DNA of 39,830 bases from Thermoanaerobacterales bacterium (GTDB lineage: Bacteria > Bacillota > Thermosediminibacteria > Thermosediminibacterales > Tepidanaerobacteraceae), in assembly GCA_012840135.1 (NCBI GenBank), contig DUMA01000028.1, positions 1 through 39,830 on the forward strand. Reading direction: 5' to 3'. Below the pieces are notes generated by a model. That model did no database searches. It was not told the origin of the DNA and saw nothing but the letters and a program-made list of their open reading frames with translations. Positions 1 through 39,830 of this stretch are shown here, piece after piece. Positions within the stretch are counted from its first letter, which is position 1; each line of letters begins with the position of its first letter. The position numbers and the translations under genes were made by a program.

Positions 1-41
1 CTGCCGGGAATAAAAATATATATATTGTTTAAAAAATGTGT

Positions 42-116
42 TCCTCGATAGCTCAGCGGTAGAGCATCCGGCTGTTAACCGGAGGGTCGTAGGTTCGAAT
101 CCTACTCGGGGAGCCA
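42..116 (+). tRNA. tRNA-Asn (anticodon GUU)
   Basis: A complete cloverleaf can be folded by eye. It has a 7-bp acceptor stem (42-48 with 106-112), a D arm gctc/gagc, an anticodon stem tccgg/ccgga enclosing the loop ctgttaa (anticodon GTT), a T arm gtagg/cctac with loop ttcgaat, discriminator G113 and an encoded CCA at 114-116. A T-rich stretch follows at 117-126 and may end transcription. It delivers asparagine to AAC/AAU codons. Confidence 0.97.
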
Positions 117-209
117 TTTTTATTTTACACCGGCAAGCTCAAGGCCTTTATTTGACGGTTATATTTTATGAAAATAGTGTCAGAAGAATATTCATTGTGC
201 GTCCCCAAC

Positions 210-238
210 TTGACTTTTTGCATTTTATGTGATATAAA
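210..238 (+). promoter_or_regulatory. Sigma-A promoter of the metG T-box leader
   Basis: TTGACT at 210-215, a 17-base spacer and TATAAA at 233-238. The expected start point near 245 coincides with the first bases of the T-box leader, which supports the call. Confidence 0.75.
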
Positions 239-245
239 AAAGCTA

Positions 246-590
246 AACCATCGAAAAAGACTGTGAAGGGAAGAGTAAGCAAAGGGATAGGCCAAAGAGA
301 GCCGGGCAGGGTGAAAGCCGGTGCCGAAGACTTTGCCGAACATGGCCCCGGAGTCGGGCCGCTGAAATTAAGTAGGCGGCTACGGTCAAGGCCCGTTAAA
401 AGCCTTCGGATATCGGAGACATTTTACGGAAATTTACGTTCCTATATATGCGTTGCGAGAAGGGCACAATTTTCGTTTATTCGCGAGCACAGTGAAAGAT
501 GGCTCCCGCATCCGGCAGAGGCCTTTCAAAGGTGAATAAGGGTGGTAACGCGGGTAACCCTCGCCCCTGGCATACAGGGCGGGGGTTTTT
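246..590 (+). promoter_or_regulatory. T-box riboswitch, methionine-specific, upstream of metG
   Basis: The T-box core AGGGTGGTAACGCG lies at about 538-551. It is followed by a terminator hairpin whose 3' arm is cagggcggggg before a T run (about 558-590). Stem I carries a gaagggaagagta-type base, an AGAGA/GGTGAAAGCC region and a specifier-loop context gaacATGg, so the specifier codon is AUG at 342-344. In this family uncharged tRNA pairs with the specifier and with the T-box bulge, stabilising the antiterminator. The AUG specifier agrees with the downstream methionyl-tRNA synthetase gene. Open frames across this interval are fortuitous. Confidence 0.95.
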
Positions 591-709
591 AATTTCCATA
601 AGAGTAAGCAACATCCATCATCATGTGAAAGGGTTGCTTGAATAACCCTATCCCCATGATATTTTAACCGTATCGGAGCCAAAAGAAAAAGAAAAGAGGA
701 GGAAATGAT

Positions 710-2719
710 ATGGACAAAAAGACTTTTTATATCACCACGCCCATATACTATCCCAGTGACAGACTGCACATCGGCCATTCATACACCACGGTGGCGGCCG
801 ACGCCATGGCCCGGTTCAAAAGGCTCACGGGTTATGACGTGTTTTTCCTGACGGGCACCGATGAACACGGCCAGAAAATACAGCGCAAGGCGGAGGAACA
901 CGGCAAAACTCCAAAAGAATATGTAGACGAAATAGTGGCATGGATAAAGGAATTGTGGAAGACCCTGGATGTATCCTATGATCACTTTATCCGCACCACC
1001 GACGATTACCACGTAAAGGCGGTGCAGAACATATTTCAGAAGCTTTACGACCAGGGAGATATCTATAAGGGAGAATATGAGGGCTGGTACTGCACGCCCT
1101 GCGAAGCATTCTTTACCGAGCACCAGCTGGTAGAAGGTAAATGCCCCGACTGCGGGAGGCCGGTGGAGCTCATCCGGGAGGAAGCATACTTTTTCAAGCT
1201 TTCAAAGTATCAGGATAAAATGATAGAATATATCGAGACACACCCGGATTTCATCCAACCCCCTTCCAGACGAAATGAAATGATAAACAATTTTCTGAAG
1301 CCCGGCCTGGAGGATCTGTGCGTTTCCAGGACCAGTTTTGACTGGGGAATTCCGGTACCTTTCGATGAAAAGCATGTGGTCTATGTATGGATAGATGCCC
1401 TCTCCAACTATATTACCGCCCTGGGTTACTCACTGGATAATGACGAACTCTACAAAAAATACTGGCCGGCGGATGTCCACCTGGTGGGCAAAGAGATAGT
1501 AAGGTTCCATACCATAATATGGCCCATCATGCTGATGGCACTGGGATTGCCGATTCCGGAAAAAGTCTTCGGCCATGGCTGGCTGATTCTGGAAGGAGGC
1601 AAAATGTCAAAATCCAAGGGTAATGTGGTAGACCCCAGGGTGCTGGTTGATTTGTACGGCGTGGATGCAGTCAGGTACTTCCTGCTCCGCGAGATTCCCT
1701 TCGGAGCCGATGGAGTGTTTTCCAACAAAGCTCTGGTGGACAGAATCAATTTCGACCTGGCCAACGACCTTGGCAATCTGCTTTCCAGGACTGTAACCAT
1801 GATCGAAAAATACAGCGGTGGCAAAATCCCCGCTCCGGAAACTGCGGAAGAAATCGATAATGATTTGAAGATCATGGCGGAGGCCCTTCCGGAAAAAGTG
1901 GAAAAACTCATGGATGGTCTGGAATTTTCCGGAGCCCTGCAGGAGATATGGAGGTTCATAGGCAGGGCTAACAAATACATCGATGAAACCATGCCCTGGA
2001 GCCTGGCCAGAGACCCGGCAAAAAAGGGTCGCATTTCCACGGTGCTTTACAACCTGGCGGAAGCGCTGCGCATTATTTCCGTTCATATTTCCCCCTTCAT
2101 GCCCAACACGCCGGCCAAAATCCGCGAACAGCTCGGCATAGAGGATGAAAACCTTGCTACGTGGGAAAGCGTGAAGACATGGGGCAAACTGAAGGCAGGT
2201 CTTTCGGTTTCTAAGAAGGAAATCATTTTCCCCAGGATTCAGGAGACGACCGCTACCGACAGTGAAATTGATGCAAGGCCCGCTCATGAGACAGAAAACA
2301 CCGAGATTCAAAAGCCTGCCGAAGGCATAAAGACCGGTAAAGACAAAAATGGCACAGAAAAAGAAGCATGTGGAGTGCAGCAGGAAGAAGGCGCCAACCT
2401 CATATCCATCGATGAATTTGCAAAAGTTCAGCTTAAAGTGGCCGAGGTGCTGGAGGCCGAAAAAGTGCAGGGTGCGGACAAACTCTTGAAGCTGCAGATA
2501 AAAATAGGGGACGAGAAGCGGCAGATAGTGGCGGGCATCGCCAAACACTATGCACCCGAACAGCTTGTAGGCAAGAAAATCATAGTGGTGGCCAACCTCA
2601 AGCCTGCCAAACTCCGCGGCATAGAATCTCAGGGCATGCTGCTGGCTGCCTCCAATGCGGAAAAGGTAACGCTCCTGACTGTGGACGAAGATATAGAATC
2701 CGGGGCAAGGGTAAAATAA
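710..2719 (+). CDS. metG: Methionyl-tRNA synthetase with C-terminal tRNA-binding domain
   Basis: This cytoplasmic class I synthetase charges tRNA-Met. The 669-residue product has the HIGH signature at residues 20-23 and KMSKS at 298-302. The zinc-binding insertion carries C128, C131, C145 and C148 (two CxxC pairs). An anticodon-binding helical domain follows to about residue 510, then a low-complexity acidic/basic linker at about 515-562. A C-terminal EMAP-II/Trbp111-like OB-fold tRNA-binding domain spans about 565-669 and normally mediates dimerisation. The ATG is preceded by GAGGAGG (about 696-702) at good spacing. Expression is controlled by the Met T-box leader. It starts the conserved metG-tatD-ksgA block and is followed after 24 bases by tatD. 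Confidence 0.98.
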   Translation: MDKKTFYITTPIYYPSDRLHIGHSYTTVAADAMARFKRLTGYDVFFLTGTDEHGQKIQRKAEEHGKTPKEYVDEIVAWIKELWKTLDVSYDHFIRTTDDYHVKAVQNIFQKLYDQGDIYKGEYEGWYCTPCEAFFTEHQLVEGKCPDCGRPVELIREEAYFFKLSKYQDKMIEYIETHPDFIQPPSRRNEMINNFLKPGLEDLCVSRTSFDWGIPVPFDEKHVVYVWIDALSNYITALGYSLDNDELYKKYWPADVHLVGKEIVRFHTIIWPIMLMALGLPIPEKVFGHGWLILEGGKMSKSKGNVVDPRVLVDLYGVDAVRYFLLREIPFGADGVFSNKALVDRINFDLANDLGNLLSRTVTMIEKYSGGKIPAPETAEEIDNDLKIMAEALPEKVEKLMDGLEFSGALQEIWRFIGRANKYIDETMPWSLARDPAKKGRISTVLYNLAEALRIISVHISPFMPNTPAKIREQLGIEDENLATWESVKTWGKLKAGLSVSKKEIIFPRIQETTATDSEIDARPAHETENTEIQKPAEGIKTGKDKNGTEKEACGVQQEEGANLISIDEFAKVQLKVAEVLEAEKVQGADKLLKLQIKIGDEKRQIVAGIAKHYAPEQLVGKKIIVVANLKPAKLRGIESQGMLLAASNAEKVTLLTVDEDIESGARVK

Positions 2720-2743
2720 TGTCCCTGACAATGGAGGGATAAG

Positions 2744-3511
2744 ATGCTCGTTGACGTCCATGCCCATCTTGACGATAAAGCTTTTGAACCCGATCGGGAT
2801 GAAGTGGTGCAAAAAATAAAAGAAACCGGCATGCTGGTGATAAATGCCGGTTCCGATTTAGGCACAAGCCGGTTTTCGCTGGAGCTTTCGCAAAAATACG
2901 ATTTTATATATGCTTGCGTGGGGGTCCATCCCCACGAAGCAGCCAAAATACCTGAAAATTACCTGGAAGTTTTGTACCGGATGTCAAAAGAAAAAAAAGT
3001 TGTGGCCATAGGTGAAGTCGGCCTTGATTATTACTATGATTTCAGCGATAAGGATACTCAAAAGAGGGTGTTTATGGAGCAGCTGGCCCTGGCGAAGGAA
3101 CTAGACCTTCCGGTAGTGGTCCACGACAGGGAGGCCCACCAGGATACACTAAAGATACTGCAAGAGTCCGGCGTAAAAAAAGGCCTGATGCACTGCTACT
3201 CCGGAAGCTACGAGCTGGTCGGGGAGTTCATGAAATTAGGGTTTTACTTTTCCTTCGGCGGCACCATCACTTTTAAAAACGCCAAAAGGCCAAAAGAAGT
3301 AGTGTCAAAACTGCCTCTTGATAAAATCTTGCTGGAGACTGATTGCCCTTATCTTACACCGGAACCCTACCGAGGCAAAAGAAACGACCCTACAAAGGTA
3401 GAAATCATAGCCCAGGCCCTGGCGGAACTTCGGGGGATCTCAAAAGAAGAAGTGGAAAAAATAACCACAGCCAACGCCCAACGATTATTCAAGTTTGCAA
3501 AGCCGATATAG
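2744..3511 (+). CDS. tatD: TatD family metal-dependent DNase/hydrolase
   Basis: A 255-residue TIM-barrel amidohydrolase-type nuclease (YabD/TatD family). The N-terminal HAH metal motif is in MLVDVHAHLDD. Later motifs are GEVGLDYYYD (metal-ligand Glu), PVVVHDREA, MHCYSGS and the C-terminal ETDCPYLTPEPYRGKRNDP signature. The ATG has the ribosome site GGAGGG. It lies 24 bases after metG, as in many Firmicutes, and is probably co-transcribed. TatD enzymes are 3'-5' exonucleases/endonucleases linked to DNA repair or turnover; the exact cellular substrate here is not shown by sequence. Confidence 0.95.
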   Translation: MLVDVHAHLDDKAFEPDRDEVVQKIKETGMLVINAGSDLGTSRFSLELSQKYDFIYACVGVHPHEAAKIPENYLEVLYRMSKEKKVVAIGEVGLDYYYDFSDKDTQKRVFMEQLALAKELDLPVVVHDREAHQDTLKILQESGVKKGLMHCYSGSYELVGEFMKLGFYFSFGGTITFKNAKRPKEVVSKLPLDKILLETDCPYLTPEPYRGKRNDPTKVEIIAQALAELRGISKEEVEKITTANAQRLFKFAKPI

Positions 3512-3533
3512 GCTGCAAAGGTGTTCGGCGGAC

Positions 3534-3704
3534 AGCTATGCCGTGATGAATGGCTTTACGCGGAGCCTTACGGGCCTTGACAACTTTTACATGGCAGGAC
3601 AGTGGGCCGAAACCATGATAGGCATATCCACAGCGGCATTATCGGGAAGAAATCTGGCGAGGCATCTGCGCAAGAAATATAAAAGGCCGTTTGTGACAAA
3701 GTGA
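3534..3704 (+). pseudogene. 3' remnant of a phytoene-desaturase-like FAD-dependent oxidoreductase gene
   Basis: About 55 codons read as a protein tail with NGFTRSLTGLDNFYMAGQW followed by TAALSGRNLARHLRKKY. This matches the C-terminal FAD-binding end typical of CrtI-like NAD(P)/FAD oxidoreductases (pattern LxGLxNFYMAGQW...G...AALSGRNxA), recognised from family knowledge. Such enzymes are about 500 residues, and the upstream part, including the Rossmann GxGxxG motif, is missing because tatD ends directly before it. No ribosome site fits. It is best read as a deletion relic lying where yabE/rnmV sit in B. subtilis. Confidence 0.7.
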
Positions 3705-3799
3705 GAAGAAAAAAGCTCTTTTCAGTAAAAAGTTGTCAATTATCGGTCTTTGTGCTAAAATATGAGTGTTATCTTAAATAATATGGATGGTGCAAAAAG

Positions 3800-4390
3800 A
3801 TGATAGCGTACAGACTCGGAAATTCCCTTTACCTCAACATCACCAACAGATGTACGAACAAATGCGGATTTTGCATAAGAAACAACGAGACCGGAGTGGG
3901 GGGCTATAACCTGTGGCTGGAAAAAGAACCCACTACTAAAGAAATAATAGAGGCTATAGGCGATCCCACCGGATACAAGGAAGTGGTTTTCTGCGGCTAC
4001 GGCGAGCCTCTCATGAGGCTTCATACGGTGCTGGATGTGGCCAGTTATCTGAAGAAAAACTATCCCAATGTGCCCATACGTATAAATACCAACGGCCAGG
4101 CCAACCTCATATATGGCGAGGATGTGACTCCCCAGTTCAAAGGACTCATAGATGTCATTTCCATAAGCCTGAATGCGGAAAACGCCGAGAAATACCAGGA
4201 AATATGTCACTCCGATTACGGTGAAGAAGCGTACTACTCCATACTGGAGTTTGCCCGTAAATGCAAGAACCACATACCGCGCGTGGTTTTTTCGGTGGTG
4301 GACCTTCCATCCATCGATGTGGAAAAATGCCGCAAACTGGCAGAAGAACTGGGAGTGGAGTTCAGAGTAAGGCATTACGATAAAGGTTAG
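3800..4390 (+). CDS. TatD-associated radical SAM protein
   Basis: A short 196-residue radical SAM protein. The Fe-S cluster motif is CTNKCGFC (CxxxCxxC) near residue 18, preceded by YLNITNRC. A glycine-rich stretch GYGEPLMR lies near residue 74, as expected for SAM binding. The size and position next to tatD match the family known as 'TatD family-associated radical SAM protein'. It has no auxiliary-cluster C-terminal domain, so the barrel is compact. The reaction is unknown; coupling to the neighbouring TatD hydrolase is only an inference from recurrent neighbourhood. The ribosome site is weak (ggatgg). Confidence 0.85.
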   Translation: MIAYRLGNSLYLNITNRCTNKCGFCIRNNETGVGGYNLWLEKEPTTKEIIEAIGDPTGYKEVVFCGYGEPLMRLHTVLDVASYLKKNYPNVPIRINTNGQANLIYGEDVTPQFKGLIDVISISLNAENAEKYQEICHSDYGEEAYYSILEFARKCKNHIPRVVFSVVDLPSIDVEKCRKLAEELGVEFRVRHYDKG

Positions 4391-4474
4391 GTCATTCGAG
4401 AATCGGCAGGGACATGGCATGTGAGAGAAAATCATGCCTGCCGAAGTGAAAATAAATGTATATTTGCTGGAATA

Positions 4475-4505
4475 AAAGATAGGGGAAGACTCTATCTTTT
4501 TATTT
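4475..4505 (+). terminator. Rho-independent terminator after the radical SAM gene
   Basis: A 9-bp stem aaaagatag/ctatctttt encloses a loop of about 9 bases and ends in T-rich sequence. It separates the tatD-side transcription unit from ksgA. Confidence 0.7.
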
Positions 4506-4534
4506 AATACCAATAAGTAAACCGGGAGAATACT

Positions 4535-5377
4535 GTGATGGATATAAAAAGGATTATGAGAGAACACGGCATAAAGGCGGACAAGCGCTTGGGGCAGCAT
4601 TTTTTGATGGATGAGGCGCCGATTGCAGCCATGATTCAAGCGGCGGAACTGAATGATGATGATGGGGTGCTGGAGATAGGCCCCGGCCTAGGAGTGCTTA
4701 CGGTGAAACTCTGCGAGAGGGCCGGTAAGGTGGTAGCCGTGGAAAAGGACAGGGATCTAATACCAGTTTTAAAAAAAATAACCAGGGATTTTAAAAATAT
4801 TTGTGTAATTAAAGAGGATGTGCTAAAATTAGATTTAGAATTATTAAAAGACCGGTACTTTGATTCGAGTTTCAAGGTGGTTGCAAATCTCCCTTATTAT
4901 ATCACGAGCCCCATAATAATGAAGATGGTGCAGAACCGTCATCTGGTAGAGCTTGCTGTTGTTATGGTACAAAAGGAAGTGGCCCGCAGGCTAAATGCCC
5001 TGCCAGGCGGCAAGGACTACGGCATCTTATCCATCGCGGTGCAGCTGTATGCCGATGTGGATATTGTATGTGAGGTGGGCAAAGATGCTTTCATGCCGCC
5101 TCCCAAAGTGGATTCAGCCGTAGTGAGGATACGTTTGAAACAAAGGCCGCAAGTCATGATGGAAGACGAAGCCCTTTTTTTCAAGGTGGTTGAGGCTGCC
5201 TTCGGGGAACGACGAAAGACGGTAAGAAATGCTCTTAAAGGCCGACTAGTCCTTCCAGGCATATCCCCCGATAAAATTGACGGGGCCCTTGAAAGAGCTG
5301 GCATTGACCCCACGCGCCGCGGTGAGACGCTATCAATCCAGGAGTTTGCAAGACTTGCATCAGCACTTCGCCAGTGA
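4535..5377 (+). CDS. ksgA: 16S rRNA dimethyladenosine transferase KsgA
   Basis: Dimethylates the two adjacent adenosines in the helix 45 loop of 16S rRNA late in small-subunit assembly. The 280-residue protein shows the family opening KRLGQHFLMD, the SAM-binding motif VLEIGPGLGVLTVKL, the catalytic motif NLPYYITSPI and the C-terminal FGERRKTVRNAL segment. Two starts are possible: GTG at 4535 or the adjacent in-frame ATG at 4538. The ribosome site GGGAG at 4524-4528 fits either. In B. subtilis rnmV directly precedes ksgA; it is absent here. Confidence 0.96.
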   Translation: MMDIKRIMREHGIKADKRLGQHFLMDEAPIAAMIQAAELNDDDGVLEIGPGLGVLTVKLCERAGKVVAVEKDRDLIPVLKKITRDFKNICVIKEDVLKLDLELLKDRYFDSSFKVVANLPYYITSPIIMKMVQNRHLVELAVVMVQKEVARRLNALPGGKDYGILSIAVQLYADVDIVCEVGKDAFMPPPKVDSAVVRIRLKQRPQVMMEDEALFFKVVEAAFGERRKTVRNALKGRLVLPGISPDKIDGALERAGIDPTRRGETLSIQEFARLASALRQ

Positions 5378-5612
5378 AAAAAACTTTGCTGCAGTCAAGC
5401 CTTTGTACTGTCGGTGTATCCAGAGCAGATTAAAGTTTAATAGAGGCAAATATGGGAAAATGAAGTGTGAGAGGAAATATTAATCATGGAATTGGCTCTG
5501 TTTATTTCGTCTATTCCCACATCCAACTTCCCGCCTCTCACTTCCCATACGGAGGTAGAAGGGGAAACTTGATACATATCAATTTTATGCTATTGTTAAG
5601 GATGGGATAACC

Positions 5613-6083
5613 ATGCATTTTATCAGCCCGACAAAAGGTAGACTTCCCCTTTCCGAAGTAGTCAGGGATATGATATCCTTTATGGAAGAGGAGCCTTCTG
5701 CCTCGTATAAATTGATAATAGGTACCGATTCCCAGGCCCGCGATAATGTGTGTTTTGTCACCGCTATAATAGTCCACAGGATAGGGAAGGGAGCGCGCTA
5801 TTATTACAGGCGCAAGGTCATGACCGCGGTCAGGAACCTGCGGCATAAGATTTTCACCGAAACCTCCATGTCCCTGGAAGCGGTGAGCCTGCTGAAGGAG
5901 GAGCTTGGCAAGACCCGATATAAAGACATGGATGTGGAAGTCCATGTTGACATAGGTCAAAACGGGGATACGAGAGAACTCATACGGGAAGTAGTAGGAT
6001 GGGTCATGGGCAGCGGTTATAAGATCAAAATAAAGCCCTATGCATGTGGCGCCACCAAGGTAGCCGATAAATACACCAAATAA
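5613..6083 (+). CDS. YkuK family ribonuclease H-like protein (DUF458)
   Basis: A 156-residue protein of the YkuK/DUF458 family with a ribonuclease H-like fold. Visible signatures are the start HFISPTKG, LIIGTDSQ with its conserved Asp, and the later VHVDIGQNG and GYKIKIKP...A segments. A 235-base spacer separates it from ksgA and a terminator follows, so it is probably its own unit. B. subtilis ykuK has been linked to sporulation/cell-wall regulons, but its nuclease activity is unproved, so no reaction is assigned. Confidence 0.85.
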   Translation: MHFISPTKGRLPLSEVVRDMISFMEEEPSASYKLIIGTDSQARDNVCFVTAIIVHRIGKGARYYYRRKVMTAVRNLRHKIFTETSMSLEAVSLLKEELGKTRYKDMDVEVHVDIGQNGDTRELIREVVGWVMGSGYKIKIKPYACGATKVADKYTK

Positions 6084-6114
6084 GATGTCGGAGATGTCAG
6101 AAGTCGGATTAAGC

Positions 6115-6145
6115 AGGATTTGCCGAAATGGCAAATCCTAAGTTT
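6115..6145 (+). terminator. Terminator of ykuK
   Basis: A perfect 10-bp stem aggatttgcc/ggcaaatcct (6115-6124 with 6130-6139) has loop gaaat and is followed by aagtttat. Confidence 0.7.
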
Positions 6146-6189
6146 ATAAAATATATTACTATCTGAAGTTCGAATTCAAAACTCAATAT

Positions 6190-6222
6190 AAAGGGAATTA
6201 CCTTGTCGGTAATTCCCTCTTA
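6190..6222. terminator. Bidirectional terminator between ykuK and the reverse-strand glycosyltransferase
   Basis: A perfect 10-bp stem gggaattacc/ggtaattccc (6193-6202 with 6208-6217) has loop ttgtc. T-rich sequence follows on the plus strand and ATAAA precedes it, so it can serve the convergent gene at 6266-7054. Confidence 0.75.
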
Positions 6223-6265
6223 ATCTCACCTCTAACCTCGTATTTCACACATCTCAAAACCGGCT

Positions 6266-7054
6266 TCAGTATTTTTTCAGAAATTTTTCCAGCAAATCAA
6301 AGCGTCTGTCAGGATTGTATCCCTGGAATTCCCTGTGAAGGTATATCCGGGTCCTGGGCTTATCATTGAAGTAGTGCAGGGCCTCCAGGGTATCGCCGAT
6401 GATGGTTTCGGTGATTTTAACGGCGTGATAAAAACCCCTTACCTTTGAACCCATTTTATTTTGAGGCAAGTTTGTAGCCACATCCACGCGAAAGTCCTTC
6501 TTTACCGCAAAAGCTAGAGTTACTGGCGGCACCGCGAAATCCCTGAAGTCTGCCTCTTTCAGGAACCTGTGGGAAACTGCATGGGGACCGTGGGATGGAG
6601 TTGCCACCCCTATTCTGTGATATATCCCCAGGTTTACATTGAGCAATTTGCGAAAAATCAAAAGCTGTTGAGCAAGTTCATTGCCGTAGACAATTTCCGG
6701 ATAACAATTGGCCATGGCCAGATCTATTCCGCCATCTTTTACAGCTGATATGAGATCATTGATATGGTCCATCATGTTTCCTATCATGTCTCCATCCACA
6801 AAAACTACGCAACAGGCCCCTTCCTTAAAGGCCCTGTAAGCACCGATGGCCCGGGGGATATCTACGCCGAGTTCAGATCTGAAATAGAGTATTTCCACGT
6901 TGGGCATCTTTAATAGTTTTATTTCCTTCATGGTATTATCTTTGGAACCATTAACTACTACTATGATTCTGTCAATCCTGGTTTCGCCCAGCATTGTAAA
7001 GACTCTGCCGATTCTTCCTTGTTCATTTTTTGCAGGAACTACGGCAATATTCAT
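6266..7054 (-). CDS. GT2-type glycosyltransferase
   Basis: A nucleotide-sugar-dependent glycosyltransferase of the GT-A fold, 262 residues. It opens with MNIAVVPAKNEQGRI, has IIVVVNGSKDNT and a metal-binding acidic motif FVDGDMIGN, and lacks membrane helices. Acceptor and donor are unknown. The true start is ATG at 7054: the upstream in-frame GTG at 7063 is itself part of the ribosome site GAGGTGG that serves this ATG. It is the only reverse-strand gene inside the left conserved block, facing away from yabG. A role in spore or cell-surface glycan is plausible from context but unproved. Confidence 0.85.
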   Translation of the reverse strand: MNIAVVPAKNEQGRIGRVFTMLGETRIDRIIVVVNGSKDNTMKEIKLLKMPNVEILYFRSELGVDIPRAIGAYRAFKEGACCVVFVDGDMIGNMMDHINDLISAVKDGGIDLAMANCYPEIVYGNELAQQLLIFRKLLNVNLGIYHRIGVATPSHGPHAVSHRFLKEADFRDFAVPPVTLAFAVKKDFRVDVATNLPQNKMGSKVRGFYHAVKITETIIGDTLEALHYFNDKPRTRIYLHREFQGYNPDRRFDLLEKFLKKY

Positions 7055-7078
7055 TTTTTCCACCTCATTTTGTCGCTC

Positions 7079-7106
7079 ACATCCCCCCTGATACTTTCAT
7101 ATTATG
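7079..7106 (+). promoter_or_regulatory. Sigma-K-type promoter of yabG
   Basis: AC at 7079-7080, a 17-base spacer and CATATTATG at 7098-7106. The known sigma-K pattern is AC-N16/17-CATAnnnTA, so there is one mismatch. In B. subtilis yabG is transcribed by sigma-K, which agrees. Confidence 0.6.
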
Positions 7107-7153
7107 TAATAAAGCTGGATGCGGTGAAATAATTATTGAAAGGGGGGTTAAAT

Positions 7154-8017
7154 GTGGCAGAGATCAAGATAGGTGATGTGGTCACCCGGCTCTCCTACAA
7201 CAGAGATGTCTTCTTCAAAGTTGTGGCGATCTATGAGGATGAAAGATACGCCACATTGAAGGGCTTAAATGTGAGGGTGCTTGCCGATGCTCCAATAGAT
7301 GATCTTGTCCTGCCATCTTCTGCCGAGATCAGGGATTACAAGAGGGAATATATCAAGAAAAGCAACGAGTCCATGGAACGCATTTTTTACAGAAGGGAAC
7401 TGGAAAGACAGAAGCGGTTTGCCCGGGCAGAAAGCAATGAGACCAACGGTTTTTTTGATGTTCCCGGGACGGTTCTTCACATAGATGGTGATGAAGAATA
7501 CATGGAACTGTGCATGACAACTTACAGACAACTGGGAATAGAAGCCCATGGCGCGTGCATACCCGAAAAGGAGCAGTTTAAAAAGGTTCATCAGCTGCTG
7601 ATGGAATATAATCCCGATATTCTGGTAATCACGGGGCATGACGGCCTTATAAGAAACAGCAGAAATTTCAACGATATAGAGAGCTACAGGAATTCCAAAT
7701 ATTTCATAGAGGCTGTCAGGGTTGCAAGGAGATTTGAACCGTCCTTGGATGAGCTTGTGATATTCGCCGGAGCATGTCAGTCCCACTATGAGGGTATCCT
7801 GCGGGCAGGGGCCAATTTTGCCAGCTCGCCCCATAGGGTATTCATCCATGCCCTGGATCCCGTGTTTATTATAGAAAAAGTGGCCTTTACCCCTATAAAC
7901 AAGATTGTTTCCGCCAAGGATGTCATAGATGCTACCATAACGGGGATTAAAGGCATAGGGGGAATAGAAACCCGCGGAAAGTTCCGGGAGGGGCTCCCCC
8001 GTTCACCGTATGAATAA
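7154..8017 (+). CDS. yabG: Sporulation-specific protease YabG
   Basis: YabG is a mother-cell protease that trims spore coat and morphogenetic proteins; in Clostridioides difficile its substrates include SipL and SpoIVA. The product has 287 residues, close to family length. An N-terminal SH3-like stretch (IKIGDVVTR) is followed by the catalytic region VITGHDG (His162) and FAGACQSH (Cys208), matching the His/Cys pair of peptidase family U57. The likely start is GTG at 7154 with ribosome site GGGGGG just upstream; the in-frame TTG at 7136 lies before that site. Its presence beside SPOCS/LysM genes fits its substrate range. Confidence 0.95.
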   Translation: MAEIKIGDVVTRLSYNRDVFFKVVAIYEDERYATLKGLNVRVLADAPIDDLVLPSSAEIRDYKREYIKKSNESMERIFYRRELERQKRFARAESNETNGFFDVPGTVLHIDGDEEYMELCMTTYRQLGIEAHGACIPEKEQFKKVHQLLMEYNPDILVITGHDGLIRNSRNFNDIESYRNSKYFIEAVRVARRFEPSLDELVIFAGACQSHYEGILRAGANFASSPHRVFIHALDPVFIIEKVAFTPINKIVSAKDVIDATITGIKGIGGIETRGKFREGLPRSPYE

Positions 8018-8037
8018 AGAATCGGGCGGTGGTCTTC

Positions 8038-9465
8038 ATGACATGTGAATCCGAGACATTGATCATCAAGCTTTATCACGGTGAAAAGCAGGAAGCGCTC
8101 ATAATGGACCTGGAGGAATATGTGGTGGGGGCCGTGGCTGCGAGCATGCCTCCGGAATTCCCCAAAGAAGCCCTCAAGGCCCAAGCGGTATGCTGCCGCA
8201 CCATGGCCGTAAAGCGCATGCGCATCTTCGGAGGCAGCGGGTGCAGGCGGCAGCAGGACTTTGACGTTTGCAGCGATCCCATTCACTGTCAGGGTTTTTT
8301 GGGAGAGGAGGATCGGCAGAAGCAATGGCAGAGCCGCTATGAGGAGTACAATCAGAAGATAAGGCAGGCCGTGGAGGAGACCCGGGAGCTGATCCTGGCC
8401 TACAATAATAATCCCATAGAAGCCGTGTATCATCCTGCCTGCGGCGGTTATACCGAGGATTCCGAAAATGTCTGGGGAAACAAAGTTAGCTATCTGCGCA
8501 GGGTGGAGTGCATATACTGCAAGGATTCCCCCTATTGGAAGACCACCCGGAGTTTTTCCGTGCGAGAGCTAAAAAGGAGGCTCGGCATCAATTTTGATGA
8601 CAACCAGGTGGATAAAAAGGAAATACCTGGTCTTGTCGACAGGGTAACCAGCACCGCTGCCGGCCGCATAAAAAAGATGAGGATAGGCGATATGCTCTTT
8701 GATGGAGAAGAAGTCAGGAATCTTTTAAACCTGTCTTCTACCCGTTTTTCATGGAAGGTCTCCAGCATATCCTTCCAGGTCATGGGCATGGGGCACGGTT
8801 TGGGTCTGTGCCAGTACGGTGCCCGCGGCATGGCGCTGCTGGGATTTCCGGTGGATGAAATATTAAAGTTCTACTTTACCGGCGTCGAGCTCAAGGCTCT
8901 GGAAAAACCCACTTCCTCGAAACCCTTAAAGGGCAAGATCATTGTGCTGGATCCGGGCCATGGCGGTGACAGCGGCAGCGCCGGGCCTATGGGCCTTTCC
9001 GAAGGATATGTAAACCTCGAAATTGCCAGGGTTCTGGCGGAAAGCCTGGAAAAGGAAGGGGCCTCCGTCTTTCTCACCCGGGATAAAAATGAGTTCAAAA
9101 GCCTGGCCGAAAGGGTTAAATTCTCCAATGACAGAAAACCGGACATCACCATCAGCATACATCAGAATGTATTTCCAGACGAGCGCATGGGAGGGACCGA
9201 AACTTTTTACTACCCGGGGGATTCGGAAGGCAAAAGGCTGGCCGAGCATATACACCGGCGGCTGGTTTCGACGCTTATGCTCCATGATCTGGGGTCAAAG
9301 CAGGCAGACCTATATGTCTTGAGAGAAACCAACAATCCGTCGGTCCTCATAAATGTGGCTTTTTTAAGCAACCCCGAGGAGGAGCGGCTGCTTTCGGAAC
9401 CCGAATTCAGACAGAAGGCTGCCGGGGCCATAACAGAGGGCGTGGTGTCATATTATCAGGAATAA
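8038..9465 (+). CDS. SpoIID-like lytic transglycosylase fused to an amidase_3 domain, no signal peptide
   Basis: Residues about 15-285 form a SpoIID domain with LEEYVVGAVAASMPPEF, the EALKAQAV motif (putative catalytic Glu44), Cys-rich HPACGGYTEDSENVWG and CIYC, and GMGHGLGLCQYGARGMA. Residues about 297-475 form an N-acetylmuramoyl-L-alanine amidase_3 domain with zinc ligands His308 (DPGHGG), Glu322 and His375 (SIHQN). The usual catalytic Glu in the VLVExGFLSN motif is Asn439 here (VLINVAFLSNPEEE). No signal peptide or membrane helix is visible, although both domains act on peptidoglycan. ATG 8038 is preferred over GTG 8029 because a GGCGGTGG site precedes it. It lies 20 bases after yabG and is probably co-transcribed. 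It resembles a one-piece version of the SpoIID/SpoIIP pair; amidase activity is doubtful. Confidence 0.88.
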   Translation: MTCESETLIIKLYHGEKQEALIMDLEEYVVGAVAASMPPEFPKEALKAQAVCCRTMAVKRMRIFGGSGCRRQQDFDVCSDPIHCQGFLGEEDRQKQWQSRYEEYNQKIRQAVEETRELILAYNNNPIEAVYHPACGGYTEDSENVWGNKVSYLRRVECIYCKDSPYWKTTRSFSVRELKRRLGINFDDNQVDKKEIPGLVDRVTSTAAGRIKKMRIGDMLFDGEEVRNLLNLSSTRFSWKVSSISFQVMGMGHGLGLCQYGARGMALLGFPVDEILKFYFTGVELKALEKPTSSKPLKGKIIVLDPGHGGDSGSAGPMGLSEGYVNLEIARVLAESLEKEGASVFLTRDKNEFKSLAERVKFSNDRKPDITISIHQNVFPDERMGGTETFYYPGDSEGKRLAEHIHRRLVSTLMLHDLGSKQADLYVLRETNNPSVLINVAFLSNPEEERLLSEPEFRQKAAGAITEGVVSYYQE

Positions 9466-9480
9466 TCGGTAAAAAACAGG

Positions 9481-9508
9481 ACCTTCCAGTCGGGAAGGTG
9501 TTTTTTTA
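9481..9508 (+). terminator. Terminator of the yabG-spoIID/amidase unit
   Basis: The stem accttcc/ggaaggt (9481-9487 with 9493-9499) has loop agtcg and is followed by seven or more T. Confidence 0.85.
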
Positions 9509-9521
9509 TTTATTTGGGTGA

Positions 9522-9550
9522 TTGACAAAAAACAACGTGTTTGCTAAAAT
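9522..9550 (+). promoter_or_regulatory. Upstream sigma-A promoter of veg
   Basis: TTGACA at 9522-9527, a 17-base spacer and TAAAAT at 9545-9550. It is the first of two tandem promoters, an arrangement also known for B. subtilis veg. Confidence 0.8.
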
Positions 9551-9560
9551 ATTATAATAT

Positions 9561-9589
9561 TTGACAAAAGACGTAACCAGTGCTATAAT
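9561..9589 (+). promoter_or_regulatory. Downstream sigma-A promoter of veg (perfect consensus)
   Basis: TTGACA at 9561-9566, a 17-base spacer and TATAAT at 9584-9589: both hexamers and the spacing are exact. The start point is expected near 9596, leaving a leader of about 30 bases before the ATG. Confidence 0.92.
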
Positions 9590-9624
9590 ATATATTGTAT
9601 TTTGTATTTTTGAGAGGTGAGGTT

Positions 9625-9906
9625 ATGGCTTCGGCAGATGCTCTCAGCAGGATAAGAAAGAATGTGGAATCCTATGTCGGGAAGACGGTAAGACTCAAAG
9701 CCAACCGCGGCCGTAAAAAGACCTTTGAAAAGGAAGGTATACTGGAGAAGGTGTATCCGAATATATTTGTAGTTAAGGTGACCGAATCGCCGGATTTTGT
9801 AAGGCGTATTTCATACAGTTATTCGGATATATTGACCGAAACAGTGGAACTCACCGTTTGTTCCAAAGGAGAACAAAAAATTAAATTCGGCTCTGTTCAG
9901 TCCTGA
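9625..9906 (+). CDS. veg: Veg family protein
   Basis: A 93-residue Veg protein (DUF1021 family), beginning MASADALSRIRKNVESYVGK and containing VRLKANRGRKK, as in other Firmicutes. In B. subtilis Veg is abundant and stimulates biofilm matrix gene expression. The ATG at 9625 has ribosome site GAGGTGAGG; an upstream in-frame start at 9595 would lie at or before the transcription start. Its place before ispE is conserved, but here 18 kb of extra genes intervene and sspF, which follows veg in B. subtilis, is not seen. Confidence 0.95.
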   Translation: MASADALSRIRKNVESYVGKTVRLKANRGRKKTFEKEGILEKVYPNIFVVKVTESPDFVRRISYSYSDILTETVELTVCSKGEQKIKFGSVQS

Positions 9907-9932
9907 AAAGGGCTATTTTTTTTGCCTTTTTT
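9906..9932 (+). terminator. Terminator of veg
   Basis: The stem aaaagg(g)c/gcctttt has one bulged G, a T-rich loop of about 10 bases and a T run after it. It overlaps the end of the veg stop codon. Confidence 0.65.
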
Positions 9933-10007
9933 ACACAAATCTCCCCCTTTCCAAATATATATATATTAATGACGAAAGATTAGAGGCTGAATAAAGGGGG
10001 AGACAAA

Positions 10008-11012
10008 GTGGACAGAATAAAGAGAATACTGAGGCAGCATGAAAAAAAGCTTTTAAGCCTTGAAAATGTGGTTGGTATTGGCATGGGATACAAGATCGTA
10101 CAGGGCAGGACTACAAATAAGCCTGCTATCATGGTGCTAGTAAAAAAGAAATTTCCGGAAGAACAGTTGAAGTCAAAGCAAATAGTTCCCAAGACTTTAA
10201 ATGAAGTGCCCACGGATGTGATAGAAGTTGGCGAGATACGTCTTCTTGCATCCAGGACCGAAAAGGCCAGGCCGGCCCGGCCGGGCATGAGCATAGGCCA
10301 TTTCAGGATCACAGCCGGCACTTTCGGCGCAGTGGTAAAAGATGAAAAAACCGGGGAACCTCTTATCCTTTCTAACAATCACGTACTGGCCAATGCCACC
10401 GACGGCCGCGATGGGAAATCTGCATTGGGGGACCCCATTTTGCAGCCCGGCACCTATGATGGAGGGAGCATGTCTGACGTGATAGCGCACCTGGAAAGAT
10501 TTGTGCCGATCTTAAAAAACACCGCCGATGATCGATGCCCGGTCGCAAAAAGCATAGAGAAGGCTGCCAACCTGATTTTAAATGTTGTAAAACCTAATTA
10601 TCGCATGCATTTTATAAAGAGCACGCCGTCACATAATCTCGTTGACGCAGCCGTGGCAAAACCGGTAAAGCCCGAGTACATTTCGCAGGAAATCTTTGAC
10701 CTGGGCAGTATAAAAGGCACCGCTGAGCCAAGAATCGGTATGGTGGTTAAAAAAAGCGGACGTACCAGCGGTATCACTTCCAGTGAAATTAAATCCCTGG
10801 ATGTAATGCTCAAAGTCATGCTGGGCCCCTCGGAGGAGGCTACCTTTTATGAGCAAATTCTTACGGGCCCGATGGCCCAGCCAGGAGACAGCGGCTCCAT
10901 TGTGGTGGATGAAAACATGAATGCAGTGGGCCTTCTCTTTGCAGGTTCCGACGAGGCTACCATCCTCAATCCAATAGTGAATGTGATGAAGCTTTTAAAA
11001 GTAACCTTTTAG
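10008..11012 (+). CDS. Trypsin-like (S1-fold) serine protease, apparently cytoplasmic
   Basis: A 334-residue protein with a recognisable catalytic triad: His125 in LSNNHVLA, Asp213 in LVDAAVA and Ser295 in AQPGDSGSIVV. The N-terminal 100 residues (NVVGIGMGYK...) form a chymotrypsin-fold lead-in without signal peptide or membrane helix, so the enzyme probably stays in the cytoplasm (mother cell or vegetative). The start is GTG at 10008, with the GGGGGA ribosome site at 9996-10001. It is flanked by terminators and stands alone between veg and the spore-envelope cluster. A processing role in that cluster is inference; substrate and expression time are unknown. Confidence 0.82.
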   Translation: MDRIKRILRQHEKKLLSLENVVGIGMGYKIVQGRTTNKPAIMVLVKKKFPEEQLKSKQIVPKTLNEVPTDVIEVGEIRLLASRTEKARPARPGMSIGHFRITAGTFGAVVKDEKTGEPLILSNNHVLANATDGRDGKSALGDPILQPGTYDGGSMSDVIAHLERFVPILKNTADDRCPVAKSIEKAANLILNVVKPNYRMHFIKSTPSHNLVDAAVAKPVKPEYISQEIFDLGSIKGTAEPRIGMVVKKSGRTSGITSSEIKSLDVMLKVMLGPSEEATFYEQILTGPMAQPGDSGSIVVDENMNAVGLLFAGSDEATILNPIVNVMKLLKVTF

Positions 11013-11393
11013 TTTTTTAACTGTGATTCCGGTATAAAAGTCGATTTTGGTGGTTGTGACGGCCTGGCATTAGACCGTTCAGCCAGACGTTCAAGCTTGC
11101 CCATAACTCCGCAGGGTTGTGCCGGCAATTGGGCATCCTGCCTCGATGCCGGCCCTGCCGGGGACCCATCGAAGGAGGGCGTTGTATAGAGCCTAGGAAT
11201 GTATTCTGTTTCACTCTATGATACCTTTGAACGTCACAAACCACTATCGACGGTTTTACAATGGAAACATCCTAACATTGAAAAACTGGTAATTTAAGCT
11301 ATGATTAATCTATAATGAGAAAAATGTTACTAATGAGGATAAATTAACCATGATAGTAATATTTTAAACATAAGAGAAAACTTTTATGTTAAT
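11013..11393. other. Gene-free, partly structured spacer of unknown origin
   Basis: No convincing gene. The part at about 11055-11180 is much richer in GC than its surroundings and contains competing helices (tgccca/tgggca, ccggca/tgccgg, ctggc/gccag). A 32-codon open frame starting near 11199 (MYSVSLYDTFERHKPLS...) reads like a protein tail but has no usable ribosome site. It may be a decayed mobile element or an unknown RNA. The rest (11270-11393) is AT-rich without recognised signals. Confidence 0.4.
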
Positions 11394-11432
11394 AGGCAGG
11401 GATTTCCCGTTAAAAGGGACCTGCCTTTTATA
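11394..11432 (+). terminator. Terminator ahead of the CAP-domain gene
   Basis: Outer stem aggcagg/cctgcct (11394-11400 with 11420-11426) plus inner tccc/ggga, then TTTTAT. The transcript it ends is not obvious and may start inside the preceding spacer. Confidence 0.6.
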
Positions 11433-11458
11433 GTGCACCATTTCCCCGGACACCAGAT

Positions 11459-11487
11459 TTGTCGAATTATGTCGATATTGTTATAAT
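11459..11487 (+). promoter_or_regulatory. Sigma-A promoter of the CAP-domain gene
   Basis: TTGTCG at 11459-11464, a 17-base spacer and TATAAT at 11482-11487. This gives a leader of about 50 bases before the ATG at 11543. Confidence 0.75.
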
Positions 11488-11542
11488 TATACTAACATTC
11501 TTGTCTATGCCCAAAAGTTTAAAAATCAGGGAGGTTAGGATA

Positions 11543-12274
11543 ATGTATCGCAACCGTAAAAGCATTTTTATCGCCCTTCTGCTGGCTTTTGTCCTGATCA
11601 TACCCGGCATCGCCAGCGCTACAACCTGGTATAATATCAGGTTCACCGTCAACGGTCAGACCCAGACAATTCAAGTCCCTATAGACAATAATGGCACCGT
11701 GAGTTTTACAAAGACTTACAGGTATGTTTATACTTACAAAGACGGCAAGTGGGTTCTCACTTCGGAAAACGGGCAATCCGGCAGTAAAACAACCCTTCCT
11801 GCGCCCCAGCCTCCAAAGGTGATACCGCCATCTGACAGCGGTAGCAAAAAACCTATCCAAACACCGACACAGCCTTCAATCAAGGGACTCACCGCCGATG
11901 AACAGAAGATGCTGGACCTGGTGAATGCCGAAAGAAAGAAAGCTGGCGTCGAACCATTGAAAATTGACATGAGATTGGTAGAAATTTCACGAAAAAAGAG
12001 TCAGGATATGATAGATAAAAATTATTTCGGCCACACATCGCCCACGTACGGTACTCCTTTTGATGCTCTGAAGGCCAACGGCATTGACTACAGATATGCC
12101 GGAGAAAACCTGGCGGGCGCTTCCAGTGTGGACGAAGCCCATAAAGCATTGATGGCAAGCCCCGGACACAGGGCTAATATCCTGAACCCGAACTTTAATT
12201 ACGTAGGCATAGGGATAGTAGACGGGGGCCCTTACGGCAAAATGTTTACTCAGACATTTATAGGAACAAAATAA
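11543..12274 (+). CDS. Secreted CAP (SCP/PR-1) domain protein, YkwD-like
   Basis: A 243-residue exported protein. Residues 1-26 form a signal peptide (basic MYRNRK, a hydrophobic run, likely cleavage after ASA). A small beta-rich region of about 60 residues follows, then a Pro/Ser/Thr-rich linker (about 75-115). The C-terminal CAP domain (about 120-243) contains LVNAERKKAGVEPL, NYFGHTSP, YAGENLAG and SPGHRANILNP, carrying the conserved His/Glu set. Similar Firmicute proteins (YkwD, some spore-associated) have no firmly known activity. The ATG has ribosome site GGGAGG. A clear sigma-A promoter suggests vegetative expression, unlike the neighbouring sigma-K-type genes. Confidence 0.9.
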   Translation: MYRNRKSIFIALLLAFVLIIPGIASATTWYNIRFTVNGQTQTIQVPIDNNGTVSFTKTYRYVYTYKDGKWVLTSENGQSGSKTTLPAPQPPKVIPPSDSGSKKPIQTPTQPSIKGLTADEQKMLDLVNAERKKAGVEPLKIDMRLVEISRKKSQDMIDKNYFGHTSPTYGTPFDALKANGIDYRYAGENLAGASSVDEAHKALMASPGHRANILNPNFNYVGIGIVDGGPYGKMFTQTFIGTK

Positions 12275-12317
12275 TTTTTTATAGAGGGATAGTTTGTGAA
12301 TTTCCTGTTAATAACCT

Positions 12318-12334
12318 GTGAATAATGTGGATAA
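12318..12334 (+). other. Two adjacent DnaA-box-like sequences
   Basis: TGTGAATAA (12318-12326, one mismatch) overlaps by one base TGTGGATAA (12326-12334), an exact reverse complement of the consensus TTATCCACA. They lie between two genes, upstream of a terminator. The matching region of B. subtilis is near oriC, so a DnaA-titration or regulatory cluster is conceivable; chance is possible. Confidence 0.4.
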
Positions 12335-12339
12335 GTCAG

Positions 12340-12362
12340 GAGGCGATAAGCCTCTTTTTTAT
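12340..12362 (+). terminator. Terminator of the CAP-domain gene
   Basis: The stem gaggc/gcctc (12340-12344 with 12350-12354) has loop gataa and is followed by a T-rich tract. Confidence 0.75.
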
Positions 12363-12370
12363 TTTTTTGA

Positions 12371-12398
12371 ACTTCCGATATATACATCTCATATTATA
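12371..12398 (+). promoter_or_regulatory. Sigma-K-type promoter of the small membrane-acidic protein gene
   Basis: AC at 12371-12372, a 17-base spacer and CATATTATA at 12390-12398, an exact match to AC-N16/17-CATAnnnTA. The start codon lies 37 bases further on. Confidence 0.7.
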
Positions 12399-12434
12399 TA
12401 TTAAGACTTATATGTAAAGGAAAGGGGAGTTATT

Positions 12435-12794
12435 ATGCCGATTTTGATTTATGCTGTGGTAATAGGTATTGTCATAGTAGTCTTCTATCTTTTTTTAAAG
12501 AGACTCTTCAATGAAGACCGGTTAAATTTCCCCAAAGACAGCACAAAAGCCGAGGAAAAAAAGGAGGAAGGCGTGAAAGCACCAATACCGGAGGAATCAA
12601 TGCTGGGAAAAAATCTGCAGGAAGAGACGCCGACTAAAGAAGAGTTGACCGTATATGCATCGGTGGAGGAAAAGTCGGGTTCCGAAGAAAATCAGTCTGA
12701 AGTTTCGGAAAATGAGCCGATCGCACTGGAAAAGTCCCCGACCTGTGACGAAAAAAATGAAATATCTCGGGATGTGCCGGCAAACAAGGAGTAG
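12435..12794 (+). CDS. Small membrane-anchored acidic protein (spore-cluster)
   Basis: A 119-residue protein of unknown function. Residues 1-22 (MPILIYAVVIGIVIVVFYLF) form one membrane helix followed by LKRLF. The rest is hydrophilic and very acidic (many Glu, Ser, Lys), probably disordered. The N-terminus resembles that of the larger SPOCS protein at 22478-24133 (MPVWVYAATLVLVVVICYFL, LKKSF), so the two share an anchor module. The ribosome site is AAAGGGGAG. It lies directly before the SPOCS-LysM gene and has its own sigma-K-type promoter. An anchoring role at a forespore membrane is inference. Confidence 0.8.
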   Translation: MPILIYAVVIGIVIVVFYLFLKRLFNEDRLNFPKDSTKAEEKKEEGVKAPIPEESMLGKNLQEETPTKEELTVYASVEEKSGSEENQSEVSENEPIALEKSPTCDEKNEISRDVPANKE

Positions 12795-12808
12795 CTAAAA
12801 AATAAGTA

Positions 12809-12836
12809 ACATATTTGGCAAGCTTCACATATATTA
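12809..12836 (+). promoter_or_regulatory. Sigma-K-type promoter of the SPOCS-LysM gene
   Basis: AC at 12809-12810, a 17-base spacer and CATATATTA at 12828-12836, an exact match to the sigma-K pattern. It lies 47 bases before the start codon. Confidence 0.7.
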
Positions 12837-12882
12837 TATAAAGAGTAGTAAGTATGTATTTTTTAGGGAAAGGAGGATATGA

Positions 12883-14520
12883 ATGGGTGTACAACTCACA
12901 AAAGAACTGGTAAGGGTCGACCAGGTAGTGGGCGAAGACAAAACTCAGGCTGTGGTGGAAGGAACGATAACTTTACCAAGTGGAAAACCGGATATACAGC
13001 AGGTCATTTCCCATGTTCATGCAACCCTTGATACCGAGAGTCTCACGACCGACATTATAGAAAATAAGGTCATAGTGGAAGGTAAAATTGATGTAAATGC
13101 CATGTATGTTGGCTCAGTGCCGGAAGGTACGCAGCCGGTCCACTTTGTGGAAGGCACTGTGGACTTCAGCTTTTTTGTAAAGATTCCCGGAGCCAAAAAA
13201 GATATGGATGTCAGAGTGAAGGCCCGGATCGAACATGTACAGTCCAGTTTTGACCCTAACAGGCCGAGAGAGATCAAAGTAAGGATTATAGTGGAATTTT
13301 TCGTGAAGGTCACCAGGAGAGTAAAAATCGAGATAGTGGTAGACGCCACCGGCCCCGAGGACCTGCAGGTTTTGAAGAAATCCCTGCGGGTAGATGATGT
13401 GGTGGGAGAAGCCAGAGCCCAGAATATCGTAAAAAGCGATGTATCGGTGCCCGAGGCGAAGCCCGACATCCTGGATATCATCAGGGTTGAAGGCAAGGCC
13501 CGGGAGACCGAAACCAAGATCATCGATGACAAAATTATAATAGAAGGCGTGCTGGAAGTAAGCGTGCTGTATGTGGCTGCCGTTCCTGAAGGGACACCCC
13601 AGCAGCCGGTACATTTTATGGAAGCCGAAGTGCCCTTTACCCAGTTTGTTGAGATTCCCGGTGCCAGGGAAGACATGACCAAGCTTGTAAAGGTGGAAGT
13701 AGAACACATTCGGGGCAGGAGGAAGGATAACAGGACCGTTACGGTAGAGGCCATATTAAAGATCAAGGCTAAGGTCTTCGAGACAAAGGTCCTCGACGTG
13801 GTGGTAGATGTATTCAGTCCTTCAGAAAAACTGGAAGTTGAAAAGACTTTGTTGAAGGTAGATCAGGTCATCGGCGAAGATGAAAATGAAATCGTGGTAA
13901 AAGACGTATTGAACGTGCCGACCGAGAAACCTCCCATCGAACAGATTTACAGAACCAGGGCCAAGGCAGAAGTCACCGAATCCAGCATCATCGATGACAA
14001 GGTAATTGTGGAAGGGGTACTGACGCTGGATACGCTGTACGTGGCCGATGTGACAGGCATCCCCGGAGCTCCGCTGCAGCCATTGCATTTCATGGAGCAT
14101 GAGATCCCCTTCACCACTTTCGTGGAGATACCCGGAGCCAGGGAGGATATGACTCTGGACTTCGATGTGGATGTAGAACATGTATCCTCTAAAGTAGACC
14201 CCAATGACAACAGAAAATTTGAAGTGCGGGTCGTAATCAGGTTGAGGGCAAAGGTAACGAAGATGGTGCAGCTTGAGGTGGTGGTAAATGTCATAGAACC
14301 TGAAGAAGAAGAAAAAGAAGAGGAGAAAGAAGAAAAGGAAAAGAAAGAGGAAGAAAAGCCCTCCATGACCATCTATATCGTTCAAAGGGGCGACACCCTT
14401 TGGAACATAGCCAAGAGATACAATGTTACTGTAGACTCTATCGTGAAGGCAAACAACATAGCAAACCCTGACAGCATCATGCCCGGCCAGCAGTTGGTAA
14501 TACCCCGCCGCATGATGTAA
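12883..14520 (+). CDS. SPOCS (DUF3794) x3 + LysM protein, SipL/SpoVID-like spore morphogenetic protein
   Basis: A 545-residue protein with three SPOCS repeats (about 1-155, 160-325 and 330-470). Each carries the pattern [N/D]K[V/I]I[V/I]EG...YV...VHF.E...F..FV.IPGA..DM. A Glu/Lys-rich linker (about 470-490) leads to a C-terminal LysM domain (about 493-540; YIVQRGDTLWNIAKRYNV). SPOCS plus LysM is the architecture of C. difficile SipL, which binds SpoIVA and tethers the coat to the forespore; SpoVID plays that part in Bacillus. It is therefore a strong candidate coat morphogenetic protein and possible YabG substrate. The ribosome site is AAAGGAGG. It is preceded by a sigma-K-type promoter and followed by a bidirectional terminator. 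SipL of C. difficile is expressed early (sigma-E), so this may be a late paralogue rather than SipL itself. Confidence 0.88.
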   Translation: MGVQLTKELVRVDQVVGEDKTQAVVEGTITLPSGKPDIQQVISHVHATLDTESLTTDIIENKVIVEGKIDVNAMYVGSVPEGTQPVHFVEGTVDFSFFVKIPGAKKDMDVRVKARIEHVQSSFDPNRPREIKVRIIVEFFVKVTRRVKIEIVVDATGPEDLQVLKKSLRVDDVVGEARAQNIVKSDVSVPEAKPDILDIIRVEGKARETETKIIDDKIIIEGVLEVSVLYVAAVPEGTPQQPVHFMEAEVPFTQFVEIPGAREDMTKLVKVEVEHIRGRRKDNRTVTVEAILKIKAKVFETKVLDVVVDVFSPSEKLEVEKTLLKVDQVIGEDENEIVVKDVLNVPTEKPPIEQIYRTRAKAEVTESSIIDDKVIVEGVLTLDTLYVADVTGIPGAPLQPLHFMEHEIPFTTFVEIPGAREDMTLDFDVDVEHVSSKVDPNDNRKFEVRVVIRLRAKVTKMVQLEVVVNVIEPEEEEKEEEKEEKEKKEEEKPSMTIYIVQRGDTLWNIAKRYNVTVDSIVKANNIANPDSIMPGQQLVIPRRMM

Positions 14521-14537
14521 ATCGGCTGAAAACAATT

Positions 14538-14565
14538 AAATCCCGCTTAAGGCGGGATTTTTATT
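14538..14565. terminator. Bidirectional terminator between convergent SPOCS genes
   Basis: A 9-bp stem aaatcccgc/gcgggattt (14538-14546 with 14552-14560) has loop ttaag, with T-rich sequence on both sides when read on either strand. Confidence 0.85.
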
Positions 14566-14579
14566 TTGGTCAATCCAAT

Positions 14580-16487
14580 TTATATTTTTATAATATCGAC
14601 CACTACATCCACGGGTCTTATGCCTTCGCCCACTACATCCAGCATGAGAGTCCTCTTCGTGACAATAAGGCCTGAGTCGTAGACTTCTATCACCACATAC
14701 ATTTCCACTATTTCGCCGGAGGGTATCTTGACACGTACCAGCAGTTTTTCGGTGGTGATGCCGGGGCCCTCTACATCGGTCACCACATATACCGTTTCTT
14801 CCCTTAAAACCATCGCAAATGCCCTGATAGTAATCAATTGCCTTATTTGGTTGCCTCCCGGAAGTATGTCAGTATCAATGTGTTCCACCATTGCCGAGGC
14901 CTCTACTGTGTCTGAGGGATTGACACCCGGCAGGGGGACCAGGACTGAAAATCTATCGTTAAATTCCACGTGATAGACCACATCGTCATTCCCCACATAG
15001 GATATAAAACATCTAATATCACCGTCAACAATCACAGCATCGTCAAGGGGTGTGCCGCTTACATTTTCGATGACACAGTGGGTCTCGCTTAAGGCTACAG
15101 CCGGAGGGGACACATCTACTGTATGATTTACCTGAGTTTGCCGGGTCCCTGACAATTCTTCAGATATTACAATAGGGGTTTTTGTGACTACGAGTTTACC
15201 GGGAATTACAATGGGCTCCTTATCGGTGACCATGATCTGTTTGGTATTTGATCCTATTATTTGAGGCAGATGCAACATAATGCCCGTGCCGGTGACTGCA
15301 TGTAGATTTTGAATTTCCAGCACTGTCAACCGGAAGCGGATTATATTTTTTACATATAGTTCTCCTGTGGGTAAAAATTCAAAGTCGGTGTATTCGATAT
15401 ATGGCTCTATATTGATTATATGCCCCGGTAGAGCTCCGGGATAATCTGTAAAGGCGGTGAAAGCAACATCTTCAGCCTGATGATGACTGATGTTATCGGT
15501 GCCCACATAGTATATTTGCCTGTGCAATATTCCCTGTATGATGACCTTATCTCGTATAATCAGCGTATGGAGGCCGGTGATGCCGGCTTGTATTTCTCTT
15601 ACCTTTAAAGCGGAGTTTTGCAGGGATATGCTGGATTCTACCAGGTGCTGAAAATCTTTTGGCTGCCCTATCACCACATTTACTCTGTATAAAGGGCCCG
15701 CAGCAGCCACGGCTATGCCGGTGATCGTTTCGGAAACTACGGTGACACTCATCAATATCACCGATTTGAGTTGAAGTTCTTGAAGTGCAGTCAATGTAGC
15801 TTCATTTGCCATCACCAGGGGCTCCACATAAGCCTTTGCTCCCGGGAGGGCTCCGGGAACTTCCACAAAGCTGCTGAAGGGAATATCCACTGTCTGGTAG
15901 TGGGAGATGTCATCCTCGCCTACATAAAACACCTGATTATGCAGAACTGCCTGAATTATCACCTTGTTTTCCATCACCTCGGTGCCCTGTATCACAGGTT
16001 CAGTCCGCACTTCGGCCACCTTTACGGCGGCATTTTCCAGGGTGGCGGTTCCCTCTACCAGCACCTGCTGGGCCACCGAGCCTACCACAGCTTCTGCCAG
16101 AATGGGCCCATAGGGTCCTGAAACGACATCGATATTAACAATGTCTTCAACATTGACACCTATTTTTACCACGAACTTTACAATGACGCTGTCGCCTTTA
16201 GGGGAAAGCCCGGCAGTCGTTTCCTCTATGTCTGCAGTGACACTAGCCTGCATGCCGGGTCTTGCACCGGGTATTTCCACCAAATCTGCAAAAGGTATAT
16301 TATCCGACATGTGGCAGGTTTTGTCATCGGTGGCGACAAAATACAGCTGTTTGTGGACCATACCCTGAACAATAACCTTGTCATTTAATACAATATGGTC
16401 AAGATTTATTATTTTTCCGGTGACCTTTTTAATTTTTCGAGCAAGAATAGGAATTTGTCTTATGAGAATCGTTTTTGATTCGTACAT
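14580..16487 (-). CDS. Four-repeat SPOCS (DUF3794) protein
   Basis: A 635-residue protein with four SPOCS modules, recognisable by DKVIVQGMVHKQLYFV, NKVIIQAVLHNQVFYVG, DKVIIQGILHRQIYYVG and DAVIVDGDIRCFISYVG. In each case about 20 residues later comes a F..[FL]V..PGA.PG motif. It has no LysM, signal peptide or membrane helix. The repeats resemble those of the 22478-24133 protein (shared KVIIQG.LH.QI.YVG) more than those of the LysM protein. Ribosome site GGGGGG precedes the ATG at 16487. It is the last gene of a reverse-strand run GT4 - single SPOCS - this gene. A structural role in coat or exosporium is inferred from the SPOCS family. Confidence 0.88.
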   Translation of the reverse strand: MYESKTILIRQIPILARKIKKVTGKIINLDHIVLNDKVIVQGMVHKQLYFVATDDKTCHMSDNIPFADLVEIPGARPGMQASVTADIEETTAGLSPKGDSVIVKFVVKIGVNVEDIVNIDVVSGPYGPILAEAVVGSVAQQVLVEGTATLENAAVKVAEVRTEPVIQGTEVMENKVIIQAVLHNQVFYVGEDDISHYQTVDIPFSSFVEVPGALPGAKAYVEPLVMANEATLTALQELQLKSVILMSVTVVSETITGIAVAAAGPLYRVNVVIGQPKDFQHLVESSISLQNSALKVREIQAGITGLHTLIIRDKVIIQGILHRQIYYVGTDNISHHQAEDVAFTAFTDYPGALPGHIINIEPYIEYTDFEFLPTGELYVKNIIRFRLTVLEIQNLHAVTGTGIMLHLPQIIGSNTKQIMVTDKEPIVIPGKLVVTKTPIVISEELSGTRQTQVNHTVDVSPPAVALSETHCVIENVSGTPLDDAVIVDGDIRCFISYVGNDDVVYHVEFNDRFSVLVPLPGVNPSDTVEASAMVEHIDTDILPGGNQIRQLITIRAFAMVLREETVYVVTDVEGPGITTEKLLVRVKIPSGEIVEMYVVIEVYDSGLIVTKRTLMLDVVGEGIRPVDVVVDIIKI

Positions 16488-16552
16488 TTTATTCCCCCCT
16501 TTTACCCCTGTTAATTTATATTATTCAGATGTACCGAAAATGGCGCTGGGAA

Positions 16553-17014
16553 TTATAATATAATATTCCGATATTCTATAAGTTGAAGGCTCATATTTAC
16601 CAGCACCTGCTCAAAAATGCTGCTGCCCGAGCTGTTGTAAAAAATTTCAACTTCCACATCAGCTCTAACTTCCATACCTTTCTGGGCTCCGGGGACGGGC
16701 ATGGCGCCGGAAAAGACATCGGAAAATCCCTGCACCGTTACCCTGCCATCTACAACATAAACCACATCCTGGGAAATTTCTAAATCAAATATCACAAAGT
16801 TTTCTATGACATTAAAATTAACCTGTCTCACATTGATCTTTATATCTCTTATTCTTATAGGAAAAGCCGGCAGCGGCTTTACCGTTGAAAAGAGAAAGGA
16901 TTGATCCTTTTTTGCAATAACTACGGGCAAAATTGCCTCTAGGGGGCCAGGGGAGACGGCAGGAACCCTTATGAAGTTGTTTGTACATTTTGCCACACAG
17001 GTAAACACTTTCAT
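16553..17014 (-). CDS. Single SPOCS-domain protein
   Basis: A 153-residue protein with one SPOCS-like module: YVVDGRVTVQGFSDVF then PVPGAQKGMEVRADVEVEIF. It begins MKVFTCVAKCTNNFIRVPAV, with two Cys close to the N-terminus. Start ATG 17014 is chosen over the adjacent GTG 17017. It follows the GT4 gene by only a few bases and is surely co-transcribed with it, then with the four-repeat SPOCS gene 66 bases on. It is the shortest member of the local family; function is inferred only from family and context. Confidence 0.78.
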   Translation of the reverse strand: MKVFTCVAKCTNNFIRVPAVSPGPLEAILPVVIAKKDQSFLFSTVKPLPAFPIRIRDIKINVRQVNFNVIENFVIFDLEISQDVVYVVDGRVTVQGFSDVFSGAMPVPGAQKGMEVRADVEVEIFYNSSGSSIFEQVLVNMSLQLIEYRNIIL

Positions 17015-17020
17015 CACAAC

Positions 17021-18133
17021 CTAATCAAAAACTTCTGATATGACCTTCTTCCATTTTTGCTTCCAGCGGTCGACACTGAAGGCTTCAGCGGTGAGTTTTG
17101 CATTTTGTGAAAGCCTGTTTCTTTCTTTTTCGTCATTTATCAGGTATTCAATAGCATCTATAAGGTTATTAGGAGTGGGTTTTATGAGAAGGCCGTTAAA
17201 TCCGTCTATGATGAGGTCGGTAAGTCCTCCTACAGGAGTGGTTATAACAGCACATCCGGCGGCCATGGCCTCCAGGCATGAAAGGGAAGTGCCTTCGGTG
17301 CCCTTTGTGGGGATCAAAGCGATGTCCATGTGCCGGAAGATTTCGGGCATCATGTGGGGTGGCTGCCAGTAGTAAAATATGCCGCCATTTTCCGAGGCCC
17401 ACTTCAAAGCCTCACCTTCCAGCTGGTCCGAATGCCCTCTTCCCACAAAATGAAACTCCACCTTTCCAGAGTATTTTTTGGTGAGCACATTGGCCGCCCT
17501 GGCTGCTTCATTTACACCTCTTACCGCCGTAAGCCGCCGGGGGAATATTATTCTAACCTTGCCGGGATGGTCGATTCTATGCGAAAAACTATCGATATCC
17601 ACAAAGTTGGGGATATATTCTAATTTGTGCGAAAGCCCAGGCCAGGTAGCATTTATCCAATTTATGGTATTGGTATCCACCGAAACCACCTTTTGGGGGC
17701 CGCTCAAGGCTATGTGGAGCCTGCGGAGCCATTCCTTCCGTTCAGCTTCAGTAGGCAGTTGATGGTCAAATCCGGGATAATCCCAGAACACACCATGGGA
17801 AATGGATATGCTCTTTTCCAGCACCTGGGGATATGCCAGGAAGGTAACAAAATATATGGCATTATCCACATCCATAGCTTGTTCATAAAAATGCTGGTTA
17901 AAATTGGGGAAGGTCATAAACTCACTCCTGGTTTCAGGTATGGTATTTATTACAACTCCAGGCAAGATTTCCTTTTTCCAGCCGCTTCCTATCTGCCACC
18001 AGCTTACTTCATACCCCATTTCCAGCAAAAGTCTTGTAAGTTCCAGGCCGTACCGCTCGGCACCGCCGTATATCATCCGGGTGCCGTCGGGGCTGAAAAA
18101 GTTTGTGGTTAAAATTCCAACTTTTTTTGCCAT
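17021..18133 (-). CDS. GT4-family glycosyltransferase
   Basis: A 370-residue GT-B enzyme with no membrane helix. The N-terminal acceptor domain starts KVGILTTNFFSPDGTRMIYGGAERYGLELTRLL; to be precise the key parts are the glycine pair in YGGAERY and the amphipathic helix after it. The C-terminal donor domain has IIFPRRLTAVRGV, FVGRGHSD and the signature EGTSLSCLEAMAAGCAVI with TPVGGLTDLI, typical of retaining GT4 enzymes. Donor and acceptor are unknown. It heads the reverse-strand unit with two SPOCS genes, which suggests it glycosylates a spore-surface glycan or protein. Upstream lies AC-N17-GATAATATG, a two-mismatch sigma-K-like sequence. Ribosome site GGGAGA. Confidence 0.88.
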   Translation of the reverse strand: MAKKVGILTTNFFSPDGTRMIYGGAERYGLELTRLLLEMGYEVSWWQIGSGWKKEILPGVVINTIPETRSEFMTFPNFNQHFYEQAMDVDNAIYFVTFLAYPQVLEKSISISHGVFWDYPGFDHQLPTEAERKEWLRRLHIALSGPQKVVSVDTNTINWINATWPGLSHKLEYIPNFVDIDSFSHRIDHPGKVRIIFPRRLTAVRGVNEAARAANVLTKKYSGKVEFHFVGRGHSDQLEGEALKWASENGGIFYYWQPPHMMPEIFRHMDIALIPTKGTEGTSLSCLEAMAAGCAVITTPVGGLTDLIIDGFNGLLIKPTPNNLIDAIEYLINDEKERNRLSQNAKLTAEAFSVDRWKQKWKKVISEVFD

Positions 18134-18190
18134 TTTTTATTCTCTCCCGATAGCATATTATCCTATTTAAAAAGCAAGGGTATCATTGAT

Positions 18191-18940
18191 TCAATTAATT
18201 CCTTCTTTCAAGAAGTAAAGCCTTCGGGATTCCTTCCATTCCTCCAGGTCAGTGGACTTTGGGGATATCATGATACTCTGGGTGTGAGGGCGTATGTTGC
18301 CGAAGAGTTTCAAATCCTTCTGGCGGTAAAACAGAAACTTGCTGTAATGCTCCTTTTCATTGGCCCAGCCGTAATGCTTCAATCTTATATCCGAATAATA
18401 CGGCGCAAACCCTTCGCAGGGGCTTGGAAACCGGCCGCCGTGGATTTCTCTCCTGGGCCAGAAATAATTTATACCGGGTTTATAGCGAACCATGAAAGGA
18501 CAGAACTTGGTCCAGGGGTCCCAACCTCCATCCTTCCTATAATGGGTTTGTGACGCCCAGAAATCAAACACCCTGAAATATATGGCATCATAGTAATCCT
18601 GATCTATCAAAAATCTCACTTCATCGATGATCCTGTCTTCCATAATCTCATCGGCATCGATGGCCGCAATCCATCCGGGATTTTCCCTAATCGTCAGGTT
18701 CCACAGCCTTGACCGGAGAGCCGATTCGTCTTCGGCAAAAAGGGGTCGCTCATTTTCATAAACAACAGCCTTTTCAAAACTTCGAGCAAGCTTTACGGTA
18801 TCATCTTCCGAGCAGTCATCCAGGACCACTATTTTATCCACCCACTGTGACAGGTGTTCCAGCACTCTCTTAAGATACCGCATGGACTCGTTTCTTACGG
18901 GCATCATGGCCACTATGGTATTGTTGCTCTCTTCTATCAT
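18191..18940 (-). CDS. GT2-family glycosyltransferase
   Basis: A 249-residue GT-A enzyme. It shows IVAMMPVRNES at the start, KIVVLDDCSEDDTV and the metal-binding motif AAIDADEIMED. The C-terminal half (WASQTHYRKDGGWDPW..., PRREIHGGRFP) resembles glycosyltransferases that act in cell-surface polysaccharide assembly. No membrane helix. Ribosome site AAGGAGA precedes ATG 18940. It lies 57 bases upstream of the GT4 gene on the same strand, so both may be in one unit with the SPOCS genes. Substrates unknown. Confidence 0.87.
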   Translation of the reverse strand: MIEESNNTIVAMMPVRNESMRYLKRVLEHLSQWVDKIVVLDDCSEDDTVKLARSFEKAVVYENERPLFAEDESALRSRLWNLTIRENPGWIAAIDADEIMEDRIIDEVRFLIDQDYYDAIYFRVFDFWASQTHYRKDGGWDPWTKFCPFMVRYKPGINYFWPRREIHGGRFPSPCEGFAPYYSDIRLKHYGWANEKEHYSKFLFYRQKDLKLFGNIRPHTQSIMISPKSTDLEEWKESRRLYFLKEGIN

Positions 18941-19012
18941 GGTATATCTCCTTTTTAATACCCCGGGCCTTGGGCCCGAGGATTTAGAATTAAGGATTTT
19001 TTATAACAGAGA

Positions 19013-19064
19013 GCAATAGCCGGGAAAACCGGAGAGCCAGGCCGCCGGGTTTTCCCGCTATTGC
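19013..19064. terminator. Long hairpin between the TasA-like gene and the GT2 gene
   Basis: An almost perfect 19-bp stem (19013-19032 with 19045-19064, two mismatched or bulged bases) has a 12-base loop. A T-rich tract follows only on the plus strand (ctttcttttcttt). For the reverse-strand genes around it, it may slow transcription or protect RNA ends. Confidence 0.65.
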
Positions 19065-19075
19065 CTTTCTTTTCT

Positions 19076-19528
19076 TTAGGATGTTGCTACAAACACGAAG
19101 TCCAGGGTCATATCTATATTTCCAACTACATTGCCGACGGTACTGGGCAAGTAGAAAGTAAAGGTCACATCCTCATTGCCGGTGGTCAATGCCAGGGCCT
19201 GTCCGGGGCTGTCGGGCCTGTCGATAAGTCCGCTGAGCTTGCCGGTATATATGCTGCCGCCGGGGCTTGCGGAAACGCTTACATTCAGATTGTCTGCCAA
19301 AATAGCTGCATGGCTTGTTGTAGTTCCGGGGGATGCCTTCCAATCAGCGCTGACAAAATAGTATTCATCCACATCGCCCGTATTGGAGACATTTATCACC
19401 GCCGTGGCACTGTCACCGGGCATCATTGCCGTGACGGAGAGCACGCCGCTGGCGGGAGAAACTGCAATAGCCACATTAGCGGTTTGCAGGGTGCTTCCGG
19501 TGGAACTGGCCGTATAGGTTAAAGCCAT
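19076..19528 (-). CDS. TasA/camelysin-like beta-sandwich protein without signal peptide
   Basis: A 150-residue protein, rich in Ala/Ser/Thr/Val and poor in Lys. The segment MMPGDSATAVINVSNTGDVDEYY matches in spirit the PGDS...NTG pattern of TasA/CalY (camelysin) fibre proteins, and the ends are beta-rich (TFTFYLPSTV, MTLDFVFVAT). Unlike TasA it starts directly with MALTYTASSTGSTLQ, so no secretion signal is present. It lies among spore-envelope genes behind a strong ribosome site (GGAGGTGAT). It could be a spore-surface fibre or appendage subunit released from the mother cell; this is inference, and another Ig-like fold is possible. Confidence 0.6.
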   Translation of the reverse strand: MALTYTASSTGSTLQTANVAIAVSPASGVLSVTAMMPGDSATAVINVSNTGDVDEYYFVSADWKASPGTTTSHAAILADNLNVSVSASPGGSIYTGKLSGLIDRPDSPGQALALTTGNEDVTFTFYLPSTVGNVVGNIDMTLDFVFVATS

Positions 19529-19680
19529 ATCTCTATCACCTCCGGTTAAATAATATTCATGGCGAATTAATTTTGTTACTTTTGACCTATCAAATAAGTT
19601 TTTTTAAGCACCTTTGAGACTGGCCCTTCCTTCATAAAAAAATTTTTCATCTCATAAAGTTATATGGGGAGGGGCATGAA

Positions 19681-21774
19681 ATGGAGAATCTCAGGGTGGA
19701 GGAAATCGTGTGGGGAAAGGTTTATTCCAGGGATGTGCATTTTGATATAAAGTTGAAACCATTGCCCGCCGGAATAGACGACATAGTAACAAAAGTCGTG
19801 AGTATCCGCAAAAATATAAATGAAAACGCCCTGGTAATATGGGTAGCTCTTCAAATTGATATATATTTTCTGGACAAAAAGGGTGCCCTCCATTGTTTCA
19901 GCGAAGAAAAGCCTTTAAGATATGTCTTTTTCCCGGAAAAGATCATTGAAAACATGGAAATATGTGTTGCGTGTTCGGCGAAGCCAAAGGAATCTTATCT
20001 TTCGGGCGAGACGCTCTCCATAGCTTTTTTACTGCAATTTAATATTAAAGCGGTGGTGGAAAGGTCCGATGTAGCCCCGGAGAGGCTGAATGTAATGACG
20101 GAAAAGATAGTGACTTTTCGCACCGTAGAAGAACAGGTAAAACCCGGAATCGCCAGAGGTTTTTTTGAGTGTGCCGGCTGCACCGCCATTATTGCTGTAA
20201 AACCATATATCGCCGGGGTTCAGGCCCGGATTTTAAAGGGGATGGTGGCGGTGGAAGGGCAAATTGTGGTGGATATATTTTACCAGGGATGTTCGGGAGT
20301 GGAAAGACACAGCCAGATTGAACTTCCCCTTGAAGATGTGGTCGCCTGTCCCGAAGCTCTGCCGGAACAGCAGGCCCGTCTTTCTGTCTTTTTTCATGAT
20401 GTATATTGCCGGCCTTCGCAAAAATCCGGGTGCTATGATGTGATTATAGGTTTTGAACTCAAGGTGAAGGTGGTGGAAAGGGTCGAAAGCCGGGTAGTGA
20501 CGGACTTTGACCGGGAGGGATTTAAGGTAGTAAAGGAAGACCTTTTGCTCAAGCAGGTCATCGATGAAGGCCAGTTTTCTTTTTTAAGACAGCAGAATTT
20601 TAAAATTTCGCCCCCGGCCGGAAAAAAAATAGATTTATACGGCAGGGTTCAAAAACTTTGCTGGGAGGTTGATGGAGAATCTCTGGTAGTTAATGGTACC
20701 ATTGGATTTGAGCTTTTTTATCTTGATAAAAGCTTCCGTGAGATTTACAACTTTCTTGAAATGGAATTTTCCGAAAACCATAATTTGGGCAAAGTGGAAT
20801 CCGGAACGGAGTTTGATGTACAGGCAAAAATACTTCATTTAATAACAGCCGAATGTTCCGGCGAAGGAGTTCTGATAGAGGTTCTGGTGGAAGTAAAATA
20901 TACCGGTTTCGTTAGACAACATACCCTGGTCGTTACCGATATAACACCCCGGGAGGGAATAGAAAGGCAGCTCTTCCAGGTGGATAAAATTCTGGAAACC
21001 AGGACTTTTGACCTGGTGGAAAATATTGAAATACCTCTCGAATATCCTGCAGTATATATAGAAGACATTAAAGGGGAAATACAAAATCTCGATGTGACGG
21101 TGCTGGACCACAGGTTTTTGATTTGCGGCGAGCTTGATATACATATGTATTATGCGGACCCCGGGGGAATTATCCGCTGCGTAAAAACCGTTTCGCCTTT
21201 CGGGGTTCTGGGAGAAATATCCGGCGGGACAAAAGACATGCAGGTCAGGGTCCTTTCCAGGGCTGAAAGGGTTTCGGAAAAAATATCCGGTCCCTCCCTG
21301 GCGGAGGTTATGTTCAACCTGAACTTTAATGCGGAAGCTACCCGCCAGGAAGACCTTTATCTTGTAACCGGAACTTCTGATCGTTCTTCAGGAGTTTACC
21401 AAAGGGTATCCACCGATGAAAAAGTTATGGAGATATCTCATATCATGCCTCTTTCATCCCCTGCCATTTTTATAAAGGAAGTGAACATAAACGTAGAAAA
21501 ATCATGGCTGGAAGAGGATTCCTCCGGCCTGTGGGCGGCGGGCAGAATTCGAATAAACGCCATTTATACCGGCAGGGACAACCTTGTGTACCAGGCCTTT
21601 GACGAATCCACCTTCAGGTTTTATATAGGCGCCGGCAAAAACTTTGATGGGAGCCGCATGGAATTTACGGCAAAACCCAGGAAAATTCTGCTGAACGCCG
21701 GTGGGGAGATGATAGAGGGGGAATATGAGGTGCGTATAAAAGCCTGCTATATTGAGGCGAAGGCAGCATTCTGA
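19681..21774 (+). CDS. Large divergent multi-SPOCS protein
   Basis: A 697-residue protein with about five degenerate SPOCS modules. Their central strands read ALVIWVALQIDIYFLD, MVAVEGQIVVDIFYQG, LVVNGTIGFELFYLD, FLICGELDIHMYYAD and LWAAGRIRINAIYTG, each followed by an acidic/hydrophobic stretch. The PGA motifs are mostly lost, so it is more diverged than its neighbours. No signal peptide, LysM or membrane helix. Ribosome site GGGGAGGGG. The winged-helix gene follows after 51 bases and may be co-transcribed. It is divergent from the TasA-like gene. A structural spore-envelope role is inferred from family and context. Confidence 0.78.
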   Translation: MENLRVEEIVWGKVYSRDVHFDIKLKPLPAGIDDIVTKVVSIRKNINENALVIWVALQIDIYFLDKKGALHCFSEEKPLRYVFFPEKIIENMEICVACSAKPKESYLSGETLSIAFLLQFNIKAVVERSDVAPERLNVMTEKIVTFRTVEEQVKPGIARGFFECAGCTAIIAVKPYIAGVQARILKGMVAVEGQIVVDIFYQGCSGVERHSQIELPLEDVVACPEALPEQQARLSVFFHDVYCRPSQKSGCYDVIIGFELKVKVVERVESRVVTDFDREGFKVVKEDLLLKQVIDEGQFSFLRQQNFKISPPAGKKIDLYGRVQKLCWEVDGESLVVNGTIGFELFYLDKSFREIYNFLEMEFSENHNLGKVESGTEFDVQAKILHLITAECSGEGVLIEVLVEVKYTGFVRQHTLVVTDITPREGIERQLFQVDKILETRTFDLVENIEIPLEYPAVYIEDIKGEIQNLDVTVLDHRFLICGELDIHMYYADPGGIIRCVKTVSPFGVLGEISGGTKDMQVRVLSRAERVSEKISGPSLAEVMFNLNFNAEATRQEDLYLVTGTSDRSSGVYQRVSTDEKVMEISHIMPLSSPAIFIKEVNINVEKSWLEEDSSGLWAAGRIRINAIYTGRDNLVYQAFDESTFRFYIGAGKNFDGSRMEFTAKPRKILLNAGGEMIEGEYEVRIKACYIEAKAAF

Positions 21775-21825
21775 ATAGATGTTCGCCTTTACAGCAGGTA
21801 AAAAATAAAAGGGAAGAAGGTGAGT

Positions 21826-22338
21826 ATGATGGAGGATATGTCCGTAAAGATAGTAGATTTTTTCAGGGAGTTTTCCCATATAGATGTGGAGGTGCTTGAT
21901 ATAAAGCAGGAACCCGATGGCTACAGAGCTCTGTGCCGGATGACCGATGGAGAATATCAGGTCATCCTGGACAATGAGTTTTCCGTAAAGGCTTATTACC
22001 GTAAAAAGCTATATAAAGATAACCGCCCTGGCGGAGTTGACAAATTGTCTTCAATACCGCAAGCTGCGAGTATCACACAATTTCAACAGAATCCGGAAAC
22101 CACTGGCATTTGTGAAGATGCCGACGGTCAGGATGCCGTCGTGAATGTCAGAGCAATAAAGAAACCCCTGCTTTCAAACAGCGAAAAAGCCGTGGCCATC
22201 ATGATAAAAAAACAGCCCGGCATTACAAGTTTTGACATAAGCCGGGAAATGAACCTGAAATTTAAAATACTGTCACCCATTCTAAAGAAACTCTTAAGCG
22301 AAGGCATTATAAAAAGAGAGGGAGAAAAATTTTACTGA
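21826..22338 (+). CDS. Protein with C-terminal winged helix, function unknown
   Basis: A 170-residue protein. The N-terminal part (about 1-70) looks like a small alpha/beta domain (DVEVLDIKQEPDGYRALCRMTDGEYQVILD is its core region by position). A low-complexity linker follows, and the last 50 residues form a winged helix (KAVAIMIKKQPGITSFDI, then LSPILKKLLSEGIIKREGEK), MarR-like. Several starts are possible (GTG 21820, ATG 21826, ATG 21829); AAGAAGG fits the latter two. It follows the large SPOCS gene by 51 bases. It could regulate the cluster or be a structural adaptor; the sequence does not decide. Confidence 0.6.
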   Translation: MMEDMSVKIVDFFREFSHIDVEVLDIKQEPDGYRALCRMTDGEYQVILDNEFSVKAYYRKKLYKDNRPGGVDKLSSIPQAASITQFQQNPETTGICEDADGQDAVVNVRAIKKPLLSNSEKAVAIMIKKQPGITSFDISREMNLKFKILSPILKKLLSEGIIKREGEKFY

Positions 22339-22360
22339 GGCTAAATAGCCTCTTTTTTTT
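22337..22360 (+). terminator. Terminator of the SPOCS/winged-helix unit
   Basis: The stem gaggct/agcctc (22337-22342 with 22347-22352) has loop aaat, then eight T. It overlaps the stop codon. Confidence 0.8.
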
Positions 22361-22363
22361 GTA

Positions 22364-22391
22364 ACCACCTTTATGTTGCTCACATATTATA
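22364..22391 (+). promoter_or_regulatory. Sigma-K-type promoter of the membrane-anchored SPOCS gene
   Basis: AC at 22364-22365, a 17-base spacer and CATATTATA at 22383-22391, an exact match. The leader to ATG 22478 is about 80 bases. Confidence 0.7.
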
Positions 22392-22477
22392 GAATTAAGC
22401 AAACTGAGATTTCACCATAAACGATCTGTTCTTTTATACAACTGGAAACGTCCTCGGGAAAGCAAAGGGGGGATTTC

Positions 22478-24133
22478 ATGCCGGTATGGGTTTATGCTGC
22501 AACATTGGTGCTAGTTGTGGTGATTTGCTATTTCTTATTAAAGAAGTCTTTTTCAAGCACAGCGTTACCAGCAACAACCGGGGAAGGACAAGAATTAAAA
22601 ATGCAGGAAATTGACTATAAAACAACAAATCCTGAGGAAGAAGCGGAAGAGATTTATACATCATTTAACCCCACTGATGGAGAAGCGGAAGAGATTCATA
22701 CAACATTTAACCCCACTGATGGAGAAGCGGAAGAGATTCATACAACATTTAACCCCACTGATGGAGAAATGGGGTTGGAAGATAACCCTGCGGATTTAAT
22801 AAAAGAAAATATTTTTCCACAAAAGGAGGGAGAACAAAAATCTCAGGATTATTTATATCAAAACCAAAAAGGAGGTATAAAAATGGACCCAGAAATTAAA
22901 GTCCCCGTACTCATAGGGGAAGGCACCATCCAGAAGATGGTGGAATCTACTGTGACTCTGACGAGTCCCGCTGAAAAAATCCGGGAAATCCGGGCAATGG
23001 TGGAAAATTTAAGAACTGACGTGATACCCGGTAAAGTTATCATTCAGGGAACGCTTCACAAGCAGATCTTTTACGTGGGGGAAGACACGGTTATACATCA
23101 CCAGACTGAACTAATTCCCATAAGCTATTTTCTGGACATCACGGGAGCAGCACCGGGCATGGATGTTAACGTGACATCTGCGGTTGAGCATGTCACCTAT
23201 AGTCTTTTAAACCCTACAACACTGCATCAAAAAGTTATTCTGGCATTCAGCGCCGTGGTAACCCAGACCCAGATTCTCAATGTGGTGTCCGGAATCGGCA
23301 CTCCGCTTTATTATGTGCCCCAGGTCATGGGGACCGGCTCCCAGCAGCTCATAGTAGAAACTACAGTGACCCTTGCCAATGCCGCTCAGAAGGTTGATGA
23401 AATCACCGCAGTGGTCAGGGATATTACTACGGATGTAATAACCGACAAGGTCATAATCCAAGGAATACTGCACAAGCAGATCTTTTACGTGGGCGTAGAT
23501 AATGTGGAGTACCACCAGGCGGAAGACGTGCCCTTCAGCCTTTTTGTCGATGTGACAGGGGCCGGGCCGGGGATGAACGTTCAGGTCCATCCGACCATCG
23601 AAGCCATCAATTATACTCTGGAAAATGAAACTACTTTGCTTCAAAAAGTGGTAATAATGTTTGAAGTGGTGGTAACCCAGAATGTTCAAATAAATCTTCT
23701 GATAGGACTCGGGCCTGTAATCGTTGTGCCGGAAGTGGCTGGAGAGGCCACTGGTCAAACCCTTCTGCAGGATATTGTGACCATGGAAAGGCCCACACAG
23801 AAGATAAGGAACATTGACGCCAGCGTAACATCCATTACAGGCAATGTTATTGCCAATAAGGTAATTATCCAGGGCACGATTCATAAACAGATATTCTATA
23901 TCGGCACCGATAACATCGAATATGAACAGAGCGAGGATGTAGATTTCAGCTTCTTTGTAGATGTAACGGGTGCGGCTCCTGGAATGAGCGTGGTTCTTGT
24001 CCCCACCATTGAAAGCGTGATTTCGGAACTTCTGTCGGAAACGCAGATGCTGGAGAAAGTGGTGCTGCAGGTCCTGGTTAAAGTAACGACAACTGTAAGG
24101 CTGGCCGTTACGCAGGTAACATTGCCGGTTTAA
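22478..24133 (+). CDS. Membrane anchor - acidic repeat - three SPOCS domain protein
   Basis: A 551-residue protein. Residues 1-22 form a membrane helix (MPVWVYAATLVLVVVICYFL) followed by KKSF. Residues about 30-130 are acidic and contain three 14-residue repeats (EAEEIHTTFNPTDG). Residues 136-551 hold three SPOCS modules (GKVIIQGTLHKQIFYVG, DKVIIQGILHKQIFYVG, NKVIIQGTIHKQIFYIG, each with a later DVTGA.PGM). An internal ATG at 22883 has a textbook ribosome site, so a second, soluble 416-residue product is likely. The separate genes at 12435 and 12883 show the same parts unfused. Expression from a sigma-K-type promoter points to the mother cell. The role is probably attachment of a SPOCS layer to a membrane (inference). 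Confidence 0.85.
   Translation: MPVWVYAATLVLVVVICYFLLKKSFSSTALPATTGEGQELKMQEIDYKTTNPEEEAEEIYTSFNPTDGEAEEIHTTFNPTDGEAEEIHTTFNPTDGEMGLEDNPADLIKENIFPQKEGEQKSQDYLYQNQKGGIKMDPEIKVPVLIGEGTIQKMVESTVTLTSPAEKIREIRAMVENLRTDVIPGKVIIQGTLHKQIFYVGEDTVIHHQTELIPISYFLDITGAAPGMDVNVTSAVEHVTYSLLNPTTLHQKVILAFSAVVTQTQILNVVSGIGTPLYYVPQVMGTGSQQLIVETTVTLANAAQKVDEITAVVRDITTDVITDKVIIQGILHKQIFYVGVDNVEYHQAEDVPFSLFVDVTGAGPGMNVQVHPTIEAINYTLENETTLLQKVVIMFEVVVTQNVQINLLIGLGPVIVVPEVAGEATGQTLLQDIVTMERPTQKIRNIDASVTSITGNVIANKVIIQGTIHKQIFYIGTDNIEYEQSEDVDFSFFVDVTGAAPGMSVVLVPTIESVISELLSETQMLEKVVLQVLVKVTTTVRLAVTQVTLPV
22640..22765 (+). repeat. Three tandem 42-bp coding repeats
   Basis: Units at 22640-22681, 22682-22723 and 22724-22765. 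The second and third appear identical; the first differs at two positions. Each encodes 14 residues (EAEEI[H/Y]T[T/S]FNPTDG) in the acidic spacer between membrane anchor and SPOCS modules. Copy number should vary by slippage without breaking the frame. Confidence 0.95.
22869..22885 (+). promoter_or_regulatory. Internal ribosome binding site and ATG inside the fused SPOCS gene
   Basis: AAGGAGGT followed by an AT-rich spacer of about 7 bases and an in-frame ATG at 22883. The site is stronger than that of many genes in the window. Initiation here gives the soluble SPOCS part alone (MDPEIKVPVLIGEG...). Confidence 0.65.
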
Positions 24134-24146
24134 AATTGAAAAATAT

Positions 24147-24172
24147 AATCCCGCTTACCGCGGGATTTTTGT
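24147..24172 (+). terminator. Terminator of the membrane-anchored SPOCS gene
   Basis: The stem aatcccgc/gcgggatt (24147-24154 with 24160-24167) has loop ttacc and is followed by TTTTTGTTTT. Confidence 0.85.
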
Positions 24173-24214
24173 TTTGAAAAAAAGTGGTAATAATACATAT
24201 CGAGGTGATCTTTT

Positions 24215-25030
24215 TTGGGCGAAAAAGTAAGAGGGCATCTCATGATCATAGGAGGAGCCGAAGATAAAGAAAGGAAATGCGACATACTTAAAAAGGTGGT
24301 GGAACTTTCGGGCGGGGAAAAGGCCAGCATAACCATAATTACCGCAGCTGCCCAGAATCCCCGGGAGGTGGGGCAAAACTATATAAATATTTTTGAAAAG
24401 CTCAGGGTCCGGGATGCTGTCGCCTTAAATATAGAAACCCGACAGGAGGCATTCCGGGGAGAAATAGTTGACAGGATTGTCAGCTCTACCGGCATTTTTT
24501 TTACGGGAGGAGACCAGCTTCGCATAACCAGCCTTCTGGGGGGAAGCCCGGTATACTATGCGCTACATGCGGCCTATGATAGAGGAGTGCTCATTGCAGG
24601 CACCAGCGCCGGGGCATCGGCCATGAGCGATATAATGCTCATCGGCGGCGACGGGGACCAGGCCCCTAAAGGCAATGCCATAAGCATGGCGCCGGGGATG
24701 GGTCTGCTGGAGGAAGTGGTCATAGACCAGCACTTCGCTCAGCGGGGCCGCATAGGAAGGCTGCTCCTGGCGGTAGCCCAGAATCCATATGTGCTGGGGG
24801 TGGGCATCGACGAGGATACGGCCATACTGGTGAATCCCGATGCCACTTTCACCGTGGTGGGATCTCAGACGGTAACGGTGGTAGACGGCAAAGAAGTGGA
24901 ATACACCAATGTGTCCGAGCTTTCCCCCGGTGAACCATTAAACCTGTTTGGCGCCAGGATTCATGTGCTTTCCTCCGGCGCCGGCTTTAACCTGAAGACG
25001 CGAAAACCTTTTTCGAAGTTCGAAAACTGA
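24215..25030 (+). CDS. cphB: Cyanophycinase
   Basis: A serine exopeptidase of family S51 that degrades cyanophycin (multi-L-arginyl-poly-L-aspartate) to beta-Asp-Arg dipeptides. The 271-residue product has LMIIGGAEDK at the N-terminus, FFTGGDQLRI, the nucleophile motif AGTSAGASAM and DQHFAQRGRIGRL, as in the family. It lacks a signal peptide, so it acts inside the cell. The start is TTG at 24215 with ribosome site GAGGTGA at good spacing. It precedes cyanophycin synthetase by about 200 bases, giving a complete make-and-degrade pair beside the spore-envelope cluster. In C. perfringens cyanophycin has been linked to spore assembly. Confidence 0.95.
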   Translation: MGEKVRGHLMIIGGAEDKERKCDILKKVVELSGGEKASITIITAAAQNPREVGQNYINIFEKLRVRDAVALNIETRQEAFRGEIVDRIVSSTGIFFTGGDQLRITSLLGGSPVYYALHAAYDRGVLIAGTSAGASAMSDIMLIGGDGDQAPKGNAISMAPGMGLLEEVVIDQHFAQRGRIGRLLLAVAQNPYVLGVGIDEDTAILVNPDATFTVVGSQTVTVVDGKEVEYTNVSELSPGEPLNLFGARIHVLSSGAGFNLKTRKPFSKFEN

Positions 25031-25226
25031 CGCTCGAGGTTTGACCAGGGGCATGAAACCAGCGGCTTCTCGAAGGTGTGACAACACTAAAGAAAACTGT
25101 AGAGTGAGATAACAACACGTCGAACGGAAAGTTTAGGGTGTTGCCCCAACTTCATGTATAGCCGAAGTGGAAATGGATAGCATATTAACAGAAGAATCAG
25201 GAAGGTATTTTACAAGGAGGAATAGG
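25031..25226 (+). other. cphB-cphA spacer with a structured segment
   Basis: The 196-base spacer has no gene. The part at about 25045-25185 is purine-rich with small helices (aacac/gtgtt around 25111-25142; acttc/gaagt at about 25149-25168). It reminds me of domain I of some clostridial group II introns, but the match is from memory and no 5' splice-site motif is seen. The last 15 bases hold the ribosome site of cphA. Confidence 0.35.
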
Positions 25227-27854
25227 ATGGATATTGTAGACATAAGGGCCATAGAAGGTCCTAATATCTACAGCCCGAAACCCGTCATCAAAATGGTCCT
25301 GGACGTAAAGGATATGGCGGATATACCCACCAGGGATTTTTCAGGATTTAACGATACTCTACTAAGTTACCTGCCGGGCCTGGCACATCACCACTGCTGC
25401 CTTGAAACTCCCGGAGGTTTTTTGCTGCGCCTGAAGGAAGGCACATACTTTCCCCATGTGATAGAACATGTGGCCATAGAGCTTTTGAACCTCACGGGCC
25501 AGGATGTGAAATTCGGCAAGGCCAGGAAAATCGAAGGAAGCCTTTACAATATCATTTTTGGATATAGGGTGAAATCTCCGGCCCTGAAAGTGGCGGAGTT
25601 TTCGGTAAAACTGATAGAGGCAATTCTCGATTCCCAAAAAATTGACCTTGACGCGATGGTCCGGGAACTGGCCAGGGAGACCGTGGACAGGGGTCTGGGG
25701 CCCAGCACCGCTGCCATAGTTCAGGAAATAAGAAACAGGGGCATTCCCGTAACCCGCGTCGGAGAAGGCAGTATACTGATACTGGGCTACGGAGCCCGGC
25801 AGAAACGCATAGAGGCCACCATAAGCCAGGACACGAGCTGCCTTGCGGTGGATATAGCCTGTGACAAGACCCTGACCAAAGAACTGCTCTCCATGGCGGG
25901 AATTCCCGTGCCCGTGGGTGAAGTGGTATATACCGTGGATGATGCTCTGAAAGTTGCCGAAAAGCTGGGTTACCCGGTGGTGATAAAGCCCTGCGACGGC
26001 AATCAGGGCAAAGGTGTAAGTCTGAACCTCAAAGATTGCCGAATGGTCTCCGAAGCCTTCAATCTTGCAGTGGAATATTCTTCTAAAATCATAGTGGAAA
26101 GGCAGATTATGGGGCGGCATTACCGGGTTCTGGTGGTGGGCGGCCGCTTTATTTGCGCGTCCGAACGGATACCCGCCCACGTTATCGGCGACGGAATCCA
26201 TACCATAAGGGAACTGGTGGATATCATCAACAGTGACCCCCTGCGGGGTGAAAAACATGAAAAACCTCTCACTAAAATTAAAATAGACCCTGTGGTTTAC
26301 ACGGTGCTGGCCCGCCAGGGGCTAAGCCTGGAGGCGGTTCCCGAAAAGGGGAAACGTATTTTCCTCAGGGAAAACGGAAACCTGAGCACCGGTGGCACCG
26401 CCGTAGATGTCACCGATAGGGTTTGTCCCGAAAACAGGAATCTGGCTGAAAGGGTTGCATCCATAGTGGGCCTTGACATTGCGGGTATCGACATCACCAC
26501 CGAAGATATAGCCGTTCCCGTGGAAAACAGCGGCGGAGCCGTCATCGAGGTCAATGCTGCACCGGGCATAAGGATGCACCTCTTTCCGTCCGTAGGGAAG
26601 CCCAGACCTGTGGCAAAGGCCATAGCGGACATGCTGTTCCCCGAAGGCGTTCCCGAATTTCCTCTGGTGGCGGTCACCGGCACCAACGGCAAGACCACCA
26701 CCGTGAGGATGATAAGGCAGATACTGTCGGCCTGGGGTCTCAATGTAGGCATGACATGCACCGATGGGGTGTATATCGGCCCGCAGTGCATTAAGAAGGG
26801 AGATTGCAGCGGTCCGGAAAGCGCCAGGATGGTGCTGTACGATACAAGGGTGGAAGCGGCGGTCCTGGAGGTGGCCCGGGGAGGACTCATCAGGGGCGGC
26901 CTGGCATACGAGGAAGCCGATGTGGGTGTCATAACCAACATCACCGGCGACCACCTGGGCCTCGATGGAGTGGAGACCCTTGAAGATCTGGCCTTTGTGA
27001 AGTCTCTGGTGATAGAACAGATAAAACCGGAAGGGTTTGCAGTTTTAAATGCCGATGATAAAATGGCAGTGGAAGTAAAAAAACGCACAAAAAGCAAAGT
27101 AATTTTTTTCAGCGCGGAGGAAGACAATCTGGTGCTCAGAAAGCATCTGAGCCAGGGCGGAAGAGGTGTATACGTAAGGGATGGCGCCATTTTCTTCAAA
27201 AAAGAAAATGAGGAGAATTTCCTCATGAAGGTTAAAGACATTCCCGCCACCCTGAAGGGCAGGGCAAGGCACAATTTACAGAATGCTCTGGCGGCAGCTG
27301 CTGCAGCATGGGCCTTGAAGGTGCCTTCAAAGGTCATTGCCCGTGCCCTGAAGGAGTTCGAATGCAGTGCAGATATGAATCCCGGCCGCATGAACATCAT
27401 AGAGATGCCGGGATTTCTTGTAATGCTGGATTACGGTCACAATCCTGCGGGCATCGAGGCGGTCATCAATACAGCCAGGTCATTAAAGCCGGCAAGACTT
27501 GTGGGGGTTATAGCCAGCCCCGGAGACAGGCGGGATCAGGACATAATAGCCCTGGGGCGCGTAGCGGGCAGGGGCTTTAACCGCCTTATAATAAAGGAAG
27601 ATGAAAACTTGAGAGGCCGGAGCCCGGGGGAAGTGGCTTCGCTGCTCCTGGAAGGCGCTCTTTCGGCCGGCTTGAAAAGGGACAGGATAGACGTAGTTTT
27701 GAAGGAGGAAGAAGCTATCGCCACGAGCCTGGAAAATGCTCTGGAAGGAGACATGGTGGTGATCTTTTACGAGCACTATGAAAAAGCCATGAAAACAATT
27801 TCACAATCCAGGGGTAAAATCTTAAAAACTGCCGGGGCGGTTAGAATAATTTAA
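25227..27854 (+). CDS. cphA: Cyanophycin synthetase
   Basis: Polymerises aspartate and arginine into cyanophycin with ATP. The 875-residue product has the usual length and three parts: an N-terminal domain (1-160; MDIVDIRAIEGPNIYSPKP-type start), an ATP-grasp domain (about 215-470; YPVVIKPCDGNQGKGV, VIEVNAAPGIRMH) and a Mur-ligase-like domain with the P-loop VTGTNGKTTTV near residues 483-493 plus NITGDHLG and LDYGHNPAG. Start ATG 25227 has ribosome site AAGGAGG six bases away; an in-frame upstream start at 25167 lacks one. It lies between cphB and ispE. The pair may store nitrogen and arginine during sporulation. Confidence 0.97.
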   Translation: MDIVDIRAIEGPNIYSPKPVIKMVLDVKDMADIPTRDFSGFNDTLLSYLPGLAHHHCCLETPGGFLLRLKEGTYFPHVIEHVAIELLNLTGQDVKFGKARKIEGSLYNIIFGYRVKSPALKVAEFSVKLIEAILDSQKIDLDAMVRELARETVDRGLGPSTAAIVQEIRNRGIPVTRVGEGSILILGYGARQKRIEATISQDTSCLAVDIACDKTLTKELLSMAGIPVPVGEVVYTVDDALKVAEKLGYPVVIKPCDGNQGKGVSLNLKDCRMVSEAFNLAVEYSSKIIVERQIMGRHYRVLVVGGRFICASERIPAHVIGDGIHTIRELVDIINSDPLRGEKHEKPLTKIKIDPVVYTVLARQGLSLEAVPEKGKRIFLRENGNLSTGGTAVDVTDRVCPENRNLAERVASIVGLDIAGIDITTEDIAVPVENSGGAVIEVNAAPGIRMHLFPSVGKPRPVAKAIADMLFPEGVPEFPLVAVTGTNGKTTTVRMIRQILSAWGLNVGMTCTDGVYIGPQCIKKGDCSGPESARMVLYDTRVEAAVLEVARGGLIRGGLAYEEADVGVITNITGDHLGLDGVETLEDLAFVKSLVIEQIKPEGFAVLNADDKMAVEVKKRTKSKVIFFSAEEDNLVLRKHLSQGGRGVYVRDGAIFFKKENEENFLMKVKDIPATLKGRARHNLQNALAAAAAAWALKVPSKVIARALKEFECSADMNPGRMNIIEMPGFLVMLDYGHNPAGIEAVINTARSLKPARLVGVIASPGDRRDQDIIALGRVAGRGFNRLIIKEDENLRGRSPGEVASLLLEGALSAGLKRDRIDVVLKEEEAIATSLENALEGDMVVIFYEHYEKAMKTISQSRGKILKTAGAVRII

Positions 27855-27926
27855 TATTTTTTTATACAGGCAGGATTTTAAAGTTTTATGTGAAATATTA
27901 TAATATATAAATGGGAGGGGAAATGC

Positions 27927-28781
27927 TTGTTTAAGTTGGATATCGATGCCCGGGCAAAGATTAACATAACGCTCGATGTACTCTACAGGAGACCTGACGG
28001 CTATCATGAAGTGGAGATGATAATGCAATCAATTGCTTTAAAGGACCACCTTACTCTGGAACTTATGCCCGGGAGGGCCATTGAAGTTTGCTGCGATGCC
28101 GCGGAACTTGCAAACGATGAGACCAACCTGGCATATAAAGCTGCAAAACTCATGATGGATGAGTTCGGCCTTGATGCCGGCGTGAAGATCACGTTGCGCA
28201 AAAATATACCGATGTCTGCAGGACTGGCCGGAGGCAGCGCCGATGCCGCCGCAGTCATGATAGGAATGAACGAGCTTTTTGACCTGAAGAAATCGGGAGA
28301 GGAACTGATGATGCTGGGGAAGACCATCGGCGCCGATATACCCTTTTGCATCCACGGGGGCACTGCAGTAGCTCGCGGCATAGGGGAAAAGCTCACTCCC
28401 TTAAAGCCGATGCCTCAAGTAGCCCTGGTGCTGGTAAAGCCTCCTTATTCGGTTTCGACAAAACAAGTATACAGTAGACTGGATGTAAAAGACATAAGAT
28501 CAAGGCCCGATACCGCTGCCATGATTCGTTCCATCACGGATGAAGATGTGGCAACCATGGCCCGGGGGCTATGCAATGTGCTGGAAGAAGTGACCTTTGA
28601 ACTTTATCCTGAACTTTTCTCCATCAAGGAAGAGCTCAAGAAAAACGGCGCCCTGGGCAGCCTCATGTCCGGCAGCGGTCCTACGATTTACGGTATCTTC
28701 GAAACCCGGGGCGCAGCGCAAAAGGCCGCTGCAAGGATGGCTACAGGGAATAAAGCTGTTATAATTTCTGAAACACAATAA
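27927..28781 (+). CDS. ispE: 4-diphosphocytidyl-2-C-methyl-D-erythritol kinase
   Basis: A GHMP kinase of the non-mevalonate isoprenoid pathway that phosphorylates CDP-ME at the 2-hydroxyl. The 284-residue protein has ARAKINITLDV and RPDGYHEVEMIMQSI at the start, the ATP-binding motif IPMSAGLAGGSADAAAV and the C-terminal LMSGSGPTIYG. The start is TTG 27927 with ribosome site GGGAGGGG. A TATAAT at 27899-27904 may be its -10 box, but the -35 is poor. Its place before purR/spoVG is conserved in Firmicutes. Confidence 0.97.
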   Translation: MFKLDIDARAKINITLDVLYRRPDGYHEVEMIMQSIALKDHLTLELMPGRAIEVCCDAAELANDETNLAYKAAKLMMDEFGLDAGVKITLRKNIPMSAGLAGGSADAAAVMIGMNELFDLKKSGEELMMLGKTIGADIPFCIHGGTAVARGIGEKLTPLKPMPQVALVLVKPPYSVSTKQVYSRLDVKDIRSRPDTAAMIRSITDEDVATMARGLCNVLEEVTFELYPELFSIKEELKKNGALGSLMSGSGPTIYGIFETRGAAQKAAARMATGNKAVIISETQ

Positions 28782-28829
28782 AAATTCCACCTCACACTTC
28801 ACACCTCGTACAGGGGAGGAGGAATAACT

Positions 28830-29528
28830 TTGGTTCACAAATTGTCATCGGTAAAGTTGGACAACTATAAACCGTTGAGAGACGTGGTATTCGGTGCCCT
28901 CCGGGAAGCCATCATCACCGGCGAGCTGAAGCCTGGGGAAAGGCTCATGGAAGTCCAGCTGGCGGAGGAAATGGGGGTATCCAGGACGCCGGTGCGGGAA
29001 GCCATCCGCAAGCTGGAACTTGAAGGTCTGGTGGTAATGATCCCGCGAAAAGGGGCTTATGTGGCAGGACTTTCTTTAAAAGATGCCGCCGATGTTTTTG
29101 AAATCCGTGAAAGCCTGGAAGGACTGGCAGCAGCCCTGGCAGCTGAGCGCATCACCGATGAAGAGCTGGAAGCCATGGAAAAGATACTGACAGAGATTTC
29201 CAGCGCCTCCGAGAAAGACGATGTGGAAACCATCATCAAAAAAGATGCAGAATTTCACCAGATCCTGTTTGCCGCCACCAGGAACGATCGATTGGCGCAG
29301 ATAATAAACAACCTGAAAGAACAGATAGATCGCTTCAGGGTGCAGTCTTTCACAAATCCTGATAGGATAAAAAGCATCCTGCAGGAGCACCGCAGGATAG
29401 TGGATGCCTTAAAAGACGGGGATGCGGACAGGGCGGAAAAGCTGGCCAAAGATCACATTGAAAAAGTAGAAAACAACGTCATGAATATACTGAGAAAGCA
29501 AATGGATTTTGAGGAGGAACCTTTATGA
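28830..29528 (+). CDS. GntR-family transcriptional regulator with FCD domain (FadR type)
   Basis: A 232-residue repressor. The N-terminal winged helix (about 14-80) shows LREAIITGELKPGERLMEVQL and GVSRTPVREAIRKLELEGLV. The C-terminal FCD ligand domain (about 92-220) has FEIRESLEGLAAALAAE, DAEFHQILFAAT and EHRRIVDALKDGD, with the His/Asp residues that bind a metal and a small acid in this class. Start TTG 28830 follows GGGGAGGAGG by seven bases. The stop overlaps the next start (ATGA), so the two are translationally coupled. The ligand is unknown; it may sense a small carboxylate. Confidence 0.92.
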   Translation: MVHKLSSVKLDNYKPLRDVVFGALREAIITGELKPGERLMEVQLAEEMGVSRTPVREAIRKLELEGLVVMIPRKGAYVAGLSLKDAADVFEIRESLEGLAAALAAERITDEELEAMEKILTEISSASEKDDVETIIKKDAEFHQILFAATRNDRLAQIINNLKEQIDRFRVQSFTNPDRIKSILQEHRRIVDALKDGDADRAEKLAKDHIEKVENNVMNILRKQMDFEEEPL

Positions 29529-30277
29529 ATGCCCTGATACTGGCGGGAAAGGAGGCAGACGGCCCCCTGAAAAAGGTCAGTGACAGCAAGGCCACCATTA
29601 AGATTGAAGGCAAAGAAATGATACTGTACGTGATAGACGCCTTGAAAGCACTGGACTTTATACAAAAGATAGCCGTGGTGGGGGATAAGGCCGAACTTTC
29701 CTTTCTGAAGGAAAGGGTGGACATGATAATAGAACAGGGGAACTCCCTGACCCAGAACATCCTCAAGGGTGCGGAAGCCCTGCCTCCGGAGGAAGAGCTC
29801 CTGGTACTTACCTGCGACATACCCATGATCACGCCCGAAGCCATCAGGGACTTTGCGGCAAAGGCTCTGGAGCTGGAGGCCGATTTTTGCTATCCCATCG
29901 TGAGAAGAGAGGTCAATGATGCAAAATACCCGGGGGTTCACCGAACTTATGTCAGGATAAAAGATGGCACCTTTACAGGGGGCAATATCGTGATGCTGAA
30001 GGCCGGCACCGTAAAAAAGGCCATAGATAAAGCTGAAGCCTTCCTTACGTACAGGAAAAAACCATGGATGCTGGCAGGGATTTTGGGTATATCCTTTGTG
30101 GCAAAACTCGTACTGGGCACGCTCACCATAAAAGAACTGGAAAATAAAGTATCCGGCCTTTTCGGCCTCAAAGCCAGGGCCGTGATAAGCGACTATCCGG
30201 AAATAGGCACCGATGTGGATAAGGAAAGCGACCTGGAACTAGCAAGGAAAGTTCTGGCAGGGGAGGGCTGCAGATGA
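29525..30277 (+). CDS. NTP-transferase-like protein (MobA-like fold), degenerate
   Basis: A 250-residue protein with a nucleotidyltransferase-like Rossmann domain: MNALILAGKEADG at the start and VLTCDIPMITPEAI as the metal-binding region. The standard glycine/arginine signature (LAGGxGxRMG) is missing, replaced by LAGKEADGPLKK, so catalysis is uncertain. A hydrophobic stretch (MLAGILGISFVAKLVLGTL, about residues 182-200) may be a membrane or buried helix. It overlaps gntR upstream by 4 bases and purR downstream by 4 bases, so all three are coupled. Similar proteins occur before purR in other Clostridia. Substrate unknown. Confidence 0.82.
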   Translation: MNALILAGKEADGPLKKVSDSKATIKIEGKEMILYVIDALKALDFIQKIAVVGDKAELSFLKERVDMIIEQGNSLTQNILKGAEALPPEEELLVLTCDIPMITPEAIRDFAAKALELEADFCYPIVRREVNDAKYPGVHRTYVRIKDGTFTGGNIVMLKAGTVKKAIDKAEAFLTYRKKPWMLAGILGISFVAKLVLGTLTIKELENKVSGLFGLKARAVISDYPEIGTDVDKESDLELARKVLAGEGCR

Positions 30278-31086
30278 GGCGCGGTGAGAGGCTCGCCCTG
30301 CTGTCAAAGATACTATGTGAAAATCCAAACAGGGTCATTTCTCTGAACTATTTCAGCGAACGCCTGGATGCAGCCAAGTCCTCCATCAGCGAGGATTTGA
30401 ACATAATAAAAAATGCCCTTGCGTTATCCGGCGAAGGGGAGCTTACCACCATAGCCGGAGCGGGCGGCGGCGTACGCTATCGCATCAAGAAACCCGAAAG
30501 CGAAATCAATTCTTTTGTCAGGGCCCTGTGTGAAAACCTAAAGGACCAAAAGAGGATAATTCCCGGCGGCTACATATACATGACCGATGTCATTTTTTCA
30601 CCGGAGTATTCCGTAAAAATAGGAGAGATTTTTGCACAAATTTTTATGGATAGAGATCCCACCTGCGTCCTCACGGTGGAAACAAAGGGAATACCAATAG
30701 CCCTCATGACGGCCCGGGCGCTGGATATCCCCCTGATGGTAGCCCGGAGGGACAGCCGGGTCACCGAAGGGCCTTCAGTGAATATAAGTTACGTTTCCGG
30801 GACCGGCCAGAAAATTCAAAACATGTCCCTGCCGAAGAGGGCACTTTCGGAGAATGCGCGGGTGCTCATCGTGGACGATTTCATGAAAGGCGGCGGCACG
30901 GCCAGGGGAATGAGCGACCTGGTGGCAGAATTTAACGCGGAAGTGGTGGGAGTGGCGGTACTGGTGTCCACCGGCACTCCCCAGTGCAAACTGGTCAAAG
31001 ATTACATTTCCCTCATGGTGCTGGATGGGATAGATGTGGAAAAGGGCATCATCAATATACGACCTGATAAAATCACAATTTCGTGA
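30274..31086 (+). CDS. purR: Purine operon repressor PurR (phosphoribosyltransferase type)
   Basis: A 270-residue repressor with an N-terminal winged helix (about 1-75; RRGERLALLSKILCENP) and a type I PRTase domain (about 80-270). The PRPP motif is VLIVDDFMKGGGTARGM near residues 198-214. In B. subtilis PurR represses purine genes and PRPP relieves this; the prs gene that makes PRPP lies 2 kb downstream. Ribosome site GGGAGGG precedes the ATG, which overlaps the previous stop codon. Confidence 0.95.
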   Translation: MRRGERLALLSKILCENPNRVISLNYFSERLDAAKSSISEDLNIIKNALALSGEGELTTIAGAGGGVRYRIKKPESEINSFVRALCENLKDQKRIIPGGYIYMTDVIFSPEYSVKIGEIFAQIFMDRDPTCVLTVETKGIPIALMTARALDIPLMVARRDSRVTEGPSVNISYVSGTGQKIQNMSLPKRALSENARVLIVDDFMKGGGTARGMSDLVAEFNAEVVGVAVLVSTGTPQCKLVKDYISLMVLDGIDVEKGIINIRPDKITIS

Positions 31087-31167
31087 AAAATTTTACTCTC
31101 CTTGCAGGAATTTTAAGATTAATATAGAAAATGTACAAGCGAAATTATCAGCAGGGAGGTGCAACCG

Positions 31168-31425
31168 TTGGAGATTACCGATGTTCGCATACGCAGAGTG
31201 GCCGAAGAAGGAAAGATGAAAGCAGTGGTGTCAGTTACTTTTGATGATGAATTTGTTGTCCACGATATCCGCATCATAGAGGGTCAAAACGGACTTTTTG
31301 TAGCCATGCCGAGCCGCAGGACTCCCGATGGGCAGTTTAAGGATATCGCCCACCCCATAAACTCACAAACCAGGGCCAGGATTCAGGAAACCATCCTGCA
31401 GCACTATAACCATGAGACGGCTTGA
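31168..31425 (+). CDS. spoVG: Septation/sporulation regulator SpoVG
   Basis: An 85-residue SpoVG protein, beginning [11 protein letters not shown] and containing [25 protein letters not shown] and [11 protein letters not shown], nearly identical in pattern to B. subtilis SpoVG. It binds nucleic acid and influences septation, sporulation and virulence genes in Firmicutes. The start is TTG 31168; the GTG at 31159 overlaps the ribosome site AGGGAGGTG and is not the start. Conserved order purR-spoVG-glmU; ridA (yabJ), which lies between purR and spoVG in Bacillus, is absent. Confidence 0.96.
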
Positions 31426-31456
31426 GGACATCTTTATCAGATGTCCTAAATTTTTA
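31425..31456 (+). terminator. Terminator of spoVG
   Basis: A 9-bp perfect stem aggacatct/agatgtcct (31425-31433 with 31439-31447) has loop ttatc, then AAATTTTT. Confidence 0.8.
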
Positions 31457-31538
31457 ATGTTTGCTACAAATTCCTGCAATTTTTTTGTATAATATACAAG
31501 GATTTGATAGACGCTGAATTTTTCTAGGAGGGATAAGA

Positions 31539-32933
31539 ATGACTGGATTCACGGCGGTGATTCTGGCCGCCGGCGAGGGCACCCGCATGAAATCGGATGT
31601 ACCCAAGGTTCTCCACAGGGTTTGCGGGATACCGATGCTGGGCCATGTAATAAACGCCGCAAGAAAGGCCGGTGCCGGCAGGGTGATAGCAGTGGTAGGC
31701 AGAGGTGCTGATGAAGTAAGAAAGGCTTTTGAGAGCCAAAATATCGAGTTTGCGATTCAGGTCGAACAAAAGGGGACAGGCCATGCTCTCATGCAGGCCA
31801 GGGAAGCGGCGAAAGACAGCGACACACTCATGGTGCTTTACGGCGATATGCCGTTGATTACGGCAGAAAGCATCGCAGCTATGGTAAAATTCCACGGGGA
31901 ACGCAGACCCGCCGCCACCGTGATGACGGCAAGGGTGAAAGACCCCACCGGTTACGGCAGGATCATAAGGGATGGAGACAGGGTGGCGGCCATAAGGGAG
32001 GAAAAGGATGCATCACCGGAGGAAAAGGCCATTGATGAGATAAACTCTGGTTTTTACTGCTTTGACGGTTCTCTTGTGTTTGAAGTCCTGTCCAGGGTAA
32101 AAAATGACAATCGTCAGGGAGAATACTATCTCACCGATGTAGTGGAAATATTTAACGATCAGGGCAAAGATGTGCTGGCCTTTGAGATAGGAGATCCGCT
32201 GGAACTTTCCGGGATAAATGACCGCCGGCAGCTGGCCTGTGCCCAAAACATCATGCAAAAAAGGATCATAGAGCACTGGATGCGGGAAGGTGTCACTTTC
32301 ATAAACCCCGATACCTGCATGGTGGATGCCGGTGTGAAGATAGGCAGAGATACGGTGATTTATCCGGGAGTGTTCCTGGAAGGCAGTACGGAGATAGGAG
32401 AAGGATGCACGGTAATCGGCAACAGCCGCATAAAGGACAGTAAAATAGGGAATTATGTTGAAATAGTTATGAGCCAGATTCAGGAAAGTATCGTGGAAGA
32501 TAAAGTAAAGATAGGTCCCTTCGCCAACCTCAGGCCGGGGTGCCATATAAGCGAGGGGGCCAGGATCGGCGACTTTGTGGAAATGAAAAATGCCAGAGTC
32601 GATGCTGGGTCCAAGGTACCGCATCTTTCCTATGTGGGCGATGCCGTCATCGGCAAGAAGGTCAATATCGGAGCCGGCACCATATTTGTTAATTACGATG
32701 GATACAAAAAACATCAGACCATAGTGGAGGACGGAGCATTCATAGGGTGCAATTCCAACCTCATAGCGCCGGTGACCGTAAAGGCGGGTTCCTTTGTGGC
32801 GGCAGGTTCCACCATAACCCGCGAAGTGCCGGAGGATTCTCTGGCTATAGCCCGTGCCAGGCAGGAAAATATAATTGGATGGGCGCAAAAGAGAAGAAAC
32901 AAGATTGAAGGAGGAAACCAGAAAAATGGATAA
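31539..32933 (+). CDS. glmU: Bifunctional UDP-N-acetylglucosamine pyrophosphorylase / glucosamine-1-phosphate N-acetyltransferase
   Basis: Makes UDP-GlcNAc for peptidoglycan and surface glycans in two steps. The 464-residue protein has the N-terminal pyrophosphorylase domain ([29 protein letters not shown]; about 1-230) and a C-terminal left-handed beta-helix acetyltransferase (about 250-455) with hexapeptide repeats, [17 protein letters not shown] and [17 protein letters not shown] 31539 has ribosome site TAGGAGGG. A TATAAT-like sequence about 50 bases upstream may be a promoter but has no clear -35. Its last codons overlap prs by 8 bases. Its product could feed the glycosyltransferases of the spore cluster. 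Confidence 0.98.
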
Positions 32934-33864
32934 TAGACTTGAAATTTTCACCGGCAACGCAAATCCCGAGCTGGCCATAGAGATTGCCGACAATCTGGGA
33001 ATCACCCTGGGGGATTCGCTGGTGAACACCTTCAGCGATGGGGAGATTCAGGTAAAGATAAATGAGAGCGTGCGCGGGGCCGACGTTTTCGTGGTCCAGC
33101 CCTTTTCCAGTCCCGTTAACGACAATATCATGGAGCTGCTCATAATGATAGACGCCTTCAAGAGGGCTTCGGCATGGAGGATTACCGCCGTGATCCCTTA
33201 CTACGGCTATGCGCGCCAGGACAGAAAGGTAAAACCAAGAGATCCCATCACTGCAAAACTGGTGGCGGATATAATTTCAGCGGCAGGAGCCCACAGAGTG
33301 CTCACCATGGATTTGCATGCGGGCCAGATTCAGGGATATTTCAATTTCCCCGTAGACCATCTCATGGCTGTGCCCATCCTGGCGGACTATTTCAAGAAAA
33401 AACAACTGGGCGATGTGACGGTGGTATCTCCGGACCTGGGTGGGGTTACCCGGGCCAGGGAGCTTGCCAACCGCATAGGCGCTTCAATTGCCATCATCGA
33501 TAAGCGCCGCCCCGAGCCCAATGTGGCGGAAGTCATGAATATAATAGGAAAAGTCAGTGGCAAGACCGTTATCATGACCGATGACATGATAGACACCGCA
33601 GGCACCATCACTCTCGGAGCCGAAGCCCTTCTCGAGCGCGGTGCCAAAGCAGTATATGCCTGCTGCACCCATCCGGTGCTGTCGGGGCCTGCCATAGAGA
33701 GGCTGCAGGAGTCCCCCATAGAAGAAGTGGTGGTGACAAACACCATCCGCTTAAAAGATGACAAAAAAATAGACAAGATCAAGGTGCTTTCGGTGGCCCC
33801 GCTTTTTGCCGCAGCCATATCCCGAATCCATGAGAACATGTCCGTGAGCACATTGTTTGATTGA
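32926..33864 (+). CDS. prs: Ribose-phosphate pyrophosphokinase
   Basis: Makes PRPP from ribose 5-phosphate and ATP for purine, pyrimidine, His and Trp synthesis. The 312-residue enzyme shows the flexible-loop/ATP region ([28 protein letters not shown]), the divalent-cation signature [11 protein letters not shown] and the PRPP-binding loop [10 protein letters not shown]. The start is ATG 32926, behind AAGGAGGA, inside the end of glmU; an in-frame upstream start at 32875 lacks a site. The glmU-prs-rplY-pth order is conserved. Confidence 0.98.
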
Positions 33865-33917
33865 ACGGCAGGGGACATGTACAATACATTTCGTTCAATT
33901 AGTTCGGCCAGCCGTTC
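33860..33917 (+). repeat. Competing inverted repeats after prs
   Basis: attgaacg (33860-33867) can pair with cgttcaat (33892-33899), while the overlapping gaacggc (33863-33869) can pair with gccgttc (33911-33917). The two hairpins exclude each other. No long T run follows, so this is not a clear terminator. Confidence 0.55.
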
Positions 33918-33923
33918 TAAAAC

Positions 33924-33952
33924 TTGAATAAAATTATGATATTAAGTATAAT
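33924..33952 (+). promoter_or_regulatory. Sigma-A promoter of rplY (ctc)
   Basis: TTGAAT at 33924-33929, a 17-base spacer and TATAAT at 33947-33952. It leaves a leader of about 120 bases before the rplY start. Confidence 0.78.
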
Positions 33953-33957
33953 TGATA

Positions 33958-34067
33958 CGGGTGCAGAAACTCCGGTGTTTGTGGCAAGCGGCGGCCAAAG
34001 GCACCGCAGAGTAGAGCTACTCGAATCATGATTAAATTTACTATTTTCGGCATAGTGCAGTAATTTT
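33958..34067 (+). promoter_or_regulatory. Untranslated leader of rplY with local structure
   Basis: The leader between the promoter and the ribosome site contains short helices (gcgg/ccgc around 33988-34007; gagta/tactc around 34010-34023). It is GC-richer than its flanks. A ribosomal-protein or stress-type control element is possible, but I recognise no known class. Confidence 0.35.
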
Positions 34068-34082
34068 AAGGAGGAAATCGTG

Positions 34083-34721
34083 ATGGAGCAAATTGCTTTA
34101 AAGGCGGAAAAGCGCGATGTCTCAAAGAAAGGTATCATAAATGAACTCCGCAGGAAGGGCAAACTGCCGGGCGTGCTTTATGGCAAGAATATCGAGAGCA
34201 GCCCGGTGGTCGTGGACGCAAAAGAGCTTTTAAAGATCCTGAAAACCCACGGTGAAAGCGCCCTTATCGATCTTGAACTGGAAGGCGAAAAGCTTCCGGT
34301 GCTGATGAAGGAAATTCAGAGGGATACGCTAAAAGATGCCATTCTGCATGTGGACTTCTACAAGGTTTCCATGACCGACAGGATAGAGTTCAACCTGCCG
34401 CTGGTCTTGAAGGGCGATGCTGAGGGATTAAAGATGGGTGGCATCCTCCAGCATCAAAAGAGGGAGCTTTTGGTCAAAGCCTTACCGGCGGACATGCCCG
34501 AGCACCTGGAGGTTGATATTTCCCACCTCAAGATAGGAGATACCCTGACGGTGGGAGATCTGAAAGTGGATGAAAAGATTACCGTGCTGGATGACCCCGA
34601 CGAAGTTGTAGTCAGCATCCTGGCGCCGAAGCTTGCGGAGGATGCTGAAGTTCCCGCAGGCGAGCAGGCAACCGAACCAGAAGTGGTGGCCAAGGGCAAG
34701 GAAAAGAAAGAGGAAGAATAA
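34083..34721 (+). CDS. rplY: 50S ribosomal protein L25/general stress protein Ctc
   Basis: A 212-residue bL25 protein of the long CTC type that binds 5S rRNA. The N-terminal 5S-binding domain (about 1-92) has LRRKGKLPGVLYGKN, and the C-terminal TL5 domain follows (about 95-185; LPADMPEHLEVDISHLKIGD). The tail from about 190 is acidic/basic and disordered. ATG 34083 is preferred over the adjacent GTG 34080 because AAGGAGG (34068-34074) then has 8-base spacing. It has its own sigma-A promoter; in B. subtilis ctc is sigma-B controlled. Confidence 0.96.
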   Translation: MEQIALKAEKRDVSKKGIINELRRKGKLPGVLYGKNIESSPVVVDAKELLKILKTHGESALIDLELEGEKLPVLMKEIQRDTLKDAILHVDFYKVSMTDRIEFNLPLVLKGDAEGLKMGGILQHQKRELLVKALPADMPEHLEVDISHLKIGDTLTVGDLKVDEKITVLDDPDEVVVSILAPKLAEDAEVPAGEQATEPEVVAKGKEKKEEE

Positions 34722-34745
34722 TTTAACCATTACCATTTTTTCGTC

Positions 34746-34783
34746 GGCGCAGCACAAGTCGTTCGCGAAGGAAACGCTGCGCC
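34746..34783 (+). promoter_or_regulatory. Hairpin that can compete with the rplY terminator
   Basis: The stem ggcgcagc/gctgcgcc (34746-34753 with 34776-34783) has a 22-base loop. Each arm also nearly matches the opposite arm of the terminator at 34831-34853, so an attenuator-like switch between rplY and pth is possible. Confidence 0.45.
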
Positions 34784-34830
34784 TTCCTCAAGTTGATGCT
34801 GATAGTTACTTTATAGTATTCGACACAAGT

Positions 34831-34862
34831 AAGGCGCAACGAAGTTGCGCCTTTTATTTTAA
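34831..34862 (+). terminator. Terminator of rplY
   Basis: A perfect 10-bp stem aaggcgcaac/gttgcgcctt (34831-34840 with 34844-34853) with a tight loop is followed by TTATTTT. Confidence 0.85.
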
Positions 34863-34870
34863 TATAAAGG

Positions 34871-35452
34871 ATGGTGGAGTATTTGTTTCTTATCGTCGGT
34901 TTGGGAAATCCCGGCAAGGAATATGAGCATACCCGCCACAACGTAGGATTCATGGTGCTGGATATTCTGGCGGAAAAACTTGATACAAAAATAAACAAAG
35001 TAAATTTCAAAGGCCTTCTGGGGGAGACATATTTCCATGGCGAAAAACTTCTGCTCTTAAAGCCTCAGACCTATATGAACCTGTCCGGAGAAAGCGTTTT
35101 GGATGCCGCAAAATTTTATAAAATTCCCCTGAGCAACATTATAGTTATTTATGACGATATGGACCTGCCCGTGGGGAGGCTTCGCATCCGCCCCGAGGGT
35201 AGCTCCGGCGGCCACAGGGGTATGGACTCCATCATATACCAGCTTTCATCGGATAAATTCAACCGCATAAGGGTTGGCATCGGAAGACCTGAAGGCGAAA
35301 AAGATGCCGCAGGCCATGTGCTGGGAAGTTTCTACGGTGAAGAAATAACAAAAATAAAAGCCGCTATGGAGGCGGCGGCCCAGGCGGCACTTTTGATAAT
35401 ATCCAAAGGCGTCGACGAAGCCATGAACAAATTCAATGCCTTTGAGGCATAA
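34871..35452 (+). CDS. pth: Peptidyl-tRNA hydrolase
   Basis: Releases tRNA from peptidyl-tRNA that has dropped off the ribosome. The product has up to 193 residues with the family signatures LIVGLGNPGKEYEHTRHNVGF-like start (glycine-rich part and catalytic His), LLLKPQTYMNLSGESV, YDDMDLPVGRLRIRP and GSSGGHRGMDSI. ATG 34871 is the longest start; TTG 34883 would give the canonical N-terminus MFLIVGLGNPG and lies just after GGTGGAG, so the true start is uncertain by four codons. It is the last gene of the conserved block (spoVC in B. subtilis). Confidence 0.96.
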   Translation: MVEYLFLIVGLGNPGKEYEHTRHNVGFMVLDILAEKLDTKINKVNFKGLLGETYFHGEKLLLLKPQTYMNLSGESVLDAAKFYKIPLSNIIVIYDDMDLPVGRLRIRPEGSSGGHRGMDSIIYQLSSDKFNRIRVGIGRPEGEKDAAGHVLGSFYGEEITKIKAAMEAAAQAALLIISKGVDEAMNKFNAFEA

Positions 35453-35456
35453 AACA

Positions 35457-35499
35457 AGGGGTCAGGCTTGAATAGGTGAATTATTCAAGCCTGACCCCT
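35457..35499. repeat. Perfect 18-bp palindrome after pth
   Basis: 35457-35474 is exactly complementary to 35482-35499, with the 7-base loop ggtgaat. The arms contain GGGGTCAGGCTTGAA. No T run follows. It looks like a REP-type mobile palindrome rather than a simple terminator, though it may stop or protect the pth transcript. Confidence 0.8.
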
Positions 35500-35514
35500 G
35501 TTGCGATTGTTGTC

Positions 35515-35548
35515 AAGCCGTGTGGGGTGAAAGCCGCACGCACGGTTT
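35515..35548 (+). mobile_element. Group II intron domain V relic
   Basis: A 34-nt segment fits the domain V pattern of bacterial group II introns: AGC catalytic triad near the 5' end (35516-35518), helix cgtg/cacg, GTGAAAGC-type tetraloop region and ACGGTT at the 3' end. One base differs from the usual internal helix. No reverse-transcriptase gene and no clear domain VI are seen, so this is a fragment. Confidence 0.7.
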
Positions 35549-36010
35549 AGAGCTATAGATAAATTTAACTAAAATTACCGCAATTTTTGACATATTTTTT
35601 GCTAAAAGAAGGAAAAACTAGATTTTTGTAGAATAATAATAGCAAGTAACGCGACATCAAAATGACAATTTTATCGGTGAGGTTTATATAGAAAAGGGTA
35701 GAAAAAGGACTCGAAAGGAATGAACGAGAGATGCAAACGTTGAAATGCGCAACAAGAACATATGTTCGTTTCGGGGGGGGGGGTATAATATGTAAAATCT
35801 ACCAATATCTGGAAATTATTCATATTCCGTATTACAGTGGTTTTAGTTTTCGTGAGAACTTTTATTGTTTGCTTACCAATCTAAATTGCCTATTCAGGTT
35901 TTCCCTCCACTCTTTCCGGCTGCTTGGGAAGGGCCTCATGACCCTTCTTTCCTGCACGATTGTTTCCGTAGTGTACTATTACAATCATTCCCCATAAAAG
36001 AAGATCATTA
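35549..36010. other. AT-rich gene-poor stretch
   Basis: No gene I can support. It contains an AT-rich part (35560-35700), a LexA-like box, an 11-G run (35773-35783) followed directly by TATAAT, and a weak hairpin near 35930-35947 (aaggg/ccctt). The open frame at 35731-35997 is Cys/Tyr/Phe-rich, lacks a ribosome site and reads through the G run, so it is unlikely to be real. Confidence 0.6.
35755..35768. promoter_or_regulatory. LexA/SOS-box-like palindrome
   Basis: GAACATATGTTC at 35756-35767 is a perfect palindrome with flanking A and G, fitting the Gram-positive SOS box core GAAC-N4-GTTC. It lies 16 bases before a TATAAT (35784-35789). No obvious SOS gene follows. Confidence 0.5.
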
Positions 36011-36011
36011 G

Positions 36012-36082
36012 AGGGCTGAACTTTTCACTATCTGGAAAATATTGTATGTTCCGGTAGTGTTGCATCAGCCCTTTTACTTTTA
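36012..36082 (+). terminator. Long two-part hairpin with T-rich tail
   Basis: Outer stem agggctga/tcagccct (36012-36019 with 36065-36072) and an inner stem of about 9 bp (cacta.ctgg/ccggtagtg), then TTTTACTTTT. It insulates the riboswitch unit from upstream transcription; a different regulatory RNA is possible. Confidence 0.6.
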
Positions 36083-36092
36083 ACTATTAAAA

Positions 36093-36186
36093 TTTATTGT
36101 GCTAAAGGCAAACCATCCGAAAGGTTGGGACGCAAAGCCATGGGTCTGTAGCCCTTGAGGTATGACTGCCAGGTTGCCGCAATAAA
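36093..36186 (+). promoter_or_regulatory. Class I cyclic-di-GMP riboswitch (GEMM-I)
   Basis: The conserved core is present: GGCAAACC, a helix capped by the GNRA loop CCGAAAGG, GGGACGCAAAGCC, a second helix and the closing GGTTGCCG. An outer stem tttattg/caataaa (36093-36099 with 36180-36186) closes the aptamer. It lies about 150 bases before an HD-GYP gene and is followed by a switchable terminator. Binding of c-di-GMP should change terminator formation. Confidence 0.95.
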
Positions 36187-36191
36187 GGTTT

Positions 36192-36250
36192 CATTATTTG
36201 TTTAAATAATGTTCTCTATTACGGCAGCTGATTAGGCTGCCGTCTTTCTT
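36192..36250 (+). terminator. Expression platform terminator of the c-di-GMP riboswitch
   Basis: The stem acggcagc/gctgccgt (36221-36228 with 36236-36243) has loop tgattag, then CTTTCTT. A separate hairpin cattattt/aaataatg (about 36192-36211) lies between the aptamer and this terminator and may take part in switching. The direction of control (on or off) cannot be read with certainty. Confidence 0.8.
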
Positions 36251-36334
36251 ATATATATAAAAATACCCGCAAATACTCGTGTAAGATAGACTACGATAGA
36301 TGAAAAGAGAAAGTTAAAAAAGGGGGGCCGTGCT

Positions 36335-37066
36335 GTGAATCTAACGGGTATGGGCGATTTATTAATGACCATGAAAGAGTCCTGGTTCAGGTTATACCTC
36401 CACAGCGCCAGTGTTGCCAATCTCACTTTGAGAATATGTACTTTGCTGCGTCTCGATGAAGTGGAACAGGAAACAGTGATAGCTGGGGCATTCCTCCACG
36501 ATGTAGGAAAGATGTTTGTCAGGCGTGAAATTATCGAAAAGCCAGGACCGCTTACAGAGGAGGAATGGATTGAATTAAAAGAACACGCCAGGCGGGGCGC
36601 TTCAGTAGTAGCGGCAAGGGGAGGAGACAATTTCCTGGTGGAAATAATCAGATATCACCACGAATGGTGGAATGGGAAGGGATATGAGGGGCTCAGGGGG
36701 CAGATGATACCCTGGCCTGCCCGAGTCATCGCACTGGCCGATGCATTGGATGCCATGATTTCTCCAAGGCCTTATCGTCAGCCTTCTAAAGTGTATGAAG
36801 CACTCGAAGAAGTATACCAGGGTGCCGGTTCCCAGTTTGACCCGAAGTTAGTAGCAGCTTTGGCGGAAGAGCCCTTTTGGCAGACCGCCACCTATCGCGA
36901 TCCGGCCAGGCTGGAAAGACAAATAAGCGAGGAAAAACAATGGCTTATACAATTGGCGGATTCATATGTCACTTTATCTTATCCATTGGTATACGCCCAG
37001 AGCCAATGGCTGGACCGTTTGCTGGTAATATTGTGGGAATTGAAAGAAAGTGCAAAAAGGGGGTGA
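36335..37066 (+). CDS. Soluble HD-GYP-type phosphohydrolase
   Basis: A 243-residue single-domain protein. Visible metal-site motifs are LHSASVAN, AFLHDVGKM (HD), EHARRGASVV, IRYHHEWWNGKGYEGLRG (the HHE..GxGYP box with P replaced by E) and ADALDAMISPRPYR, then GSQFDPKLV. The HD-GYP family cleaves c-di-GMP. The changed GYP triplet makes activity likely but not certain. Start GTG 36335 follows AGGGGGG. It is the first gene behind the c-di-GMP riboswitch, giving a plausible feedback loop. The C-terminal 60 residues are Trp/Leu-rich and not recognised. Confidence 0.88.
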   Translation: MNLTGMGDLLMTMKESWFRLYLHSASVANLTLRICTLLRLDEVEQETVIAGAFLHDVGKMFVRREIIEKPGPLTEEEWIELKEHARRGASVVAARGGDNFLVEIIRYHHEWWNGKGYEGLRGQMIPWPARVIALADALDAMISPRPYRQPSKVYEALEEVYQGAGSQFDPKLVAALAEEPFWQTATYRDPARLERQISEEKQWLIQLADSYVTLSYPLVYAQSQWLDRLLVILWELKESAKRG

Positions 37067-37153
37067 AAGATAAAGGGAAGCAGTTGCAATTCGTTTGTGA
37101 GGAAGGACGCATTTAGCAATGGAGTAATTACAGACGGTCCGGAGGTGTTCAGT

Positions 37154-37477
37154 GTGTTGTCTTTATCCGTTAGTTTAGAAAATCAAGCTACCGTCCTGAA
37201 GGTAGCCGGGGAACTGGACCTTTCTACCGTACCTGAATTTAAAGCTTTTTACGAAAAATACAAACCTATTAACGGGCTGATTGTTTTCGACATGACTGGT
37301 TTAGAATTCGTGGATTCTACCGGTGTGGGAAGTCTCCTGGCTATCTGGAAAGATCTGAACCAGAGCCAACAGCCGTTTTCCGTCTGCAACCTTAGCGAGG
37401 ATGTTTACGAAGTATTGGATGTGATGGGCGTACCGGATTTCCTGGGCGAGGAACACTTCAAACGCTCACCGTTATAG
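37154..37477 (+). CDS. STAS-domain anti-anti-sigma factor
   Basis: A 107-residue SpoIIAA-like protein. It has VAGELDLSTVPEFKAFY and the phosphorylation motif FVDSTGVGSLLAI (Ser in DSTG), as in antagonists of anti-sigma kinases. No partner kinase or sigma gene is in the window. The start is GTG 37154 with ribosome site GGAGGTG (37141-37147); an upstream in-frame GTG at 37097 lacks a site. It is the second gene of the riboswitch-led operon, so it may couple c-di-GMP level to a partner-switch pathway (inference). Confidence 0.92.
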   Translation: MLSLSVSLENQATVLKVAGELDLSTVPEFKAFYEKYKPINGLIVFDMTGLEFVDSTGVGSLLAIWKDLNQSQQPFSVCNLSEDVYEVLDVMGVPDFLGEEHFKRSPL

Positions 37478-37521
37478 ATCATTCTGGGCCTCGCTAACTA
37501 TTACAATTAAGGAGAGGACTC

Positions 37522-38067
37522 ATGATTTACGAGTTTCTAATCCCGGTGGTCGCCATAGCCTTTCTTAAAAAAGGGTCACTGCAGCGCCTGTCGGAAACCG
37601 AAATAAGGAAGCCGTGGATGATCATATCCGGGTTATTGCTACAGTGGATAGTGATGTTTCTTTACCATCGCGTTTCGTTTATAAAACAGAGTTTTGCCTT
37701 TTGGGTAGTTGTTTCCTACTTAATGCTAATCTATGGTTGCTGGTGCAATCGCCGCATCCCGGGCATTAAAATGTTTATTTTCGGCACATTACTCAACTTC
37801 TCTGTGATAATCGCCAATGGCGGCAGGATGCCCGTATCCCTGGATGCGCTGGAGTGGGCGGGCTTGTCCTCATACATACCTGCGGTAGTGGAAGGGGTGA
37901 CAAAACACCAACCGCTGACGGAATTCACCCTTCTACCGTATTTAGCTGACGTCATTCCCTTGCGTCCTCCTTTTGTTTTCAGCAGCATGGTTGTAAGCCC
38001 CGGCGACATTGCGGTGACGCTGGGCGTCTCATGGTTTGTTTACAAGGGGATGGTTAAAACAGTATAG
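37522..38067 (+). CDS. DUF5317 family membrane protein
   Basis: A 181-residue protein with four or five membrane helices (residues about 3-15, 31-48, 57-75, 83-97, 155-175). The central stretch NGGRMPVSLDALEW, then TKHQPLTEFTLLPYLADVIP and a C-terminal SPGDIAVTLGVSWFV match DUF5317 as I know it. Function unknown. It lies 44 bases after the STAS gene with ribosome site AAGGAGAGG and belongs to the same operon. Confidence 0.85.
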   Translation: MIYEFLIPVVAIAFLKKGSLQRLSETEIRKPWMIISGLLLQWIVMFLYHRVSFIKQSFAFWVVVSYLMLIYGCWCNRRIPGIKMFIFGTLLNFSVIIANGGRMPVSLDALEWAGLSSYIPAVVEGVTKHQPLTEFTLLPYLADVIPLRPPFVFSSMVVSPGDIAVTLGVSWFVYKGMVKTV

Positions 38068-38133
38068 CCATTAGATTTCAAACTTTGGGGCGTAGATCAT
38101 TAGGGTGAAACAATTTATCCGGGGGGAGGTGAT

Positions 38134-38211
38134 ATGATGAAGAAGGTCTTATTCTGGTTTACTGTAGCTTCCATGGTACTGGCTGCTGTGGCTAGATTTC
38201 CATGGCACTAA
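38134..38211 (+). CDS. 25-residue membrane peptide
   Basis: A small gene with an excellent ribosome site (GGGGGGAGGTGAT) before two consecutive ATG codons (38134 and 38137). The peptide reads MMKKVLFWFTVASMVLAAV, then ARFPWH: basic start, one hydrophobic helix and an aromatic tail. It lies between the DUF5317 and membrane HD-GYP genes in the same direction. It could be a small membrane regulator or a precursor of a secreted peptide signal. No family is recognised. Confidence 0.6.
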   Translation: MMKKVLFWFTVASMVLAAVARFPWH

Positions 38212-38297
38212 ACGATGTTCCTGTTACATGATTGGTACATGAAAAGTGATTTATTCTACGCCCCTTTTTTCCTTAATACACTTTTCTGAAGAAAGGA

Positions 38298-38367
38298 GAG
38301 AACAGCCATGACAGGATCTTTGAAAAACTTTATATACACGGTCATAGCTACCGGCATGGCTGTTCTC
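38298..38367 (+). repeat. 13-bp inverted repeat over the start codon of the membrane HD-GYP gene
   Basis: gagaacagccatg (38298-38310) is exactly complementary to 38355-38367, with a 44-base loop. The left arm includes the ATG at 38308 and abuts the ribosome site AAGGAG. Pairing in the mRNA would hide the start codon. Confidence 0.75.
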
Positions 38368-39714
38368 TTGCTGGTGTTATCCGGCCTAAAAATAAAATTT
38401 TTACCTTTTGTTTTGGCAATAGGCCTGATTGCTGGATTGCTTGAAAAATTTTATGTTGAATTACCAAACGGATCTATAGTTTCAGGCTCTACTACCTTCA
38501 CTTTCGTTGTAATGGCTGTCTACGGCATTCCAGAAGCGGTAGTAATTGAGACTATCATTTCTTTAGTCAGTATTCCATTGGTTAAACGCGAAACAATTAA
38601 ATTTTTATTTAATACAAGCCAGTATATTATTTGTATCGTTGCTGCAGGATACGGGTACCTGTGGTCAGGGGGAGTACCGGGGACTTTTACGTGGTATGAT
38701 GTTCCCCGTTTGCTGTTTGCCATTGCTCTCTACTATCTTGTGAACATCACCTTGATGTCCGTCATTATCTCTGAACTGAGTAAAAGAAAATATTTGGCAA
38801 CCTGGATTGAAATGGTCCAAGACGGCCTTTTAATATATTTAGTCGTTTCTCTCTTAAGCGTGCGTCTGGTTCTTTCCTATGAGCTATATGATCAACTGCA
38901 GTTCTGGATTGAAACACTATTTGTTTTTGTAGTTTTCTTAGCCCTGCGCTATGCTTTTGCCTTATTCATCAACTTGCGGAAAACCTACTTAAGGACGATG
39001 GAATCACTCACTCAATTAACTGAAAACAAACTGTCTATCAGTGGAGGACATGCCACCAGGGTTGGCAGGATAGCCCGCAAGATTGCAGAAAAGATGAAAC
39101 TACCCCAGGATGAAATTGATTCAATTCATTATGCGGCTCTATTGCACGACTTGGGCAAGACCTATCTGGAGGAAAAAATCTTTCAAAAGCGAGGGCCGCT
39201 TACTCTGGAAGAAGAAAGGGAATATCGCAAACACGCGGAAATTGGCGCTGATATGGTAAAGGAGATAGCCGGGTTAGCCAGGTCTTCAGAGTATATTCGC
39301 TACCACCATGAATGCTGGGACGGCACAGGGTTCCCTGCTGGTATATCGGGAGAGCATATACCGCTGGGAGCTCGGATTATTGCTGCTGCTGATCAGTACG
39401 ATCACATTTTTTACAAGAAGAAGTCCAAAACTGATTTCGCAGCACTGGCGGGAACCAAACTGGACCCCCAGGTGGTGGAAATTGTATTAGGGATTGCCGA
39501 TTTGCAGGAGGAGCCCGGGAAAATGGCCATGCCGGCCACCATTGAAGAGAAACTGATCGAAAACCTTGTAATAAGTGAAGCGCGGAAAAGGGTTTACCAG
39601 TCACAACTGTTGGATAAATTTGGTGCGTCTCTAATCGTACGTTATGATGGTGAGTTTAGAAATGAGACAGGAGATTTCATCGATATTCCATGCCGGGAGC
39701 AAGTGATAGTGTAA
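38308..39714 (+). CDS. Membrane-anchored HD-GYP domain protein
   Basis: A 468-residue protein. The N-terminal 230 residues form about seven membrane helices (for example VIATGMAVLLLVLSG, FLPFVLAIGLIAGLL, LLFAIALYYLVNITLM, LFVFVVFLALRYAFALF), a likely sensor. The HD-GYP domain follows (about 245-400): HATRVGRIA, ALLHDLGKTYL, FQKRGPLTLEE, KHAEIGADMV, IRYHHECWDGTGFPAG (GYP replaced by GFP) and AADQYD. The R.Y part after the last Asp is missing. The C-terminal 70 residues are not recognised. Predicted c-di-GMP phosphodiesterase at the membrane. Last complete gene of the riboswitch-led operon. Confidence 0.88.
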   Translation: MTGSLKNFIYTVIATGMAVLLLVLSGLKIKFLPFVLAIGLIAGLLEKFYVELPNGSIVSGSTTFTFVVMAVYGIPEAVVIETIISLVSIPLVKRETIKFLFNTSQYIICIVAAGYGYLWSGGVPGTFTWYDVPRLLFAIALYYLVNITLMSVIISELSKRKYLATWIEMVQDGLLIYLVVSLLSVRLVLSYELYDQLQFWIETLFVFVVFLALRYAFALFINLRKTYLRTMESLTQLTENKLSISGGHATRVGRIARKIAEKMKLPQDEIDSIHYAALLHDLGKTYLEEKIFQKRGPLTLEEEREYRKHAEIGADMVKEIAGLARSSEYIRYHHECWDGTGFPAGISGEHIPLGARIIAAADQYDHIFYKKKSKTDFAALAGTKLDPQVVEIVLGIADLQEEPGKMAMPATIEEKLIENLVISEARKRVYQSQLLDKFGASLIVRYDGEFRNETGDFIDIPCREQVIV

Positions 39715-39764
39715 AATATTATTAGGTCAAAAAGCAGGAAAACGGTGGACGTACGTAGAAAAAA

Positions 39765-39819
39765 GACCTCACCATCCTCCACAAGGATGAGTTAAAAAAC
39801 TCAACAGGAAGGTGAGGTC
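39765..39819 (+). promoter_or_regulatory. Three-way-junction RNA fold enclosing a ribosome binding site
   Basis: Outer stem gacctcacc/ggtgaggtc (39765-39773 with 39811-39819) encloses two hairpins: atcct/aggat (39774-39778 with 39784-39788) and gagtt/aactc (39789-39793 with 39798-39802). The 3' arm of the outer stem is the ribosome site AGGTGAGG of the gene that starts at 39822, so folding should block translation. Confidence 0.7.
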
Positions 39820-39821
39820 AT

Positions 39822-39830
39822 ATGAAAATA
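39822..39830 (+). CDS. Start of a gene that leaves the window
   Basis: Only ATGAAAATA (Met-Lys-Ile) is visible, behind a good ribosome site. The product cannot be named. The palindromic leader, placed after an operon end, would suit either a regulated gene or the left end of an insertion sequence. Confidence 0.5.

Follow-up and report, generated by a model that had tools for sequence, protein, structure and literature searches.

A 39,830-nucleotide stretch of DNA from a Thermoanaerobacterales bacterium (hereafter the window) was found to carry a c-di-GMP riboswitch ahead of an operon whose first gene appears to join a putative c-di-GMP-degrading domain (HD-GYP) to a domain of the Spo0A~P phosphatase family (Spo0E-like). 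With about equal weight for and against, we propose that an OFF riboswitch, this fusion and a partner-switching module together act as a latch that ties the c-di-GMP state of the cell to its Spo0A state.

Riboswitch leader

The aptamer (36098-36182, forward strand, as are all the genes and leader elements below) belongs to the c-di-GMP-I clan. Its best Rfam match was RF03167 (c-di-GMP-I-GGC) at 71.5 bits (E-value 3.7e-15, curated cut-off 59 bits), and a lower-scoring clan member at the same site was discarded. The first-pass annotation had called a GEMM-I aptamer followed by a terminator, with RF01051 as the model to scan for; both elements were recovered and the clan was correct, whereas the best model was RF03167 rather than RF01051. 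The 5' strand of P1 (UUUAUUGUG, 36093-36101) pairs with 36178-36186. The bases that we take, by Vc2 numbering, to be the ligand contacts (G20, A47, and C92) are all present in the window and invariant over seven leaders. The window has A where the RF03167 model has G (consensus GACGCGAA, window GACGCAAA); we equated this A with position A47 and, from the name of the variant, took G47 to define the GGC type. Although the GGC model scored best, membership of that variant was rejected on the base presumed to define it. In sequence and fold, the aptamer is like the c-di-GMP-I (GEMM-I) riboswitches of RF01051 and RF03167, and the other c-di-GMP-I aptamers in the same genome sit ahead of flagellar, chemotaxis, and surface genes. 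That riboswitches can control genes of c-di-GMP metabolism has been noted before (PMC7266159). Unlike the GEMM-I riboswitches described, the one in the window would govern an HD-GYP-Spo0E fusion and a partner-switching cassette.

An intrinsic terminator stem (36221-36243) was found downstream of the aptamer independently of the first-pass annotation. A strand common to aptamer P3/P1 (GGUUGCCG, 36172-36179) can alternatively pair with CGGCAGCU (36222-36229), inside the terminator stem, to form an antiterminator. This pairing was retained in 84 of 84 cells across the seven leaders (17-58% after sliding), and the combined aptamer and terminator pairing in 97.1% (27-54% after sliding). Changes within the antiterminator were one-sided only, with compensatory pairs absent from the seven leaders. 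While the terminator is still incomplete, the antiterminator was more stable than the aptamer fold without ligand, by about 12-20 kcal/mol, in free-energy models that include neither ligand nor kinetics and cannot settle the direction of the switch. Judged by their conservation, antiterminator and aptamer are two mutually exclusive folds, and the leader reads as a transcription-terminating OFF switch. With such a layout, high c-di-GMP should shut down its own degraders, which makes a latch rather than homeostasis. The earlier suggestion that the messenger controls its own breakdown was supported as regards control over putative hydrolases; with an OFF layout, the feedback would reinforce itself and not be homeostatic.

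Gene content of the operon

The leader is followed by ORF1, encoding the HD-GYP and Spo0E-like fusion (36335-37066, 243 aa); a STAS protein of the anti-sigma-factor-antagonist type with a DSTG serine motif (37097-37477, alternative start at 37154; 49.5 bits); a DUF5317 membrane protein (37522-38067; 153.6 bits); a 25-aa hydrophobic peptide (MMKKVLFWFTVASMVLAAVARFPWH, 38134-38211) with a strong ribosome-binding site, kept in six loci; and the N-terminal part of a gene for a 707-aa membrane HD-GYP-RsbW-like kinase (ORF5, 38308-39714). The HD_5 profile scored 91.1 bits for ORF1 and 105.2 bits for ORF5. These matches bear out the first-pass description of two HD-GYP proteins, a STAS factor, DUF5317, and a tiny peptide. 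A weak pheromone match of this peptide (15.8 bits, cut-off 29) was discounted. ORF5 is broken at about 39707 by the end of an IS element (39708-39830) that is also found where other contigs of this genome end, which rules out 39714 as the natural end of the operon.

In an intact relative (G001), the counterpart of ORF5, also a membrane-HD-GYP-RsbW-like kinase, is followed by STAS, a SpoIIE-type phosphatase, and FapA, which completes a partner-switching set of STAS antagonist, HATPase kinase, and PP2C phosphatase. By comparison with this relative, the extended operon is a partner-switching cassette. As in SpoIIAA/SpoIIAB/SpoIIE and RsbV/RsbW/RsbU, a STAS antagonist, a HATPase_c_2 kinase, and a SpoIIE-type phosphatase share one operon; unlike in those systems, the kinase is fused to a membrane HD-GYP, a c-di-GMP riboswitch stands in front, FapA comes last, and neither a sigma factor nor another kinase partner was seen within the operon. 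A PilZ-like N-terminus, suspected by eye in the 418-aa kinase of relatives, had no match in Pfam. The idea that these genes belong to a larger circuit, as yet undescribed as a whole, was supported, and the circuit can now be named as partner switching plus Spo0E. The Spo0E domain of ORF1, the RsbW-like kinase, the phosphatase, FapA, the IS break, and the OFF layout had all escaped the first reading.

The HD-GYP and Spo0E-like fusion

In ORF1, HD-GYP occupies residues 19-172 and the Spo0E-like domain residues 193-231 (about 36911-37027). The Spo0E-like profile scored 29.3 bits in ORF1 and 24-32 bits in the orthologues, above its cut-off of 23 bits in every orthologue scanned. The tail aligns with the Spo0E-like protein 2c0s (SQWLDRLL against SQELDRLL), a match that is weak by itself (E 0.013), and its motif retains S, Q, L, and D of SQELD with W in place of E. 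A structure model of ORF1 (pLDDT 91.5) ends in a two-helix hairpin, and its best fold match in the PDB was a c-di-GMP-bound HD-GYP. The metal-ligand positions H23, H55, D56, H84, H108, H109, and D136 are all present and are also retained in the HD-Spo0E orthologues aligned. The motif HHExxDGxGYP reads HHECWDGTGFP in ORF5 and HHEWWNGKGYE in ORF1, where GYE replaces GYP and N113 replaces the D that most orthologues keep.

ORF1 shares domain, metal-ligand positions, and fold with the HD-GYP phosphodiesterases PA4781 (4r8z), PmGH (4mcw), and DvhD (9rbz), from which it differs by GYE and by the fused Spo0E-like domain. With the Spo0E-like Spo0A~P phosphatases (2c0s), it has in common the helical hairpin and an SQxLD-type motif; such proteins usually stand alone, in frames of about 50-110 aa, whereas in ORF1 the domain is joined to one for c-di-GMP turnover and has W in its motif in place of E.

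Orthologues and related fusions

A riboswitch lies upstream of the HD-GYP-Spo0E gene in nine of the ten orthologues found, counting the window; the others are those of D. geothermicus, Desulfallas Bu1-1, a MAG, G001, G007, G135, G099, and G134, the last with a weaker aptamer (41.5 bits). In G060, the fusion is kept and no recognizable riboswitch was found upstream. Further fusions occur in other Bacillota, namely GGDEF-Spo0E (G003 and G006) and Spo0E-HD (G328). Two other Spo0E-matching frames (339 aa in G033 and 285 aa in G117) look like long open frames in GC-rich DNA and were not accepted as clear fusions. Spo0A was present in all seven genomes tested (as split frames in G001), and the genome of the window itself has eight GGDEF matches. 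The co-occurrence of HD-GYP and DUF5317 is ordinary: 24 of the 30 DUF5317 loci examined have an adjoining HD-GYP match, five of them in the same kind of operon as in the window, and the pairing was rejected as a novel part. Viral contigs gave a single HD-GYP match, plasmids generic HD-GYP only, and a PHROGs search one weak unnamed family.

Upstream poly-G region

A short ORF upstream of the leader (35731-35997, 88 aa as assembled), with a conserved start (MxxLxxAxRTYVx), spans a poly-G tract of 11 G (35773-35783; 7 to 22 in relatives), the longest G or C run within the 167 kb of DNA examined from the same genome. The tract is preceded by a palindrome (GAACATATGTTC, 35756-35767) that presumably matches the Gram-positive SOS-box core, and is immediately followed by TATAAT (35784-35789), a candidate -10 box. 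This arrangement recurs ahead of HD-GYP genes and suggests a candidate phase-variable promoter; a consensus promoter scan returned none just upstream of the aptamer. In C. difficile, phase-variable phosphodiesterases for c-di-GMP (PMC9286219) are alike in having heritable on/off control ahead of their genes, and use DNA inversion where the window, if the arrangement is real, would use poly-G slipping.

Proposed mechanism and alternative explanations

At low c-di-GMP, the 3' side of the aptamer would pair with the terminator's 5' arm, and the operon would be transcribed. The HD-GYP domain of ORF1 would then remove c-di-GMP, its Spo0E-like domain would dephosphorylate Spo0A~P and hold back Spo0A-driven development, and the remaining genes would supply the partner-switching module (STAS antagonists, RsbW-like kinase on a membrane HD-GYP, and SpoIIE-type phosphatase) and FapA. 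At high c-di-GMP, the aptamer with P1 and then the terminator would form, giving less degrader and less Spo0E domain; c-di-GMP would stay high and Spo0A~P could rise, which would couple the two states. In C. difficile, early sporulation falls when c-di-GMP is raised, reportedly via an unidentified pathway (PMC8653836), an effect opposite in sign to that predicted by the latch and which counts against it. The one-sided antiterminator changes, the altered HD-GYP and Spo0E motifs of ORF1, the weak 2c0s match, the G060 fusion and the negative promoter scan upstream of the aptamer weigh on the same side.

The roles of both ORF1 domains may be read otherwise. An HD-GYP domain that no longer hydrolyses c-di-GMP and, as a receptor, toggles the Spo0E domain fused to it would agree with GYE, N113, and the c-di-GMP-bound closest fold, and also with the Spo0E-HD protein of G328, which lost core HD residues (HN for HD, HR for HH) and kept the fusion; c-di-GMP would then act on Spo0A through both RNA and protein. 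We find this doubtful, as the complete metal-ligand positions in the aligned orthologues argue for retained catalysis and most of these proteins keep the D of HHExxDG. We are just as sceptical that the tail is a helical-hairpin relic or dimerization element that does not act on Spo0A, which would leave an ordinary riboswitch regulon with partner switching: the scores are modest and the SQELD motif is altered, yet no scanned orthologue falls below the cut-off and other fusions to c-di-GMP domains have stronger Spo0E matches (37-39 bits).

Neighbors brought together by chance or transfer, rather than one circuit, are an unlikely explanation, given that the gene order is identical in G001 and G135 and that G300 and G406 repeat similar sets (HD-GYP/RsbW-like/STAS/FapA with a SpoIIE-type phosphatase nearby) together with a c-di-GMP-I riboswitch. 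On the other side, Desulfallas Bu1-1 has the two halves apart, each under its own riboswitch, the parts are scattered in G134, and loss of the kinase fusion is tolerated by the strain, as the IS insertion shows. It seems quite improbable that the leader works as an ON switch or acts on translation, so that high c-di-GMP would induce its own degraders. Negative feedback is the conventional reading and the energy models leave direction unsettled; however, each of the seven leaders pairs the 3' strand of its aptamer with the terminator 5' arm, a classic OFF layout, and the terminator ends about 90 nt short of the start codon, clear of the ribosome site.

Relation to known systems and significance

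A known parallel is the RmdB and RsiG-sigma-WhiG system of Streptomyces (PMC13232838), in which a c-di-GMP phosphodiesterase acts both on the pool of c-di-GMP and, in sporulation, on an anti-sigma switch; that system has a GGDEF-EAL protein and senses c-di-GMP at the protein level, with neither riboswitch nor Spo0E. Riboswitch control of c-di-GMP enzymes and DUF5317 beside HD-GYP are already known. Among the open-access papers searched, a set that lacks most subscription papers and makes absence weak evidence of novelty, none had Spo0E together with GGDEF, or with HD-GYP and c-di-GMP, and none mentioned DUF5317; as far as this set goes, the Spo0E link and the partner-switching cassette appear undescribed.

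We put forward only tentatively the wider proposal that some Bacillota wire c-di-GMP turnover directly to Spo0A phosphorylation by HD-GYP-Spo0E and GGDEF-Spo0E proteins, to which the lineage of the window would add a poly-G phase-variable promoter by an SOS-box-like palindrome, an OFF-riboswitch latch, and an HD-GYP-kinase partner switch. A protein with c-di-GMP turnover and Spo0A-phosphatase-type domains, itself governed by a c-di-GMP riboswitch, would directly connect c-di-GMP to the initiation of sporulation in endospore formers, in a way that can be tested outside pathogens, and is a candidate for a direct wire from the c-di-GMP messenger to the decision to form a spore.

Riboswitch and operon

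A c-di-GMP-I-clan aptamer was identified at 36098-36182 on the forward strand (71.5 bits, E 3.7e-15 in the RNA scan of the window; the RF03167 cut-off for such a call is 59 bits), followed by a terminator at 36221-36243. The first-pass annotation had placed a GEMM-I riboswitch, two HD-GYP proteins and a STAS factor at 36093-39714. Its core features are correct and the riboswitch is real; the covariance-model scan upheld the clan, but the best model was RF03167 (c-di-GMP-I-GGC) and not RF01051. All coding sequences named there were found, including the 25-aa peptide (38134-38211), which has a strong ribosome-binding site and is conserved in six loci, and no forward-strand terminator was detected between the coding sequences of the operon in the window. 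At the opposite end of the window from the operon, a T-box leader (254-571, 102.9 bits) has a tRNA ahead of it at 42-113.

In the alignment, the window aptamer reads GACGCAAA versus GACGCGAA in the RF03167 consensus. We take the differing base to be position 47 of the Vc2 structure, and the name GGC to mean G20/G47/C92. The window RNA should then carry the ordinary G20/A47/C92 set, so that binding of c-di-GMP, the predicted ligand, is expected. We hold the identity of the aptamer with high confidence. The same genome has ten aptamer-family matches, several better assigned to RF01051, preceding a flagellar operon, CheW/chemotaxis genes, large surface proteins and a TasA/SipW-like cluster (gene names read from translations), the last also with a c-di-GMP-II-GAG aptamer. 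This regulon make-up is consistent with c-di-GMP being the organism's ligand for these RNAs. On contig C11 (locus L034, 10860-12257), two c-di-GMP-I-clan aptamers lie 103 nt apart together with a c-di-GMP-II-GAG aptamer, in a cluster of surface-protein, signal-peptidase-like and TasA-like genes.

An HD-GYP domain fused to a Spo0E-like domain

The first gene, ORF1 (36335-37066, forward strand, 243 aa), combines an HD_5 match (residues 19-172) with a Spo0E-like domain (residues 193-231; 29.3 bits, Pfam cut-off 23), which also scored above the cut-off in all orthologues scanned, i.e., those of G001 (a complete genome of the same genus), G060, G134, G135, Desulfoscipio geothermicus, Desulfallas Bu1-1, the MAG FK_Sedi_B_Bin.80 and a fragment in G007. 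The last 69 residues match PDB 2c0s (E 0.013; SQWLDRLL versus SQELDRLL), a Spo0E-like protein whose entry reads "conserved domain protein", and the AlphaFold model (mean pLDDT 91.5) places helices 190-209 and 215-242 in a two-helix hairpin. The HD-GYP part resembles solved HD-GYP enzymes in sequence and fold, the best fold match being a c-di-GMP-bound HD-GYP domain. The usual metal-ligand positions are kept and the GYP motif is GYE; in HHExxDG, the window and G001 have N instead of the aspartate, whereas most other orthologues have D. In G110 (L191:7781-7912), the riboswitch and the kinase are separated by a broken remnant of the Spo0E end of an HD-Spo0E gene that has lost its HD-GYP part.

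Further fusions were retrieved by looking for Spo0E-like matches within long reading frames. GGDEF-Spo0E proteins of 302-303 aa, whose diguanylate cyclase domain has an intact GGDEF, are encoded in G006 (L202:1356-2264) and G003 (L203:1115-2026), both from the family of the window organism. A 252-aa protein of G328 (L201:1330-2088) has the reversed order Spo0E-HD and has lost core HD residues. Each of these fusions is supported by Pfam (Spo0E 37-39 bits; GGDEF 129-130 bits; HD_5 105.7 bits). Since the G003 and G006 proteins are closely related, these fusions represent three separate architectures and not a count of independent origins. The recurrence of fusions between c-di-GMP turnover domains and Spo0E suggests that the two are functionally connected. 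Each of the seven genomes tested encodes Spo0A, split over two frames in G001 (C-terminal domain, C1:1728801-1729113; frameshift or sequencing error possible), and the window's own genome has eight GGDEF matches. A c-di-GMP-I-clan riboswitch in G328 (L207:2973-3052) lies ~1.1 kb from the Spo0E-HD gene on the other strand and does not lead it.

Interrupted end of the operon and its relatives

Position 39714 is not where the operon naturally ends. In G001, the counterpart of the last gene (ORF5, 38308-39714, forward strand) encodes 707 aa comprising a membrane part, HD-GYP and an RsbW-like HATPase_c_2 (50.8 bits); downstream of it come a second STAS, a SpoIIE-type phosphatase (183 bits) and FapA. 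G001 DNA matches the window contig (C28) up to 39707 and resumes on contig C51 from base 127, the sequence past 39707 recurs at the termini of three further contigs of the same genome (99-100% identity), and a short direct repeat, GGAGCAAGT, flanks both sides of the break. Together these sequence features indicate that an IS element has interrupted the gene in the window strain, and that the operon goes on beyond it. The interrupted product (468 aa) retains HD-GYP and has lost the kinase. For the membrane part in the window, MASE9 scored 22.4 against a cut-off of 24.3 and is not claimed.

D. geothermicus, the MAG and Desulfallas Bu1-1 share the order riboswitch, HD-Spo0E, RsbW-type kinase (418-432 aa), STAS, SpoIIE-type phosphatase, STAS and FapA. 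In Desulfallas Bu1-1 a second c-di-GMP-I riboswitch comes next, ahead of STAS, DUF5317, HD-GYP-RsbW, STAS and phosphatase; the identity of this set to G001 is 86-94%. The window order, common to G001 and G135, looks like this second set inserted within the first. Identity as high as this in distant genomes suggests transfer. Related sets stand behind c-di-GMP-I-clan riboswitches in G300 and G406. DUF5317 as such is widespread, being present in 118 of the 398 genomes sampled. Of 30 DUF5317 loci retrieved, 24 have HD-GYP next to it, and the genus of the window organism contains paralogous pairs.

An upstream palindrome and poly-G tract

Upstream, at 35756-35789, the window reads GAACATATGTTC, GTTTC, eleven G and TATAAT. 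The same palindrome (with one or two changes in some), 7 to 22 G and a TATAAT-like hexamer occur in the leaders of G001, D. geothermicus, the MAG, Desulfallas, G135 and G060; the G134 leader has ambiguous sequence after the tract. Tract lengths are as assembled, and runs of this kind are often misassembled. A pattern search found the element in eight of 398 genomes, and the reversed pattern had no match in the same set. All nine sites lie upstream of an HD-GYP gene, seven in HD-Spo0E operons and two before other HD-GYP genes (G356 contig C46, G069). The palindrome GAACATATGTTC matches the Gram-positive SOS-box core; a one-mismatch copy of CGAACATATGTTCG precedes uvrB (read from translation) in the window's own genome. 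Phase variation is known to arise through poly-G tracts near a -10 box, and the element that recurs in Bacillota, at 35731-35789 in the window, is possibly a phase-variable promoter. Alternatively, a short ORF may be read through the tract, since a short conserved ORF start covers the element and makes a translated function possible.

Direction of the switch

The seven aligned leaders can adopt two mutually exclusive folds. The aptamer with P1 and terminator has 97.1% of cells paired (slid control 27-54%). In the antiterminator, the aptamer 3' side GGUUGCCG...AAU pairs with the terminator 5' arm AUU.CGGCAGCU in 84 of 84 cells (slid control 17-58%); five pairs vary, each change being one-sided, and they therefore give no compensatory proof of this fold. 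With the terminator incomplete and no ligand, the antiterminator fold is more stable than an enforced aptamer fold by ~12-20 kcal/mol; because the aptamer folds first in transcription, these energies show just that both states are available. Judged from its sequence, the leader arrangement is that of a predicted OFF switch.

The new part is the Spo0E fusion, the predicted OFF logic and a partner-switch cassette cut by the IS element; we give the mechanism as a whole an even chance. Under the OFF layout, high c-di-GMP would lower HD-GYP and Spo0E expression, which would make the state self-reinforcing. In C. difficile, early sporulation falls at raised c-di-GMP by a route unidentified there (PMC8653836), an effect opposite in sign to the simplest prediction for the window operon. 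This mismatch may reflect a species difference, or other control of the Spo0E domain.
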